Positions 1 to 59,606 of a stretch of 59,606 bases of DNA are shown one piece after another; positions within the stretch are counted from its first letter, which is position 1, and each line of letters starts with the position of its first letter. The notes beneath the pieces were generated by a model. It made no database searches. It was not told the origin of the DNA and saw nothing but the letters and a program-made list of their open reading frames with translations. Origin of the DNA: Candidatus Alloenteromonas pullistercoris (GTDB lineage: Bacteria; Bacillota_I; Bacilli_A; RFN20; CAG-826). Both the position numbers and the translations under genes were made by a program. The stretch is taken from the NCBI GenBank assembly GCA_017694295.1, contig JADINA010000032.1, positions 1-59,606 on the forward strand, given 5' to 3'.

Positions 1-21
1 TTTCTTTTATTATAAAAGAAA
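1..21. other. A/T-rich hairpin at window edge
   Basis: Positions 1-9 are the exact reverse complement of 13-21, with a 3-nt loop. It is probably the terminator of the gene lying left of the window, since a T-rich arm is present on either strand. What precedes it cannot be seen. Confidence 0.4.
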
Positions 22-55
22 AAGGGCTTTAGGGAGGGCGATAAGTACAAAAAAC

Positions 56-84
56 TTGAAAAAGTCTAGGTTTGATGCTACTTT
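56..84 (+). promoter_or_regulatory. Promoter of the HU gene
   Basis: TTGAAA at 56-61 and TACTTT at 79-84 are separated by 17 nt. The predicted RNA starts near 91 and carries a GGAGG ribosome-binding site at 106-110, 8 nt before the ATG. This is a conventional sigma-A-type arrangement. Confidence 0.55.
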
Positions 85-118
85 TATCGTAACAGCAATC
101 CAAATGGAGGATTAGAAA

Positions 119-391
119 ATGAACAAACACGAACTCGTTGGCCTCGTTGCTGAAAAGGCTGAGCTCTCCAACTCCGACGCCGAAAAGGCCGTCGACGCGC
201 TTCTCGACACCATCGTCGATGCCCTCGTCAAAGGCGAGGCCGTCAAGATCACCGGCTTCGGCATCTTCGAGAAGAAGGAACGGGCCGCCCGCATCGGCAC
301 CAACCCCGCCAGCGGCGAGAAGATCGAAATCGCGGCCGCCAAATCCGTCGGCTTCAAGGTTTCGAAGAACCTCAAAGAGAAACTCAACTAA
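119..391 (+). CDS. hup: HU family DNA-binding protein
   Basis: This 90-residue protein matches the HU/IHF family over its full length. It begins MNKHELVGLVAEKA and contains the typical GFGIFEKKERAAR stretch (residues about 47-59) and the DNA-binding arm with TNPASGEKIEI. HU bends and compacts the nucleoid as a homodimer. It is monocistronic: it has its own promoter and GGAGG site, and a strong terminator lies directly downstream. The start is fixed by the ribosome-binding site 8 nt upstream. No other HU is seen in the window. Confidence 0.97.
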   Translation: MNKHELVGLVAEKAELSNSDAEKAVDALLDTIVDALVKGEAVKITGFGIFEKKERAARIGTNPASGEKIEIAAAKSVGFKVSKNLKEKLN

Positions 392-417
392 GGTCGGGTT
401 TCCTCAATTGGCTCTTG

Positions 418-441
418 ACCCCGCTGTTTCGGCGGGGTTTT
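418..441 (+). terminator. Rho-independent terminator after HU
   Basis: A 7-bp stem (418-424 with 432-438) encloses a 7-nt loop and runs into a T tract (438-441). It lies only 9 nt before the ATG chosen for the next gene, so that gene must use another promoter, read-through, or a different start. Confidence 0.8.
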
Positions 442-449
442 CTATAGCC

Positions 450-1052
450 ATGGAATTGCTTTCGCTCATCCGTATTGTCAATTCCCGCCTCGGCGGGGTT
501 GGGGAATGCTATGCCGTCGGGGGCACCGTGCGCGATTTTCTTTTGGGTGAGGAGGTGGCTGACTTCGACTTCGCCCTTTCCTGCACCCCAGACCAATTCC
601 TCCTTCGCTTCCCCGAGGCCGATGATTCATTCGCGAGGTATGGCTCATTTGGGCTTAGTCTTTCCTCTAGGCGCCTTGACCTCACCTGCTTTAGGAGGGA
701 ATCGTCCTATTTGGATTCCCGGCACCCGAGCAAGCTTACCTTCGGGGTATCGATGATGGAGGATTCGGTTAGGCGCGACTTCACCGTCAACGCCCTGTAT
801 ATGGATGAGCGGGGCGACGTATACGATTTCCATGGCGGTCTTTTCGATTTGAAGAGGCGGGTTTTGCGCTTTATCGGGGACCCGGCGAAAAGGATAAACG
901 AGGATCCGCTTAGGATTTTGCGGGCTGAGCGCTTCCAAAGGAGGCTCGGGTTTTGCATTGATTCCCAAGCAAAAGAAAAAATCGAGGAATTGAGGCCGTT
1001 GTTGCGGCGATTGAATCCGCAAAAGGCGGAAATGGAAAGGAGAAAAGGATGA
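450..1052 (+). CDS. Short CCA-adding enzyme / poly(A) polymerase head protein
   Basis: The 200 residues carry the complete class II nucleotidyltransferase head: GGTVRD at 24-29, the metal-binding DFD at 38-40, RRDFTVNAL at 108-116 and the base-selecting EDPLRILRAERF at 151-162. Family members (tRNA CCA-adding enzyme, poly(A) polymerase) normally have about 380-450 residues with neck, body and tail domains that hold the tRNA. Here the protein stops just after the head-neck boundary. The stop overlaps the dnaD start (ATGA), and dnaD has its own GGAG site inside the end of this gene, so the arrangement looks stable rather than freshly broken. The ATG at 450 has no clear ribosome-binding site and sits right behind the HU terminator; a TTG at 408 is an alternative. 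Activity on tRNA is uncertain. Confidence 0.75.
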   Translation: MELLSLIRIVNSRLGGVGECYAVGGTVRDFLLGEEVADFDFALSCTPDQFLLRFPEADDSFARYGSFGLSLSSRRLDLTCFRRESSYLDSRHPSKLTFGVSMMEDSVRRDFTVNALYMDERGDVYDFHGGLFDLKRRVLRFIGDPAKRINEDPLRILRAERFQRRLGFCIDSQAKEKIEELRPLLRRLNPQKAEMERRKG

Positions 1053-1720
1053 TGGAACAAAACAAAGGGAAACTTGGAATGGGGGCAATCGATTTCCGCT
1101 ACCTCCTGCTTGACCTTTATAAGAAGCTTGGCCTACATGAAGATGAGGTCATGGTCCTATTGATGGTCGATCAGCTTATCCGCGAGGGCAACGAGTTCGT
1201 CCAAGCCTCCGACCTCTGCTTCAAGATGAACTATAAACTCGAGGACCTCGACCGTCTTTTGGCAACCCTGCTTAAAAAAGACTTGCTTCGGATCGAAAGC
1301 TCCAACGGGAGGATGCTCACTTCCCTTTCCCCCATCAAGGAAAGGCTTTACGCCCTTTTCCAAAGCGAGGTATCCAAGCAAAGGGGGAATCCCCTTTCGG
1401 CCTTGCGGGCCGAGACGCTTGGCCGGGTTAGGGAATATTGCGAGAGGCGGCTGAACCGGACCATCTCGCCACTAGAAGTCGAGGCCATCGGCTCATGGAT
1501 CGACGACGGCTACTCCGAAGACGACATAAAGGGGGCCCTTGAGCTTTCCATATCAAGCGGGAAGAAAAACTTCAAATCAGTCGACAAGCAGCTGCGGACG
1601 ATGCGCTACCGCGACGACGTCGACGCCGAAGGCTATAGCGGCATCTCCGGGGAATGGGGGAAGAACATCGAGGAAACCATCGAGATCGCCAAGACCAAGT
1701 GGGTTGATGACGATGATTGA
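1049..1720 (+). CDS. dnaD: DnaD primosomal replication protein
   Basis: The 223-residue protein has a DnaD-like N-terminal winged helix (about 15-110) and a C-terminal DnaB_2/DnaD_C domain (about 130-195) with the diagnostic series SPLEVEAIGSWIDDGYSED followed by an Y-R-D end. In low-GC Gram-positives DnaD acts with DnaB and DnaI to load the replicative helicase at oriC and at restarted forks. It overlaps the preceding gene by 4 nt and the following nth by 14 nt. The dnaD-nth order is the same as in Bacillus. An ATG three bases later (1052) is an alternative start. Confidence 0.93.
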   Translation: MMEQNKGKLGMGAIDFRYLLLDLYKKLGLHEDEVMVLLMVDQLIREGNEFVQASDLCFKMNYKLEDLDRLLATLLKKDLLRIESSNGRMLTSLSPIKERLYALFQSEVSKQRGNPLSALRAETLGRVREYCERRLNRTISPLEVEAIGSWIDDGYSEDDIKGALELSISSGKKNFKSVDKQLRTMRYRDDVDAEGYSGISGEWGKNIEETIEIAKTKWVDDDD

Positions 1721-2360
1721 ACCTTCCTTCGTCTCCTCTTCCTTGGCTTCGCTTTACCAGGACGCCAAGTGCACCCTTAATTTCTCCTCGCCCTTTCAAT
1801 GTGTCATCGCCGTGAGCCTTTCCGCCCAAACGACTGACGAGAAAGTCAACGAGGTCACCCCGGCTTTGTTCAAGCGCTTCCCGACTCCCGAAAGCCTTTC
1901 CCTGGCTTTGCCTAGCGAAGTCGAGCCCTACATCAAGTCGCTTGGGCTATATCGGAACAAAGCGGCCAACCTGGTCGGCATGGCCAAGGCGCTTGTGCAA
2001 CGTTATTCAGGTGAGGTGCCGAATACGCTGGAGCAGCTTATTTCCCTCCCTGGGGTTGGCGTGAAGACCGCCTCCGTCGTTTTGGCCGAATGCTTCAACG
2101 TGCCAGCCTTCCCGGTCGATACCCACATATCCCGGATCTCGAAACGCCTTGGCTATGCCAAAGTCTCCGATTCCCCCGAGGCCATAATGGGAAAGCTGAA
2201 GAAACGCTTCAAAAAGGATGAATGGGTCAAGCTCCATCACCGCCTCATCGCCTTTGGGCGCGCCATTTGCCACGCCCAAAGCCCCGAATGCGGAATTTGC
2301 CCTTTCTTCGGGAAAGGGTGCAAATATCAAAGCAAGTGCTCGATGAGTAAAGGCAAATAG
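1707..2360 (+). CDS. nth: Endonuclease III
   Basis: This DNA glycosylase/AP lyase of base-excision repair is 217 residues long, the usual size. The helix-hairpin-helix LPGVGVKTASVVL contains the catalytic lysine, and PVDTHISRISKRLG contains the catalytic aspartate. Four C-terminal cysteines (C-X6-C-X2-C-X6-C) form the probable [4Fe-4S] site; the last spacing is one longer than the usual X5. It follows dnaD with an overlap. ATG codons at 1707 and 1713 are both possible starts. Its 3' end overlaps the convergent recU by 34 nt. Confidence 0.95.
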   Translation: MTMIEPSFVSSSLASLYQDAKCTLNFSSPFQCVIAVSLSAQTTDEKVNEVTPALFKRFPTPESLSLALPSEVEPYIKSLGLYRNKAANLVGMAKALVQRYSGEVPNTLEQLISLPGVGVKTASVVLAECFNVPAFPVDTHISRISKRLGYAKVSDSPEAIMGKLKKRFKKDEWVKLHHRLIAFGRAICHAQSPECGICPFFGKGCKYQSKCSMSKGK

Positions 2361-2920
2361 TCGTATCGGGGCCGGTACCCTTCCTTCACTAAGTAGGAAT
2401 GGGCTTTCATTTCCTCCAGGGTGATTGAGGAGCGGGGCCGGCTTTTGTAGAAATCGATGATGTATTGGGCCGGGACGAGGTAGGTCTCCCCAATGCTATG
2501 CCAATTGACCAGAAAGAAGGCGATCCCCCCGTTGGCGATGACCTTTTCCAGATGGGAAATCTGCTGGGGCGGGATGTTGGAAAGCGGGAAGGAGGTTTTC
2601 GACCTCGTGCTTTTGGCCTCGAAATCGATGTAGCGGCCTTTGTAGACGCCGTTGTAGTCGGTGGTTGATTGGGAAAGGAAGAAAGCCTCGGTTATCTTCG
2701 GGCCGTGGGAGTAATCGACCTTGACGGCCTGTATCGGGGTGGGGCGCTTGGTGATGAGGGCCAAGCCCTTCTCCGAGTAATAGTCGTTGGTGGCGTTTAT
2801 CTCGGCCTCGAAATCGAGCCCGCGGTTCCCCGGGGCAACCCGGAGGTTTAGCTTTTTCCCTTTAGGTTTGGCTTCGCTTTTCGGGGGCGTGACGCCGCCC
2901 GGGTATTTCAGCGGGCTCAT
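2327..2920 (-). CDS. recU: Holliday junction resolvase RecU
   Basis: The 197 residues match RecU, the Firmicutes Holliday junction-specific endonuclease. The protein begins with a basic N-terminal region, then NRGLDFEAEINATNDYY, the metal-binding TTDYNGVYKGRYIDFEAK (D and E-x-K of the PD-(D/E)XK fold) and IPPQQISHLEKV. It shares an ATGA junction with the upstream exonuclease gene, so the two are probably co-translated. In Bacillus recU is paired with a penicillin-binding protein gene; here it is paired with a nuclease instead. Confidence 0.95.
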   Translation of the reverse strand: MSPLKYPGGVTPPKSEAKPKGKKLNLRVAPGNRGLDFEAEINATNDYYSEKGLALITKRPTPIQAVKVDYSHGPKITEAFFLSQSTTDYNGVYKGRYIDFEAKSTRSKTSFPLSNIPPQQISHLEKVIANGGIAFFLVNWHSIGETYLVPAQYIIDFYKSRPRSSITLEEMKAHSYLVKEGYRPRYDYLPLLIEHLL

Positions 2921-3645
2921 TTTATGTCCTCCGCGGCGTAGCGGCGCAAATCCTCCAACGAGGCCTGCCCCTGCTCAAGCAGCTGCGCGATGACCTTTTT
3001 CACCGGGGCCGGGGCGCCGCGCTTATTCGAGCAAAGCAAATGCATGTATTGCTCCAACACAATGTCTTTCCGCTTCACGAACGCCTCGAAAAGCCGGCTT
3101 AGGTTTATGGCGTCGTCTAAGGCGTCGTGGGCGGTGCCTAGCTCAGCAAGCCCAAATACCTCAAGGGCTTTTTTCTGGGAAAGGGGGTTCCCGTCTTTCC
3201 CCGGGACGAAGCGGTTGAGGAATGATTCGAAGTCGAGGCAGCGGTGGGCGATGGAGCGCGATTCTATTATCGAGGCATCGAGGTTGTTTTCCCCCGAGGC
3301 GATGAACATCTCGCCGTCTTGCTTGCCGTATGTGAGGAAGCGGCAATGGGGGTAATCGGCCCCAAGGTATTTTCGAAGCATCTCCAATGACCTTGCGTAG
3401 CGGACCCCTTTTTTCTCTAGCAGCGAGTCGCTTATGCCGGTTAACTTGGTCACGAAGGGCCCGACTGGCTGTTTGGCTTTCACGTAAACCCGGAAGCCCT
3501 TGAATACTTTTTTAAAGGTGCAATCGGGATTCAAAACGGCTTTGACGGCGCCGATTTCTATTATTTCGTGGCTCCATTGCGTCCCTTCGCAGTCGAGGAA
3601 GGCGACGACGCTCGCCCCGGAAAGCATTCTCTCTAGTTGCCTCAT
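2917..3645 (-). CDS. DEDDh 3'-5' exonuclease (DnaQ/RNase T fold)
   Basis: This 242-residue protein has the DEDDh exonuclease motifs: D18-x-E20 in FLDCEGT, a middle aspartate in TYGKQDGEMF, and the terminal AHDALDDA giving the H-x4-D pair. The family digests single-stranded DNA or RNA ends (DnaQ epsilon, KapD, RNase T); which substrate applies here cannot be told. The ATG at 3645 is chosen because an AAGAGG lies upstream; a TTG at 3684 would add 13 residues. It overlaps recU by 4 nt, so a recombination or repair role is plausible. Confidence 0.85.
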   Translation of the reverse strand: MRQLERMLSGASVVAFLDCEGTQWSHEIIEIGAVKAVLNPDCTFKKVFKGFRVYVKAKQPVGPFVTKLTGISDSLLEKKGVRYARSLEMLRKYLGADYPHCRFLTYGKQDGEMFIASGENNLDASIIESRSIAHRCLDFESFLNRFVPGKDGNPLSQKKALEVFGLAELGTAHDALDDAINLSRLFEAFVKRKDIVLEQYMHLLCSNKRGAPAPVKKVIAQLLEQGQASLEDLRRYAAEDIK

Positions 3646-3703
3646 CCAGTCAATTCTACCTCTTTTAAAAGCCGAATTCCTCAATATTGCGCGCCTAGGC
3701 GTA

Positions 3704-3732
3704 TTGAACAGCGCCCCTCGATTTCCTATAAT
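3704..3732 (+). promoter_or_regulatory. Promoter of gpsB
   Basis: TTGAAC at 3704-3709 and a perfect TATAAT at 3727-3732 are 17 nt apart. The predicted transcription start (about 3739) falls at the GGAG ribosome-binding site, so the 5' leader would be only about 10 nt. Confidence 0.75.
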
Positions 3733-3749
3733 TCGTTTTGGAGTTTCCG

Positions 3750-4109
3750 ATGGACGGCACGATCAAATTCAACGCCAAGCGGATATTGGAAAAGGAATTC
3801 CGCCCGCATGGCAACGGCTACGATCCCGCCGAGGTTGACGCCTACCTCGATGAGATCATCGCCGATTACCAGGCCTTCGAGCGCTATTACGAGGAGTCCC
3901 GCAAGTACATAGTCGAGCTGGAGACGAATCTGCGCAAGGCCAAGGAAAAGGCGGCCGCCCTCGAAGTGGACAACGCCAAATTGTCCAGGCGCCTTTCCGG
4001 GGTGAAGGAAAGCGACCGGGTGAGCTCGGAGAACATCGATTTGCTAAACCGCATCTCCAAGCTCGAGACCGCCCTTTACCAAAAAGGCGTCGATCCGACG
4101 AAACTCTAG
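3750..4109 (+). CDS. gpsB: Cell-cycle protein GpsB (DivIVA family)
   Basis: The 119-residue protein has the DivIVA/GpsB N-terminal domain: a short basic strand (KFNAKRILEKEF) followed by GYDPAEVDAYLDEIIADY, then a long charged coiled coil (about 40-110). GpsB shuttles penicillin-binding proteins between septum and side wall. The ATG at 3750 has GGAG 7 nt upstream. rnpB follows immediately, the same neighbourhood as in Bacillus (gpsB-rnpB). It is divergent from the exonuclease-recU pair. Confidence 0.92.
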   Translation: MDGTIKFNAKRILEKEFRPHGNGYDPAEVDAYLDEIIADYQAFERYYEESRKYIVELETNLRKAKEKAAALEVDNAKLSRRLSGVKESDRVSSENIDLLNRISKLETALYQKGVDPTKL

Positions 4110-4110
4110 A

Positions 4111-4440
4111 TTCCGACCTGGGCGACTGCTGCCGAAAGGTAGAGGAAAGTCCATGCTCGCACCGCCTGCGATGGCGGTAGTGATTGCGCTGGGGGAAGCG
4201 ATAACCCCAGGTGCGCGGGAGCGCGCAACGGCGGGCCAATCCCTGTTTCAGGAGGCGGCCCCTAAGGTGCCACAGAGACGAGCTTGGCGGCGACGTCAAG
4301 ATGAAACGCGGCAAACCCCACAAGCGAGAAACCCAAATTTGGTAGGGGAAGCGCCCAATGCGAATTGAAGCGGCGGGGGCCGGCGAAAGCCGAGATAAAT
4401 TGTCGTCCTCGACATAACATGGCTTATAGGGTCGGACACT
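4111..4440 (+). ncRNA. rnpB: RNase P RNA, type B
   Basis: P1 is formed by CCGACC (4113-4118) and GGTCGG (4430-4435). The universal P4 strand GAGGAAAGTCCATGCTCGCA follows the 5' end. The type B landmarks AAGGTGCCACAGAGACGA, AACGCGGCAAACCCC, GCGAGAAACCCAAATTTGG and the 3' ACATGGCTTATAGGG are all present in order. The RNA is the catalytic subunit that trims tRNA 5' ends. Type B is restricted to Bacilli and Mollicutes-related bacteria, which is strong evidence for the lineage. The exact ends are inferred from P1. Confidence 0.95.
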
Positions 4441-4463
4441 CACTTAAACAAGAAGGCAGAAAA

Positions 4464-5114
4464 ATGAACATCCCAACCAAGATCACCACCGCCCGCATCA
4501 TCCTCGTGGCGGCATTGCTAGTTGGCTTATTCGTCGTCACTTTGATCCCCGACCTCGACGTCCCGGTCTATGGCGACGTCAACTTGGTCAACCTCATCGC
4601 CTGCATCGTCTTCATCGTCGCGGCCTCAACGGATTTCGTCGACGGTCACTTGGCCAGGAAATGGCATCAGGTGACCAACCTCGGCAAGTTTCTCGATCCG
4701 GTCGCCGACAAGATGCTCGTCGACTCGATGCTCATCTTCTTCATCTTCCGCTTCGACTACGAGCCGACCCAGACGCTGCTGATGCCGGCTTTCTGCGTCA
4801 TCGTCATGGTCGTGCGCGACCTGGTCGTCGACGCCATCCGCTTCATCGCCGCCCAAAAGGGGCAGGTGGTGGCCGCCAACGTATTCGGGAAGCTCAAGAC
4901 CGTCGCCCAGATGGTCGCCATCCCGGTCGTCATGCTTAACGGCTGGCCCTTCTCTTATTTCGATGCCTCCTGGAATCCCTATTTGCGGATCGGGAGCTGG
5001 CTTGTTTACATCGCGACTTTGTTTTCTTTGCTTTCCGGAATCGTCTATGTGGTGCAAAATAGGGGCGTGTTGAAAGAGGAATGCCCCAAAGGCGGACCTA
5101 TAGACGGCAAATAG
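4464..5114 (+). CDS. pgsA: CDP-diacylglycerol-glycerol-3-phosphate 3-phosphatidyltransferase
   Basis: The 216-residue integral membrane protein makes phosphatidylglycerol phosphate. The CDP-alcohol phosphotransferase signature D-x2-DG-x2-AR-x8-G-x3-D-x3-D is intact in the segment DFVDGHLARKWHQ...GKFLDPVADKMLVD (about 55-90). Hydrophobic segments lie at about 8-28, 40-56, 95-115 and 175-200. The ATG at 4464 follows GAAGG with suitable spacing; longer starts would run into the RNase P RNA. cinA and recA follow. Confidence 0.93.
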   Translation: MNIPTKITTARIILVAALLVGLFVVTLIPDLDVPVYGDVNLVNLIACIVFIVAASTDFVDGHLARKWHQVTNLGKFLDPVADKMLVDSMLIFFIFRFDYEPTQTLLMPAFCVIVMVVRDLVVDAIRFIAAQKGQVVAANVFGKLKTVAQMVAIPVVMLNGWPFSYFDASWNPYLRIGSWLVYIATLFSLLSGIVYVVQNRGVLKEECPKGGPIDGK

Positions 5115-5144
5115 CAAAAGGGTAAACCCATAGGAGGTGGAGCC

Positions 5145-5660
5145 ATGAACGAAGCTGAGCTATTGCAACAACTCGCCGATCGCCATTTGACCCTCGGGTC
5201 GTGTGAATCGGTCACCGGAGGGCTGTTTGGCGCGAACATCTGCCAAGTCCCCGGGGCCTCCAACGTCTACTTAGGCGGGCTCATCACCTACACCGCCAAG
5301 GAAAAGGCCAATCTAGCCGGCGTCAATCCGAAGATCATCGAGGAACATGGCGTCGTCTCGGCCGAAGTCGCCTCCGCGATGGCCATCGAGGCCAAAAGGA
5401 AGCTTGGCGTCGACATCTGCGTCTCCTGCACCGGCAACGCCGGTCCAACCCAGGAAGAGGGGGAGGCCGGGGTCGGGACCGTCTATCTCGGCTTATGCTA
5501 TAACGGCTATGTTTACACGGTCCCCCTGTCTCTTTCGGGGGAAAGAAACCAGATCAGGGCGGCGGTTGCCCAGGCGATGGTCGCCTTTGTGGGATCGCTA
5601 TTCGCGGAGCAAAACCTCCAATCCCCGTCCAATCTGGCGAGCATTGCATCCGATAAGTGA
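5145..5660 (+). CDS. cinA: CinA C-terminal domain protein (nicotinamide-nucleotide amidase)
   Basis: The 171-residue protein corresponds to the CinA C-terminal/PncC amidase domain alone: GSCESVTGGLFGANICQVPGAS at the N-terminus and SCTGNAGPTQEEG...GTVYLGL later. PncC deamidates NMN in NAD recycling; full-length CinA has an extra N-terminal molybdopterin-binding-like domain that is absent here. The start has a strong GGAGGTGGAG site. The pgsA-cinA-recA order is the same as in Bacillus, where cinA is linked to competence. Confidence 0.9.
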   Translation: MNEAELLQQLADRHLTLGSCESVTGGLFGANICQVPGASNVYLGGLITYTAKEKANLAGVNPKIIEEHGVVSAEVASAMAIEAKRKLGVDICVSCTGNAGPTQEEGEAGVGTVYLGLCYNGYVYTVPLSLSGERNQIRAAVAQAMVAFVGSLFAEQNLQSPSNLASIASDK

Positions 5661-5736
5661 AATAAATCTTTGTGACTATCTACGAGGAGGCGGCTAATTT
5701 TCAATAGAGGCCGCAAGCGCCTCGACGGAGGAAGAT
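5661..5736 (+). promoter_or_regulatory. Structured recA leader
   Basis: GCGGC at 5690-5694 can pair with GCCGC at 5710-5714, and GAGGCG at 5687-5692 partly with CGCCTC at 5718-5723, giving alternative hairpins. The GGAGG ribosome-binding site follows at about 5727-5731. I see no Bacillus-type LexA box (GAAC-N4-GTTC) before recA. Confidence 0.35.
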
Positions 5737-6744
5737 ATGGCTAACGAAACCGACACGAAGCTCAAGGCCCTCGAAGACGCCTTGAAATCAATTGAGAAGA
5801 CATATGGTAAGGGGGCGGTCATGCGCTTAGGCGAAAGGCCCCACGTCGATTGCGACGTCATCCCGACCGGCTCGATCCTTTTGGATCAGGCCCTGGGCGT
5901 CGGCGGCTATCCGAAAGGACGCATCATCGAGATATACGGCCCGGAATCAAGCGGCAAGACCACTTTGGCCCTCGAAGCCATCGCCGAGGCGCAGAAAAAA
6001 GGCGGTAGGGCGGCCTTCATCGACGCCGAGCACGCCATCGACCCCGATTACGCGGCTAAGCTTGGGGTCGACATCGACGATTTGATCCTCTCCCAGCCCG
6101 ATTCGGGCGAGCAGGCTTTGGAGATCTGCGAAATGCTCGCCTCCTCCGGGGCCATCGACATCATCGTCGTCGACTCGGTCGCGGCCTTGGTGCCGCAGGC
6201 TGAGCTTGACGGGGTCATGTCCGATAACCAAGTGGGATTGCAGGCCAGGCTCATGTCCAAGGGGATGCGCAAGATCGCCGGCATCCTCAATAAGTCCGGA
6301 ACCGTCGTCATCTTCATCAACCAGCTGCGGGAGAAAGTCGGGGTCGTCTATGGCAACCCCGAGGTCACGACAGGCGGCAGGGCGCTTAAGTTCTACGCCT
6401 CCATCCGCATCGACATCCGCCGGGCCGAGGCTATCAAAAACGGCTCTGAGATCGTTGGGAACACCGTCAAGATCAAAGTGGTCAAGAACAAGGTGGCGCC
6501 GCCTTTTAAATCCTGCGTCGTCGACATGATTTACGGGCAGGGGATATCCAAATACGGCGAGCTGCTTGATTTAGGGGAGCAGCTTGGTTTATTGAAGAAA
6601 TCCGGCAACTGGTATGAGCTTTCCGGAAGCAAGATCGGCAATGGCCGGGAAGCGGCGAAAGCCTATCTCCGGGAGCATGAAGGCGAAGCGTCGGAATTGG
6701 AGCAAAGGATCCGCTCCGCCATAAAAGACGGGGTCATCGCCTAA
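5737..6744 (+). CDS. recA: Recombinase RecA
   Basis: The 335 residues match RecA over the full length. Walker A GPESSGKT is at 68-75, the Walker B-like [13 protein letters not shown] segment at about 140-152, and loop L2 with [20 protein letters not shown] follows. RecA forms filaments on single-stranded DNA for homologous recombination and SOS induction. The start is fixed by GGAGG 8 nt upstream. A terminator follows at 6756-6780. Confidence 0.98.
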
Positions 6745-6755
6745 TCCGATTTACA

Positions 6756-6780
6756 AGAAGCCCTTTGGGGCTTTTTCTTT
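6756..6780 (+). terminator. Terminator after recA
   Basis: A 6-bp GC-rich stem (6758-6763 with 6768-6773), extended by A-T pairs, has a TTTG loop and ends in TTTTTCTTT. Confidence 0.85.
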
Positions 6781-7087
6781 TACCATGGTTTTGCGGAAGG
6801 TTTTGCAAGGCGAATTCAATAAGTAGAAGAGGGAATTGCGCAAAAACCTACTATTTCGTTTTTACTACTTGGCAATTGCGGGGTTTCCCTCGACATGTTT
6901 TCTTCCTCGCCACCTGGAATAATTCGTAAAAAAGTATCGTTTTTGTGGGTTTAGGTTGCTAGAATATGCTCGTACCTCGAAGTACGCCCTTACAGTTTGG
7001 AAGCCTTCGGGCTTAGATAAAATCTAATTCATACGGTTTCTACCTCAATGGGCAAGTGTGCTTTGGGGTTTTAAGGAGCGTTATCGA
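6781..7087 (+). promoter_or_regulatory. Long structured recA-rny intergenic region with rny promoter
   Basis: No gene is seen here. An extended -10 (TGC then TAGAAT at 6960-6965) gives a leader of about 120 nt for rny. Within the leader, CGTAC/GTACG (6971-6986) and a UUCG-capped stem (7001-7014) can form. Upstream of the promoter, GAGGGAA (6829-6835) is complementary to TTCCCTC (6885-6891), enclosing AAAAAC/GTTTTT (6842-6863). The function of the upstream structure is unknown. Confidence 0.5.
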
Positions 7088-8668
7088 ATGTTGACACCAT
7101 TTCTTCTTAGCGAGGGCGTTTGGATTGCCCTCGTAGTCGTCATCCCGGTCGTGGTCGGCCTAGTGGCCGCCGGGCTGACCTTATTTTTGACTAGCCACAA
7201 AAGCAAAGTCGCCGGCAAAAACGCCGAGACGGTTTTGAAGGAGGCGAAGATCAAGGCCGAGCATCTTATCAAAAACGCCGAGATCGACGCCAAGCAAGCC
7301 GCCTTCGAGGCCAAGCAGAAGGCCGATGGCGAGATAAGCGCCCGCAAAGGCGAACTCGCCTCTTTGGAGCAGAAGCTCAGCCTTCGCGAGCAGGCCATCG
7401 ATCAACGGGATTCGGCTTTGATCCAAAAGGAGAACAACCTCGAGAAGAAAAACGAGATGCTTGACCGCTCCATCGAATCCTATAAGGCCAGGCAAGCCGA
7501 GCTGGACTCGAAGATCGACGACATCATCAAGGAGCTTGAGAAAGTCGCCGGCATGTCGACCCAGGAAGCCCACGACGAGATCATGGCCAGGGTCGAATCG
7601 AAGATGGCCATGGAAATCGCCGCCTATATGAAAAACGCCGAGGACGAGGCCAAGGAAACCGCGGCCCAGAAAGCCATCGACCTATTGGCCCTCGCCTGCC
7701 AAAAATACGCCCAGGACGTCACCAGCGAGCGCACCGTCTCGGTCGTCTCCATCCCAAGCGATGAGATGAAAGGGAGGATCATCGGGCGCGAGGGGCGCAA
7801 TATCCGCGTCTTGGAGCAGGAGCTTGGCGTCGACATCGTAATCGACGACACCCCGGAGACCATCACCGTCTCCTGCTTTGACCCCATCAGGCGGGAAATC
7901 GCCAGGCGGACGATCGAGTATTTGGTCAAAGACGGTCGCATCCAGCCTAGCCGGATCGAGGAGGTCTCGGCGAAATGCAAGAGGGAAGTGGCCGAGACCG
8001 TTCAAAAATACGGCGAGGAAGCCTGCTTCAAACTTGGCCTCCCCCGCATCAACAAGGAGCTCGTCGCCTACGTCGGCCGTCTCCATTACCGCACCTCCTA
8101 TGGGCAAAACGCCCTTGAGCATTCGATGGAGGTCGCCTATCTAACCGGGCTTATGGCCGGGGAGCTCGGCCTTGACGTCAATCTCGCCCGCCGCGCCGGA
8201 TTGCTACACGACATCGGGAAATCCGTCGACTTCGAGCTTGAGGGGAGCCATGTTGAGCTTGGGGCCCAGCTTGCTAAAAAATATGGCGAATCCGACGTCG
8301 TCATCAACTCAATCGAAAGCCACCATGGCGACGTTGAGGCCCGTTACGTCATCTCCCACCTCGTGGCGGCCGCCGACACCCTCTCGGCCGCTAGGCCCGG
8401 GGCAAGGAGCGAGACCCTTGAAACCTACGTCAAGCGCGTTGAGCAGCTTGAGGGGCTCGCCAAATCCTTCGATGGCGTCCAACAGGCCTACGCCATGCAA
8501 TCGGGCCGCGAGATCCGGGTCATGGTCATGCCGGAGAAGATCTCCGACGCCGAATCGGTTTTGCTCGCCCAGCAGCTTCGCGACAAGATCGAGCAGGAAA
8601 TGACCTATCCCGGTCAGATAAAGGTTTCGGTCATCCGCGAATACCGGGCCATCGAGACCGCCAAATAA
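7088..8668 (+). CDS. rny: Ribonuclease Y
   Basis: The 526-residue membrane-anchored endoribonuclease starts mRNA decay in Bacilli. It has one N-terminal membrane helix (about 10-33), a long charged coiled coil (about 40-190), a KH domain with GRIIGREGRNIRVLEQELG, and an HD domain with LLHDIGKSVDFE and SHVELG. The ATG at 7088 is preceded by AAGGAG with good spacing. It heads an operon in which ymdB starts 1 nt after its stop, followed by miaB carrying a RicA-like domain. In Bacillus the Ric complex modulates RNase Y, which makes this clustering meaningful. Confidence 0.97.
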   Translation: MLTPFLLSEGVWIALVVVIPVVVGLVAAGLTLFLTSHKSKVAGKNAETVLKEAKIKAEHLIKNAEIDAKQAAFEAKQKADGEISARKGELASLEQKLSLREQAIDQRDSALIQKENNLEKKNEMLDRSIESYKARQAELDSKIDDIIKELEKVAGMSTQEAHDEIMARVESKMAMEIAAYMKNAEDEAKETAAQKAIDLLALACQKYAQDVTSERTVSVVSIPSDEMKGRIIGREGRNIRVLEQELGVDIVIDDTPETITVSCFDPIRREIARRTIEYLVKDGRIQPSRIEEVSAKCKREVAETVQKYGEEACFKLGLPRINKELVAYVGRLHYRTSYGQNALEHSMEVAYLTGLMAGELGLDVNLARRAGLLHDIGKSVDFELEGSHVELGAQLAKKYGESDVVINSIESHHGDVEARYVISHLVAAADTLSAARPGARSETLETYVKRVEQLEGLAKSFDGVQQAYAMQSGREIRVMVMPEKISDAESVLLAQQLRDKIEQEMTYPGQIKVSVIREYRAIETAK

Positions 8669-8669
8669 G

Positions 8670-9464
8670 ATGCGCTTCCTCTTCCTTGGCGACGTCGTCG
8701 GCCCGATTGGGCTAAGGGGTGTAGGGGAGGTTTTGCCTAAGCTGAAGGCCGCCTTGAAGCCCGACATCGCGATCGTCAACGGGGAAAACGCCGCCCGGGG
8801 AAGGGGCATAGTCCGCCAAGACTATCTTGCCTTGAAGCGCTCCGGGGCCGATTTCATCACCTTGGGCAACCACTTCCTCGACAAGAAGGCTCTCTCCTCC
8901 TTTATCGGCGAATACCCCGACTTGCTCCGCCCGCTTAACGCGAAAGGCTTCGATAAGGGGAGGGGGGTCGCCATAACCGAGGTCAATGGGCTTAAGGTCG
9001 CCATATTGACCATCACCCTTCCGGCGTTCCTCAACATGGAGCTGGAAGACCAATACGAAACGATGGAAAGGATATTGCCAAGCCTCCCCAAGCTAAGCTT
9101 TATCGACCTCCATGGCGAATCGACTTCCGAGAAGCAACTTTTCTTCCACTATTTCCGGGGGAAGGTAAGCGCGATCGTCGGAACCCACACCCACGTCCAA
9201 ACCGCCGACGCCTGCATCGAAGGCGGGACGGCCTTCATCTGTGACGCCGGGATGTGTGGGGAGAGCGATTCGATTATCGGGGTGAGCTATGAATCGGCCA
9301 TTTCAAGGGCCCGTTATGGGCAGGGGCGGTTTAGCTGCTCGGAGGAAGGAAAGTATTCAGTCTGCGGGGTTTACGTCGATTGCGACGACGCCTCTGGGCG
9401 GGCGATAGCCATCCGCCCATTTAGTATAAAAGAAGGAATGGAGGTCACCGATGCCCTCAGTTGA
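8670..9464 (+). CDS. ymdB: YmdB metallophosphoesterase (2',3'-cNMP phosphodiesterase)
   Basis: The 264-residue protein has the whole YmdB metal-site series: GDVVGPIG near the start, NGENAA, LGNHFLDK, DLHGESTSEK and GTHTHVQTADA. In Bacillus YmdB hydrolyses 2',3'-cyclic nucleotides and affects biofilm and motility fate; those nucleotides are RNA-decay products, which fits the rny-ymdB pairing. It begins 1 nt after the rny stop and overlaps miaB by 14 nt, indicating translational coupling. Confidence 0.95.
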   Translation: MRFLFLGDVVGPIGLRGVGEVLPKLKAALKPDIAIVNGENAARGRGIVRQDYLALKRSGADFITLGNHFLDKKALSSFIGEYPDLLRPLNAKGFDKGRGVAITEVNGLKVAILTITLPAFLNMELEDQYETMERILPSLPKLSFIDLHGESTSEKQLFFHYFRGKVSAIVGTHTHVQTADACIEGGTAFICDAGMCGESDSIIGVSYESAISRARYGQGRFSCSEEGKYSVCGVYVDCDDASGRAIAIRPFSIKEGMEVTDALS

Positions 9465-11202
9465 GATCATTTCCAAGCCGGATTTGGGGAAAGCCCGTAA
9501 TAGAGCCTTGGCCCCAAAAGTCAGTTATGACGATTGCCAGGTCAGCGAGCGCGTTTCCGCTTTTGCTAAAGGGCGGACCTATTTGGTCAAGACCTTTGGC
9601 TGCCAAGGCAACGTCAGGGACGAGGAGGTCATCTCCGGGTATTTGGAAAGATGCGGCTTTTCAAAAGCCAAAGACGAATCCAAAGCCAACATAGTCGTCA
9701 TCAACACCTGCGCCGTGCGCGAGAACGCCGAGGACAAGGTGTATGGGGAAATCGGCAAGTTCAAGGCCAATTACCTCGCCGATAAGGATTTTATCCTCTG
9801 CGTCTGCGGCTGCATGATGCAGGAGGAGGGCAAGGCGGAACGTCTTTTTGAAAGCTACCGCCACCTCAAGATCGTCTTTGGGACCTATAACATCCCCTCA
9901 TTGCCTTCCTTATTGGACCGTTACTTGCAAACAAGAAAGCCGATACTCGACGTCATCTCCTATCCAGGCGACATCATCGAGGGGCTTCCCTCCATCCGCC
10001 TCGACCCATACAAGGCTTATGTCAACATCTCCTATGGCTGCGATAAGTTCTGCACCTATTGCATCGTCCCTTATACCCGGGGAAGGGAGAGGTCAAGGCC
10101 TTTAAAGGAAATAGTCAAAGAATGCGAGCAGCTGGTCGAGGAAGGGTATAAGGAAATCACCCTGCTTGGTCAAAACGTCAATTCCTATGGGAAGGATTTT
10201 GGCGATGGAACCACCTTCTCCACCGTGTTGGAGGCGGTCGCGAAAACCGGGATCGCCCGGCTTCGCTTCACGACTTCCCACCCTTGGGATTTTGATTTGG
10301 AGATGCTCGACGTCATCGCCAAATACCCCAACATCATGAATTGCATCCACCTTCCCGTCCAATCCGGCAGCAGCGAGATCCTTCGCCTTATGGGGAGACG
10401 TTACGACAGGGAGTCGTATTTGAAGCTTGTGGAGGAAATTAGGAAACGCATCCCCGGATGCGCGATCACCACCGACATCATCGTCGGCTTCCCCAATGAG
10501 ACGGAAAGCCAATTCGAGGAAACCCTTTCCCTTTGCGAGAAAGTGAAATACGACGCCGCCTTCACCTTCATCTACTCCCCAAGGGCCGGCACCCCAGCCG
10601 CTAGGATGGAGGACAACGTCAGCGATAAGGTGAAGCACGAAAGGTTCAATCGCCTGCTCAAGGTCATAGAAGACGGCGTCTGCTACCATTCCTCGCAGAT
10701 GGTCGGGAAGGTCTACGACGTCTTGGTCGACGGGCAAAGCAAAAAGGACGAGGCCTTCCTTTCCGGCTACGCCGAAAACGGCAAGCTCATCCATTTCCAA
10801 GGCCCTTCTTATCTGCGCGGGCTCATCGTCCCGGTTAAAGTGAGTGAGGACCACGCCTTCTCGATGAAAGGCGTCTTGGAGGGCGACCCATTTGATATTA
10901 CCCTTGCCCAGGCGAAGCGCTCGCTTGAAAGCGAGTCCGAATACGCCGAGTTTTTAAAAGCAAAGGCCGAGCTTGACGCCGACCAATCGTTCTCCGGCCT
11001 TTATTCGCTTTTCAAAAGCAAGCGGGAACAGCTGCAAAAAGCCGCTAAAAACGGCGAGCAAAATGCGAAAATCCAAGAAATAAAAGGGGAATTGCGGGAA
11101 TACGCCGATAAATTGAAGAACCATCCGCTTTACGTGAATTTCCTTTCCCGCAAGGCCGATGTCGAGGCGTTATTGGAGGAAGCCTTCGCTTTGATCAAAT
11201 GA
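9451..11202 (+). CDS. miaB: MiaB tRNA methylthiotransferase fused to a YmcA/RicA (Com_YlbF) domain
   Basis: Residues 1-480 are MiaB, which converts i6A37 to ms2i6A37 in tRNA. The auxiliary-cluster cysteines are C51 (GCQGNVRDEE), C87 (NTCAVRENAEDKVYG) and C121 (GCMMQEEGK); the radical-SAM cysteines are C197/C201/C204 (CDKFCTYC); a TRAM domain ends near 478. Residues about 481-583 (from nt 10891) are extra. They form a helical region with TLAQAKRSL, a FLKAKAEL helix, KREQLQKAAKNG and KLKNHPLYVNFLSRKADVEA, which follows the spacing of the YlbF/YmcA family: two long helices, then a xVxxFxxxxxxVxxLL end. In Bacillus ymcA (ricA) is the separate gene directly after miaB; here the two are one open frame. 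The stop overlaps the miaA start. Confidence 0.9.
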   Translation: MPSVEIISKPDLGKARNRALAPKVSYDDCQVSERVSAFAKGRTYLVKTFGCQGNVRDEEVISGYLERCGFSKAKDESKANIVVINTCAVRENAEDKVYGEIGKFKANYLADKDFILCVCGCMMQEEGKAERLFESYRHLKIVFGTYNIPSLPSLLDRYLQTRKPILDVISYPGDIIEGLPSIRLDPYKAYVNISYGCDKFCTYCIVPYTRGRERSRPLKEIVKECEQLVEEGYKEITLLGQNVNSYGKDFGDGTTFSTVLEAVAKTGIARLRFTTSHPWDFDLEMLDVIAKYPNIMNCIHLPVQSGSSEILRLMGRRYDRESYLKLVEEIRKRIPGCAITTDIIVGFPNETESQFEETLSLCEKVKYDAAFTFIYSPRAGTPAARMEDNVSDKVKHERFNRLLKVIEDGVCYHSSQMVGKVYDVLVDGQSKKDEAFLSGYAENGKLIHFQGPSYLRGLIVPVKVSEDHAFSMKGVLEGDPFDITLAQAKRSLESESEYAEFLKAKAELDADQSFSGLYSLFKSKREQLQKAAKNGEQNAKIQEIKGELREYADKLKNHPLYVNFLSRKADVEALLEEAFALIK

Positions 11203-12083
11203 TCATCGTTTTGACCGGGGTAACGGGGTCTGGGAAAAGCGAACTGGCCATAAGCTTGGCCAAGAAGCTAAACGCCGGCATCGTCAACGCCGACGCCTTC
11301 CAGGTATATGAGGAGCTTAACATCGCCACCGCCAAGCCAACTGAGGCGATGATGATGGAAGCCCCCCATTTCCTATTTGACTTCATCCCGGTTACCTCTT
11401 CCTATTCGGTCGCCGAATACCAGCAAGACCTTCGTAGCGCCATCGCGACTTTGGAGCAAGCTGGGAAAAACGTCATCATAGCCGGCGGGACCGGTCTTTA
11501 CATTAGGGCGGGCATTTACGATTACCGCTTCCCCGAGGAGCGCGAGGTCGACATGGCCCCATTCGAAGGGCTTGGTGACGATGAACTTTATCGGCAAGCC
11601 AGCCTATTAGACGAGGCGGAGGCCAAAACCATCCATCCCCATAACCGGGTCCGGCTGTTGCGGCTTATCAAAATGGCTTTGATGGGATATAGGAAAAGCG
11701 AGGTTAAGCAAAACCAGGCGCACCGCCCCCTTTATGATTGCCTTTTCCTCGGACTTGAGGTTGAGCGTTCCGACATCTACTCCCGGGTCGAAAGAAGGGT
11801 TGAGCGGATGTTCGAATCGGGACTGGTGGAGGAAAACCGCCGATTGGTTGAAAAACACGGGCGGGATTGCCCGGCCTTTCGGGCCATTGGCGTCAAGGAG
11901 CTCTTCCCATATTTCGATGGGCTCATCAGCTTGGAGCAGGCCAAGGAGGAAATCAAAAAGAACACCCGCCACTACGTCAAGCGGCAGGAAACGTTTTTCC
12001 GCCACCAATTCGACATAACCTACGTCAAAGGCGAAGAGGACGTGCTTAAGCTTATCAAGGAGCGTGACGATGGGGCGCTTTGA
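11199..12083 (+). CDS. miaA: tRNA dimethylallyltransferase
   Basis: The 294-residue enzyme isopentenylates A37 in tRNAs reading UNN codons, making the substrate of MiaB. The P-loop GVTGSGKS is at about 6-13, followed by NADAFQVYEELNIATAKPT (the D and Q recognition region), GGTGLYI, and RAIGVKELFPYF near the C-terminus. Length is normal for the family. ATGA overlap with miaB and overlap with the next gene indicate an operon of A37 modification functions. Confidence 0.96.
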   Translation: MIIVLTGVTGSGKSELAISLAKKLNAGIVNADAFQVYEELNIATAKPTEAMMMEAPHFLFDFIPVTSSYSVAEYQQDLRSAIATLEQAGKNVIIAGGTGLYIRAGIYDYRFPEEREVDMAPFEGLGDDELYRQASLLDEAEAKTIHPHNRVRLLRLIKMALMGYRKSEVKQNQAHRPLYDCLFLGLEVERSDIYSRVERRVERMFESGLVEENRRLVEKHGRDCPAFRAIGVKELFPYFDGLISLEQAKEEIKKNTRHYVKRQETFFRHQFDITYVKGEEDVLKLIKERDDGAL

Positions 12084-12750
12084 AAGGGAAATCGGCCTAT
12101 TGGGCGAAGATGGGCTTAATAGGCTTTTCGCCTCTAAGGTCGCCGTCATCGGGCTAGGCGGAGTAGGCGGCAGCTGCGCGATCGCATTAGCGAGATCCGG
12201 GGTTGGGCGGTTATTGCTGCTTGACGGGGACGTCGTCGAGGAAAGCAACCTAAATAGGCAAACCCTTTTCGGCTATTCCGATTTGGGGAGGAGGAAGGCC
12301 GAGGCCGCCAAAGAGGCCCTTTCTCCCTATTGCGGGTCAATCGAGGCTTTTGACGCCTATTTGGATGAGGGCAACATCGACTCCTTTCCTTTGGAGGGGT
12401 GCGATTTCCTGCTTGACTGCATCGACGATCTCAAGGCCAAGATCGCCATCATCCGTTATTGCCTTACTCACCGCATTCCCTTCCTTTCGAGCTGCGGGAT
12501 GGGGAAAAGGCTCGATCCGAGCAAGGTGGGGATTACGAGCCTGGACAAGACCTATGGGTGTCCGATAGCCAAGCGGATGAGATCGCTTCTTAGGAAAGAG
12601 GGCATCGACTTAACGAAAGTGGAGGTCGTCTTCTCCTCCGAGCCCCCGGAGGATCGGGCTTTGATCCCCTCCTCGTTGATAATGGTCCCCTCCGAGGCTG
12701 GGCTATTGTTGGCCTATCGATGCATTGGCAAACTCGCTTTTGGGGAATAG
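12070..12750 (+). CDS. tcdA: tRNA threonylcarbamoyladenosine dehydratase (ThiF/E1-like)
   Basis: The 226-residue protein starts RFEREIGLLGEDGLNRLFAS, typical of TcdA/CsdL, then has the nucleotide-binding GLGGVGGSCAIALARSG, LDGDVVEESNLNRQ and a DCIDDLKAK region. TcdA cyclises t6A37 to ct6A37 in ANN-decoding tRNAs. A MoeB/ThiF role is less likely because the CxxC zinc pairs of those enzymes are not seen. It overlaps miaA by 14 nt; a GTG at 12064 is an alternative start. The grouping with miaB and miaA makes a three-gene position-37 modification set. Confidence 0.87.
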   Translation: MGRFEREIGLLGEDGLNRLFASKVAVIGLGGVGGSCAIALARSGVGRLLLLDGDVVEESNLNRQTLFGYSDLGRRKAEAAKEALSPYCGSIEAFDAYLDEGNIDSFPLEGCDFLLDCIDDLKAKIAIIRYCLTHRIPFLSSCGMGKRLDPSKVGITSLDKTYGCPIAKRMRSLLRKEGIDLTKVEVVFSSEPPEDRALIPSSLIMVPSEAGLLLAYRCIGKLAFGE

Positions 12751-12788
12751 ACAAAAACCGGTTTAGGTTTATTATCGTATAGATTCAT

Positions 12789-12794
12789 AGGAGG
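12789..12794 (+). promoter_or_regulatory. fhs ribosome-binding site; candidate promoter just upstream
   Basis: AGGAGG lies 8 nt before the fhs ATG. TTGGCA (12725-12730) and TAGACA (12748-12753), 17 nt apart, form a candidate promoter overlapping the end of tcdA. Confidence 0.4.
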
Positions 12795-12802
12795 CCGGAT
12801 AT

Positions 12803-14419
12803 ATGCAGCTGCGTGATATTTACAAAGTGGCCGAAGAAGCCGGGATAGGCGAGGAATACGTCATCCCTTACGGGAAAAACAAAGCCAAAGTCGATTTGGG
12901 GATCCTTGATTCCCTTGGGGAGAGAAAGGGAAAACTTGTCTTGGTGACCGCCATCACCCCAACCAAAGCCGGCGAAGGGAAGACGACCGCCTCGATCGCT
13001 CTTGCCGAGGGCCTTGGGCAAATGGGAAAAAAGGCCCTTCTTTGCCTTCGCGAGCCAAGTCTTGGCCCGGTTTTCGGGCTTAAAGGCGGAGCGACCGGCG
13101 GGGGAAGGGTGACGGTTGAGCCATCCATGGACATCAACCTCCATTTCAACGGGGACATGCACGCGCTCACCTCCTCCATCGATTTGATCGCGGCTGTCAT
13201 CGACAATTCCATCTATCAGGGCAACCCGCTTAACATCGATCCGGAGCGGATCGTCTGGAAAAGGGCTCTTGACGTCAATGACCGAGCCCTCCGCTCGATT
13301 AGGGTCGCCGAGGACGACAAGAAGTGCGAGCCTCACAAGGCCTCGTTCGTCATCACGGTCGCCTCTGAGCTGATGGCGATTTTCTGCCTCGCCTCCGGCC
13401 CTGAGGATTTCCTAAAACGCCTTAAGAGGATTACGGTCGCCTTCGATAAGGAAGGCAAGCCAATAACCATAGGCGATCTGAAGGTCTCCCATGCCGTTAT
13501 GAGGCTCATGAAAGACGCCTTCAACCCGAACTTAGTCCAAACCTCGGAAGGGAACCCCGTCTTGATCCATGGCGGGCCCTTTGCCAACATCGCCCATGGC
13601 TGCAATTCCCTTATCGCCACCGATTTGGCCCTCCGCCTATCGCCTCTTGTCATAACCGAAGCCGGCTTTGGGGCCGACCTTGGGGCCGAGAAGTTCCTCG
13701 ACATCGTCTGCCAGGAAGGGGCGATTAAGCCGGATATGGCGGTTTTGGTCGCGACCATCAGGGCCTTGAAGATGCATGGCGGGGTCGCCTTCGACGATTT
13801 GTCTACCCCAAACGTCGAGGCGCTCCAGAGGGGAATGGCCAATTTGGACAAGCATTACTCAAACCTCGCCTCCTTTGGCTTGCCCATAGTCGTCGCCATC
13901 AACCATTTCCAAGCCGATTCGGAGGAGGAAATAAAGGCCTTGGAAAGCCATTGCGAGGCCAAAGGGTACTCTTTTGCCTTCCTCGACGGGTACCTCCGCG
14001 GCGGGGCTGGGGCCGTCGATTTGGCCAAGAAGGTCATTTACACCTTGGACAATTCCCATTCCTCCTATGCCCCCCTATATCGGAAGGAAAGCCCGGTTGA
14101 GGAGAAGATAGAAACGATTTGCAAAAAGATCTATGGGGCGGATGGGGTCGTATATTCGCCTATAGCCAAAGAGAAACTCTCCCAATGCGCCTCCCTTGGC
14201 CTTTCCTCCGCCTATGTCTGCATGGCCAAAACCCCGAATTCACTTTCCGACGACGCCAAGAAGCTAGGCGTCCCCAAAGGCTTTTCCATCAACGTCAGGG
14301 ACGTCGATTTCGCTTCCGGGGCCAATTTCGTCATTCCCCTATGCGGGACGATCTTCACGATGCCTGGATTGCCCAAAGTCCCGGCGGCCGTCAAAATGGA
14401 GGATGAGCCATGGAAGTGA
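12803..14419 (+). CDS. fhs: Formate-tetrahydrofolate ligase
   Basis: The 538-residue enzyme makes 10-formyl-THF from formate, ATP and THF for purines and formyl-Met. The P-loop TPTKAGEGKTT is at about 52-62, followed by CLREPSLGPVFGLKGGATGGG, INLHFNGDMHA, HGGPFANIAHGCNS and TEAGFGADLGAEKFLDI, all hallmark stretches. Length is slightly under the usual 550-560. It starts with a strong AGGAGG site and its end overlaps the DUF951 gene by 10 nt. Confidence 0.97.
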   Translation: MQLRDIYKVAEEAGIGEEYVIPYGKNKAKVDLGILDSLGERKGKLVLVTAITPTKAGEGKTTASIALAEGLGQMGKKALLCLREPSLGPVFGLKGGATGGGRVTVEPSMDINLHFNGDMHALTSSIDLIAAVIDNSIYQGNPLNIDPERIVWKRALDVNDRALRSIRVAEDDKKCEPHKASFVITVASELMAIFCLASGPEDFLKRLKRITVAFDKEGKPITIGDLKVSHAVMRLMKDAFNPNLVQTSEGNPVLIHGGPFANIAHGCNSLIATDLALRLSPLVITEAGFGADLGAEKFLDIVCQEGAIKPDMAVLVATIRALKMHGGVAFDDLSTPNVEALQRGMANLDKHYSNLASFGLPIVVAINHFQADSEEEIKALESHCEAKGYSFAFLDGYLRGGAGAVDLAKKVIYTLDNSHSSYAPLYRKESPVEEKIETICKKIYGADGVVYSPIAKEKLSQCASLGLSSAYVCMAKTPNSLSDDAKKLGVPKGFSINVRDVDFASGANFVIPLCGTIFTMPGLPKVPAAVKMEDEPWK

Positions 14420-14631
14420 TCGAGTATGCCCTTTACGACGAAGTCGAGATGAAGAAGGCTCATCCCTGCTTCCGCCGCTCAAAGAGGTTTCAGATCGTCC
14501 GGGTTGGGGCCGACATCAAGATAATGTGCCTAGGGTGCGGGAATGTCATGATGATCGACCGCGATAAATTCAATTCGAAAATCAAGAAGGTCATCGCCCA
14601 CCACGATGCCCCATTGGCCAATAACCTTTAG
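14410..14631 (+). CDS. DUF951 family small protein
   Basis: The 73-residue protein has the DUF951 pattern: YDEVEMKKAHPC near the start, then RVGADIKIMCLGCGNVMMIDR with a CxxC pair and a lone earlier cysteine that may complete a metal site. The family is found across Firmicutes near ychF and replication genes; its function is not known. It overlaps fhs by 10 nt and ends before a strong terminator. Confidence 0.85.
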   Translation: MEVIEYALYDEVEMKKAHPCFRRSKRFQIVRVGADIKIMCLGCGNVMMIDRDKFNSKIKKVIAHHDAPLANNL

Positions 14632-14643
14632 AGCCTTTGGCCC

Positions 14644-14682
14644 AACAAGCCTCCTATTTGCAATCGGGAGGCTTGTTTTTTG
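14644..14682 (+). terminator. Strong terminator after the DUF951 gene
   Basis: An 11-bp perfect stem (14644-14654 with 14667-14677) has a 12-nt loop and runs into a T tract. The T tract overlaps the TTG start proposed for the next gene. Confidence 0.9.
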
Positions 14683-16728
14683 CGTTTATTCCGCGGCGTA
14701 GGCATAACCAAGTGGTTTGGGAAGGGAGAGAAGCGGGTTAAGGCGCTTTTCTCCGCCTCCTTTTCCTTTCCTTCAACCGGCCTAATCGGGATAAAAGGCG
14801 AAAGCGGATCGGGGAAATCGACCCTATTGGGACTTTTGGCCAAGTTCGACGTACCCTCGAAAGGGCGGCTGTCTTTTGGGAGAATTGGGTATTCTCTATT
14901 GGCAAAATCCCGGCTAAGGGCTTTTAGGCGAAAAGGCATCGGGTTCGTTTTCCAGCATTTCAATTTGTTTGAGGAAAAGACCCTGCTATATAACATCGCT
15001 TTCCCTTTGCTTGCCGCCGGGATGGGTAAGGGGAAAGCTTTTGCCAAAGCGCGGAAGATCGGCTTAAGACTGCTTGGCGAAGGGACGCTAAACAATGTGG
15101 CCGCGAATTGCAGCGGCGGGGAAAGGCAAAGGGCGGGGATCGCGCGGGCTTTGGTCGGTGAGCCGTATTGCCTTCTTTGCGACGAGCCAACGGGCGCGCT
15201 TGATGAGGGGAACTCCAAACGCGTTATGGACATCTTATCAAGCGAAGCGCAAAACCGCCTTGTCGTCGTCGTTTCCCATAACGAGGAATTGCTTGCTGAA
15301 TACGCGGACGCCGTTTTCGTTTTGAAAAACGGCAAGCTTGTGGGCGGAGCTGACATCGAAAGCAAGACAAAGGAGGTGGAATTGAAGGAGCCGCATAGGC
15401 TTTCCCTATGGTGGGCAAGCGACCTATTTGGCTCGTTGAAGCGTTCCTATAAAGCTCTCTTGGGACTATTTTTCTCCTGCCTAATCGGGTTTTGCTCGTT
15501 GCTTCTTTCGCTTTCCTTCTTCTTTGGCCAAGGGCCCTCGATTACTGAGGCGCGGGTTAATTGCCTTGACGCCCCCCTTGCTTCGGTATCAATGCAGGAG
15601 GATGTTTCGCTTGACGATTCTCTTTTGTCTTTGGTAAAGCAAAGCCGGCCTTCGAGGCAAAGCGTTGAAAGCCTATTTTCCGAAATAGAAGGAGTTATGG
15701 TCAAAGAGGATTATTCCTTCTTTTTGCCTTCCTCGATCGAATTCGATGTCATTGGGGAAAGCGTAAGCGTCGAGGCTTCGCCGGTATATTCGTTTGCCCT
15801 TCTTGATCTTAAGGGCATTGGGCTACGGGGAAATGTGCCGGAAGACGATTTATCCTATTGCCTGATCAACGAAGAGCTAGCGAGGCTTTTCCCAGACGAG
15901 GCCATTGGGCAGGTAGTTTCCTTTGCTTGCGGCGGGATGTATTCCGGGGAGGGATGGGAGAAGGAGATCTCGCTTACTTTGCGCATGGAGGTGGCGGGCG
16001 TGGTTAACGAATTTCCGTTTTTGAATACCCCTCGTCTTTATTATTCCTATATCGCCTTGGATGAACTAATGGGCGAATGCGCGGCCTATGAATCGGAAAA
16101 GGGCGTCGTAAGCTTGGCCGAATTGGCTTTTGTTGCCAAGCCCGATTCGTATTTTTCCTGCTACAAATATTTGGTTTTTGCAACAAAAAGATGGGGATTG
16201 CAGGAATTTTTCGATAAAATCGATGCCTTCTCAAAGGAGGATTCGCCCCTTTCCTTTTCCTCTAGGGCTTATCTGACTTACGATTCGTTTGCCTCGCTTA
16301 GCGGCGCCCTTTCGACTTGCCTATATGCCTTTTTGGCCATTGAGGGGACGCTTGCGGCGGGGATATTGTTCCTATGTTGCGAGCAGCGTTACGCATCGGA
16401 AAGGAAACGGTGTGCCATCGCCATCGCCCTTGGGGCAAGCGGGCTATCCGCGTTGCTAAGGATGGGGAGTCCGATATTCGTCGCCTTGCTTTCCTCTTGC
16501 CTGGCCTCCTTGCTTTTTAGCCCTTTGCTGATGGCTATTGGAAACTTCCTCTCCCAAAGCTTTTTCGGGTTGAACGGACTTTTCTCCTTTTTGTCCATAG
16601 GCAACTATTTTTCCTTTGTCTTCCCCATCGCCCTTTCTATTGCCTTTGCCTTGGGATTATTGTGCTTCGCTTTGCTTCTACTTAGGATGCGTTCGCTTTC
16701 CTTGTCTAGGGAGATGAAGGATGAATAG
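14680..16728 (+). CDS. ABC transporter, fused ATPase and FtsX-like permease (682 aa)
   Basis: Residues 1-235 form an ABC ATPase of the LolD/MacB class: Walker A GESGSGKST, a FQHFNL Q-loop, signature CSGGERQRAG, Walker B LLCDEPTGALD and the SHN switch histidine. A membrane helix (about 258-280) is followed by a large outer segment of about 240 residues and three C-terminal helices (about 555-670), the MacB/FtsX layout. Substrate is unknown; relatives extrude peptides or lipoproteins or sense antimicrobial peptides. It overlaps the next, similar gene by 8 nt, so a heterodimer is likely. The start is uncertain: the TTG at 14680 sits in the preceding terminator tail and no ribosome-binding site is visible. 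Confidence 0.85.
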   Translation: MRLFRGVGITKWFGKGEKRVKALFSASFSFPSTGLIGIKGESGSGKSTLLGLLAKFDVPSKGRLSFGRIGYSLLAKSRLRAFRRKGIGFVFQHFNLFEEKTLLYNIAFPLLAAGMGKGKAFAKARKIGLRLLGEGTLNNVAANCSGGERQRAGIARALVGEPYCLLCDEPTGALDEGNSKRVMDILSSEAQNRLVVVVSHNEELLAEYADAVFVLKNGKLVGGADIESKTKEVELKEPHRLSLWWASDLFGSLKRSYKALLGLFFSCLIGFCSLLLSLSFFFGQGPSITEARVNCLDAPLASVSMQEDVSLDDSLLSLVKQSRPSRQSVESLFSEIEGVMVKEDYSFFLPSSIEFDVIGESVSVEASPVYSFALLDLKGIGLRGNVPEDDLSYCLINEELARLFPDEAIGQVVSFACGGMYSGEGWEKEISLTLRMEVAGVVNEFPFLNTPRLYYSYIALDELMGECAAYESEKGVVSLAELAFVAKPDSYFSCYKYLVFATKRWGLQEFFDKIDAFSKEDSPLSFSSRAYLTYDSFASLSGALSTCLYAFLAIEGTLAAGILFLCCEQRYASERKRCAIAIALGASGLSALLRMGSPIFVALLSSCLASLLFSPLLMAIGNFLSQSFFGLNGLFSFLSIGNYFSFVFPIALSIAFALGLLCFALLLLRMRSLSLSREMKDE

Positions 16729-19495
16729 CGAATTCGTCAGGCTTTCGCATGTAAAAGTGCTTTTTGGCAAGACAAAGGCATTGAATGACGTCAATATAAG
16801 TTTCCCATCACTCGGCTTTTTCGGCCTTTATGGGCAATCCGGGTCAGGCAAATCCACCTTCTTAAACGTGGTGGCTGGGTTATGCAAGCCAACCTCGGGA
16901 ATGGCGATGGTCATGCAAAGGGAGATCGGAAGGCTAAGCGAGGAGGAGGCGAGGGCGTTTCGCCTTGGCCGGATCGGCTTTTTGGATCAACAAGTCTCCC
17001 TGCTAGATTCCGACACGGTCCTCTCCAACGTCCTTTTCCCGATGGAAAGCTATTATGGGGACGAAAGAAGGATGAAGAGGAAGCGGGCCCTGGATTTGCT
17101 CTCCTTGGTTGGTTGCCTTCATCTTAAGGATAAGAGGCCGCGGGATTGCAGCGGCGGGGAAAGGCAGCGCATCGGCTTGGCCGTCGCCTTGGCGACTTCT
17201 CCGAGTATCGTTTTGGCCGATGAGCCTAGTTCGGCGCTTGACTTCGAATCCGCGAAGATGATCTTCGAGGCCCTTCGTCAGGTCTCTCGAAGCGCGTTGG
17301 TCATCGTCGTCAGCCATGACTATGGATTGCTTTCTTCCTATTGCGACGTTATTTATTCCATGAAGGATGGGGCGATAGAGGAAAGGAAGGAACTTCGCGA
17401 ATTTTGCCTTGAGAGCAAAATCCCGGCATTGCGGTTAACAGAGAGGAAAAGGAAAAACAACCTTCCCTTCCTTTTCCTTTTACGGCACGCTTACCGCATT
17501 TTGTCTGGCAAAAGGTTTCGCTTCCTTTTGCTTTTGTCCTCTTTGGTTGTTTCCTTTTTGGGCGTTGGAGCCGGGTCTTACCTAAGTGACGCCATCGAAA
17601 ATGAGGTGTCCGGGGCTTTGTCCTCATTGCTTCCCTCTTCGGAGTTGGTCATGAGCCGGAAAGGTGGGGGCGATGGGGGAAGCGAGACGCTTGTCGCCAT
17701 AAGCCAAACCAACCTGCTTCGCCTTGAGCAGGCCATGGGGAAGGGGATACTTGGGTCCGGGGAATCGCTATTATTCGATTTCGAGTCGCTTTTCTCCGAT
17801 CAAGACGACTTCGCTTTGCCTTATGGGGCCAAGCGCGTCGACTTGCCTTATTTTCGGGCTCGGAGCATCAACGATTTCCTTTGGCTTGATGAAAGGGAGA
17901 GGGAGGTGTTTCCCCATCACCCATTGGCCATGGATGATGACGACGTGGTCATCGGATTGCCTTTTGACGAGATGGCCTCACTTTGCTATTCCTTTGGCAT
18001 TCAAAGGGACTTCAAGTCGCTTGGCTCAATTTGCGATGGTTCGCTTCGTTTATCGATAAGCCTGGTGAACCAAAGCATTGGCTTTGAAACCGATGAGCTT
18101 CTTAACGTCGTTGGGTTCATCCAGGCGCCTTCGCCTTGCCTTCTTCATCTTAACCATCATTGGAATCGGTATTTCTATGTCGAGCATCTTAATTTTCGAC
18201 CCAGCGTTTCCTCCGACCTAGATAACCCTCAGACGGTTTTCGCCTTGCCTTACGTTTGCTTTCCCTCCTCGCCAGAGGAGTTCTTGTTGTTAGCTAGGAA
18301 AAAGGGAATCGATGAGTTCGTTGCCTTTGATTTCTATTTGCCGACTTATCTGCCCACCCTTTATGGCGCGGCGGAGGAAAATTGGACAGGAAGAGCCTAT
18401 CTGCTTTCCTATCCAAATTCGTCAATTGAAAAAGAGGCGGTGTTTTCGGTAGCTCAGGAAGAGGCCATAAGGGGATACCAGTTTTGCTCCCCGCTTTCAT
18501 ACTTGGCCTCAACCGATTCAATCGCCTTCGGCTTCTCATTCGCCTTTTACCTTTCCCCGGTTTTCGATGATGTCGTTTTGGCGGGGGAGACGGCCGCGAA
18601 ACTTTCCCCCGGTTTGCCTTTGTCCTCGATTTCCCTTCCTTCCTCCGTTAGGGATCTCAATTATCTTTCCTCCTCTAGGGGAGGGGCGAAGTTTTTGACC
18701 TTGGATAACGGGGATTTTCCATCAATCGACCCGCAAAAGGCGTTTGGTTTGTACGTTTCTGAGTCATTATTCGAATCTTGGGGAAAACCGCGACAGGTAT
18801 ATTTGGCCTTTGAGTCGTACGCCGATCCAAGTTCGGAGTTTCGCGAGATCGGCTATTGCGAGTTGCCGATTTTAGGGACCGTGCGGCACCCTGGGGAAGC
18901 GGTATTCGGGAGAAGCGGCTGGATTGAGGATTTCTTTTCCGTACATGCCTTAGCCCCTTCTTATCTATATTCGCCTTCCTCAGCGTTGCTAAGCTTCGAT
19001 GGAGTAGACGGAGACGAGTTAGCCGCAATGCTTAGAAGAAAATACCCTGAATATGATTTCGTCAATCCAACGTCACTTTTCGACACGAGTTTCGGAGGCG
19101 CGACCACTTACGTAAGCTTCGTTTTGCTTTTGTTTTCTTTGCTTTGCCTCCTTCTTTCCTTTGCCTTGTTTGCCTATGCCTTCTCCCTTTTTAGGATTGA
19201 GCTTTCCAACGAGTCGCGCCTATTTCGTCTGCTTGGTTTTTCCCTCTCCGATGAGAGGCGGTCGCTTTTCGCCATTTCCTTCCTCGTGAACCTTTTCGCC
19301 TTCCTTTCCTCTTGCCTTGGCTTAACCGGGGTCATGGTATTCGCCCATTTGCTGATCACCTCCTCTTTTGGCGTCGCCTCATCCTTTGTTCTTGAGTGGG
19401 CTCCATTTGCTTTGCTTTTGCTTCTTTCTTTGCTTTTCTCCTTCGTCTCCTTGCTCCTATCGAGGTTTGCGGTTAAGCAAGGTGGCGATAAATGA
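16721..19495 (+). CDS. ABC transporter, fused ATPase and large FtsX-like permease (924 aa)
   Basis: This is the second half of the pair. The ATPase has GQSGSGKST, signature CSGGERQRIG, Walker B VLADEPSSALD and SHD. A helix at about 265-285 is followed by an outer region of about 480 residues, unusually long, and three C-terminal helices (about 785-915). It shares layout with its partner but has twice the extracellular mass. Leucine, phenylalanine and serine-rich sequence dominates the membrane parts. It is probably co-translated with the upstream gene. Confidence 0.85.
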   Translation: MNSEFVRLSHVKVLFGKTKALNDVNISFPSLGFFGLYGQSGSGKSTFLNVVAGLCKPTSGMAMVMQREIGRLSEEEARAFRLGRIGFLDQQVSLLDSDTVLSNVLFPMESYYGDERRMKRKRALDLLSLVGCLHLKDKRPRDCSGGERQRIGLAVALATSPSIVLADEPSSALDFESAKMIFEALRQVSRSALVIVVSHDYGLLSSYCDVIYSMKDGAIEERKELREFCLESKIPALRLTERKRKNNLPFLFLLRHAYRILSGKRFRFLLLLSSLVVSFLGVGAGSYLSDAIENEVSGALSSLLPSSELVMSRKGGGDGGSETLVAISQTNLLRLEQAMGKGILGSGESLLFDFESLFSDQDDFALPYGAKRVDLPYFRARSINDFLWLDEREREVFPHHPLAMDDDDVVIGLPFDEMASLCYSFGIQRDFKSLGSICDGSLRLSISLVNQSIGFETDELLNVVGFIQAPSPCLLHLNHHWNRYFYVEHLNFRPSVSSDLDNPQTVFALPYVCFPSSPEEFLLLARKKGIDEFVAFDFYLPTYLPTLYGAAEENWTGRAYLLSYPNSSIEKEAVFSVAQEEAIRGYQFCSPLSYLASTDSIAFGFSFAFYLSPVFDDVVLAGETAAKLSPGLPLSSISLPSSVRDLNYLSSSRGGAKFLTLDNGDFPSIDPQKAFGLYVSESLFESWGKPRQVYLAFESYADPSSEFREIGYCELPILGTVRHPGEAVFGRSGWIEDFFSVHALAPSYLYSPSSALLSFDGVDGDELAAMLRRKYPEYDFVNPTSLFDTSFGGATTYVSFVLLLFSLLCLLLSFALFAYAFSLFRIELSNESRLFRLLGFSLSDERRSLFAISFLVNLFAFLSSCLGLTGVMVFAHLLITSSFGVASSFVLEWAPFALLLLLSLLFSFVSLLLSRFAVKQGGDK

Positions 19496-19628
19496 AGCGA
19501 CGGGGCAAGAGGCGCTTGTTTTTCTCTAATAGAGAAGCCCATTGGATTTGCCTTTCCCCATTTTGTTTTTCCTTCTAGGGCCTTTTATCCATTTTTTCCT
19601 CTTTTCTACCACGTTCAACTGATGTATA

Positions 19629-19642
19629 TTGACCCCGGTCAA
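19629..19642. promoter_or_regulatory. Palindrome before the cold-shock gene
   Basis: TTGACC and GGTCAA are separated by CC, a perfect 14-nt palindrome about 40 nt before the ATG. A TATATT at 19625-19630 overlaps it, so it could be an operator at the -10. No factor is implied by sequence alone. Confidence 0.35.
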
Positions 19643-19681
19643 ATTTTGTAACGGAATTGGCCAGGAAGGTTAAGGAGTCTC

Positions 19682-19891
19682 ATGAAGGGAACAGTTAAAA
19701 TGTTCAACAAGGAGAAGGGCTACGGCTTCATCCACGCTGAGGATGGCCGCGACTACTTCTTCCACTATTCCGCTCTCATCATGGACAAAGAAGACGAGTA
19801 CAAGACCGCCGACAAAGGCGAGCTCGTCGAATTCGATGTCCAAGAGTCGGAACGTGGCCCGCGGGCAGCGAACGTTAAGAAAGCTGCTTAA
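19682..19891 (+). CDS. csp: Cold-shock domain protein
   Basis: The 69-residue OB-fold protein has RNP1 (KGYGFIHAE) and RNP2-like (DYFFHYSAL) motifs and the family end VEFDVQESERGPRAANV. CspA-type proteins bind single-stranded RNA and DNA and act as RNA chaperones. AAGGAG lies 6-7 nt before the ATG. It is monocistronic with a terminator just downstream. Confidence 0.96.
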   Translation: MKGTVKMFNKEKGYGFIHAEDGRDYFFHYSALIMDKEDEYKTADKGELVEFDVQESERGPRAANVKKAA

Positions 19892-19911
19892 TAGTCAAGC
19901 GGAAGCTTCTT

Positions 19912-19939
19912 AGCCTTACCAGGTGGTAAGGCTTTTTTG
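19912..19939 (+). terminator. Terminator after csp
   Basis: A perfect 9-bp stem (19912-19920 with 19925-19933) has an AGGT loop followed by TTTTTT. Confidence 0.9.
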
Positions 19940-19987
19940 TTTTCCTCGAAGTCGTAGCTCCCCGATGCCTTTTCCTGCTTTTCTTTA

Positions 19988-20353
19988 TTGCGCAAAGTCA
20001 TCCCCTTCAGAAGCGCCGCCAAGCTTGGCAAAAAAGCCGATGTCTTCATCCCCTGCCAAAAGCTCAATTGGCTTTCTAGCGCCGGGGAACGCCTCACCGA
20101 CGACATCATCCGGGAAGGGGAGGTATACGAAGCGACCTTGAGCTTCCGCCCGCGCGGCTGCTTCCTTGAGGAGGAAAGCCTCCATAACCATGAGAAAGCT
20201 TATAAGACGGTTAAGGCCACCAAACTGGGGGAGAAGACCATCATCCATTTAGTCGGGGCCCAAACCGGGGAAAGGCTTAGCTACGTCGTGCCCTCTAGCG
20301 ACCTCATCTATTCCTCCTTGATGGTGTATATGCGGAAAAAGGCCAAGAAGTAG
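19988..20353 (+). CDS. Hypothetical protein, 121 aa
   Basis: I do not recognise this protein. It is soluble and beta-rich in appearance, with a segment EGEVYEATLSFRPRGCF, then KTIIHLVGAQTGERLSYVVPSSDLIY and a basic end. Codon use matches neighbouring core genes and a terminator follows, which supports a real gene. The only start near the left end is the TTG at 19988, without a clear ribosome-binding site. Confidence 0.55.
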   Translation: MRKVIPFRSAAKLGKKADVFIPCQKLNWLSSAGERLTDDIIREGEVYEATLSFRPRGCFLEEESLHNHEKAYKTVKATKLGEKTIIHLVGAQTGERLSYVVPSSDLIYSSLMVYMRKKAKK

Positions 20354-20371
20354 AGGGGAAACAAAACCATA

Positions 20372-20397
20372 GGCCGAGCTCAATCGGCCCTTTTTTC
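20372..20397 (+). terminator. Terminator
   Basis: A 6-bp GC stem (20372-20377 with 20384-20389) is followed by TTTTTT. Confidence 0.8.
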
Positions 20398-20462
20398 TTT
20401 GCAAATCCCCGTTATCGCATCTAGAAATCCCTCTTGCCGTTCCATAAAGGCGGCTAAGTTCG

Positions 20463-20514
20463 TAGTTAACATTAAAGTTAACTAGTAGAAATGCGCCTAT
20501 TAAAAGTTTACAAT
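20463..20514 (+). promoter_or_regulatory. ychF promoter with abutting palindrome
   Basis: TAGTTAAC (20463-20470) and GTTAACTA (20477-20484) form a perfect 22-nt palindrome with a 6-nt centre. TAGAAA (20486-20491) and TACAAT (20509-20514), 17 nt apart, form the probable promoter. The palindrome ends 1 nt before the -35, a position that suits a repressor or activator. Confidence 0.55.
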
Positions 20515-20544
20515 CCTCCTCGTTTCAGAGGAACGCTTCATCTT

Positions 20545-21657
20545 ATGCCATTAAAAGCCGGGATCGTCGGCTTGCCCAACGTCGGCAAGTCCACCTTGTT
20601 CAACGCCATCACCAATTCCCACGTCGAGGCCGCCAATTACCCATTTGCGACCATCAAGCCCAACACCGGGGTCGTCATCGTCCCTGATGAGCGGCTCGAT
20701 TTCCTCGATGCCCTTTTTCACCCGGCCAAGAAGATAAACGCCACCTTTGAGTTCTACGACATCGCCGGGCTCGTCAAAGGGGCGAGCAGGGGCGAGGGGC
20801 TCGGCAACCAGTTTTTGGCCGCCATCCGCGAATCCGACGCCATCTGCGAGGTCGTCCGCTGCTTCGACAATTCCGAGGTCATCCACGTCGAGAACACCGT
20901 CGATCCCGCCCGCGACATTGAGATCATCGACCTCGAGCTTTCGATGGCCGACCTCGAGACAGTCAACAACCGCATCGCCAAGCAAGACATCAAGGCCCGG
21001 GTGGCCCATGACAAAACCGCCGAATACGAGATGGCGATACTCCGCCCCCTGCAAGCCATCCTTGGGGAGGGCAAGCCGGCAAGGCTATGCAAGGAGCTAA
21101 GCAAAGAGCAGATCGCCTATGCCCGGAAGAACTTCTTCCTGCTTACCCTAAAACCCATCATCTACGTCGCCAACGTCGCCGATTCCGATTACCCCAACCT
21201 CGATTCCTGCGCCTACTATAGGAAGGTGAAGGAAATAGCCGAGTCGCAAAACGCCCAATGTATCCCCGTCTCATGCGAGATCGAATACGAGATTTCGCAA
21301 ATCGCCGACAAGGAGGAGAGAAGGGAGTTCCTCGACTCAATCGGGGCCAGCGAATCCGGGTTAGACAAGCTCGTTAAGGCCTGCTATCGCCTTTTGGAGC
21401 TATCGACCTTCTTCACCTGCGGCAGCGATGAATGCCGGGCCTGGACTTTCAAAAACGGCATGAGCGCCCCCGAATGCGCCGGCATCATCCACACCGATTT
21501 CCAAAAAGGCTTCATCAAAGCCGAGGTCTACGATTTTGAGGACCTCAAGGCCCTTGGCTCGGAACTCGCGGTCAAGGAAGCCGGCAAACTCCGGATGGAG
21601 GGAAAGGATTACCTGATGAAAGACGGCGACTGCGTCTACTTCAGGTTCAACGTCTGA
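20545..21657 (+). CDS. ychF: Redox-regulated ATPase/GTPase YchF
   Basis: The 370-residue Obg-related P-loop protein has GLPNVGKST (G1), [13 protein letters not shown] (switch), [22 protein letters not shown] (G3) and a C-terminal TGS-like domain ending [10 protein letters not shown]. YchF (OLA1) binds ribosomes and prefers ATP because of its altered G4 motif, here NVADSD. The ATG at 20545 gives the canonical [12 protein letters not shown] start. It is translationally coupled to ispF. Confidence 0.96.
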
Positions 21658-22154
21658 TGGGGAAATACCGGATTGGCATAGGAGAGGACATCCACCGCCT
21701 TTGTTTGGGGCGGAAGCTTATCCTTGGCGGGGTTGAGATCCCGTTTGGGGAAGGGCTTGACGGCCATAGCGACGCCGATTGCCTGTTGCACTCGCTTATG
21801 GACGCTTTGCTTGGGGCGTTGGCCCTAGGCGACATCGGGGTCTACTTCCCGCCCGATGACCCAACTTACGAAGGGGCCGATTCAAAAAAGCTCGCCAAGG
21901 AAGTGGTGGGCTTAATCAAGGGAAGGGGGTATCGCGTCTCCAATTGCGACCTATTGCTCTTCGCCGAGGCCCCTAAGCTTAAGCCCTATGCCGAGGCGAT
22001 TAGGCATAGCGTCGCCGATATATTGGAAGTGGGGATCGAAGACGTCGGGTTCCAGGCCATGAGCAACGAAGGGCTTGACGCGGTCGGCCAAAGAAAGGCC
22101 ATTAGGGCTGTCAGCGCCGTCTTGCTTGAGAAGGCGGAAGGAGAGGAAAAATGA
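21657..22154 (+). CDS. ispF: 2-C-methyl-D-erythritol 2,4-cyclodiphosphate synthase
   Basis: The 165-residue MEP-pathway enzyme cyclises CDP-ME-2-phosphate. The zinc ligands are D11 and H13 (GEDIHRL) and the later GHSDADCLLH histidine. ALGDIGVYFPP and a C-terminal SNEGLDAVGQRKAIRA segment complete the family pattern, although the last is usually TTEGLGF. It starts at the last base of the ychF stop and overlaps argS by 4 nt. Confidence 0.95.
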   Translation: MGKYRIGIGEDIHRLCLGRKLILGGVEIPFGEGLDGHSDADCLLHSLMDALLGALALGDIGVYFPPDDPTYEGADSKKLAKEVVGLIKGRGYRVSNCDLLLFAEAPKLKPYAEAIRHSVADILEVGIEDVGFQAMSNEGLDAVGQRKAIRAVSAVLLEKAEGEEK

Positions 22155-23773
22155 ACAACGAAATGGAATTGAAACTCGCCTTGAAGGAGGTTTTTGCCTC
22201 CTTGGGGCTTAACTTAACCGAGCAAGACATCGTTATCGAGCGGAGCAAAGACCCCTCCCATGGCGACTATTCGACCAACGCCGCTATGAAATACGCCAAG
22301 CCGCTTGGGCTCAAGCCGCGCGATTTGGCCGCCAAGATCGAAAGCTCCTTCTCTTTGCCCCTTGTCGAGAAAATCGAGGTCGCTGGGCCGGGATTCGTCA
22401 ATTTCTTCATGCGCAAAGACGCGCTTACCTCGGTCCTTTCCAAGATATTCGCGGAAGGGGAAGGCTATGGGCGAAGCGAAAGGAACGGGAAGAGGATCAA
22501 CGTCGAGTTCGTCTCGGCCAACCCGACCGGCGACTTGCATTTGGGCCATACCCGCATCGCCGTCGTCGGGGATGTCATCTCCTCCTTGCTCGATTGGGCC
22601 GGCTATGACGTGACCCGGGAATACTACCTAAACGACTGCGGCAACCAGGTTGAGCACCTCGGCCATTCGATAAGGGCCCGTTATCACGAGCTTTTCGGCG
22701 AGCCGCTTGACCTTGGGACGGACGATTATCACGGCCCCGACCTCATCGAGATCGCCAAGCGGATAAAGGAAGAGCATGGCGACGCCTATTTGGTTGACAA
22801 CGAGGAAACCCATCGCTTCTTCATCGCTTACGGCATCGAGGCGGAACTAGCGAAGATAAAAGCCGATTTGGATGCCTTCCGCGTCCACTTCGACGTCTTC
22901 TCCTACGAATCGGAGATCCGCAAGGGGGATACGATCGCGAAAACGATCGCCGAGCTTTCCCCTTATATATACGAGAAAGACGGGGCCCGCTACCTCAAGA
23001 CGTCGTCTTTCCTCGACGACAAGGATCGGCCAATCGTCAAAAGCGACGGCTCCTACACCTATTTCATGCCCGACATCTGCTACCACTACGACAAGATGTC
23101 GCGCGGCTATGACCTGCTCATCGACGTCTTGGGCGCCGACCACCACGGCTACATCAACCGAATGAAATCGGCCCTCATGATGAAAGGCTATTCCAAAGAC
23201 GCCTTGGAAGTCGAGCTCGTCCAAATCGTCAGAACTTTCCGCGATGGGGAGGAGGTTAAGATGTCGAAGCGGACTGGGAAGGCCATCACCCACCGCGAGC
23301 TCATCGCCGAGGTCGGGGTCGATGCCGTCCGCTATCTATTCGCGGAGCGCAACCAATCCTCCCACCTCGACTTCAATTACGATCTCGCCCTTGACCAAAG
23401 CTCGGCCAACCCCGTCTATTACGCCCAATACGCCCATGCCCGCTGCTGCTCATTGCTTAGCCTTGGCGGGGACATCGAAATCGATCCCTCCGGGTCAATG
23501 CTGGGCAATGAGGTCGAAAGCTCGATATTGAAGCATCTCGCTTCCTTCCCCGCGGACCTGCGCAGCTTCGCCGCCGAGAGGGCACCCCATAAGCTATGCG
23601 CCTACATCCATCGCCTGGCCGAGCTAATCCACGAATACTACGCCTCAACCAGGATCATCGATCGGAACAACATTCCGTTGACATCCTCGCATCTTGCGCT
23701 TATAAAAGCCTGTGAAATCGTTATGAAGAACGCCCTTGGCTTACTAGGCGTAAGCGCCCCAGCCAAAATGTAA
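22151..23773 (+). CDS. argS: Arginyl-tRNA synthetase
   Basis: The 540-residue class I enzyme has an N-terminal Arg-S domain (about 5-90), the HIGH-type motif NPTGDLHLGHTR, the KMSK motif EEVKMSKRTGKAI and a DALR anticodon-binding end. Length is normal. It is the third gene of ychF-ispF-argS and overlaps ispF by 4 nt. In Bacillus argS is followed by rpoE, as here. Confidence 0.97.
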   Translation: MNNEMELKLALKEVFASLGLNLTEQDIVIERSKDPSHGDYSTNAAMKYAKPLGLKPRDLAAKIESSFSLPLVEKIEVAGPGFVNFFMRKDALTSVLSKIFAEGEGYGRSERNGKRINVEFVSANPTGDLHLGHTRIAVVGDVISSLLDWAGYDVTREYYLNDCGNQVEHLGHSIRARYHELFGEPLDLGTDDYHGPDLIEIAKRIKEEHGDAYLVDNEETHRFFIAYGIEAELAKIKADLDAFRVHFDVFSYESEIRKGDTIAKTIAELSPYIYEKDGARYLKTSSFLDDKDRPIVKSDGSYTYFMPDICYHYDKMSRGYDLLIDVLGADHHGYINRMKSALMMKGYSKDALEVELVQIVRTFRDGEEVKMSKRTGKAITHRELIAEVGVDAVRYLFAERNQSSHLDFNYDLALDQSSANPVYYAQYAHARCCSLLSLGGDIEIDPSGSMLGNEVESSILKHLASFPADLRSFAAERAPHKLCAYIHRLAELIHEYYASTRIIDRNNIPLTSSHLALIKACEIVMKNALGLLGVSAPAKM

Positions 23774-23803
23774 ATCAGGCGATTGCCGAATAAGGAGAAC
23801 GAT

Positions 23804-24226
23804 ATGAACAAGAAAAGCATGATCGACGCCGCCATCGAGATCATCGAGAAAGAGGGGAAGGGCCTCGCCTTCCCGGAACTGTGGGAGAAAGTCTGCGACG
23901 AATGCCAAATCCCCGACGTCGATAGGCCCAACAGGATCGGGCACTTCTACACCGACCTCTCGCTTTCGGGGAAATTGCTTTTCACCAAAGAGCAGCTTTG
24001 GGATCTGCGGACCCGCCACAAATACAAGGAAGACTCCTTCCTCGGGCTCGCCTATGCCGACGTCAACACCGAATCCGATTCCTCTTCCGATAAGCGCGAG
24101 GAGGAGAATTACGACTTGGCGGTCGCCGGTAAAGACACCATCGATGACGACGACGATGTCCCCGACACCCCCCAGGAAGACAAGATGGAAGAGGGCCTTC
24201 GCCCGAACCAGGATTTCAATTCCTGA
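23804..24226 (+). CDS. rpoE: RNA polymerase delta subunit
   Basis: The 140-residue protein has an N-terminal HARE-HTH domain (about 1-75, with FPELWEKVCDECQIPD and FYTDLSLSGK) and an acidic disordered tail of D/E clusters. Delta raises RNA polymerase recycling and initiating-NTP selectivity and exists only in Bacilli-type Firmicutes, so it is a lineage marker. AAGGAG lies 7 nt before the ATG. Confidence 0.93.
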   Translation: MNKKSMIDAAIEIIEKEGKGLAFPELWEKVCDECQIPDVDRPNRIGHFYTDLSLSGKLLFTKEQLWDLRTRHKYKEDSFLGLAYADVNTESDSSSDKREEENYDLAVAGKDTIDDDDDVPDTPQEDKMEEGLRPNQDFNS

Positions 24227-24244
24227 TAATCCATATATGAAGAT

Positions 24245-24269
24245 AAGGCTCCATATCGGGGCCTTTTTT
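24245..24269 (+). terminator. Terminator after rpoE
   Basis: An 8-bp stem with one G-T pair (24245-24252 with 24258-24265) is followed by six T. Confidence 0.85.
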
Positions 24270-24552
24270 GATGCTCGTGTTGTCTATCTCCTGCTATTAT
24301 CCATTCGGTTTGATCTTAACCGCGTACTACCTCCAGGGGCGATTTGGACCCAGGATGTACTTCGACGCCTTTGGGTTTCGACTTGGGTTTATCCACGGGC
24401 TTTTGCCTATGCCTCTTGGAGGTCCAGAACCTCCCCAAATTGGTCATCTGCGATAAATCCAAAAATTAGCCAAAGAGGAAATCGAGAAGGCGGTCAATTT
24501 GCAGGAAAAGCACTTTAAGACCAAGGATTCGATTGTTTAAGCTGTTAAAAAC
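24270..24552 (+). pseudogene. Gene remnants of unknown origin
   Basis: No intact gene fits. A short frame at 24459-24540 reads IQKLAKEEIEKAVNLQEKHF and ends at TAA; it looks like the C-terminal helix of a lost gene, because a stop precedes it and no start exists. A second frame at 24271-24456 is hydrophobic but lacks a ribosome-binding site. The stretch separates the core rpoE region from an A+T-rich accessory patch. Confidence 0.3.
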
Positions 24553-24851
24553 TACTGAACAAAATTACAAGTTCTTGCAAAAATGTTCATTGGCATCAAA
24601 TTGTTCCGTCTCTATCGGTATTAATTTTATGATTAAACCGCTAAATACTTGCAAATTTGATCAACGCAGTGTCTGAGTTCATGAAGGCAGCTGCAATTAA
24701 AAAGATAAATGTTATCGACGTTATCTTTGAGTTTTGAAATTACTGAACGAAACTGTGAAAACTTGTAAAATTGTTCAATATTATTGATTTGTCCAGTTTT
24801 ACTCGGGATAATATTACTGAACAAAATTACAAGTTCTTGCAAAATTGGTAG
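24553..24851 (+). repeat. Array of four 34-nt repeats in front of a DUF4143 ATPase gene
   Basis: Four same-orientation copies lie at 24556-24589, 24630-24663, 24744-24777 and 24818-24851. Copies 1 and 4 share an identical 30-nt stretch (24553-24582 and 24815-24844). Copies 1 and 3 have TGAAC/GTTCA inverted ends. Start-to-start distances are 74, 114 and 74 nt. The two 40-nt spacers (24590-24629 and 24778-24817) are also weakly alike, so the array is a diverged duplication of a 108-nt block. The middle spacer holds a hairpin (24701-24708 with 24721-24728). The whole stretch is A+T-rich. Confidence 0.7.
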
Positions 24852-24857
24852 ATACAT

Positions 24858-26111
24858 ATGGAAGTAAAAAGAGAACGATACCTAAACGAACTGATTGAGA
24901 GGATTAATACACCCCAAATAAAGGTAATCACCGGAATTCGCAGATGTGGCAAATCCTATCTGCTGAACAAGCTTTTTCGTGATTACCTAATTGCAAATGG
25001 AAATAGAGAAGACCACATCATCTCCGTTTCTCTTGACAGCCTTCAAACCCTTCAGTTTCACGATCCTTTTAAGCTAGATAAGCACATCAGGGATCAGATT
25101 GTCGATGATGGGCATTACTTCATCTTTCTCGACGAGATTCAGGAAGTCGACAAGTTCGTTTACCTTCTCAACGGCTTAATGCAAATAAGCAACGTCGATG
25201 TCTACGTCACCGGTTCCAACTCTAAGTTCTTGTCCAAAGACGTTATCACCGAGTTCCGTGGCCGAGGCGATCAAATCCATATTAGGCCTCTTTCATTTAA
25301 GGAATACTATGAGGCCGTCAACCAGGATTTCGATTTTGCTTTGGATAGTTATTTGATTTATGGGGGCTTGCCTCATGTTGCGACTTTAGACAAGGCTGAA
25401 CGGAAGAAAGCCTATTTGGAAAACCTTTATTACGAGATTTATCTAAGGGACATTAAGGAAAGATATGGGATAAGGAACGATTCTGAACTGAGCGAGTTAT
25501 TGAACGTCGTTTCCTCTTCGATTGGTTCTTTGACCAGCTTGACCAAACTGTCTAATACATTCCGAAGCGTCAAAAACGTTTCCATCTCGAAAAACACCAT
25601 CGCCTCTTATCTTCAATATTTTGAGGATTCCTTCCTTGTTGAACCTACGGAACGTTATGACATAAAGGGCAAAAGGTATATCGATAGCCCGCGTAAGTAC
25701 TACTTCACCGACTTGGGCTTAAGGAACGCCCGGCTTAATTTCCGGGAGAACGAGGAACCGCATTTGATGGAAAACCTCATTTACAACGAGATTCGCATAA
25801 GGAACTTCTCCGTCGACGTCGGGGTCGTCTTCGTCAATGAGAAGAACCAAAACGGCAATTACGTCAGGAAACAAACCGAAGTCGATTTCGTCTGCAATAG
25901 GGGAGACGAGAGGTATTACATCCAGTCGGCTTACCGGATCCCAACTTTTGAGAAGGAAAAGCAGGAAGTCAGGCCTTTGGAAAACATCCCGGATTCTTTC
26001 AAGAAGATCGTCATAGTCAGGGACAACATCGGCTTAAGAAGGGATAACCGAGGCGTCGTGACCATGAGCCTTAAGCAATTTCTATTGGATGAGAATGCCC
26101 TCAATCTATAA
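24858..26111 (+). CDS. AAA_14 ATPase with DUF4143 C-terminal domain
   Basis: The 417-residue protein has Walker A GIRRCGKS (26-33), Walker B YFIFLDEIQEV (about 87-97), sensor-like VTGSNSKFLS, and a C-terminal DUF4143 region with the nuclease-like TEVDFVCNRGDERYYIQSAY series (E-x-D then Q in place of E-x-K). The family is abundant and mobile in gut bacteria and archaea; its role is unproven, and relatives are STAND-like ATPases fused to PD-(D/E)XK folds. The gene is A+T-richer than its neighbours and follows the repeat array by 6 nt. There is no strong ribosome-binding site. A paralogue lies at 42922-44145. Confidence 0.88.
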   Translation: MEVKRERYLNELIERINTPQIKVITGIRRCGKSYLLNKLFRDYLIANGNREDHIISVSLDSLQTLQFHDPFKLDKHIRDQIVDDGHYFIFLDEIQEVDKFVYLLNGLMQISNVDVYVTGSNSKFLSKDVITEFRGRGDQIHIRPLSFKEYYEAVNQDFDFALDSYLIYGGLPHVATLDKAERKKAYLENLYYEIYLRDIKERYGIRNDSELSELLNVVSSSIGSLTSLTKLSNTFRSVKNVSISKNTIASYLQYFEDSFLVEPTERYDIKGKRYIDSPRKYYFTDLGLRNARLNFRENEEPHLMENLIYNEIRIRNFSVDVGVVFVNEKNQNGNYVRKQTEVDFVCNRGDERYYIQSAYRIPTFEKEKQEVRPLENIPDSFKKIVIVRDNIGLRRDNRGVVTMSLKQFLLDENALNL

Positions 26112-26137
26112 ACGGCAGGGCAACCTATAGGTGCATG

Positions 26138-26181
26138 AGAGCTCAGGCCAAGGACGCCGGAGCATTGCGGCGAGCTCTTTT
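26138..26181 (+). terminator. Probable terminator after the DUF4143 gene
   Basis: AGAGCTC (26138-26144) pairs with GAGCTCT (26172-26178), with inner GCCG/CGGC pairing, then TTT. The stem is long but the T tract short. Confidence 0.5.
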
Positions 26182-26271
26182 GCCCAAGGATGTTCAAGCG
26201 TTTCACATCTCCTAACGCCGGATAACTTCACCACGTTGCGTTTTTCCTTTCCAAGGCGAGTCTGGGTTTGC

Positions 26272-26277
26272 TATATT
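26272..26277 (+). promoter_or_regulatory. -10 element 12 nt before the nrnA-like start
   Basis: TATATT ends 12 nt before the ATG at 26290 and no Shine-Dalgarno lies between, so the transcript would have a leader of about 5 nt or none. Confidence 0.45.
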
Positions 26278-26289
26278 TATCGGCTTCCC

Positions 26290-27258
26290 ATGGAAGGGTA
26301 TTCGGAGCTGTTTGGCATCATAAGGCGAAATGAGCGCATCGCCATCTACGGGCATTGCCTCCCGGATGGGGATTGCTATGGCTGCCAAATCGGTTTGCGC
26401 GATATCCTCCGCCTCGCATTCCCAGAAAAGAAAATATTCGCAATCGGAAGTGGAATTCCGCAATTCAGCCATTATTTTGGCGAAATGGATGAGCCTTCCG
26501 AAGAGGATTTGCGGGGTTCGCTTGCCATAATAGTCGACGTCAGCTGCCTAAGGAGAGTGGAGAGGAAGGAAGTCTACCTTAGCGGCGAATTCATCAAATT
26601 CGATCACCACACCCCCAATCGGGAAGGTGAGGAATTCCCCTTTCCCTGCGCCTTGGAGCCGGAGCGCGTCTCCTGCGCCGAGATAATCGCCGACTTCGCC
26701 CTCTTCAACAAGCTTGAGATCCCTGCATCCGCCGCCTCCGCCCTCTATTTGGGGATGGTGACCGATTCGGGGAAGTTCGCCTTTTTCGGCACCAACCGCC
26801 ATACCCTTGAGCTCGCCCATATCCTCATCAACAAAGGGGCGGACCCCAAGGGCATATTGGACCTCGCCTTCTTTGAGCCAGATGAGGTCAAGGCCCTCAA
26901 GCGCTTCATAAAAAGGAAGGCGAAAAGGAAAAACGGGGTCGTTTATTGCTACCTCAAGCCCGAAGACTATGAACAATTCGGCGTTTTGTTCCAAAAAGCC
27001 GGCGATCTGGCCAACGTCTTGGGGGAGAAGGGCAAGTCGATCGCCTATGCTTTGTTCACGCAGTCGAGGACCGGGCATGTTCGGGTTGAGCTGCGTTCCA
27101 ACTCGATGCACTGCGTCCAGCCGATTGCCATCAGCTTTGGCGGCGGGGGACACCGTTTTGCCGCCGGGATCGACTACGATGACCCTTCTTGCTGCGACGT
27201 CGAGGCGATTGTTGAAGCCCTTAGCCGCGCCGAATTGTATAATGGGAAGGATGAATGA
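26290..27258 (+). CDS. DHH/DHHA1 phosphoesterase, NrnA-like
   Basis: The 322-residue protein has the first metal motif GHCLPDGDCYG (about 21-31), the DHH motif KFDHHTPN, a TDSGKFAF stretch and the DHHA1 glycine loop SFGGGGHRFAAGID near the C-terminus. NrnA degrades nanoRNA and dephosphorylates pAp; relatives hydrolyse c-di-AMP-derived pApA. The next gene, a CysQ-like phosphatase, starts about 10 nt after the stop and may act on the same nucleotides. ATG 26290 is chosen over upstream frames because the -10 element lies 12 nt before it. Confidence 0.87.
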   Translation: MEGYSELFGIIRRNERIAIYGHCLPDGDCYGCQIGLRDILRLAFPEKKIFAIGSGIPQFSHYFGEMDEPSEEDLRGSLAIIVDVSCLRRVERKEVYLSGEFIKFDHHTPNREGEEFPFPCALEPERVSCAEIIADFALFNKLEIPASAASALYLGMVTDSGKFAFFGTNRHTLELAHILINKGADPKGILDLAFFEPDEVKALKRFIKRKAKRKNGVVYCYLKPEDYEQFGVLFQKAGDLANVLGEKGKSIAYALFTQSRTGHVRVELRSNSMHCVQPIAISFGGGGHRFAAGIDYDDPSCCDVEAIVEALSRAELYNGKDE

Positions 27259-27268
27259 GGGACTGAAG

Positions 27269-28063
27269 ATGGAATTTGATCTCGATACCTTGCTGCAAGA
27301 GGCCATTAAGGCCACCCGCTTGGCCGGGGAGGGGATAATGGCTATATACGCGACCGATTTCGCGGTTGAGATAAAGGAAGACGATTCCCCAGTCACCCAG
27401 GCCGATAAGCAAGCCGATGCCCTAATAAGAGAGTATTTGGGGAAAAGGTTCCCCGAGATCGGATTTTTGACCGAGGAAAGCATCGACACCAAAGACCGCC
27501 TCCATCAAAAGGCCATTTGGATCGTCGATCCCGTCGATGGGACGCAGGATTTCGTGAATAGGACCGGCGACTTCACCACCAACGTCGCCTTATGCATCGA
27601 CCACCAGATCGTCATCGGGGTCATCAATTGCCCGGCTTTAAGGAAAACCTATTGCGCGGTCAAAGGCGGCGGGGCGTTTGTGATGGACGAAGAAGGGAAC
27701 TCCACGAGGATCCACGTCTCTAATAGAAAGGAAGGGCTTCGTTACATGTGCTCGGTAAGCCACTATAACGAAAAGGAGAAGGCTTTCTACGCCGCCCATG
27801 CCGATCGCTTCCTTGGGGAGCCAAAAGCCGTTGGGGCGGCTTTGAAGTTTTGCTTGCTAGCCGAGGGGAAATTCGATTATTTCATACGCATCTCCGGCGG
27901 AACGAAGGAATGGGACGTGGCCGCCGGCGACATCCTAGTCCACGAAGCCGGGGGGATTATGTGCGAGCCAAGCAAAAAGAAGTTCGCCTATAACCGCGAA
28001 GACGTTTATAATCGGAATGGTTACGTGATGGCCAATTCCCAAGATAACCTCATGCTTGATTGA
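27269..28063 (+). CDS. Inositol monophosphatase family protein, CysQ-like
   Basis: The 264-residue protein has the lithium-sensitive phosphatase motifs FLTEESID, WIVDPVDGTQDFVNR and the C-terminal EWDVAAGDILVHEAGG that complete the metal site. CysQ members hydrolyse 3',5'-bisphosphates (pAp); others act on inositol phosphates. Pairing with an NrnA-like gene favours pAp. ATG 27269 has GAGGG upstream; ATG 27251, which overlaps the upstream gene, is an alternative. Confidence 0.88.
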   Translation: MEFDLDTLLQEAIKATRLAGEGIMAIYATDFAVEIKEDDSPVTQADKQADALIREYLGKRFPEIGFLTEESIDTKDRLHQKAIWIVDPVDGTQDFVNRTGDFTTNVALCIDHQIVIGVINCPALRKTYCAVKGGGAFVMDEEGNSTRIHVSNRKEGLRYMCSVSHYNEKEKAFYAAHADRFLGEPKAVGAALKFCLLAEGKFDYFIRISGGTKEWDVAAGDILVHEAGGIMCEPSKKKFAYNREDVYNRNGYVMANSQDNLMLD

Positions 28064-28076
28064 TCGTCCTAGGGGT

Positions 28077-28103
28077 GCCGCTTCGAAAGAGGCGGCTTTT
28101 TTG
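28077..28103 (+). terminator. Terminator with GAAA tetraloop
   Basis: An 8-bp stem (28077-28084 with 28089-28096, one G-T pair) has a GAAA loop and then six T. Confidence 0.88.
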
Positions 28104-28464
28104 TTGCGCGTAACCTTCCTATTTTCCCATATCACCATGTGAAAACCGCCGGGTTTTGTTGAGCGTCATGCAACAAAATCCGTTTTATGCCTAAACAAAA
28201 CGAGCTCAGCCTTATGTTGCTCTATCTTTTGATTGAGCGTTACCACCAATGAAAAAACTCGATGAAATGTGGGTTTTTCCTTCTAACGGCTGCATTTGCG
28301 TTTATCCAATTTATCAGTAGCCATTTCGCGATATCGAGGGCAAAAGAGGTTTTCCCATTGAGTTATGGGAAAATTGCTCATCTAATATTTATTGCAAAAC
28401 AAGCAACAAAAACGTTGCAAGACTAGCAACATAGTGTTAATATACTGCCGAAAGGAGAACCAAC
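28104..28464 (+). promoter_or_regulatory. Regulatory intergenic region with TTGC-N7-GCAA operators
   Basis: No gene is seen. Two copies of TTGC-N7-GCAA lie at 28392-28406 and 28415-28429, with a shared extended form ending GCAACA; centres are 23 nt apart. The second covers a candidate -35 (TTGCAA 28415-28420) whose -10 is TTAATA 28437-28442 (or TATACT 28441-28446). Farther up, TTTTGTTG/CAACAAAA (28154-28178) is a separate inverted repeat. The layout fits autoregulation by the adjacent HTH protein. Confidence 0.6.
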
Positions 28465-28809
28465 ATGGACAAAAAATTCGCAAGCCGGTTCGCCGAAGCT
28501 CTAGACCATAGCGGCCTTAAACAAAGCGATCTGGCCAAGCGGCTTGGAGTCAACCGCTCAAGCATAAGCCGCTACAGATCCGGGGATTGCGTCCCCGAGG
28601 ACTTCGAGTTCATCCGCCGCATGGCCGAGGAGCTTGGCGTCTCCCCAGCCTGGCTTTCGGGGATGGAGGAGAAGAAGGAGAATGAACCAATCTGCAAAAA
28701 GGGGATGACGAGGAACAAAATCGACCGGCGGCTCGATTCGCTTGACGAGAAGGGCCTTTCCAAGGTATTGCTCTTCATAGACGAATTCCTGCTCGACGAT
28801 AAGAAATAA
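28465..28809 (+). CDS. XRE-family HTH regulator A
   Basis: The 114-residue protein has a Cro/CI HTH (about 8-62: LKQSDLAKRLGVNRSSISRY) and a C-terminal helix ending VLLFIDEFLLDDKK, probably a dimer or oligomer element. AAAGGAG lies upstream of the ATG. It is followed after 11 nt by a diverged paralogue and then by a membrane protein. It is probably an autorepressor that binds the TTGC boxes before it. Target genes are unknown. Confidence 0.85.
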   Translation: MDKKFASRFAEALDHSGLKQSDLAKRLGVNRSSISRYRSGDCVPEDFEFIRRMAEELGVSPAWLSGMEEKKENEPICKKGMTRNKIDRRLDSLDEKGLSKVLLFIDEFLLDDKK

Positions 28810-28820
28810 GGAGAAAAACA

Positions 28821-29162
28821 ATGATAGAAGAAGAAATCAGGCTATTTTCCAATAGGCTCAGGGGCATAATGTACGAAAGGCAGGTTACTGCCCAGAGCCT
28901 TTCGCGGATGACGGGCATCGGCGTCATGGACATCATCGATTTGATGAAGGGGGAGCGTGAGCCCACGTCCGATGAGCTGAATCAGCTTGGCAACGCCCTT
29001 AACGTCGAGCATTTCGTTTTGACCGGTTTCGCCTTGGTGCCTTTCTCGGAGAAGCGGGAATTGGTCGGCGTAATCAATGACCGGCTTGAGTTTTGCTCGA
29101 CCAAGCAGACAAGGAAGATCCTTTCCTTCATCGACAAATTCGTTTTGTGCGGGGCAAAGTAA
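28821..29162 (+). CDS. XRE-like HTH regulator B, paralogue of A
   Basis: The 113-residue protein has a weaker HTH (VTAQSLSRMTGIGVMDIIDL) and a C-terminal ILSFIDKFVLCGAK that aligns with the end of the preceding protein (VLLFIDEFLLDDKK). The shared tail suggests a tandem duplication and possible heterodimers. AAGGAG lies 7-9 nt before the ATG. The following membrane-protein gene begins 1 nt after its stop. Confidence 0.75.
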   Translation: MIEEEIRLFSNRLRGIMYERQVTAQSLSRMTGIGVMDIIDLMKGEREPTSDELNQLGNALNVEHFVLTGFALVPFSEKRELVGVINDRLEFCSTKQTRKILSFIDKFVLCGAK

Positions 29163-29163
29163 A

Positions 29164-29574
29164 ATGGACCTGGAAAAAATCTGGAGCAAGAGCAAGCACA
29201 AAAGAAAAGGAAGGCCCTTCACGGCGATTAAGGTGTGGCTTGTCGTCGGAACCGTCCTCACGTGCATTTTCGGCGGCCCGTTCTCCATCCTATTTTCCTT
29301 TGGGCCCGCCGGCATAACCATCGGATACATCCTCGGCATCATCGCCTCAGTCACAACCTGCGTGCTCACCTACCATCGGATCAATACGGCCAATAGCCAA
29401 AAAGACATCGTGCCATTCGCCGTCTGCGCGTTGCTTTTTTGCTCGCTTATCGGCGGCATTCTCTTGTTGATGGTGAAAGATAGCCAGTGGATCGATACCT
29501 CGGAGAAGCCTCCCTTGCCGCTAGAGGGCGGCGCAGAGGAAAGCGACGGCAACGAGGAATGGCGGTTTAGATAA
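29164..29574 (+). CDS. Small membrane protein, 136 aa
   Basis: I do not recognise a family. There is a basic N-terminus (KHKRKGR), three membrane helices (about 20-42, 48-68, 82-104) and an acidic C-terminal tail. It starts 1 nt after the second HTH gene, so it is probably the structural output of this regulator cassette. A terminator shared with the convergent nfuA-like gene follows. Confidence 0.65.
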   Translation: MDLEKIWSKSKHKRKGRPFTAIKVWLVVGTVLTCIFGGPFSILFSFGPAGITIGYILGIIASVTTCVLTYHRINTANSQKDIVPFAVCALLFCSLIGGILLLMVKDSQWIDTSEKPPLPLEGGAEESDGNEEWRFR

Positions 29575-29576
29575 GG

Positions 29577-29611
29577 AAAAGCGCTCCCCAAGAAGCTTGG
29601 AGGGCGCTTTT
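29577..29611. terminator. Bidirectional terminator
   Basis: AAAAGCGC (29577-29584) pairs with GCGCTTTT (29604-29611), and CCAAG with CTTGG inside. A and T tracts on both sides serve both convergent genes. Confidence 0.85.
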
Positions 29612-29619
29612 GCTTTGCT

Positions 29620-29922
29620 TTATTGGCTTTCCTGCCTCGATTCGGCGATTTTCCTATTGAGGTAATCGTTAAGCAAATCGGATGGGATGTCGTCGGTTTT
29701 GACCCCGATTATCCCCGGGACTTCCTCCATCAGGATGATCTCGACGCCGCTGGAGATGTCTTCCCCGGCCAAGGAGCAGCCTTCGCAGGCCCCGACCATG
29801 GCGACGTAGACGATCCCATCGCGGATCCCGACCAAATCGATGTCCCCGCCATCGCGGCGAAGGAACGGCCTTATCTTATCAAGGGTGGCGATGACCGCCT
29901 TTTTCGTCTCTTCCTCGTTCAT
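29620..29922 (-). CDS. NifU-like Fe-S cluster scaffold (NfuA type)
   Basis: The 100-residue protein is a NifU C-terminal domain: IRPFLRRDGGDIDLVGI then VAMVGACEGCSLAG, with the CxxC that holds a transferable [4Fe-4S] cluster. Such small Nfu proteins deliver clusters to enzymes such as the Fe-S and radical-SAM proteins in this window (Nth, MiaB). No Shine-Dalgarno is present; a -10 (TACAAT) lies 9 nt before the ATG, suggesting a leaderless mRNA. Confidence 0.9.
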   Translation of the reverse strand: MNEEETKKAVIATLDKIRPFLRRDGGDIDLVGIRDGIVYVAMVGACEGCSLAGEDISSGVEIILMEEVPGIIGVKTDDIPSDLLNDYLNRKIAESRQESQ

Positions 29923-29931
29923 ACGGCGGTT

Positions 29932-29960
29932 ATTGTAGTTAGGGCAATTGCCTAATGCAA
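29932..29960 (-). promoter_or_regulatory. Promoter of a leaderless nfuA-like transcript
   Basis: On the minus strand TTGCAT (29955-29960) and TACAAT (29932-29937) are 17 nt apart, and the ATG follows 9 nt after the -10. Confidence 0.6.
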
Positions 29961-30007
29961 ATGTTTTACTTGGCCTTTTTTTCCTTCTAAGAAGGAAGCG
30001 CTCCGTT

Positions 30008-30035
30008 TTGCGCTTTTCCGGATTCGCGATATAAT
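30008..30035 (+). promoter_or_regulatory. Promoter of pepF
   Basis: TTGCGC (30008-30013) and a perfect TATAAT (30030-30035) are 16 nt apart. AAGGAG at 30047-30052 precedes the ATG at 30060. This conventional leader contrasts with the divergent nfuA-like promoter. Confidence 0.7.
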
Positions 30036-30059
30036 CGCCATTTGCCAAGGAGTTATCCA

Positions 30060-31760
30060 ATGAAAGAACTGAAAGTATTCGAGGAATGGCCATTCAAGGT
30101 CCCCTCAATCAAGAAAACGGTGGCGAAGATCAACGAATTCGCCGAGGCGCTCCAAAACGCTACCTCGGCTAAGCAAGCCATCGCCATCGTCAAGCGGCAT
30201 GGCCGCTATAGCGACAAGGTGAACAACGAGTTCACCCACATTTCCGTCTGCTATTCGATCGACACCGCCAATAAGCGCTACAAAAAGGCGATGGACGTCT
30301 TAAACGAGGGCAGCCCCCTTATAAGCGCCGCCGAGGTTAATTTCTCCAAGGCGATGCTATCCTCCCCCTATAAGGAGGAGATGGAGAAGGCCTTTGGGTC
30401 GTTCCTGTTCACGATGCTCGAGTTCTCCCTCAAGTCATTCGACGAGAGGATAGTGGAGGAAGCGGTGGAGGAAAACCGCCTTTCCACCCAATACGCCGAG
30501 AAGATCGCCTCCGCCAAAATCGAGTTCCGCGGCGGCGTCTATAACCTCCCTCAGATGGGGAAGTTCATGGAAGACCTCGACCGCAACACCCGCAAGGAAG
30601 CCTCCGAAGCCTATTATGGTTATTTGGAAACGATTCAAGATGAGCTCGAGGACATTTACGATAAACTCGTCAAGGTCCGCGACCGGATGGCCAAGAAGCT
30701 CGGCTATGCCAATTACGTCGAGCTTGGCTATCTCCGGATGAACCGCTTCGACTATACCAAAGACGACGTGAAGGCCTATAGAGAGCAAATCCGCGAATTC
30801 GTCACCCCGATCGCCGCCAAGTTGGCTAAAAGCCAATTTAAGCGCGTCGGCATCAAAAAACCGGCTGTCTACGACATGGGCCTCATGTTCAAAGACGGCA
30901 ACCCAACCCCCAAGGGCGACACCGCCTACAAGATCGAGATGGCGAAGAAGATGTATGCCGAGCTTTCCCCGGAAACCGGCTTCTTCTTCCCCTATATGGC
31001 CGACCACCACGTCCTCGACCTCGAGGCCAAGCCCGGCAAGCAAAGCGGGGGATACATGACCTATTTCCCGGTGTACCAGATCCCCTTCATCTTCTCCAAC
31101 TTCAACGGCACCTCCGGCGACGTCGACGTCCTGACCCACGAATTCGGCCATTCCTTCCAAGCCTACATGGCGCGGAAGATCAAGGTCCCCGAATACCGGA
31201 TGCCGACGATGGAAAGCTGCGAGATCGACTCGATGTCGATGGAGTTCTTCGCCGAGCCGTGGATGGATCTTTTCTTCGACGACCCGGTCAAATACCGTTA
31301 CCTCCACCTCGCCTCCTCCATCTCCTTCCTCCCCTATGGGGTGACGGTCGACGAGTTCCAGCACTGGGTTTACGAAAACCCGGAGGCGACTCCGGCTATG
31401 CGCGATGCCAAATGGCATGAGCTCGAGCTAAAATACACCCCCTATAAAGTCGATTGCTACGGCGATTGCGCCTATATGGCAAGCGGGCACCGCTGGCTCA
31501 CTCAGGCCCACATCTTCGAATCCCCCTTCTATTACATCGACTACACCCTCGCCCAGGTCGTGGCCTTTGAGTTCTTCAACCTCGATAGGAAAAACCACGC
31601 CTTGGCCTGGAAACGCTATCTCAAGCTTTGTTCCCTCGGCGGGCGTTACCCATTCAGGACGCTTCTTTCGAAATGCCATATGAAGGACCCGTTCCAGCCT
31701 GGCGTCGTCGAACAGGCGGTCAAGCCCCTAACGAAAGTGCTTAAGGGATACGGATTATAA
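30060..31760 (+). CDS. pepF: Oligoendopeptidase F (peptidase family M3)
   Basis: The 566-residue cytoplasmic zinc peptidase cuts short peptides. The HExxH zinc motif is in DVLTHEFGHSFQAYMA, and the third ligand is in the following MESCEIDSMSMEFF segment, as in M3B peptidases. Length is normal. It has a TATAAT promoter, an AAGGAG site and a strong terminator, so it is monocistronic. Confidence 0.95.
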   Translation: MKELKVFEEWPFKVPSIKKTVAKINEFAEALQNATSAKQAIAIVKRHGRYSDKVNNEFTHISVCYSIDTANKRYKKAMDVLNEGSPLISAAEVNFSKAMLSSPYKEEMEKAFGSFLFTMLEFSLKSFDERIVEEAVEENRLSTQYAEKIASAKIEFRGGVYNLPQMGKFMEDLDRNTRKEASEAYYGYLETIQDELEDIYDKLVKVRDRMAKKLGYANYVELGYLRMNRFDYTKDDVKAYREQIREFVTPIAAKLAKSQFKRVGIKKPAVYDMGLMFKDGNPTPKGDTAYKIEMAKKMYAELSPETGFFFPYMADHHVLDLEAKPGKQSGGYMTYFPVYQIPFIFSNFNGTSGDVDVLTHEFGHSFQAYMARKIKVPEYRMPTMESCEIDSMSMEFFAEPWMDLFFDDPVKYRYLHLASSISFLPYGVTVDEFQHWVYENPEATPAMRDAKWHELELKYTPYKVDCYGDCAYMASGHRWLTQAHIFESPFYYIDYTLAQVVAFEFFNLDRKNHALAWKRYLKLCSLGGRYPFRTLLSKCHMKDPFQPGVVEQAVKPLTKVLKGYGL

Positions 31761-31766
31761 GAAGAA

Positions 31767-31804
31767 AAAACGGCTTGCCTTCCGGAAGGTAAGCCGTTTT
31801 CCCT
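31767..31804. terminator. Very strong terminator after pepF
   Basis: AAAACGGCTT (31767-31776) pairs with AAGCCGTTTT (31791-31800) and an inner CCTTCC/GGAAGG extends the stem. A and T tracts on both sides may also stop the minus-strand HTH transcript. Confidence 0.9.
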
Positions 31805-31917
31805 TAGGACAAGGCTGCCCAGGTTGGAGATCTGCCTCTGCCCGTGAAAAGAAGATTTCCGACGAGCACATCCTTTTCGGTCCGTTTCGTCCTGGGCGTC
31901 CAACTCCCAGACGGCGG

Positions 31918-32223
31918 TCATTTGTCTTTTTTGCTTGAATCGGCGTAGGCTTGGATGTCGTTTTTGATTTCCTCAAGGCGGCTGAGGCTGCTTATCCGGT
32001 TCACGTAGCTGGAGAGGATCGTCATTATCCGGTCTCTTTCCAACCAGACGTCGATCCTTTTTCGAACATTGGCTCGCGGCTTGGTGTAGCCGTTTACGTA
32101 GTTGTACATCGTCGATGTCGATACGTGTAGGGCGGCGGCTAGCTTGGGTAGGGTCAACCCCTTTTTCGTGGCCCTGGTCACCAGCTCGTCTATTTTGTCC
32201 CTGCCATTGTTTTCGATGTCCAT
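31918..32223 (-). CDS. Small HTH transcriptional regulator
   Basis: The 101-residue protein has an HTH of XRE or homeodomain-like type (about 12-50: LTLPKLAAALHVSTSTMYNYVNGY) and a C-terminal helical region. The ligand and targets are unknown. It lies 21 nt downstream of the M32 carboxypeptidase gene and may be co-transcribed with it. No clear ribosome-binding site precedes the ATG. Confidence 0.75.
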   Translation of the reverse strand: MDIENNGRDKIDELVTRATKKGLTLPKLAAALHVSTSTMYNYVNGYTKPRANVRKRIDVWLERDRIMTILSSYVNRISSLSRLEEIKNDIQAYADSSKKDK

Positions 32224-32244
32224 ATTCTAAACCTGCCTATCGCT

Positions 32245-33747
32245 TTAATCTTGTAGTGTTTCTTCCAACTTTTCCAAAGGGTACTTCCGATCAAGGTAGT
32301 CAATGAAAGGCTTGGCGGAAATGCCCTTTCCCGTTATTTGCCTAATCCAGTCATCGGCGTCTAGGTAATCGTAAGGGATGTCAAACTTAGCGAGCCAATC
32401 AAGGATTGGCTGACAATCGCCTTGCCTAAGCGCCTTGTCGACGTCGACTTTCTTTCTCAAAGCCTCATAGATCAAAGCCCCATAGATGTTTCCAAGGGCA
32501 TAGGAGGGGAAATAGCCAAACGAGCCATCGGCCCAATGGACGTCTTGGAGGATGCCCTCTTTGTCGTTTTTCGGGCGTATCCCCAAATAGGAGGCATATA
32601 GGTCATTCCACCGATCACGCGCCTTTTCCACCGGGAGGGTCCCGTTTATGAGCTCCTTCTCTATTTGGTAACGGATCACGATGTGGAGCGAATAGGTGAG
32701 TTCGTCGGCCTCGGTCCTTATCAAGGTGGGGGCGACGCGGTTTATGTAGGCGTAAAGGTCGGAAGTGGAGCAAATGAGTTTTTCGCCCTTTATCTGCTCA
32801 ATCCACTTCTTTATGTGGGGGATGACCCGCTTGTCGCGCCCGATGAAGTTCTCGAAGAAGCGGGAATGGGTTTCGCATTTGGCCATCGAGGCGATGTTCT
32901 CGGCGTAATTCAAGTAATAGCTTTCCGGCCAAAGGAGGAAGTGGAGGCAATGCCCGCCCTCATGGAAGGCGGTGTAGAGGGAGCTGCGCCAATCGGACTC
33001 GTCGAAGCGGTTGGTGGCTCTAGAGTCGAAGCGCGATATATGGTCGGAGAAGGGGTGGGTCGAGACCGCTATCCCGGTCGTTTCCCTTTTTATGCCGATA
33101 AACGAATAGGCTTTGTCGGCAAGCCGCCTTTGCTCATCCTCGTTTAGGCAGGGCATGGGGATATATTGGAGGGTCATCGGGGTCAATTCGACTTCCCTTA
33201 GCTTTCTTTTTAGGAAAAGCGAAAGCTCGCCGAAGATCGCGTCCAACGCCTCTTCCGTGAGCCCCCTGTCCGATTTTCTCAAGGCCACCTCGTAAAGGGT
33301 CTTCTCGCCTTTGCGGCGGTACGAGCATTCCTTCCGGCAGGCTTCGATTGTTTCCTTTAGATATGGAAGATAGGAATCCCAATCGCCCGAAGCAAAGGAT
33401 TTTGGCCATTGGACCATGGTGGCGAGGTAGGCCTTGTTGATGCTTTCCCTTTCCTGCTTTGGGCAAATCTCGCAATAGTCGGCTTCTTCCTTCAATAGCC
33501 TTAACCTTGCCCCAAGCGGGCCTTTTGGATCTTCGGATAAAGCCTCCTCAAGCAGGCATCGGAAGTCGCTAGAGGAGAAGACGGCGCTTTGCTCAGACTG
33601 CAAAAACCCAAGCAAATCGGCCTCGGTCGCCTTGCCCTTCTCCGGGGCGATGGTCTCAAGGTCGAAATTGACGATGGAAATAAGCCGGCGCAGCGATCTT
33701 AACCGCTGCAAATAAGGCGTTAGGCCCTCAATTGGTTTCGTTCCCAT
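32245..33747 (-). CDS. Carboxypeptidase M32 (Taq-type metallocarboxypeptidase)
   Basis: The 500-residue protein has the M32 zinc motif HEGGHCLHF, with the third ligand in an NIASMAKCETHSRFFE-type segment, TRFD-like SRFDSRATNRFDE, and the C-terminal SFGYFPSYALGNIYGALIYE and PYDYL stretches diagnostic of the family. It removes C-terminal residues in the cytoplasm. A GGAGGAGA site precedes the ATG. Together with pepF it indicates active peptide catabolism. Confidence 0.94.
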   Translation of the reverse strand: MGTKPIEGLTPYLQRLRSLRRLISIVNFDLETIAPEKGKATEADLLGFLQSEQSAVFSSSDFRCLLEEALSEDPKGPLGARLRLLKEEADYCEICPKQERESINKAYLATMVQWPKSFASGDWDSYLPYLKETIEACRKECSYRRKGEKTLYEVALRKSDRGLTEEALDAIFGELSLFLKRKLREVELTPMTLQYIPMPCLNEDEQRRLADKAYSFIGIKRETTGIAVSTHPFSDHISRFDSRATNRFDESDWRSSLYTAFHEGGHCLHFLLWPESYYLNYAENIASMAKCETHSRFFENFIGRDKRVIPHIKKWIEQIKGEKLICSTSDLYAYINRVAPTLIRTEADELTYSLHIVIRYQIEKELINGTLPVEKARDRWNDLYASYLGIRPKNDKEGILQDVHWADGSFGYFPSYALGNIYGALIYEALRKKVDVDKALRQGDCQPILDWLAKFDIPYDYLDADDWIRQITGKGISAKPFIDYLDRKYPLEKLEETLQD

Positions 33748-33826
33748 ATCGTTCTCCTCCCCGCGGTTTATGATAATGCGAATAGAGCCAAATTAAAACC
33801 CAAACAATGCTTAATAAAACTTCGCA

Positions 33827-33849
33827 TTTCGATAATTAAACCCGCAAAA
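33827..33849 (+). repeat. Repeat motif, left copy, bounding the lipoprotein block
   Basis: TTTCGATAA, three extra bases, then AACCCGCAAAA; an ATGCTTAAT lies 12 nt to the left (33808-33816). The same string occurs at 38776-38795. The rest of this 155-nt gap (33748-33902) holds the M32 promoter region and no gene. Confidence 0.5.
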
Positions 33850-33902
33850 TGGGCATTAATTTTGTCAATTTACGGGGTATTAAAGCCATTCGCGTCAATG
33901 GC

Positions 33903-35177
33903 TTAGGATAGCGAGGAGAAGTCGAGGTCGACTTCGGTCGAGCCGAAGTCAGAGAAGGTCATGGTGACGTTCCCCTCGGTGAAGCCACCAAGGATCGAAT
34001 AGAAGTAGGAGATGGAGGAGAGGCGGGAGGAGGCCAACTCGATTGCCAAATTTTGGGCGGCCCCGGCCGTCGTTAGCTCAAAGGGGTTCTCGCAGACATA
34101 TTTGGCGACGATCGAGGCGTTGTCGTTGTCATAGGAGACGAAGCGGGTTTCGGATTCGGATTTTAGGATAGTCGAGTCGAAACCTTGGAAGTTCGGGTAG
34201 AATTCCTGAACCGTGGCGGCCGTCGTCTTGTTGCCTTTGACAAGCCCTTCTTTGCCGTTGGTGAAGCTATATACCCCATCCTCAAGCTCGAGATAGCCAA
34301 ACGGAAGCGTGTCCCCGGATTCGGGGATGTCGCAATAGATCGCATCGTCGGCGAAATAGTAATGGTAGACGGTGTCGCCATACTCATCGTGGTGGTCGAG
34401 GTGGGTGATGGTGAAGGAGGTGGTGAGGGTGTTGAGGAAGGCCTCATCGAGGAGGTCATGTTCCTTTTGCCTTTCATAGGGCTTTGGGGCTTGGTTTACG
34501 TAAGTGGTGGAAACGACCTGCAGATCGATTTGGAAATCAAGCGGATCGCCATAGGAATCGACCCCCTCGCCGAAAAGCAAGACCTTGCTTATCGCCGTCT
34601 CTTCGACTTCGACCCGAAGGCCTTTGAAGTCGAATTCGTAGCCGGTTATCGTCCTTCCCGCCTCCTGAATGAGCTGCAGGTTGCCGACCATGTAGGTAGA
34701 CGGATCGCTTGTTTGCCGCCAAGCGGATAAGGGCAAGGAGGCAAAGGGGTTGGCGAAATCCTCCCATTCGTATTGCTTCCCGGCGTCCTCGACCCTGACG
34801 TATTCAACCTCGTTTTGGGCGTTGACGTAATAGGTGTAGGGGAGGTCGCCGCGCTTAACGATGTTCGATTGGTAGCTTTGCCCGGTCGAGACTTGCTCAA
34901 GGGAATAGAAGGATTCCGGGTTGAAGGAGACCTTCAAGGTCGAGGTGTAGTCGTCGCGGACGGGAAATTCCATGTCGTAACGGAACTGCGCTTCGCCCTC
35001 TAAAAGCAATGAGCCGGAGATCTTAGAAAGCATTTCCCGGGTAAGCTCAAATGGGTGCTTGCTCGATTCAAGGGAGGAAGAGCTTTCCGAAGGCGGGGTG
35101 GAGGAGCCTCCGGTGGAGGCATCTGGGCCGCAGGAGGCCAAAAGGGCGGCTATGGCAAATAGGAAAGGCCTTTTCAT
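33903..35177 (-). CDS. Lipoprotein, 424 aa
   Basis: A lipoprotein signal peptide ends at C16 (LLASC), followed by a Ser/Thr/Pro-rich linker (about 20-40) and a beta-rich outer domain with no recognised family. It starts 5 nt after the stop of the upstream lipoprotein gene. The three-gene set is probably an operon of cell-surface proteins. Function is unknown; binding of host or dietary polymer is a guess only. Confidence 0.75.
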   Translation of the reverse strand: MKRPFLFAIAALLASCGPDASTGGSSTPPSESSSSLESSKHPFELTREMLSKISGSLLLEGEAQFRYDMEFPVRDDYTSTLKVSFNPESFYSLEQVSTGQSYQSNIVKRGDLPYTYYVNAQNEVEYVRVEDAGKQYEWEDFANPFASLPLSAWRQTSDPSTYMVGNLQLIQEAGRTITGYEFDFKGLRVEVEETAISKVLLFGEGVDSYGDPLDFQIDLQVVSTTYVNQAPKPYERQKEHDLLDEAFLNTLTTSFTITHLDHHDEYGDTVYHYYFADDAIYCDIPESGDTLPFGYLELEDGVYSFTNGKEGLVKGNKTTAATVQEFYPNFQGFDSTILKSESETRFVSYDNDNASIVAKYVCENPFELTTAGAAQNLAIELASSRLSSISYFYSILGGFTEGNVTMTFSDFGSTEVDLDFSSLS

Positions 35178-35182
35178 GTTCG

Positions 35183-36559
35183 CTATGCCCCGACGGTGAA
35201 GGTGATGGCGATGTAGGTCGATGGGGCGGCCATCGGGTTGATGCGGGCGGTCGCCGTCCCCTCGCCGACCATCTTTAAATCGAAGAAGAGGGTCTCGATC
35301 CCATTGACTTTCTCAACCCGCTGCCCCGTGCATTCGATTACCGATTCATCGTCGATTTTGATCTCGGCCGCCGGCTCAGCCCCCTCGGGCGAGAAGACGA
35401 CGGCGACATAATCGGTCTCGCCGACTTTTTTCTCTATGCTTTTCTCCCCATTGGACGCGTTGGCGTCGAACCCGATGAGGTCGGGGCGGACGACCGTCAC
35501 CTCCTGGGTGAAGGTTACGTCGTTATAGGAATTGCCGATGGTGATGTTGGCCTTCCCGGTCCCGACGGCCAAATAATCCCCGTCGACCAAGGCGATGACC
35601 TCCTCGTTGTCGGAGGAGAGGATGGAATAGCTTTCTTGGTCAATGGCCGTCTCCGGGCTGGCTTTCTTTATATCAAGAAGAAGCGGCTCGTTGAGGATGG
35701 CGACGTTGGATGATTTCGAGCTGGTGGTGTGGATGTCGACCTCATCGATAGAGGAGGCGAAATAGGGCGACTTGTCAAAGCTTATGTTTTGCTTTTCGTA
35801 GCTTACTTCGACCGAATAGGAGTAGACCATCGATTGGGCTAGGGCCCCTTCGGCGTTTTTCTCGTATTGGATGTTGGTGAACTCGCCCTTGAGCAAAGCG
35901 CCCTCTAAGGAGAATTCGTAGCTTGATTCGTAGGTGTAGGCGTTATCCCCCCCGGAATAGCTGCTTGAGGCCTTGACCAGGGTTATGTCGCCGTTTTTCT
36001 GCCCTTTGATGGTCAAGCCCTGGTAGTTTTCGATGTAGCTGTCGTCGGCGAGGTTCCAAAACCACTCGACGTCGTATTGGAAGGCGCCGTCTTCCCGCAG
36101 GAGGTTCTTTGCCTGCTCCTCGCTTATATCCCCCGTTTCGCCGATCGAATAGGCGTAGGCAGAGGCGAGGTTTGGCTCATGCTCCTTGGTGTTGACGTAA
36201 TAGAAATAGCCGTCTTCAATCGAGGCGAAGGCGATTTCCCCCGAATCCTCGTAAATCGGGTTGAAGTCCTCGTCGACCTCGCCGGTCGCGACCGAGGTGA
36301 CGCCGGAAAGCAAAGTCGCATTTTCCCCATAGGTGGTGGTGCCCCGGTGGTAGATCTCGTTTTGGGAGGTGCTCCAGGAGATTTTGGTGGCGCCTTGGCC
36401 TAGGGAAAGGGCCGACTCGCGGTATTCGGACATATCGGAAACCGTCATGTCGAAGGTGTTTTCGGCCTCGGACCCGCTAGAGGAGGGGATTGAGCTTGAC
36501 GTCCCGCCGCATGAGGCGAGGGCAAGGCAAAGAATGGGTGTCAAATAGACTTTTTTCAT
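35183..36559 (-). CDS. Lipoprotein with Big_2-like domain, 458 aa
   Basis: The signal peptide ends at C17 (LALASC). The middle region contains IGETGDISEEQAKNLL, which matches IGEDISEQEAKEAL of the 693-residue neighbour, and a later SPYFASSIDEVDI that matches its SPYYFTDFEISL. A bacterial Ig-like segment (about 295-350: YSILSSDNEEVIALVDGDYL...TFTQEVTVV) follows. It is thus a paralogue of the upstream protein. AAGGAG precedes the ATG. Confidence 0.78.
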   Translation of the reverse strand: MKKVYLTPILCLALASCGGTSSSIPSSSGSEAENTFDMTVSDMSEYRESALSLGQGATKISWSTSQNEIYHRGTTTYGENATLLSGVTSVATGEVDEDFNPIYEDSGEIAFASIEDGYFYYVNTKEHEPNLASAYAYSIGETGDISEEQAKNLLREDGAFQYDVEWFWNLADDSYIENYQGLTIKGQKNGDITLVKASSSYSGGDNAYTYESSYEFSLEGALLKGEFTNIQYEKNAEGALAQSMVYSYSVEVSYEKQNISFDKSPYFASSIDEVDIHTTSSKSSNVAILNEPLLLDIKKASPETAIDQESYSILSSDNEEVIALVDGDYLAVGTGKANITIGNSYNDVTFTQEVTVVRPDLIGFDANASNGEKSIEKKVGETDYVAVVFSPEGAEPAAEIKIDDESVIECTGQRVEKVNGIETLFFDLKMVGEGTATARINPMAAPSTYIAITFTVGA

Positions 36560-36609
36560 TTTGTTCTCCTTTATTTCTCAACTGGCAACAGGCGTTGGTT
36601 GGATAAGGG

Positions 36610-38691
36610 CTAGCAACTGACTTCGACATAGGCCCCGGCGGGATCTATGGAAATCGAGTTAAGCTCGTAGGTATCGACGTCTGTGACGATGTCGCTCAAG
36701 GTTATTTCCCCGTCAGAGAGCGTCCATTTGAAGGTGATGGTGAACCAAGGCTCGCCATCATAGAGATTGATGAACGTCCCCGTTCCGTCTTCGCTGAAGG
36801 AGGCGGTGTAGACGTCGCCGTAATCGTCATAACTCCAGTCATTGGCGATTAAGGTGGCGGTAAGCTGCTCATCGGAGAGGTTGCTTGCGACCGTGAACTC
36901 GATTGTGTCGGTCAAAGGAAGGCCATCCGCCCCAAGACCGTTGCTTTTGGCTTCGACGACTATCTTTTCCCCGGGCACGGCGTCTTCGTTGACCTTGAGG
37001 GTGTAATATCCGTCGAAAAGGCTATCTTTCTCAAGCACCCCGTATTCCGCCCCTTCGATGATGGAGAGGGTGTAGGTGCGGTCGCTTACGTCATATGGGC
37101 CGACTTCAGCGTAGAAGGTATCGCTGCTTTCGCCCGGGAAAAGCGAGGTCAGGCCGTCGTAATTAATCGTTATCGACTCGACGGCGATTTCGCTTACCGT
37201 CACGTCGATGGTCTTGCTTACGTTTTTCGATGACACCGTGATGGTGGCGGTCCCGACGGAATTGGCTTCGAAGGTCAATCCGTCTTCGCCGATGGTGAGG
37301 ACGTCCTCGCCCACCTTGTCCTCAACCTTGCTGATGCGGATCGGATCGACGATGGATGAGCCGGTCGAGGGGAGGGTCGAGCTGACTTTGACTTTATAGT
37401 TGTAGCCCGGGTTGAAGGTTTCCTCCTCCAAGCTTATCTCGAAGTCGGTGAAGTAATAGGGCGAAAGGTCCAACGGGTTTTCGATTTGCTCCCTGCTTCC
37501 ATAGGTAACTTCGATGGTGTAGACGTCTTTGTCGCTTGGGGTGGCGCCTTCGGTCAGGTTCCCGTTCTCGTCGAATGGGTCGTCGTCATAGCTTCTGACG
37601 GTGTAGACGATTTTATCGATGGATAGGTCTTCGCTATAGCTGATGGTTAGGTCGTTGTAATAATAGGAGGAGAAATAGGTCCCTTCCTCCCACATGGCCG
37701 AAATGCGCAATGTCGAGCCATCGTCTTCGTAAACGCGCTTGGCCAAGGCCTCGGAGCTGCCGAGCTCGCCGTTTCCGAGGAAGTCGTTGAATAAGATGCC
37801 GCTTAATCCGTAGTTGCCCGAATAGTAGATAAGCGACAAAGCCTCCTTGGCTTCCTGCTCGCTTATGTCCTCGCCGATGGTTTTGTATTCAACCTCGGAG
37901 GGCTGCTTGCTGTCCAAGTCAAACTGGATGTCGACCAATTGATTGTCGATTATGCGGCGGTGGCGTTCGTAGGTGTTGTAGGTCGAGGTGGAGTCGTTGT
38001 CGCGGGTTTCGACGATCTCGTCGGCGTAGACGGTCGCGTCCATGACCTCGGTTCCGTCAAGGGTTTCCCCATCGTATGTTTCCCGTTTGTAGGAATAGCT
38101 TATGGAGGATTCGATTTCCTTTTCCCTGGTGTTTTCTTCCAATGCCGGAAGCTTAAGGGCGGCGATGTCGCTTGGGGAATAGACGCCGACGGAGATCTCA
38201 GCTTTGACATCGCTCCCCTTGATGGAGGCGGTCAGCTTGATGGCGGACCAAACGGAGAGGGCGTGGACCGTTCCGTCGCCATCGATCGAAATATTCCCTT
38301 CACGTCCGGATTCGACCTCGTATTCGACATAGCTCGGATCGGCGTCTTCCGGGGTCAAGGAGGCGAGAAGATGGTAGGTCTTCCCGACCTCGAGGATGTG
38401 CTTCCCGCCTTCGACGACCAAAGTCGATTCCTGGAAGCTTAGGGTTATGCCGGTTGGAATGACCGGTTCCTCGCTTGAAGAGCTTTCCGAGGATGATTCG
38501 TTGGAGGACGATTCAGAGGATGAGGATTCGCTGCTTTGCTCGCTTGAGCTTTCGCTTTCCTGACTGGTTGATCCGCTTTGACTCGACTCCTCACTAGAGG
38601 AGGGAGAAGAGGATGGGACGGCGTTGTCGCATCCGGATAATCCCATCGCGGCGACGATGGCGGCCAATATTAAGCTAGAACGTTTTGGCAT
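36610..38691 (-). CDS. Lipoprotein with Ser/Glu linker and Big_2 domains, 693 aa
   Basis: The signal peptide ends at C21 (GLSGC). A linker of about 60 residues consists almost only of S, E and Q (about 28-85), followed by an Ig-like Big_2 domain (about 90-165), the paralogous region shared with the 458-residue protein, and a second Big_2-type segment (about 440-520). The N-terminal ATG at 38691 follows AAGGAA. It is the first gene of the lipoprotein block; no catalytic motif is seen. Confidence 0.78.
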   Translation of the reverse strand: MPKRSSLILAAIVAAMGLSGCDNAVPSSSPSSSEESSQSGSTSQESESSSEQSSESSSSESSSNESSSESSSSEEPVIPTGITLSFQESTLVVEGGKHILEVGKTYHLLASLTPEDADPSYVEYEVESGREGNISIDGDGTVHALSVWSAIKLTASIKGSDVKAEISVGVYSPSDIAALKLPALEENTREKEIESSISYSYKRETYDGETLDGTEVMDATVYADEIVETRDNDSTSTYNTYERHRRIIDNQLVDIQFDLDSKQPSEVEYKTIGEDISEQEAKEALSLIYYSGNYGLSGILFNDFLGNGELGSSEALAKRVYEDDGSTLRISAMWEEGTYFSSYYYNDLTISYSEDLSIDKIVYTVRSYDDDPFDENGNLTEGATPSDKDVYTIEVTYGSREQIENPLDLSPYYFTDFEISLEEETFNPGYNYKVKVSSTLPSTGSSIVDPIRISKVEDKVGEDVLTIGEDGLTFEANSVGTATITVSSKNVSKTIDVTVSEIAVESITINYDGLTSLFPGESSDTFYAEVGPYDVSDRTYTLSIIEGAEYGVLEKDSLFDGYYTLKVNEDAVPGEKIVVEAKSNGLGADGLPLTDTIEFTVASNLSDEQLTATLIANDWSYDDYGDVYTASFSEDGTGTFINLYDGEPWFTITFKWTLSDGEITLSDIVTDVDTYELNSISIDPAGAYVEVSC

Positions 38692-38775
38692 TCTTGATTT
38701 CCTTTCCACGCGCGAGGCGTTCAGCCCGCAAATCATAGTCTTTTTAATCGATATTACCTAGGAAAAAATGCTTAA

Positions 38776-38795
38776 TTTCGATAAAACCCGCAAAA
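38776..38795 (+). repeat. Repeat motif, right copy, bounding the lipoprotein block
   Basis: ATGCTTAAT (38768-38776) runs directly into TTTCGATAA and AACCCGCAAAA, the same words as at 33808-33849. This copy lies upstream of the lipoprotein block and before the GH31 gene. Confidence 0.5.
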
Positions 38796-38870
38796 GTTTC
38801 ACGGATGGTGAGAATTGCATTGACTGATGATTTTTGCCCCCTTTCCCATTTGCGCTTTTTTTCGTTTTGG

Positions 38871-38879
38871 TGCTAAATA
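38871..38879 (+). promoter_or_regulatory. Extended -10 of the GH31 gene
   Basis: TGC followed by TAAATA ends 5 nt before the GTG start, which places the transcription start at or next to the start codon. Confidence 0.45.
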
Positions 38880-38884
38880 GAGCC

Positions 38885-40828
38885 GTGGTTTACAAAATCA
38901 AAGTCGGAAACGCCTTCTCATCAAACGCCTTCCATGGCGAGTTCAAAGTGCTCGAAAGCCATCTCCGAATAGAGGCCAAGGAAGTCAAAAACGGTTATCA
39001 GGTCGACATTTCCCTTGCCCCAGAAGACCGGGTTTTCGGGCTCGGGGAGTCGACAGGATCGATGAACAAAAGGGGCCGGGTCATCGTCAGCTTCAATTCC
39101 GATAACGGCCGCCACGAGGACGACACCTATAGCCTTTATAGCTCCCATAACTTTTTACTCATTGACGGAGCAAGGCCGCTTGGGCTTTTCTTCGATTCCG
39201 CCAGCCGGCTTATCTTCGACATCGGCCATGGCGACAAGTCTTTGCTTAGCGTCAAGTCCGATAAAGGCGTTGACGTCTACCTAATCGAAGGCGACGATCC
39301 CCTTTCGATAACCCGGGAATTCCTCTCCCATCTCCAAACAAGCTACGTCCCACCCCTATGGGGTTTGGGCTATGGCCAAAGCCGCTTCTCCTATTTCTCG
39401 GAGAAGGAGGTGAAAAAGGTCGCGAGGAAATACCGCCGCCACAAGCTTCCCTTGGACTACATTTGCCTTGATATCCACTATATGGATAAGTTCGAGGACT
39501 TCACCTTCAATCCCTCCCGCTTCCCCGATCCGAAAGGGATGGGGGATTCGCTATTGGAGCTTTATGGCGTCCACATCGTTCCCATCGTCGACGCCGGGAT
39601 CAAGATAGCCCCTGGGTCAAAGGCCTATGAGGAGGGCATATCCGGCGGGTTCTTCTGCCTTAAGGAGGACAATACCCCGTTTAAGGCCGCGGTATGGCCG
39701 GGCTACACCCATTTCGTCGATTTCCTAAAACCAGGTGCCTCCGAGTATTTCGGTAGGCTCTTCGACTTTTATGAGGAAAGGGGGATGTCCGGGTATTGGC
39801 TGGACATGAATGAACCTTCCATTTTCTATTCCGAGCTCACCGAGAAGGCCCCAAAGAGCCAAAAAAAGGAAAGCGGCGACCCCTATTGGGAGGGCAACGG
39901 CTTCCTTTCCGATTACAAGAGCTTCTATCAATACTCGGAATCGGGCCCGATCAACCATTACGACGTCCACAATCTCTATGGCGGGCTGCTTAGTAAGGCC
40001 GTTTATGAGCATCTTTGCTCCAAAAACGGCAAACGCCCGATGATCTTCGGCCGCTCCACCTACATCGGGTCGCATTGCTATGGCGGCATTTGGACGGGCG
40101 ACAACCATAGCGACTTCGCCCATCTTTCGCTTAACGTCCACATGATGCCCGGGCTTAATATGGCCGGCTTCCTCTTCTCAGGGGCCGATACCGGGGGATT
40201 CGGGGGCGATTGCGACCGCGAGTTGGCCCTCCGCTGGCACCAGTTCAGCCTTTTCACCCCATTGTTCCGCAACCACTCGGCCATTTTCACCAGAAGGCAG
40301 GAATGCTATAGCTATCGGGGGAAGAGGGATTTCAGGACCGTTTTGTCCGCCCGTTACCGCCTCCTTCCCTATCTTTATAGCGAATTGCTAAAATCTGCCC
40401 TCAACCATGACATGCTCATCAAGCCCCTTGAGTTCGTCTTCCACGACGATAAGGCGGCTAAGGGGATCGAGGATGAACTGATAGTTGGCGATTCGATTTT
40501 GATTTGCCCCGTGCTTGAACGCGGCGCCAAGGGACGGGACGTTTATTTGCCCCTCGACATGACCTTAGTCCGCTTCGACGGCAAGGAGTTTTCCCTTTCG
40601 CCTTGGCAAAAGGGGAAACGTTACCTCCCTTACTCGACCAAGGATGTTTGCTTCTTCCTCTTGCCTGGGAAATCCTTTATTGTCGGGAAGCCAGCCTTGT
40701 GCGCCAAAGATATCGATTTGCATGACGTGACTTTGTTTGGCGAGGGGCCTTATATGCAATATCTTGACGACGGCGAATCGCTTGACATCGCAAGCTGCGA
40801 GAAACGGGAAATCAAACCCGATAAGTAG
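38885..40828 (+). CDS. Alpha-glucosidase, glycoside hydrolase family 31
   Basis: The 647-residue enzyme has the GH31 nucleophile in GYWLDMNEPSIF and the acid/base region in FLFSGADTGGFGGD; FGLGESTGSMNKRGR and GRSTYIGSHCYGG are further family stretches. No signal peptide is seen, so it is probably cytoplasmic and cleaves alpha-linked glucose from imported malto-oligosaccharides. The GTG at 38885 is chosen from the leaderless-type -10; a TTG at 38834 is possible but would precede the -10. Confidence 0.92.
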   Translation: MVYKIKVGNAFSSNAFHGEFKVLESHLRIEAKEVKNGYQVDISLAPEDRVFGLGESTGSMNKRGRVIVSFNSDNGRHEDDTYSLYSSHNFLLIDGARPLGLFFDSASRLIFDIGHGDKSLLSVKSDKGVDVYLIEGDDPLSITREFLSHLQTSYVPPLWGLGYGQSRFSYFSEKEVKKVARKYRRHKLPLDYICLDIHYMDKFEDFTFNPSRFPDPKGMGDSLLELYGVHIVPIVDAGIKIAPGSKAYEEGISGGFFCLKEDNTPFKAAVWPGYTHFVDFLKPGASEYFGRLFDFYEERGMSGYWLDMNEPSIFYSELTEKAPKSQKKESGDPYWEGNGFLSDYKSFYQYSESGPINHYDVHNLYGGLLSKAVYEHLCSKNGKRPMIFGRSTYIGSHCYGGIWTGDNHSDFAHLSLNVHMMPGLNMAGFLFSGADTGGFGGDCDRELALRWHQFSLFTPLFRNHSAIFTRRQECYSYRGKRDFRTVLSARYRLLPYLYSELLKSALNHDMLIKPLEFVFHDDKAAKGIEDELIVGDSILICPVLERGAKGRDVYLPLDMTLVRFDGKEFSLSPWQKGKRYLPYSTKDVCFFLLPGKSFIVGKPALCAKDIDLHDVTLFGEGPYMQYLDDGESLDIASCEKREIKPDK

Positions 40829-40864
40829 TTTTTGCGCGCTTTCTTCTCCTATTTGCGGCCAAAT

Positions 40865-42265
40865 TCAAACGGATTTGACACAGCTTATGAAATAGCCATA
40901 ACCCCGGTATTCGAAATAGCCTAAGACGGAGTTTGCCCCTTTGCTTATGAGGATCTCGAAATCCCCCGTCTTATACGAGAGGAACCTTTCCGGATAGGCC
41001 AAGGCAAGGTGGCGATCCTCGCTTTGCCTATAGCCCTCGATGATCTTCTCGGCCGCTTCGGATGGGGAATGGTAGTCAAGGTTGAAGCCGGTGAATCCCA
41101 AGCTGCTTATCGGGTCTTGCGGGTTGGTGCAGCCAGGGTCGATGGTCCCGAAGCTGATGCTCCATTCCGGTATGGGGCTAGGGTCTGAGTGCGCCTGCAG
41201 AGGCGTGTTATCGTCGATAAGCAAATCCATCGACCGGCTTGCGATTGGGTTAAGGTTCACCATTGGGAAGCTTTGCGGGTAGACAATCGAATCGTGTAGG
41301 CGGCTAAGATAGCCTAAATCGTATTGGTACTCCCCATCGACCGATTGGAAATGATAATCGTAGCTTCCGTATTTCCGATACTCGGAATATCCGTAGGTGT
41401 CGATGCCTTCGTATTCCTCCTTGTCGAATTCATGGTAGGTAAGCGAATCGAGTATTTCCTTGAATTCGGGATAGGAGGAAAGATCCTCCTCGGTCGCTTT
41501 TTCCCAGTTTGGGAAACTGCGTTCAATGGGCTCGACTGGGATAAGGTATTCTTCTTTGCCTATCGAGACTGAGATGTTTCCGGCTTTGGCGTCTTTTCCA
41601 GCGATCAGGGAGAAGACTACTTTGTAATCGTAATCGCTTGAATGGCTTTCCTGCGCGAATATCCCTTCCGGGGTTTGGACGTCGATATCCTCATAATCGC
41701 CTTGCCCCCACTGGGCGAGGGAAAGGCTTACTTCCAAATCGTATTCCTTTGCCTTTTCCAAGTAGGCGGTTTGGCCATCTTCGTGGGAGTAGGTTTTGCT
41801 TATGTCGTCGTATATGTCGATGGAGAAGGAGTAGGCGTTTGCCACTTCCTTTTCGTCGTCGGTTTGGTAGCCGCAATTAAGGCAGGCGTAAAGTTTGACC
41901 TTCCTTCCGTAGCGTTCCACGGTCACGCCCGAATCGAATTGGTGGTTGCCAAGTCCGCAATCCTCATCGAAGAAGCCGGCGTAGGTGGTCCTTAATGTAA
42001 TCGGGGTCTTGGGCATATTGAAGGCATAGACCCGATAGTCGCCCTCTGCTTCGAGCTCGACCTCGGTCAGATTGAACATCAGCCCGGCCTTGGCGACGTT
42101 TTTCAATTTGACCTCGACGAGGTCTCCTGGCATGTAGGCGTCTTTAAGCGGGTGTGAAAGCAAATCGAAGTTATCGATGACCTGCAAAGGAACCGGATAG
42201 GTTTTGCAAGAGGCGAGGATGGGGCAAAGAAGCGTTAGCAGGGGAATGGCAAATAGCTTTTTCAT
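40865..42265 (-). CDS. Lipoprotein, 466 aa
   Basis: The signal peptide ends at C20 (ILASC). The following sequence is Tyr/Asp/Glu-rich and beta-like with no recognised family; it does not share the ISEEQAK motif of the other lipoproteins. A cysteine pair (ACLNCGY, about 150-156) may bind metal or form a disulfide. It lies 44 nt after the GNAT gene on the same strand. Confidence 0.72.
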   Translation of the reverse strand: MKKLFAIPLLTLLCPILASCKTYPVPLQVIDNFDLLSHPLKDAYMPGDLVEVKLKNVAKAGLMFNLTEVELEAEGDYRVYAFNMPKTPITLRTTYAGFFDEDCGLGNHQFDSGVTVERYGRKVKLYACLNCGYQTDDEKEVANAYSFSIDIYDDISKTYSHEDGQTAYLEKAKEYDLEVSLSLAQWGQGDYEDIDVQTPEGIFAQESHSSDYDYKVVFSLIAGKDAKAGNISVSIGKEEYLIPVEPIERSFPNWEKATEEDLSSYPEFKEILDSLTYHEFDKEEYEGIDTYGYSEYRKYGSYDYHFQSVDGEYQYDLGYLSRLHDSIVYPQSFPMVNLNPIASRSMDLLIDDNTPLQAHSDPSPIPEWSISFGTIDPGCTNPQDPISSLGFTGFNLDYHSPSEAAEKIIEGYRQSEDRHLALAYPERFLSYKTGDFEILISKGANSVLGYFEYRGYGYFISCVKSV

Positions 42266-42309
42266 ACACCCATTAGACGGATAGCGGCCGATTTTCGTTT
42301 CCCCGGTTT

Positions 42310-42798
42310 TCAAAGCCTTTTCTCCCATAAGAGAAAAGCGTATCCGTCTTGGCTCCCTTCCCCTTTGTAGGCAAAGCCCTTGCCTTGGTAATAGGATTTG
42401 AGGGTTTCGTTGCCCTTTATCGAATCCAGCCGCAGCAAAGGGAATCCCTGCTTGGCCGCATACTCCTCGATTTGGCATAGCAACAAAGAACCAGCCCCTT
42501 TTTCCTTTGGGTCGGAGGCGAAGGTATGGACATAGATGGCCTTTTCCCCATCATTCCATTTGCCGTCCTCCTTGGCCAATGATGCGATGGCCAATAGGCG
42601 GCCGTCTTCTTTAAGGCCAACCAATCCACCTTCCTTGGCCTTTTCGTCGTAATAAGACGGCGGGAAGGCTTTTTCGTATTCGCCCTCCACCCATTGGCGG
42701 ATCCCCTTTTCCTTCATCCATGCCATTCTCTTTTTGATAAGGGAGAAGGCCTCGGGGGCTTCATTTTTATCGATGAACACGAATTTGACGTTATGCAT
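42310..42798 (-). CDS. GNAT-family N-acetyltransferase
   Basis: The 162-residue protein has the GNAT fold signature VHTFASDPKEKGAGSLLL (acetyl-CoA loop) and LDSIKGNETLKSYYQGKGF (motif B). Substrate is unknown. There is no Shine-Dalgarno; a TAGAAT -10 (42807-42812, minus strand) lies 8 nt before the ATG, consistent with a leaderless mRNA. Confidence 0.85.
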   Translation of the reverse strand: MHNVKFVFIDKNEAPEAFSLIKKRMAWMKEKGIRQWVEGEYEKAFPPSYYDEKAKEGGLVGLKEDGRLLAIASLAKEDGKWNDGEKAIYVHTFASDPKEKGAGSLLLCQIEEYAAKQGFPLLRLDSIKGNETLKSYYQGKGFAYKGEGSQDGYAFLLWEKRL

Positions 42799-42887
42799 AC
42801 TTGGCTATTCTATACCGAATCCTCGCATATCGGTTTATGGCAAAGCGGAATCTGACCAGACAATAGGCGGTTAGGCATTTGGGAACT

Positions 42888-42920
42888 GTCCCAAATTCGA
42901 AAAGATTTTGAGTTTGTGAC
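42888..42920. repeat. 33-nt palindromic repeat, copy A
   Basis: It begins GTCCCAAATTCGAAA and ends TTTGTGAC. It differs from copy B (44186-44218) at 2 of 33 positions, one of which breaks the left arm. It ends 1 nt before the stop codon of the DUF4143 gene. Confidence 0.85.
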
Positions 42921-42921
42921 A

Positions 42922-44145
42922 CTAAACAACGGCAATGTTGGCCTTTCCGTTTAGCCAATCTTCAACGTTTATGTGTATTATCCCGTTTTGGGAATAATCG
43001 AATTCATCTAAGCTGAGCACGTATTTGGGCGAGAAATCCTTAATGGGCGAGAAGGCGCCAAATTCGCGGTTAAGCACTTCCTCGTCGGAAAGCATAAAGG
43101 CAACTTGGATAAAGCACTTTTTGCCATCCTTCATGGCAACAAAGTCGATTTCCCCTTTGTACGTTTTGCCGATTTTTACGTCATACCCGCGAAGCAGCAA
43201 TTCATTGTAAACCACGTTTTCCAAGGCCCTTGAGGGGAATAGGCGATTGGAATCGGATGCCGCCAAAATGAACCCAGGGTCTATGGCGAAATGCTTTTTG
43301 ACGGTCTTTAGGTTTCTTTTTGACGGGATGTCAAAGCGCTTCGCCCTGCTTATCAGGCATGCCTGCTCCATTTTATCGAGGTAACGGTAAACGTCTTTTC
43401 TATAGACCTTGTCCAAATTTGCCTTGTTGAAATAGTCGGCGACGCTTTCGGCGGAGAAATCCTTTCCGGCGTTTGAAAGGATATAATTGGAGATGCGGAG
43501 AAAGGATTCTTTGTCGATTTTTGAGTTAGATCCGCATATATCCTTTTCCACTATCCCGTTATAGACATCTTTTAAGTATGCCTTAATGTCCTCTTCGCTA
43601 TCGTAATCCAGCCTTTGGGGCATTCCGCCATAACGCAGGTAATTTTGCATCGGATTGGTCGGCATCGGTTTGTTGTTTTTAACAAGATATTGCAAAAACT
43701 CGTTGTAGCTGAAAGGCCGAATTTTGAATTCCTTGCATCGCCCGACCAGCAAAGTCGCCAGTCGTCCGGAAAGCAATTTCGAATTGCTGCCAGTGACAAA
43801 AATCGAAACGTTCCTGGTTGCTTTAAGCGAGGACAAAACACGTTCGAATTGCCTGGCATGCTGTATTTCGTCTAGGAAAATGTAATATTTGCCGTCATCG
43901 GTCATCAAATTCAGCAAATAGTCGTTTAGTTTTAGGTAGTTGCGGAGTTTGACGAACCGAAGATCCTCAAAGTCGACCGCGATGATATGGTCTTTTCCCG
44001 TTATGCCGCATTCCAAAAGATCGTTTTGGATTTGCCTAAGCAAAACGCTTTTCCCGCAACGGCGGACGCCAGTTAGGACCTTTATGAGGGACGAATCGTA
44101 AAATCGGCGGATCCGCTCCATGTAATTCGAACGTTGGATTTCCAT
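42922..44145 (-). CDS. AAA_14 ATPase with DUF4143 C-terminal domain, second copy
   Basis: The 407-residue protein has Walker A GVRRCGKS (about 26-33), Walker B YYIFLDEIQHA and VTGSNSKLLSGR. A C-terminal DUF4143 part carries KGEIDFVAMKDGKKCFIQVA (E-x-D ... Q). It shares the family but only moderate sequence with the copy at 24858-26111, so this is not a recent duplication. It is bracketed by 33-nt direct repeats on both sides. A run of six G precedes the ATG at 44145; a TTG at 44169 is an alternative. The flank holds five tRNA genes. Confidence 0.88.
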   Translation of the reverse strand: MEIQRSNYMERIRRFYDSSLIKVLTGVRRCGKSVLLRQIQNDLLECGITGKDHIIAVDFEDLRFVKLRNYLKLNDYLLNLMTDDGKYYIFLDEIQHARQFERVLSSLKATRNVSIFVTGSNSKLLSGRLATLLVGRCKEFKIRPFSYNEFLQYLVKNNKPMPTNPMQNYLRYGGMPQRLDYDSEEDIKAYLKDVYNGIVEKDICGSNSKIDKESFLRISNYILSNAGKDFSAESVADYFNKANLDKVYRKDVYRYLDKMEQACLISRAKRFDIPSKRNLKTVKKHFAIDPGFILAASDSNRLFPSRALENVVYNELLLRGYDVKIGKTYKGEIDFVAMKDGKKCFIQVAFMLSDEEVLNREFGAFSPIKDFSPKYVLSLDEFDYSQNGIIHINVEDWLNGKANIAVV

Positions 44146-44185
44146 TGGCGTCCCCCCTTTTCTCTTCAAATTTTACCATTTATCT

Positions 44186-44218
44186 GTCACAAATTCGAAA
44201 TGATTTTGAGTTTGTGAC
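44186..44218. repeat. 33-nt palindromic repeat, copy B
   Basis: GTCACAAA (44186-44193) and TTTGTGAC (44211-44218) are perfect inverted arms, extended by one T-A pair outside. It lies 40 nt before the ATPase start, so it could also act as an operator. Confidence 0.88.
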
Positions 44219-44407
44219 ACATAAACATTAATAATTCGCGACTTTCAGTGCTGGTGTTCCATTCGTTTGGGCGGCGTTTATTTCCCGCCTCGACACAGAA
44301 GAAACCCTGCTGTTTGGAAATATGGGCTTTGGGATACCCGCAATTATTGGGGTATCTAATTGATATGGCTGAATGCGGGTCTGCCAATATCATGGCCCTA
44401 AGAAACG
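44219..44407. other. Non-coding stretch between the ATPase module and the tRNA cluster
   Basis: No gene is supported. GATACCC (44333-44339) and GGGTATC (44350-44356) form a 7-bp inverted repeat of unknown role. Confidence 0.4.
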
Positions 44408-44434
44408 AAAAGCCCCCCGCGTTTGGCGGGGAGC
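44404..44434 (-). terminator. Terminator of the tRNA cluster
   Basis: On the minus strand CCCCGC pairs with GCGGGG (44415-44420 with 44426-44431) and the run continues into CTTTT. It ends transcription of the five tRNAs. Confidence 0.75.
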
Positions 44435-44450
44435 AAATCTTATATGGGAA

Positions 44451-44536
44451 TGGTGCCCGAGACCGGACTCGAACCGGTATGGAGTTGCCTCCGAGGGATT
44501 TTAAGTCCCTTGCGTCTACCATTCCGCCACTCGGGC
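44451..44536 (-). tRNA. tRNA-Leu (UAA)
   Basis: The 86-nt class II cloverleaf has a GCCCGAG acceptor, loop CTTAAAA with anticodon UAA, a long variable arm, a GGTTCGAGTCC T-arm and an encoded CCA. It is the 3'-most gene of a minus-strand cluster Val-Tyr-Gln-Lys-Leu. Confidence 0.95.
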
Positions 44537-44610
44537 GCAAGCGAAACCATAGCACAAACGGCGGCCTCCCTCAATGCCAAGGAACAAAAAAGGGCCCTTA
44601 GGCCAACAAA

Positions 44611-44685
44611 TGGTCCCCCGTGTGAGGCTCGAACTCACGACCCCTTGATTAAAAGTCAAGTGCTCTACCACTGAGCTAACGGAGG
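44611..44685 (-). tRNA. tRNA-Lys (UUU)
   Basis: The 75-nt cloverleaf has loop CTTTTAA with anticodon UUU, acceptor CCTCCGT pairing with ACGGGGG (one G-U), and an encoded CCA. It lies 2 nt from the Gln gene. Confidence 0.95.
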
Positions 44686-44687
44686 AG

Positions 44688-44762
44688 TGGCTGGGGTGGC
44701 TGGGATCGGACCAGCGCATCAGGGAGTCAAAGTCCCTTGCCTTACCACTTGGCTACACCCCA
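44688..44762 (-). tRNA. tRNA-Gln (UUG)
   Basis: The 75-nt cloverleaf has loop CTTTGAC with anticodon UUG, acceptor TGGGGTG/CACCCCA, discriminator G and an encoded CCA. Confidence 0.95.
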
Positions 44763-44769
44763 ATAAAAA

Positions 44770-44853
44770 TGGTGGGTGAAGATGGATTTGAACCACCGAA
44801 CCCGAAGGAGCTGATTTACAGTCAGCCGCGTTTGGCCACTTCGCTATTCACCC
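44770..44853 (-). tRNA. tRNA-Tyr (GUA)
   Basis: The 84-nt class II cloverleaf has loop CTGTAAA with anticodon GUA, acceptor GGGTGAA/TTCACCC, a long variable arm as usual for bacterial tRNA-Tyr, and an encoded CCA. Confidence 0.95.
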
Positions 44854-44882
44854 ACGTTGTTCGCGCGTCTTCTAACCCAAGG

Positions 44883-44957
44883 TGGTGGATGCTGCAGGGT
44901 TCGAACCTGCGACCCCCGCCTTGTAAGGGCGATGCTCTCCCGCTGAGCTAAGCATCC
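44883..44957 (-). tRNA. tRNA-Val (UAC)
   Basis: The 75-nt cloverleaf has anticodon stem TCGCC/GGCGG, loop CTTACAA with anticodon UAC, acceptor GGATGCT/AGCATCC and an encoded CCA. It is the promoter-proximal gene of the cluster. Confidence 0.94.
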
Positions 44958-45023
44958 GCGGGGCGCAAAACGCGCTTGATAAATATATCACGCTTGATTT
45001 GAAACGCAATACTTTCTTAACAA

Positions 45024-45048
45024 ATGGGCCGGCATCGCGCCGGCCCAT
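45024..45048 (-). terminator. Terminator after pgi
   Basis: A perfect 10-bp GC-rich stem (45024-45033 with 45039-45048) has a 5-nt loop. The T tract on the minus strand is interrupted (TTTGTT). Confidence 0.65.
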
Positions 45049-45060
45049 GGAGTTTTCTGA

Positions 45061-46335
45061 TCAATACCCGGGTTTTCCGAGCAGGTGGAACATGTTCTTT
45101 TTGTATATCTCGACGCCCGGCTGGTTGAAGGGGTTGATTTTGTTTAGATAGCCGCTCATGGCGCAGACGCGCATATAGAAGTAGAGCAACGCCCCGAGGT
45201 GCTTGGCGTCCATCCTCTCGACGTTGATGACGATGTTGGGGACGCCGCCTTCGTTTACGTGGGCGTCGATGGTTCCCTCCATCGCCTTCTTCGAGACGAA
45301 GTCGAGAGTCTTCCCGGTTAGGTAATTAAGCCCATCGAGGTTGTCTTTGTCCTCGGGGATGAGGACGTCATCTTCCGGGTTAACGACGTTGACGATCGAT
45401 TCAAAGAGGATCTTCGACCCTTGTTGGATGAATTGGCCAAGGGAATGGAGGTCGGTGGTGAAGGTGGCCGAATCCGGCAATAGGCCGGTGCCGTCTTTGC
45501 CTTCGGATTCGCCGAAAAGCTGCTTCCACCATTCGCCTAGCTGGACGAAGCGGGGCTCATAGGTGACGAACATCTCGACCGAATAGCCGCCCTTGTAGAG
45601 GATATGGCGGGCGACCGCGTATTTGTAGGCTTCGTTGAAGGGGATGGATTCGAGCTCGTCCTTCTCCTGCTTCGCCCCTTCCATGAAATCGTCGATGTCG
45701 ATTCCGGAGACGGCAAGCGGCAATAACCCAACGGCGGTGAACACCGAATAGCGTCCCCCGACGTCGGAGGGGAGGATGTAGCGCTTATAGCCGTACTTCT
45801 TGCATAGCTCAAGCAAAGCGCCCTTTTCCTTGTCGGTGGTGGCGAAGATGGCCTTGGCGGCCTCTTCCTTGCCGACTTGCGACTCGAGCAATTCCCTCAC
45901 CAGGCGGAAGGCCAAGGCGGTCTCGGTGGTGGTGCCCGACTTTGAGATGACGTTGATGGCGAACTTCTTGCCCTTTAGGTAATCGAGGACCTGCTTGACA
46001 TAGCTTGGGGCGAAGGTTTGGCCGAAATAGATGATCTCGACCTTGTTTTGCCCATGGAGGCCGTTGATGGCCTCGATGGCCGCCCTCGCGCCCAAATACG
46101 ATCCGCCGATGCCGCAGACGACGAGGATGTCGAAGTTCTCGCGGATGTAGGCGGCGTCTTCCTTGATGCGGGCGAATTCCTCCTTGTCGTAGGTATCGGG
46201 GTATTCGGCCCAGCCTAGGTAATCGCTGCCCTCCCCGGTTTTGTCGCGGATAAGCTTGTCGATGGCCTTCACCTGGCCTTCGTAATCCTCGATTTTCTCT
46301 TTCAGCTTCAAATGGCTTAAATCTGTTTTGATCAT
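45061..46335 (-). CDS. pgi: Glucose-6-phosphate isomerase
   Basis: The 424-residue glycolytic enzyme is of the short Bacillus type. The phosphate-binding GIGGSYLGARAAIEA (about 76-90), VISKSGTTTETA, and catalytic DLHSLGQFIQQG and NEGGVPNIVI stretches are present. It shares an ATGA overlap with the upstream S1-domain gene and ends at its own terminator. Confidence 0.97.
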   Translation of the reverse strand: MIKTDLSHLKLKEKIEDYEGQVKAIDKLIRDKTGEGSDYLGWAEYPDTYDKEEFARIKEDAAYIRENFDILVVCGIGGSYLGARAAIEAINGLHGQNKVEIIYFGQTFAPSYVKQVLDYLKGKKFAINVISKSGTTTETALAFRLVRELLESQVGKEEAAKAIFATTDKEKGALLELCKKYGYKRYILPSDVGGRYSVFTAVGLLPLAVSGIDIDDFMEGAKQEKDELESIPFNEAYKYAVARHILYKGGYSVEMFVTYEPRFVQLGEWWKQLFGESEGKDGTGLLPDSATFTTDLHSLGQFIQQGSKILFESIVNVVNPEDDVLIPEDKDNLDGLNYLTGKTLDFVSKKAMEGTIDAHVNEGGVPNIVINVERMDAKHLGALLYFYMRVCAMSGYLNKINPFNQPGVEIYKKNMFHLLGKPGY

Positions 46336-46724
46336 TTCTTTTCACCTTCGGCCGGTTGTCGGCCGCCTTCGTTTTCCTCCTCTATCCAGCCAGGGAGCAT
46401 CCTCTCCAAGGCCGAGAAGTCGATGTCCTTTGGGTCGATTGGCCGGTGGGGCAAGGCCCTTCTCCTCTCCTGGTTGGTCATCTGCTTGATCGACACCCGG
46501 ACGGCGCCGGTTTGCCCATCGACGGCGATGACCTTCACATTATAGATGCTTCCTATGCTTATGTAGGAGGCAAACGATCTTATGTAGGATGAGGATACCT
46601 CGGAAATGTGGAGCAGTCCCGTCCATCCCTCATCGAAAAGGAGGATGGCGTAGGATGAATAGACGGCGACCACGGTCCCGACGCATATTTGCCCGACGTT
46701 TGGCAGATTGTTCTTATCGTTCAT
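46332..46724 (-). CDS. S1 RNA-binding domain protein (YugI/CvfD-like)
   Basis: The 130-residue protein has one N-terminal S1 domain (about 8-80: GQICVGTVVAVYSSYAIL, then GLLHISEVS and VKVIAVD) and a charged C-terminal tail. In Firmicutes such single-S1 proteins (GSP13, CvfD) bind ribosomes or mRNA; in Bacillus yugI also lies next to pgi. It overlaps ispD by 11 nt and pgi by 4 nt, so the three genes are one operon. Confidence 0.88.
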   Translation of the reverse strand: MNDKNNLPNVGQICVGTVVAVYSSYAILLFDEGWTGLLHISEVSSSYIRSFASYISIGSIYNVKVIAVDGQTGAVRVSIKQMTNQERRRALPHRPIDPKDIDFSALERMLPGWIEEENEGGRQPAEGEKK

Positions 46725-47385
46725 AGTTTTCCCCGAAATAGAGCTTGGCGTCTTCCCTGACGTCGATTTTGACGTTGCGCCCGTCCCCTTCGACCAAGCT
46801 TAGCCGCCCATAGGCGCTTAGATAAAGGCTCCCTTCGTCCTTGAATTGCTTATTTCCCACCAAGCCATAGGCATTTTGCAGGCTTTTTAGGTCGAAGCAC
46901 TGGGGCGTTTGCACGCGGTAGATGCATTCCCTTTCCAAGTAGCGGGTCCCATCTTTGACCTCGATAAGGGAATCGGTCGATTTGATGGCCGCCACCCCTG
47001 AGCCTTCTTTGTCGGCCGATTCCAGGCAGCGGTCGATAAGCTCATCGCTTAGGAAGGGGCGGTCCCCGTCGTGGATGAGGGCGATCCCCTCCCCGTCGAG
47101 GGCCATAATGGCGTTTTTGACGCTTTCGAAGCGGCTTTCCCCGCCTGGGACGAAGACGATGTCCTTGCCGTTATCGAATCCGTTGATCGCGTCGGCCACC
47201 ATCGCCTCATATCCCGATAGCACCGCCAAGACGATGCAGCGGACGTCCTTCCTTTTGGCAAGAACGTCGAATGGGTGACGGAAAAGCGGCTTTCCGGCAA
47301 AGGGAAGAAGCTGCTTCGGGGTTTCCGAATCGAACCTTCTCCCTTTCCCGCCTAGGGGCAATATGGCGTAAACCCTTTTTCCCAT
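46714..47385 (-). CDS. ispD: 2-C-methyl-D-erythritol 4-phosphate cytidylyltransferase (IspD; TarI possible)
   Basis: The 223-residue nucleotidyltransferase has LPLGGKGRRFDSETPKQLL (nucleotide loop), LIHDGDRPFLSDELI and QTPQCF. IspD and the teichoic acid enzyme TarI share these motifs; the presence of ispF in the window and no other tar gene favours IspD. IHDG-D-RP is unusual, where A/V is common. There is no Shine-Dalgarno; a TAGACT (47394-47399, minus) lies 8 nt before the ATG. Confidence 0.85.
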   Translation of the reverse strand: MGKRVYAILPLGGKGRRFDSETPKQLLPFAGKPLFRHPFDVLAKRKDVRCIVLAVLSGYEAMVADAINGFDNGKDIVFVPGGESRFESVKNAIMALDGEGIALIHDGDRPFLSDELIDRCLESADKEGSGVAAIKSTDSLIEVKDGTRYLERECIYRVQTPQCFDLKSLQNAYGLVGNKQFKDEGSLYLSAYGRLSLVEGDGRNVKIDVREDAKLYFGENYER

Positions 47386-47403
47386 ACCCGGGTAGTCTAC
47401 ACC

Positions 47404-47424
47404 AAAAAACGCCCTAATGGGCGT
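47404..47424 (-). terminator. Terminator after the HAD gene
   Basis: A 6-bp stem (47409-47414 with 47419-47424) has an ATTA loop on the minus strand, followed by six T. Confidence 0.88.
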
Positions 47425-47429
47425 CCTAG

Positions 47430-48269
47430 TTAATCCGAGTAGAGTTTTTCCTTCTCGTGGCTTCGCAGCGATTCGTTTATCGAGATGCCCTCGATGATGA
47501 GCTGCATTATCTTCTCCAGCGTCTTCCCCGAGGAATAATCGGCGACGCAGGCGTAGTTGACCCGCTCATCCTCGTATAGTGAGGCGACCCGGTCCTCGTT
47601 GCCCTTGGGGTAGACGGCGATCGACTTGCCGCCGTTGTTTTTGACGATGATCATCGAGGGAATGTCGGTCATCCCGTCGCCGATGTAGATCATGTTGGAG
47701 TAGGGGATGCGGCGCCTTGGTTTCTTTTCGTTGACCCCGACGTCGTCGGTCGCGTCGTAGACGCCTTTGGAGATGCGGAAGAAGTATTGGGTCTTCTGGG
47801 TGTAGTTTATGGCAAGCTTCGGCCAGATGGCTTCGCCCGTTTTTTGGTCGAAGACGTATTCGCAGCCGTATATTACCTTGAATTCCTTGGCTATCTGGCA
47901 CCCCTCGACGATTTCTTTGTTGCCGCTGGAGACGAGATAGTGCTCGACCTTGACCCCATGGGTCTCCCCGAATTGGTTGATCCGCTCAAACCAAGTGGAG
48001 ACGCCGGGGAAGAATTTGATGTTTTTGCCGCATTCGCGGAGGAAGGCCTTGTCGAGCTTTATGCCCTTTTCCTTGGCCACGTCGACCATGGTGTAGAGGT
48101 AGGAGAGGATCTTTTCGCACCCCGTTCTATTGCCGAATTCGGTCGTCCGCCCCCAAAACTCGCCTGGGGTCATCCCCATCGCGGGGATGAATCCGAAGTT
48201 TTGCATGTCGGTTGTCGCCAAAGTGGAGTCGAAATCGTAGAGAATGGCGCAGATGGGCTTTTTGCTCAA
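47430..48269 (-). CDS. HAD-superfamily phosphatase
   Basis: The 279-residue protein has HAD motif I DFDSTLATT, motif II VSSGNKEI and the late MIYIGDGMTDIPSM with the two aspartates. The substrate is unknown; the length and cap suggest a small-molecule or phosphoserine-like phosphatase. The start codon is TTG, supported by GGAGG 8 nt upstream. A terminator lies 5 nt after the stop. Confidence 0.85.
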   Translation of the reverse strand: MSKKPICAILYDFDSTLATTDMQNFGFIPAMGMTPGEFWGRTTEFGNRTGCEKILSYLYTMVDVAKEKGIKLDKAFLRECGKNIKFFPGVSTWFERINQFGETHGVKVEHYLVSSGNKEIVEGCQIAKEFKVIYGCEYVFDQKTGEAIWPKLAINYTQKTQYFFRISKGVYDATDDVGVNEKKPRRRIPYSNMIYIGDGMTDIPSMIIVKNNGGKSIAVYPKGNEDRVASLYEDERVNYACVADYSSGKTLEKIMQLIIEGISINESLRSHEKEKLYSD

Positions 48270-48410
48270 TTTTGTTGCCTCCGCGCAAAATTATATAGAA
48301 AAGGGCAAATTCAGGCAAATTCCTTGTATTCAGGTGGTTTTTGGGACTTCTTTTGGTTTGGGGGAGAAAAAAAGGTTGCCGAAACCCCGTTTTTCATACG
48401 AAAATTAGGC

Positions 48411-50360
48411 ATGAAAGCAATAAAACTCGCCTTCATACTCCCTCTTCTCGCCCCCTCGCTTTTCCTTTCGCCTATCCAGGCGGATGCCGCCGTCGGCTCC
48501 TACGATACCGATCCGCTTACCTATTATGAGGATATAACCGCCGCCTCGGGCGTCGAATTGCTAGGGGAGCTTCATGATCTCCTCGCCACCACCCATAGGA
48601 CCTATACGAGCTACGCGGATTGCAAAAACCCGGTTTACGTCGCCAATACTGATTCGGATTACAATGGGGAAGTCATGGAGTTTTATTCTCAAGCCTCCAT
48701 CGATGCAAGCTGGGGCGGAGGGAAACAGGGGACGTGGAACCGCGAGCACGTTTGGTGCAAATCGCTTTCCAATGGTGTTTGGGACGAAAGCTATGGCGGC
48801 TCCGATATGCATCATATCCGCCCAGTTGAGTCTGGCCTGAATAGCGCCCGCAACAATTCCCCCTATGGCGAGGTGTCCTCTTCGGCGAACGCCCTTTATT
48901 ATGAGGATAGCAACAACAACCCAGTCGCCCTTGGCGGACATAAGGAAAACGACGTCTTTGAGCCGCTAGACAATGTAAAAGGCGACGTCGCCCGCATCAT
49001 CTTCTACCTCTATACACACTATAACGACTATTCAAACGTCGGGGGGACGACAAACGGGTCCGGCGGGAAATTCGGCGATTTGGATTTCTCCTTAATCGTC
49101 GATGGCTCCGAGGAGCAGGCCATCGAAACCCTCCTTGCCTGGAATGAGCTCGACCCGGTGAGCCAGCAGGAGGAGGACCGCAATGAGGCGGTCGCCTCCT
49201 ACCAAGGCAACCGCAACCCCTTCATCGACCATCCCGAATACGCCGACTACATTTGGGGCGTTGCCTCCCCTTCGCCCTCTTTTTCCTGCCCATCCGAATT
49301 GAAACTGACCCTTGGGCAAACCAAATCCATTGAGTGCGGCTATTCCGGGGAACTGGAAAGCCTATCCTTCGTTAGCCTCGATCCCGATGTCGTCGTGGTT
49401 GACGGCAAAGGGACGGTGACCGCGCTTTCGGTAGGGGAGGCGGCAATCGAGGTTGAGGCCTTGGTTTCCGGTGAGCTGTTCGAAGAGATTGTCCAAGTAA
49501 GCGTTACCGCGGAAAGCCTAACCTCTGGCGCCTATCGCCTCCTTAAATCCATCCCCGAGCAGATCGACGGGGAATACGTCATCGCCTATGGGGAAAAGGC
49601 CCTTAACGCCTCTTTGGAGGAGGGGCTAGACGTCGGCTCCAATTACGTTGAAATCGCGATCGATGGAGGCATGATAACTTCTGATGCCTCCGCCATTTCG
49701 CTTCGTTTTGAAAGCCGCGATGACGGTTTTGGCATTATAACCCCAGACGGCAACTACGTTTATTGGGGATCTTCGGATTCCAACGGCCTTTCCGTCGCAT
49801 CCTCCGCTTCAGCCTCCTCTTTGAATTATTTCTCCGCCGATCCCGATGGGCTTGGCATAAAAGGCGGTGGAGGCGCCAGAATGCGTTTCAATAATGCTTC
49901 CAATCAGCTTCGCTTCCGTTATTACAAGGAAAGCACCTACGATGCCCAACAAGCCATTCAAATATACAAATTGGAGGATGACGATGGGCTTAATGAGGCC
50001 ATCTCCTTTGCCTCTTCGTTCTTAACCACCGTCACCTGCGATGGCGGATATACCCCGCCTTCGGAGTCGGCTTGGGCGGCGATGGGGGAGGAATACGAGT
50101 CGATTTCCGCTTCCGCCAAAGCCCATTTGTCCTCGGCCACTGATGAGACGATAATCCTTTTCTTGGAACGCTACGACTACATCATCTCCAAATACGGGAC
50201 CGACGCTTACCCCGATTTCCTTGGCCGCGGCGGCAATAGGGCGGGACGCATCGGCGGTGGCGGGGCGGATGCCATCGTCCCAATCGCCGCCGTCTCCCTT
50301 TCCTTCCTCGCCCTTGGCTCATTGCTTTTCCTGCTTTATAGGAAGAAGGAAGGGCGTTAA
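48411..50360 (+). CDS. Secreted endonuclease I family nuclease with Big_2 domain and C-terminal anchor
   Basis: The 649-residue protein has a signal peptide (about 1-26), an Endonuclease_1 domain (about 35-280) with WNREHVWCKS, DMHHIRP and NSARNNSPYGEV (beta-beta-alpha metal site), a bacterial Ig-like segment (about 290-365), a beta-rich region, and a C-terminal Gly-rich stretch followed by a membrane helix and RKKEGR. The anchor lacks an LPxTG motif. It probably degrades extracellular DNA or RNA at the cell surface for nucleotide supply. No Shine-Dalgarno is evident. Confidence 0.88.
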   Translation: MKAIKLAFILPLLAPSLFLSPIQADAAVGSYDTDPLTYYEDITAASGVELLGELHDLLATTHRTYTSYADCKNPVYVANTDSDYNGEVMEFYSQASIDASWGGGKQGTWNREHVWCKSLSNGVWDESYGGSDMHHIRPVESGLNSARNNSPYGEVSSSANALYYEDSNNNPVALGGHKENDVFEPLDNVKGDVARIIFYLYTHYNDYSNVGGTTNGSGGKFGDLDFSLIVDGSEEQAIETLLAWNELDPVSQQEEDRNEAVASYQGNRNPFIDHPEYADYIWGVASPSPSFSCPSELKLTLGQTKSIECGYSGELESLSFVSLDPDVVVVDGKGTVTALSVGEAAIEVEALVSGELFEEIVQVSVTAESLTSGAYRLLKSIPEQIDGEYVIAYGEKALNASLEEGLDVGSNYVEIAIDGGMITSDASAISLRFESRDDGFGIITPDGNYVYWGSSDSNGLSVASSASASSLNYFSADPDGLGIKGGGGARMRFNNASNQLRFRYYKESTYDAQQAIQIYKLEDDDGLNEAISFASSFLTTVTCDGGYTPPSESAWAAMGEEYESISASAKAHLSSATDETIILFLERYDYIISKYGTDAYPDFLGRGGNRAGRIGGGGADAIVPIAAVSLSFLALGSLLFLLYRKKEGR

Positions 50361-50366
50361 GCCGAT

Positions 50367-50395
50367 TTGCCCTCTTCGCCGTTTTGCATTAACCT
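50367..50395 (+). promoter_or_regulatory. Promoter of a leaderless LemA-like transcript
   Basis: TTGCCC (50367-50372) and TAACCT (50390-50395) are 17 nt apart; the ATG at 50405 follows 9 nt after the -10 and no Shine-Dalgarno is present. Confidence 0.5.
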
Positions 50396-50404
50396 ATTTC
50401 CCCG

Positions 50405-50929
50405 ATGAGGGACTATCAGATAATCATATTGGTCGCCAGCATCTTGGTCTTCGCCTATTTGGCCGTCTTTTCCTTCGTCTTTTCCCATGTCTTGGATTTC
50501 CGCCGCAACTTGAATAGACGGGAATTGGCCCTTGCCATAATTGAGAGCGAGCAGGTCAACACCCTTGCCTCAATCGATGAGTTATTCAAATCGGAAGGCG
50601 TCTCCTACACCGCCGAGGAGGCCGCTTTGCTTTCCTCTCTTTCTTCCCTTGCCTTCGATAAGCCGACCCATGACTTGGTCATCGAAAGCCAGGAGAGGAT
50701 AAAGCAGGCCAAATCAGCCCTCTCCTATTTGGCTTTGTCCAACAAATGGGCCGAGAAGGCGGAGCGATATCAGGGCTTGGTGGACGTTTACGCCGATTTG
50801 GAAAGGTTCTATCGGCAAAACGTCGCCCTCTACAATTCGGATGTCGAGGCCTATAACTATTGGCGTTCCATCCCCGGGTATCGGCCCATTTTCCACATTC
50901 TGGGATTTAAATCCCGCCCAGGCATTTAG
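50405..50929 (+). CDS. LemA-like membrane-anchored protein
   Basis: The 174-residue protein has an N-terminal membrane helix (about 6-28), a helical body, and the LemA-type end YNSDVEAYNYWRSIPGYRPI then LGFKSRP, matching the family YNxxVxxYNxxxxxxP pattern. LemA function is unclear. It is convergent with the ABC-F gene and overlaps its end by 4 nt. Confidence 0.75.
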   Translation: MRDYQIIILVASILVFAYLAVFSFVFSHVLDFRRNLNRRELALAIIESEQVNTLASIDELFKSEGVSYTAEEAALLSSLSSLAFDKPTHDLVIESQERIKQAKSALSYLALSNKWAEKAERYQGLVDVYADLERFYRQNVALYNSDVEAYNYWRSIPGYRPIFHILGFKSRPGI

Positions 50930-52458
50930 AAATTCAGCTCGTAATCGACCAAGCCGTCGTAGAAATCCTTTTCGTGGCTGACGATGATGACGGCCCCCGG
51001 ATACCTTTCGATGGCATCGAAAAGCGAATCCTTGGCCTTTTGGTCGAGGTGGTTGGTCGGCTCGTCGAATATGAGGAAGTTGCTTTTCCTAAGCGTCATG
51101 GCGGCGAAGCGGGTTTTGGTTTGCTCGCCCCCGCTTAGCTCCCTCATCTTCCGCATAGCCAGCTCCTTCCTGACCCCAACGGCCCCAAGGGCGGAGCGGA
51201 TTTTGGTGTTGTCGAGGTCGGGAAAAAGGGAATGGACGTATTCGAAGGGGGTGAGGGAAAGGTCGATTTTCGCGTCTTGGTCGAAATAGTTGACAAGCGT
51301 CCCCGGCAGGAAGCGATAGCTCCCTCCTTTCGCGGGCAAATTGCCCATAATCGTCTTAAGAAGCGTCGTTTTCCCGACCCCGTTTTGCCCAAGTATGGCG
51401 ATTTTCTCCCCCTTGTTTAGGATAAACGATATCGGGGGCAGCAAAGGTGCGCTATAGCCGATCTCCAGTTCTTCGACCACCAAAGGCTTCTCCCCGACGT
51501 CGTGGGTGAATGGGAAGGAGAAGAAAACCTTCCCCTCCTCTTTCCCCGGGGCGTCCATGACCTCGAGGTGGGCAAGCCGGGCTCGGCGGCTTTTGGCGGC
51601 TTTCGCCGAGGTGGCCCTGACGATGTGCTTGGCGATGAAGTCCTGTTCCTTCTTGATGTAACGTTGCTGGGCGGCGTAGTCCTTCTCGTATTGGGCTTTG
51701 TCGACCTCGTGTTGGATTAGATAATGCTCGTAATCCCCTTTGTAGCGGGTGAGGTTTTTGTTCTCAAGGCAAAAGACGACGTTTGCGATCTCTCGGAGGA
51801 AGGCCTGGTCGTGGCTTACGACCAAAAAGGCCTTGGGGTAGCTTTTCAAATAGGAGGCGAGCCAAGCCACCTGGGTTTGGTCGAGGAAGTTGGTCGGCTC
51901 GTCCATGAGTAAGACGTCTTTTTCCTCCAACAGCATCTTGGCCAAAAACGCCTTCTCCCTTTGCCCGGAGGAAAGCTGCGCCAGCGGCTTCTCCAGGTCG
52001 GCTTTGTCAAATCCCAAGCCATCGGTGAGGCGCCCGACTTTCTCCTGGAGCGAATAGAAGCCCTTGTCGTTAAGCTCGTTGCCAAGCTTCTCGGCTTTGT
52101 CGAGCAGCTTCTCGTAGCCCGCGGCCCCCTCGCTGGCTTTGACGTAGAACTCCTCCATCTGCCTTTCCTTCTCGAATAGGTCGGAGTAGACGCCGTATAG
52201 GTAATCGGAAACCGGCATGTCGACTTGGACCTTAAGCTGCTGGTCGAGGTAGGAATAGGTGACGTGGGGCTCCCAATAAACCGTCCCCTTGTCGGGCTTA
52301 AGGTCGCCGACTATCAAGGAAAGCAAAGTCGTCTTTCCCGAGCCGTTGACCCCGACTAAGGTCGCGTGCTCGCCTGGATTTAGCTTTAGGCTCACGCCCT
52401 TGTAAAGCTCTTTGTCGGAATAGTTGAATTGTATGTCTTGGAGTTCGAGTAAGGCCAT
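50926..52458 (-). CDS. ABC-F family ATPase
   Basis: The 510-residue soluble protein has two ABC domains: Walker A GVNGSGKTT and GQNGVGKTT, signatures LSSGQREKA and LSGGEQTKT, and Walker B LLMDEPTNFLD and LIFDEPTNHLD. The inter-domain linker is basic (about 245-305). ABC-F proteins act on the ribosome (EttA/YkpA translation factors or antibiotic protection); which applies cannot be decided. ATG 52458 is chosen: TAATAT (52467-52472, minus) lies 8 nt upstream, a leaderless arrangement. Confidence 0.93.
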   Translation of the reverse strand: MALLELQDIQFNYSDKELYKGVSLKLNPGEHATLVGVNGSGKTTLLSLIVGDLKPDKGTVYWEPHVTYSYLDQQLKVQVDMPVSDYLYGVYSDLFEKERQMEEFYVKASEGAAGYEKLLDKAEKLGNELNDKGFYSLQEKVGRLTDGLGFDKADLEKPLAQLSSGQREKAFLAKMLLEEKDVLLMDEPTNFLDQTQVAWLASYLKSYPKAFLVVSHDQAFLREIANVVFCLENKNLTRYKGDYEHYLIQHEVDKAQYEKDYAAQQRYIKKEQDFIAKHIVRATSAKAAKSRRARLAHLEVMDAPGKEEGKVFFSFPFTHDVGEKPLVVEELEIGYSAPLLPPISFILNKGEKIAILGQNGVGKTTLLKTIMGNLPAKGGSYRFLPGTLVNYFDQDAKIDLSLTPFEYVHSLFPDLDNTKIRSALGAVGVRKELAMRKMRELSGGEQTKTRFAAMTLRKSNFLIFDEPTNHLDQKAKDSLFDAIERYPGAVIIVSHEKDFYDGLVDYELNF

Positions 52459-52562
52459 GCGAGGTAATATTATCGTCAAGGGGGCGAAAGTAAAATATCA
52501 AAAGAAGGGTTAATAAACGCTTTCTTTTCGTTTAGAATAGTGGCCGTTAAGGAGGCTTGAAT

Positions 52563-53159
52563 ATGGCAAGCGAAACCAAAAGGATATCCTGGGCCCACGC
52601 GTTTTTCCTAATCGCCGGCGCCCTGCTCATCGTCTATTACCTTCTGACCGAAGGCATCCCATCCGTCTCCGGCGGGAATTTCTTTGAATCCGTCGTCGGG
52701 GTCATCGAGTTCGTCGTCGGCATCTTCACCCTCATAGTCGTCATCGGGTTTTACTGCTACTACCTATTCTCCCCACAGGAGAAGATTGGGGCCATCAAGG
52801 CCATCGCCCCGGCCCTCATCATCTTCACTTTGTTTGGACGTTACAACATGACCTTGGGCAGCCCCGAGGCCAATTCGATCATCTCCGGTCTTTCGGAAAT
52901 CGCCTTCGTCCTGATCGTCTTATGCGGCTTCACCTACATCTTCCTAAGGAAGAAGATACTCGGGACGGTTTTCAGCTATGCCGCCTTGGTCTATGCAGTC
53001 TTCATCGCCATCTCCTATTTCGTCATCATGATCATGAACGCGATCGACGGCTCGTTCGACGTCAAGTTCATGTTCGCCTCGATTTGCATCTTCATGGCCG
53101 TCGCCTTGCTTGGCGTTGGCGGGCTGCGTTCGTGCAGATCGAAAACTTGGCTCGATTAA
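52563..53159 (+). CDS. Integral membrane protein, 198 aa
   Basis: I do not recognise the family. Five to six membrane helices are visible (about 10-28, 40-66, 80-95, 112-128, 138-160, 170-190). A strong GGAGG precedes the ATG at 52563 and a terminator follows, so it is a real monocistronic gene. Confidence 0.75.
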   Translation: MASETKRISWAHAFFLIAGALLIVYYLLTEGIPSVSGGNFFESVVGVIEFVVGIFTLIVVIGFYCYYLFSPQEKIGAIKAIAPALIIFTLFGRYNMTLGSPEANSIISGLSEIAFVLIVLCGFTYIFLRKKILGTVFSYAALVYAVFIAISYFVIMIMNAIDGSFDVKFMFASICIFMAVALLGVGGLRSCRSKTWLD

Positions 53160-53175
53160 GGTTTTGATTAGAAAT

Positions 53176-53199
53176 AAGCCGCCTTTGCGCGGCTTTTTC
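53176..53199 (+). terminator. Terminator after the membrane protein gene
   Basis: A 7-bp stem (53176-53182 with 53189-53195) is followed by a T tract. Confidence 0.85.
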
Positions 53200-53863
53200 A
53201 TTTGCTTACGGCCTCTAGGCTTTCCTTTAGCCTAGTCAATACCTCGTCGTCGTCAACGGTGTCGTCTAAGGCGATGGTTATCCATTTCGCCTTGTTCATG
53301 TGGTAGGCCGGGTAATAGCCTTCTCTTCCCAAAAGGGTTTCGACCATCTCCGATTTGACGTTGATGATCTCCATCTCCCCTTTGCCTTGCTCCCCTAAAA
53401 GCGAACCCTCTATTTTCATAATCAAGCCGATCCACTTCCCCTTTTCGTTCCTTAAGGCGGTCGCGTGCTTCTCGGCGAATGGCTCATCGGCTTTGGCCTT
53501 TAGCCTATTTTTGGACTGCTCGATTATCCTTTGGGCCTGGGGCGAATGGAGCGAGGGGGCGTCGAAGCAGGCTTGCTTTATTTCGGCAAGCAGTTCGAGG
53601 TAGGCTTCCTTGACTTTGTGAGAATACCCCATATTGCCTTCTTCGAGGCGGAATAGGCGATAAGGGTCGCCGGTGTCTACATCGATCACCTCCCCTTTTG
53701 CCCTTTCCCCATCTATCTCCACCTTGGCCTCGAATTGGCCGTTAAGCAAAAGCCTTCGGTATGTTAGGCGCCCTGATTCCATTTTGAAGCCAAAGCGCAG
53801 GAGATGTTCCCTATTGGGCTTGGCCTGGTCGAATGCCCGCTTCTCGATTTCGCCCTCTTCCAT
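53198..53863 (-). CDS. MmcQ/YjbR-domain protein, 221 aa
   Basis: The C-terminal half (about 115-221) fits the YjbR/MmcQ fold: GLIMKIEGSLLGEQGKGEMEIINVK, then YYPAYHMNKAKWITIALDDTVDDDEV. The N-terminal half (about 15-100), with RFGFKMESGRLTYRRLLLNGQF and DPYRLF, looks like the companion domain often fused to it. The function is unproven; the fold is CyaY-like and sometimes called DNA-binding. No ribosome-binding site is evident. Confidence 0.75.
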   Translation of the reverse strand: MEEGEIEKRAFDQAKPNREHLLRFGFKMESGRLTYRRLLLNGQFEAKVEIDGERAKGEVIDVDTGDPYRLFRLEEGNMGYSHKVKEAYLELLAEIKQACFDAPSLHSPQAQRIIEQSKNRLKAKADEPFAEKHATALRNEKGKWIGLIMKIEGSLLGEQGKGEMEIINVKSEMVETLLGREGYYPAYHMNKAKWITIALDDTVDDDEVLTRLKESLEAVSK

Positions 53864-54049
53864 AGCGATTCAATGTTCGCACAAAAGCCCTTTGCTTCCT
53901 AGCCTTTTCCCTCTTTTCGCTAAGTACGTGAAAGCCTATGCGGAGGGAAGGGGAAAAAATGAGGGGGAAACTGCCGGTTGCCCGCAACGCTTCGTTGCTT
54001 TTTAATTTATCCGCCATACGTTACAACTTAGGCCACAGGAGGTTGTTCA

Positions 54050-54818
54050 ATGAAAACAACAGGAAAGATCATCGCCGATCTCCGCAAAGAGAAAGGCATG
54101 AGCCAAGAGGAGCTGGCCGACGTCTTGTTCGTGACCAGGCAAGCCATCAGCAAATGGGAGTCCGACGCCGGCTCCCCCGGAATCGACAATCTGCAGCGGA
54201 TCGCCGATTACTTCGGCGTCAGCATAGATTATCTATTAGGTAAGGAGGAAGGCGGGAACGCCCCATCCGCCCAAACGCAGAAGCAAAAGCGCCTTAGCAA
54301 GACCGAAGCGAAAAACGTCGCAGGCGTCAAAAAGAAAATCGGGCGTGCCCTTGGCATCTTCGGCCTCGTCGGTCTCATATTGGCCTTCGCCGGTTTCTTC
54401 ACCCCTTATTATTCGGTCGGGGACCTAAGCGTCAACCTGCTTGAGCTTTTTCTTCCAGCGCGACTTCAATGCAATCGCCTTGTGGATCTTCATCGCCGGC
54501 ATCGTCATGGGGGCCGTCGGCTTGGGGATCGGCGGATATAAAAGCGCCAAAAGCCGTTATCCGAAGAAGCCGCTTCTGTACTTGCTTGGCTGCGGCGGGC
54601 TTTCCCTATTCGGCCTTTTCTTCTCGATCATCGGGGTCGCCCTTGTCCAGGTGAGCGACGACCCGACCGAGTTCATCGAGGCCAACGGCGCCGGCCCGTA
54701 TTTGGTTATGGCCGGCCTCGTGCTGTTATTCGGCATGAGCCTAACTAACATCGTCTTCACCTATTTGCTTAGCTCAGGGAAGGTAAGCGAAGAGAAGTTT
54801 TTCAAGAAAGAGGAATAG
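54050..54818 (+). pseudogene. XRE HTH-membrane protein gene, frameshifted at a T tract
   Basis: Frame 1 (54050 onward) gives an XRE HTH (about 5-62: MSQEELADVLFVTRQAISKWESD), a linker and a first membrane helix (about 100-120), and then degrades after VNLLEL. The +1 frame continues with FFQRDFNAIALWIF, three more helices and an EEKFFKKEE end at 54818. Removing one T from the T5 run at 54447-54451 restores a single frame of about 255 residues. AGGAGG precedes the ATG. It could be a real mutation, a phase-variable switch or a sequencing error. Relatives are membrane-linked HTH regulators common in Firmicutes. Confidence 0.8.
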
Positions 54819-54827
54819 GGCGAGTTT

Positions 54828-54861
54828 GGGCTGGGGCGTTTTCCGCCTTAGCCCTTTTTTG
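54828..54861. terminator. Terminator between convergent genes
   Basis: GGGCT (54828-54832) pairs with AGCCC (54850-54854), with inner GGCG/CGCC, followed by TTTTTT. Confidence 0.85.
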
Positions 54862-55416
54862 TCAAAAAAGATAAACCAACTCGAGCCTCACCTCGCCGCG
54901 GCTGACATCGTCGTTTCCATAGCAAGTCAAATCGACCCCGTCGAAAACAAAGCCTTGGGAAAGGTAGAAGGCGATGGCCTCAACGTTGGATGTTTGGGTT
55001 TCTAGGATGATGGCCCGGTTGCCGTTTTCCTTGGCCATGGCCTTGGCCTTATCCATAAGCGACTTCCCAATGCCCTGTCTCCTTTTCCCTTCCTTAACCC
55101 AAAGCTCGGTTACCCGGAGGCGGTTGGACCATTTCTCCTCGTTTACCTCAATCGCGGCCAATAGGCTATTGCCCTCGATTACCCCAAAGGCCAACGCGTT
55201 TTCGAAGTGGTCTTGGTAAAGTCTGTCGGGGAAGCCCTCTTTCGCGGCGTCGTGCTCGAAAGGGGAGTCGAGTTTTTTCTTAAAAAGACGCAAAACCAGG
55301 TTATTGGATTCGCCTATTTCCTTGATAACCCCGTAAATCTCGTTTGTCTTATACGAAATCGGCAGGATGGTCCCTTTGTATTCGCTTTTGTTTAGCTTAA
55401 CGATGTTCCAGCCCAT
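54862..55416 (-). CDS. GNAT-family N-acetyltransferase
   Basis: The 184-residue protein has the acetyl-CoA loop RVTELWVKEGKRRQGIGKSL and LETQTSNVEAIAFYLSQGF, then DGVDLTCYGNDDVSRGEVRLEL. This layout resembles GNATs annotated as streptothricin acetyltransferases, but similarity alone does not show resistance. The start at 55416 is preferred because TAATGT (55425-55430, minus) lies exactly 8 nt upstream; an ATG at 55422 would be only 2 nt from it. Confidence 0.82.
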   Translation of the reverse strand: MGWNIVKLNKSEYKGTILPISYKTNEIYGVIKEIGESNNLVLRLFKKKLDSPFEHDAAKEGFPDRLYQDHFENALAFGVIEGNSLLAAIEVNEEKWSNRLRVTELWVKEGKRRQGIGKSLMDKAKAMAKENGNRAIILETQTSNVEAIAFYLSQGFVFDGVDLTCYGNDDVSRGEVRLELVYLF

Positions 55417-55427
55417 ATCCATTTACA

Positions 55428-55693
55428 TTATCCTAACTTAAGGAATAGCCCGACGTCGTCTTTTATTTCCTTAAAGCCGTTTTTCGAATAGAAGGAATAT
55501 GCTTTATAGGTTTTGACTGTGTCCAATAGGATGTAGGCTACTTCCGTTTCCTTCAATATCCTGCCTATCTCCTTTATGAAGAGCGACCCGTATCCTTTGC
55601 CTTTGAAAGCGGGGCGGAGAAGGAGTCTCTGAACAGGGATTTGGCTTCGGAAAAGCCCTTTGCCATGTCGATTGGCTTAACGAACGCCTTCAT
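55428..55693 (-). pseudogene. GNAT pseudogene (C-terminal remnant)
   Basis: An open frame from 55676 to the TAA at 55428-55430 encodes RSQIPVQRLLLRPAFKGKGY, then SLFIKEIGRILKETEVAYIL and SFYSKNGFKEI ending FLKLG, the C-terminal half of a GNAT with the acetyl-CoA loop. It has no start codon; an ATG at 55693 (MKAFVKPIDMAKG) opens another frame that ends early. The layout IPVxRLLLRPxFKGKGYG resembles TacT-like acetyltransferase toxins, but too little remains to assign it. Its stop overlaps the -10 of the neighbouring GNAT. Confidence 0.65.
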
Positions 55694-55741
55694 TTTTTCT
55701 CTTCCATGCTTTCTGCTTCCCGCGCGGTTTGATTCAACTGT

Positions 55742-56569
55742 TTATTTCCCTTTTTCGCCTTCGTCGGCGATCGTGATTTTGCTTGGCGAAACCTTGCCAA
55801 GAAAACCAACTGCTTTCCCAATCGCTTCCGCTGAATAGCTTTCGCCCGGGGCGCCGACGGCCAAAGCATCCTCGCCACCGTCTCCTCCGCCAATTATTGC
55901 CACGACTTTTCCGCCGAAGGTTTTAATTGGCTTATCGACTCCTAGGACATAGGCGCCTTGATATTCTCCGCTTAGGGCTTTCAACTGTTTTATATGCCCG
56001 TAGTTTAATCGGTAGACGATTCCACCATGCTCGGACCCGATTGGCCGATCGATGAACACCCTGACCTTTTGCCCGAGCAGGTTTTTTACCTTTTGGGCAT
56101 GGAATAAGCGTTTGGCAACCTTATAGGCTTTTTCCTGAACGGGGGAATCATCGTAATCGATGCTTTCCATCATCCTTTCCGAGGCGTCGACAATGTCGAA
56201 AGTATGGTAAATATTGTAGTACTTGATGATTTGCTTGGCGTTGAATAGCTTATAGACGGTTTTGCTGGATAGATTGTATTTTATGCACAGGCATCGATAG
56301 ACATAGCCTATCCAAAACATTTGGTCGGGGCTGTACTTAATTTCCCCATACCGGCTTTCGCCGAATTCCTCATCAATAATGCCGAAAACCTCCTCCATGG
56401 CAATGGAACTGTATAGATAGGCCTTTTCATCGAATGATTTGGCAATGGACGAATAGGCGAAGCGCCGTATGAAAATCGGAGAGCTGCATATTGTTTGGCT
56501 AACGGATGCCTCAAATATTTTCGCCTGAGCTTGGCATAGCTTCAATTCGATGTAATTGAGAGGTGTCAT
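55742..56569 (-). CDS. Partner of the DUF3990 protein, fused to an inorganic-pyrophosphatase-like domain
   Basis: Residues 1-135 are a helical domain with PLNYIELKLCQAQAKIFEAS, IRRFAYSSIAKSFD and MFWIGYVYRCLCIKYNLSSK, the type of small protein that sits beside DUF3990 genes. Residues about 165-262 resemble a Firmicutes pyrophosphatase-like family: GQKVRVFIDRPIGSEHG, YRLNYGHIKQL, GAYVLGVDKPIKTFGGKVV and EDALAVGAPGESYSAEAIGKAV. Positions normally acidic or basic in this family (QDAYVLG, EDKW) are G and A here, so catalysis may be lost. It overlaps the upstream gene by 4 nt. The domain fusion is unfamiliar to me. Confidence 0.65.
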   Translation of the reverse strand: MTPLNYIELKLCQAQAKIFEASVSQTICSSPIFIRRFAYSSIAKSFDEKAYLYSSIAMEEVFGIIDEEFGESRYGEIKYSPDQMFWIGYVYRCLCIKYNLSSKTVYKLFNAKQIIKYYNIYHTFDIVDASERMMESIDYDDSPVQEKAYKVAKRLFHAQKVKNLLGQKVRVFIDRPIGSEHGGIVYRLNYGHIKQLKALSGEYQGAYVLGVDKPIKTFGGKVVAIIGGGDGGEDALAVGAPGESYSAEAIGKAVGFLGKVSPSKITIADEGEKGK

Positions 56570-57420
56570 TGAAGTATTTCCTCAATGTATCGGCCTTTGT
56601 TCTTGTATTGGATGCGGGCGAGTTTGACTTTTTGGGATCCGTTGTTTGCCAGCGATGCCCGATTGGCAAGGAAATTATTCTTTTCTTTTTGGCAGACAAA
56701 CATTTCTTTAAGCAAGCTCATGCCCGCTACCGCTTTTTTGGTCTTCAAAACATACTGATTGCCTAAATTTGTCGCCGCCAGCGCGTGTCGACATTGTTCG
56801 TCCGTGATCTCGTTTCCGACGAACTCAGCAATGATATCGAACATTCGATTGTCGGCGATCGGAGCGATGATGACGTCGCACTCAGATAATTTGCCAATCA
56901 GCTGTTGAATAAGGGGATTGCCTTTGTAATCGTTAAGCCAGCCTCTAAAGTAGGAGATGGCGATCATCCATTCCGTGTTGACGTTAAACGCATAGGTTTT
57001 CAAATTGCGCATATTCAAACAAAAGCAATAGACGAAGTTTTGGTTCAAGACGGATATGTAATTGGCCCCTTGCTCGAAAGATTCCCCTAAATAAAACCCC
57101 ACCCCGAAATCATTATTGGATTTTGAATTGGCGAGGAAATCTATGGGCATGGAGAAGGCTCTTTTTGCTCCGTGGAACAACACGAGATTTTGGTCGTTTT
57201 CGTATTCTTCCTTTAAAATCTGCTCATAAAGATTATTCAGCTTTATGCCGTTGTCATAGGCATAGGAATATATTTTTTCCAAGTTGGCGAGCGCGATGCC
57301 TTTCCGGTCGAATTTCCAATTATTTATCGTTTCCATGGAGACGCCTAATTTTTTCGAAAGGTCGGTCTCGCTTAATTGCAGGACCTCGGTGAGGATTGTT
57401 ATTTCGTTAGTCAGATTCAT
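56566..57420 (-). CDS. HTH-DUF3990 protein (ADP-ribosyltransferase-like toxin candidate)
   Basis: The 284-residue protein has an XRE HTH (about 8-55: LSETDLSKKLGVSMETINNW) fused to a DUF3990 domain (from about 79): LVLFHGAKRAFSMPIDFLAN, NNDFGVGFYLGESFEQGANY and NTEWMIAISYFRGW. DUF3990 has the ADP-ribosyltransferase-like H-Y-E layout (H83, Y110) and is found in toxin-like loci. Together with the 4-nt-overlapping partner it fits a toxin-antitoxin-like operon with its own DNA-binding domain. Codons are A+T-rich compared with the neighbours, a sign of transfer. It lies beside tRNA-Leu(GAG). Confidence 0.75.
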   Translation of the reverse strand: MNLTNEITILTEVLQLSETDLSKKLGVSMETINNWKFDRKGIALANLEKIYSYAYDNGIKLNNLYEQILKEEYENDQNLVLFHGAKRAFSMPIDFLANSKSNNDFGVGFYLGESFEQGANYISVLNQNFVYCFCLNMRNLKTYAFNVNTEWMIAISYFRGWLNDYKGNPLIQQLIGKLSECDVIIAPIADNRMFDIIAEFVGNEITDEQCRHALAATNLGNQYVLKTKKAVAGMSLLKEMFVCQKEKNNFLANRASLANNGSQKVKLARIQYKNKGRYIEEILQ

Positions 57421-57442
57421 AAGATGTAAGCGAGTTAACTAA

Positions 57443-57515
57443 ATACTACAAAAGTTTAAAGACAAGTTCAACGTAATTACAAACTTGATATAAAAGAAGT
57501 TTAATAACAAGTTTG
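57443..57515 (-). promoter_or_regulatory. Promoter and operator of the HTH-DUF3990 operon
   Basis: On the minus strand TTGAAC (57466-57471) and TAGTAT (57443-57448) are 17 nt apart. Three related 8-mers lie on or above it: CAAGTTCA (57463-57470, covering the -35), CAAACTTG (57480-57487) and CAAGTTTG (57508-57515); the last two are inverted. This suits autoregulation by the HTH domain. Confidence 0.65.
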
Positions 57516-57761
57516 ACTTATTTAATCCTTTAAGTATTAATTGTCTATTTGTATTTTGAAAAGACAAACCGCCTTCGGGCGGCAATGCCTTAATCTTGCT
57601 TAAGCGGAATCGCGTAAAAGTTCGTAGGAAATGCCGCTAAAATGCCTTTTTGCCCTTCATCAAAAGACCGTTTCATCTTGCACGCATCAAGGTTATTTGC
57701 CTTTGACGAAGATAGCCCTTCCCTTTCGCTAGGGCAAATGGATTTGCATTGGATAAGGAAC
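57516..57761 (-). other. Gap with a hairpin terminator and a short frame
   Basis: A CCGCC/GGCGG stem with TTCG loop (57569-57582) has a minus-strand T-rich tail. On its upstream side a 28-codon minus frame (57590-57676, beginning MKRSFDEGQKGIL) ends; it has no ribosome-binding site and may be a gene remnant. Nothing else is supported. Confidence 0.35.
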
Positions 57762-57784
57762 AAAAAATCCCGATTTCTCGGGAT
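57762..57784 (-). terminator. Terminator after tRNA-Leu(GAG)
   Basis: A 7-bp perfect stem (57767-57773 with 57778-57784) on the minus strand is followed by six T. Confidence 0.88.
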
Positions 57785-57835
57785 CAATGTTCAGTTTCGA
57801 CGGATGTGAATTGCTTCGAAACGGATTAATCAAGA

Positions 57836-57920
57836 TGGTGCGGGGGATGAGATTTGAACTCACACGGGTTTCCCCATACGCCCCTCAAACGTATGCGTCT
57901 ACCAATTCCGCCACTCCCGC
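57836..57920 (-). tRNA. tRNA-Leu (GAG)
   Basis: The 85-nt class II cloverleaf has acceptor GCGGGAG/CTCCCGC-type pairing (one wobble), stem TACGT/GCGTA with loop TTGAGGG, anticodon GAG, a long variable arm and an encoded CCA. It is a single tRNA gene between mgtE and the HTH-DUF3990 module. Confidence 0.92.
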
Positions 57921-58028
57921 AGCGGGGCATATTATAAGCAGCCCCCGCCTTCTTTTACAAATATTTTCTACTTCTATGCCGCGGCAAATCCCCAAAAGAC
58001 AGCTCTTAACCAAGCGAAAGAGGCTTTT

Positions 58029-59453
58029 TTATGCAAGTTGGGGGAAGAAAGCCATGGCGATGAGGAAGTAGATGATGAGGCTGATTATGTCCATGACGGT
58101 AGTGAGCAACGGCCCGGAAAGCAAAGCCGGGTCAAGCTTAAGCAGGCTCGCCAATATCGGAAGAGCCGCCCCAATTACCTTTGAAATGGTCACGGCGGTG
58201 AATAGCGATATCGCGACCAATCCGCTCACCTTGGCGGCGGAATCGAAGAATTCCATCGTCCAGCATTGGCCGTTCCAGATGTTCATCCCCTCGAAGGCCG
58301 AGTTGGAGACGATGCCGGTGTATTGCTCGATCATGAACCAGACGAAGGCGAAGGCGGCGACGCAAAGTCCAACCAAGACGCCGGTCCTAAGCTCCTTGAA
58401 TATGACTTTCCCGGCATGCTTGGCGTTGAATTCGCCCAAAGCCAGCCCGCGGACCATCAAGCCCGTGGTCTGCGATCCGGAGTTGCCCCCGGTGTCGAGC
58501 AGGGTCGGGATGAAGGCGGCGAGGATGGCAAGCCCGGTTAGCTTGTCCTGGAAGAAGGAGATGATCATCGAGGTGAAGGTCCCGAGTATGAGCAAGACGA
58601 CGATCCAGGGGATGCAGCGCTTGGCGTTGCCCCAGACGGAAAGGGTGAGGTAGGGTTTCTCGGCCGGCTCCATGGCCGAGAGGCGGGCGATGTCCTCCGA
58701 CCCTTCCTCGGTCAAGACGTCGAGGGCGTCGTCGATGGTGATGACGCCGACGAGCCGCTTATCCTCATTTAAGACGGCGATGGCGTTTAGGTCGTAACGT
58801 CTGAATAGCTGCGAGACCTGCTCCTGGTCGTCGCTGGTTTGGCAGCTGATGACGTTTTTGTTCATGATCTCGCTTAGGGTTTGCTCGGGCCTAGCGAAGA
58901 TAAGGTCATCCAAATCGACGGTCCCGAGGAAGCGGCGGGAGGAATCGCGGACGAAGATGGTGTAGACGGTTTCGGCGTCCCTGCCCTTTTCCCGGATGGT
59001 CTTGACCGCGTCCTCGACTTTCTCGTTTTCCCTAAACTCGAGATACTCGGTCGTCATTATCGAGCCGGCCGTGTCCTTTTTGTAGTGGAGCAGCTCGTTT
59101 AGGTCCTCCCGCATGTCCGGATCGGCGGCCTTCATGACGCGAGAGGCCAAATTGGCCGGCATCTCAACGATGGCGTCGGTCACGTCGTCGGCGGCTTGCG
59201 AGTTGATGAGCTTGACCAGCTCCTTGTCGGTCAAAGCCTTAATGAGGGCTTCTTTCTGCTCCTGCCCCAGTTCGGTGAAGTAGTCGGCGGAAAGACTCGG
59301 CTCGACTTCGCGGAATATGCGGATCAGCTCCTCGGTCTCCAGCGAGCCCGAGGCCTCGGCCAAATCGATGGCCGGCACCTTTTTGAAAAGCTCATTGAGG
59401 GCCTTCTTGTCCTTGCTTTCTATCGTTTGCTTTAGCAATTCGGCGTTTTCCAT
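58029..59453 (-). CDS. mgtE: Magnesium transporter MgtE
   Basis: The 474-residue protein has the MgtE N-domain (about 1-125), a CBS pair (about 130-250, with AGSIMTTEYLEF and EIMNKNVISCQTSDDQ), and five membrane helices (about 285-470) with the conserved IPTLLDTGGNSGSQTT and AKVSGLVAISLF stretches. It is a Mg2+ channel gated by cytosolic Mg2+ through the N and CBS domains. ATG 59453 is 8 nt from a GGAGGTG; ATG 59459 is only 2 nt away. Confidence 0.96.
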   Translation of the reverse strand: MENAELLKQTIESKDKKALNELFKKVPAIDLAEASGSLETEELIRIFREVEPSLSADYFTELGQEQKEALIKALTDKELVKLINSQAADDVTDAIVEMPANLASRVMKAADPDMREDLNELLHYKKDTAGSIMTTEYLEFRENEKVEDAVKTIREKGRDAETVYTIFVRDSSRRFLGTVDLDDLIFARPEQTLSEIMNKNVISCQTSDDQEQVSQLFRRYDLNAIAVLNEDKRLVGVITIDDALDVLTEEGSEDIARLSAMEPAEKPYLTLSVWGNAKRCIPWIVVLLILGTFTSMIISFFQDKLTGLAILAAFIPTLLDTGGNSGSQTTGLMVRGLALGEFNAKHAGKVIFKELRTGVLVGLCVAAFAFVWFMIEQYTGIVSNSAFEGMNIWNGQCWTMEFFDSAAKVSGLVAISLFTAVTISKVIGAALPILASLLKLDPALLSGPLLTTVMDIISLIIYFLIAMAFFPQLA

Positions 59454-59558
59454 TTCCATCACCTCCGTTCGCGGCATAAGTTTTGGCTTTTTCCGCGCGT
59501 TTGTCCACAATAAAAAGGCAAAGAAGAAATTAGAAGCAAAGTCAATGCGAATGGGGCT

Positions 59559-59606
59559 ATAATCTTTGCCGTCTTGGAGACATTAGGAGACAAGAAACAA
59601 CAATGG
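59559..59606 (+). promoter_or_regulatory. TATAAT promoter and start of a truncated downstream gene
   Basis: TATAAT (59559-59564) is followed by AGGAG (59585-59589) and an ATG at 59603. The gene leaves the window after one codon. The -35 is weak (about AGCAAA). Confidence 0.5.

Follow-up and report, generated by a model that had tools for sequence, protein, structure and literature searches.

A gene joining miaB and ricA in the RNase Y operon of Candidatus Alloenteromonas and its relatives

MiaB converts the i6A37 of tRNA to ms2i6A37 with the use of two [4Fe-4S] clusters and SAM, and the i6A is supplied by MiaA, the tRNA i6A37 prenyltransferase. We are not aware that the neighborhood of miaB and ricA in Bacillota has ever been explained. 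The question is raised anew by a 59,606-nucleotide stretch of DNA, here called the window, from Candidatus Alloenteromonas pullistercoris, which belongs to a group of uncultured bacteria of the gut, and in which a single open reading frame holds both genes: what are the two parts of the encoded protein, how often has the joined gene arisen, and does the tether serve a purpose?

The two halves of the encoded protein

The operon of the window runs in the order pgsA, cinA, recA, rny, ymdB, miaB-ricA, miaA, a ThiF-like gene and fhs, where cinA, rny, ymdB, miaB and miaA were assigned by Pfam and pgsA, recA, the ThiF-like gene and fhs were identified from their translations. The fusion is directly preceded by ymdB and that in turn by rny (Table 1), in agreement with a preliminary description of this DNA that had placed rny two genes upstream. 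Five of the six relatives that were laid out (L283, L189, L209, L210 and L213) share this order with ricA either fused or separate; pgsA and cinA are joined in L213, and in the sixth relative, L211, miaA is absent directly after the fusion. A class B RNase P RNA gene is located at 4114-4431, directly upstream of the pgsA-cinA-recA-rny run.

Table 1. Features of the miaB-ricA gene and its closest neighbors in the window.
Feature	Position	Strand	Basis
rny, RNase Y (RNase_Y_N, KH, HD)	7058..8668	+	Pfam
ymdB-like phosphoesterase gene, 14-nt overlap with miaB start	8670..9464	+	Pfam YmdB 5.5e-75
miaB-ricA fusion gene, 583 aa	9451..11202	+	single open reading frame
UPF0004 domain, residues 44-144; Cys 51, 87, 121	9580..9882	+	Pfam
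Radical_SAM domain, residues 191-361; Cys 197, 201, 204	10021..10533	+	Pfam
TRAM domain, residues 416-475	10696..10875	+	Pfam
RicA/YmcA-like tail, residues 476-583; Com_YlbF match 491-578	10876..11199	+	Pfam, tail profile
miaA, ATGA overlap with miaB-ricA	11199..12083	+	Pfam IPPT 9.9e-67

The MiaB half is complete, with all six Fe-S cysteines, and the protein scores 490.5 bits against the NCBIfam MiaB equivalog model TIGR01574, which has a cut-off of 355.3. Cys51, Cys87 and Cys121, together with Cys197, Cys201 and Cys204 of the radical-SAM CxxxCxxC motif, are invariant in all 29 aligned fused proteins, and we take these six residues to be the ligands of the Fe-S clusters.

The part that follows the TRAM domain had been described as residues 481-583 with a domain of the Com_YlbF (PF06133) type; the extra residues do exist, although the boundary has to be moved so that the post-TRAM part begins at residue 476. 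The domain itself is found in the same frame as MiaB with an E-value of 5.3e-9 (36.9 bits) when the whole protein is searched and of 1.8e-10 (41.7 bits) for the tail alone, in both cases above the Pfam gathering score of 23.9. A profile built from 28 fused tails and run against solved structures matches RicA (6prh, E 6.8e-11) and YmcA (2pih, E 1.2e-10) far better than RicF (6prk_A, E 1.7e-5) or YheA (E 0.033), which upholds the earlier assignment of the tail as RicA-like. RicF as the identity of the tail is ruled out both by these scores and by the gene neighbors, and the tail occupies the syntenic place of ricA directly after the miaB part. The single tail from the window gave nothing significant against the solved structures, with RicA at E 0.97, and it is just 16-32% identical to the tails of other members of the genus.

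The low dN/dS of the tail, 0.02-0.20 in close fused pairs with computable ratios and MiaB identity above 0.84, shows purifying selection on the RicA part, and the same holds for the MiaB part, for which the ratio is 0.00-0.06 in those pairs. Separate ricA genes give 0.04-0.47; the pairs are not independent of each other, and those with saturated dS gave no ratio. A relaxation of selection after the fusion is not clearly seen when tails and separate ricA genes are compared at matched MiaB identity. In the seven nearer bins the fused tails are equally or more alike than the separate ricA genes, and only in the two most distant bins are they slightly less alike (0.27 versus 0.30 and 0.28 versus 0.31).

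Distribution and origins of the fusion

The relatives that were compared are mostly metagenome-assembled genomes where their titles are known, and the nearest named one is Candidatus Alloenteromonas pullicola with 67% identity. MiaB was located in 136 loci, with ricA fused in 62 and unfused in 74, a ratio that is not a frequency since some of the loci were chosen for their long open frames. In 72 of the 74 unfused loci a custom HMM finds a separate RicA adjoining miaB (best E 0.0024 or lower), and with the same HMM no RicA was found in the remaining two, L268 and L275. The same fusion was expected in related genomes, and it is indeed present in 29 of the 30 MiaB proteins of the genus near Candidatus Alloenteromonas that includes the window genome (g1), and in all 30 loci examined from the sister genus (g45), which comprises 37 genomes, at least 35 of them with a MiaB match. 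The exception in g1 is G007, and in another g1 genome, the 59% complete G018, no MiaB match was found among the matches listed. Lone fusions among unfused sisters occur in G168 (g35) and in G141 and G164 (g33). A set of 80 named loci, judged by the length of their open frames, comprises 28 fused and 52 unfused ones, where the 28 correspond to the L093-L121 group of 29 minus L106, which matches G007. Among the class matches listed, four with long frames, G318, G413, G390 and G346, all have miaB and ricA separate. In a draw from the phylum 48 genomes gave a MiaB match, and on the basis of open frame and matched range alone two of them are fused, the window genome and one other g1 member. Outside the family no fusion was found among the class matches listed or in these 48 genomes.

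Given that unfused relatives have the two genes in adjacent frames, a single lost base in an assembly would mimic the fusion, and each of the three tip fusions is known from one genome only. Nevertheless, an assembly or sequencing error that joins two frames is scarcely conceivable as the source of the window gene: besides that gene itself, 28 of the 29 other g1 members with MiaB carry the fusion, 59 of the 60 members of g1 and g45 have it in separate genomes, and the motif at the junction is conserved across the fused proteins. The preliminary observation that the extra residues continue in the frame of MiaB thus holds. In G007 (L021, around 2900-2950) miaB ends with a stop and ricA restarts a few bases on in a different frame, which reflects either a true separation of the genes or an indel in the assembly. 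In G318 (L214), which falls outside the order, a single TAA is all that separates miaB from an in-frame ricA, whose ATG comes immediately after this stop.

The layout of the separate genes suggests how they could have been joined. Out of 72 separate pairs 70 overlap, and 68 have ricA in the +1 frame relative to miaB. The overlap measured from the ATG of ricA is exactly 8 nt in 51 pairs, and in 50 an SD-like motif is found upstream of ricA, inside miaB. A net loss of one base within the overlap would accordingly bring both genes into one frame. Of the 62 fused genes, 44 have lost any in-frame start with a preceding SD motif around the junction, therefore free RicA is probably not made from these. 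In the other 18, the window gene included, an SD-like motif is accompanied by an in-frame start located between -15 and +45 nt relative to the junction, either retained or by chance, and it is possible that some free RicA is produced from them.

In a tree of the MiaB part with 136 rows the fused state requires at least five changes, compared with a mean of about 45 when the labels are shuffled. Five changes are also obtained in a bootstrap tree of 58 rows, in which the fused clade of g1 and g45 has a support of 100/100 and a single clade for all fused rows is rejected (p-AU 6.75e-7). We interpret the five changes as an old fusion, three more at the tips, hence four in total, and one split or assembly error in G007; the change counts alone do not separate gain from loss. 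The old fused clade has remained fused in 59 of its 60 members over long branches.

Other junctions of the operon served as a control, for which loci with both genes close together were scored for one open frame holding both. The pgsA-cinA junction is fused in one locus out of 30 (G167, genus g35), the joined frame of 369 aa being located at L213:207-1316. No fusions were found at cinA-recA or recA-rny (0/31 each), rny-ymdB (0/115) or thiF-fhs (0/18), nor at ymdB-miaB (0/119), ricA-miaA (0/112) and miaA-thiF (0/68), although 83, 82 and 66 of these loci, respectively, have overlapping genes. Counting two of these junctions under slightly different rules gave 0/121 and 0/114. The control is imperfect in that the frame offsets are not matched between the junctions and the overlaps hinge on the most upstream start codon. 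Within these bounds, fusion at other junctions of the operon occurs but is rare, while miaB and ricA have been fused at least four times.

Ric partners and cluster cysteines

Two Com_YlbF matches are found in the assembly that contains the window, the tail of the fusion and a 109-residue protein, and the latter is identified as RicF by its gene neighbors, which from their translations are rsmD and coaD. A ricT gene with a PSP1 domain is flanked by what we interpret as holB and rsmI. Hence the separate ricF and ricT genes that had been looked for are both there, and RicF (by the Com_YlbF match and its neighbors), RicT and RNase Y are all encoded in this genome. No second RicA was found in the assembly, which is in line with the proposal that the fused domain is the only one, although at 86.7% completeness a further copy could exist. 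The RicT protein of the window genome (L280:7905-9053) ends in a C-terminal extension of some 90 residues in which G, K, Q, N, R and H are abundant. The PSP1 open frames are 358-464 aa long in g1, against mostly 272-315 aa in members of the order from different families (with exceptions of 214, 354 and 403), and the extension is possibly an added RNA-binding arm.

In Bacillus, according to the available part of one report (PMC6751060), cluster 2 is assigned to Cys167 of RicT, Cys134 and Cys146 of RicF and a C-terminal cysteine of RicA. The same portion of that report assigns this role in B. subtilis to Cys141 in the C-terminal tail of RicA, and the 23-25-residue C-terminal tails of RicA and RicF are described there as necessary for the binding of RicT in Geobacillus stearothermophilus (PMC6751060). 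In YmcA, whose chain has 151 residues, the match to the profile of fused tails stops at residue 109, before the C-terminal tail with the cluster 2 cysteine (Cys141), and no cysteine is found in the RicA domain of the window. A suggestion that the fusion might sense iron or redox state therefore finds no support as far as RicA is concerned. Cysteines are lacking in 47 of the 62 fused tails and likewise in 45 of the 72 separate RicAs; the separate proteins are 77-125 aa long, 70 of them no longer than 115 aa. As the separate RicAs are equally short, the loss of the RicA C-terminal tail seems to be older than the fusion.

RicT has kept its cysteines. The motif CX4CCX30CX4CC, described for Firmicutes in the accessible text of PMC6751060, is present in 72 of 72 sequences (that of the window genome and sets of 30/30 and 41/41), all from the same order and matched by a pattern that allowed a middle spacer of 20-40 or 20-45; in the RicT of L087 this spacer exceeds 30 by one residue. 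Of 42 genomes 39 have a PSP1 match, among them 31 of the 33 fused ones, and a separate count found it in 23 of 25 g1 genomes. The RicF of the window genome has a single cysteine near its end, and a cysteine within the last 15 residues is found in 20 of 22 g1 sequences and in none of five from g45 (the set being L325-L344, L281, L282, L002, L042, L048, L049 and L056); L052, a g1 locus, gave no RicF match. The C-terminal RicF cysteine of g1 is perhaps a genus-specific trace of the cluster 2 ligands, and it is possible that cluster 1 remains on RicT. In seven genomes of g40 and g41 (G199-G205) no Com_YlbF match at E 0.01 is among the matches listed, and PSP1 is present in six of them; RicA and RicF have possibly been lost there or have strongly diverged while RicT stays.

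Function of the fusion and comparison with known systems

We consider it probable that the protein is a bifunctional MiaB-RicA, the RicA half of which still serves the specificity complex of RNase Y. The front 475 residues would constitute an intact MiaB that, judging from family knowledge, makes ms2i6A37 from the product of MiaA, and the last approximately 105 residues would be the RicA of the cell. By analogy to B. subtilis, this domain is expected to pair with RicF and to help pass RicT to RNase Y, which would thereby make selected cuts, with RicA coming attached to MiaB. The gene presumably arose when miaB and ricA, overlapping slightly and read in adjacent frames, came into one frame, and the tether would fix the two activities at a ratio of 1:1 and in the same place. 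Both activities, the binding of RicA to its partners RicF and RicT and its influence on RNase Y are what we infer from B. subtilis and from the general properties of these families. What speaks against this reading is that neither RicA nor RicF has the tail needed for RicT binding in G. stearothermophilus; either the complex is held by other contacts, or the binding of RicT by RicA may not be that of Bacillus.

Whether the tether itself does anything is a separate matter, and we give about even odds to the idea that overlapping, co-translated neighbors simply ran together by a small indel, so that the halves work independently and the link between them is functionless; on this view reversal would be rare since a new start site is needed. 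The fusion may be a mere consequence of the overlap of operon genes in adjacent frames, as is suggested by the prevalent +1 frame (68/72) and overlap (70/72) of the separate pairs with the 8-nt ATG overlap in 51 and the SD-like motif in 50, by the three recent tip fusions and one split, in which the state changed without collapse of either half, and by the single pgsA-cinA fusion in the same operon (G167, 1/30). It sits less well with the absence of fusions at the overlapping ymdB-miaB (0/119), ricA-miaA (0/112) and miaA-thiF (0/68) junctions when miaB-ricA has four origins or more, and with the persistence of the old fusion. Those origins and the long retention would fit a coupling in which the specificity complex of RNase Y is brought to tRNA or ribosomes by a MiaB that is bound to tRNA or close to ribosomes, or in which the specificity of RNase Y follows the SAM and Fe-S supply of MiaB. 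The B. subtilis Y-complex directs RNase Y to rRNA, and YmcA and YlbF have been proposed by the authors as substrate recognizers, as stated in the part of that report available (PMC13230545). Unfused relatives, however, manage without the tether, and in G007 it is dispensable unless the split there is an assembly error; we regard such a coupling as rather unlikely. In all, repeated origin and long retention may argue for some benefit, and the adjacent-frame overlap, G007 and pgsA-cinA for neutrality.

Two further possibilities are improbable to a similar degree. The RicA domain could have been co-opted by MiaB, for example in dimerization or for gripping tRNA, and no longer serve the Y-complex; the missing C-terminal tail with its cysteine and the low identity of the window tail to others of the genus are consistent with this, but RicF and the RicT cysteine motif are kept in the fused genomes examined, and the unfused RicAs are equally short, the loss of the tail having preceded the fusion, and have a roughly comparable rate of divergence. 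A bolder version of the coupling idea, for which we likewise see little chance, is that the loading of MiaB with Fe-S clusters, SAM or tRNA governs a RicA arm that passes RicT to RNase Y, so that ms2 modification of tRNA and iron supply set the specificity of RNA decay, and that the MiaB clusters replace the lost RicA part of cluster 2. The occurrence of at least four origins and the persistence across two genera constitute comparative evidence of the Rosetta-stone type that MiaB and RicA may act together. With the fusion, it becomes testable whether the modification of tRNA and the decay of RNA are physically linked, even if it may simply represent neighbors run together, and the retention of the RicT cysteines where RicA and RicF have lost their presumed cluster 2 tails bears on the purpose of the clusters.

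No report of a MiaB-RicA fusion was found in the literature searched, which included few subscription papers, and the portion available of a 2009 genome paper on ymcA and miaB has nothing about a link between both. The two halves and their adjacency are known; what appears to be new within that literature is that they are fused, that this happened repeatedly and how widely the fusion has spread. Compared to the known MiaB proteins of TIGR01574, the window protein has the same domains and all six Fe-S cysteines and differs in its additional C-terminal RicA domain. In B. subtilis, where miaB and ricA (ymcA) represent the same two families in the same order, the genes being adjacent according to the accessible text of PMC6751060, MiaB and RicA are two proteins and RicA has a tail with Cys141, whereas in the window they form one protein without that tail. 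A stable complex of RicT with RNase Y requires RicA and RicF, and a hand-off has been proposed, as far as the available part of PMC10470536 describes. The components of the RicA-RicF-RicT complex, or Y-complex, as given in the parts available of PMC10470536 and PMC13230545 have counterparts in the window genome, which encodes a RicA-like domain, a RicF-like protein, a six-cysteine RicT and RNase Y; its RicA, however, is tethered to MiaB and has no cysteine, and its RicF has one near the end.
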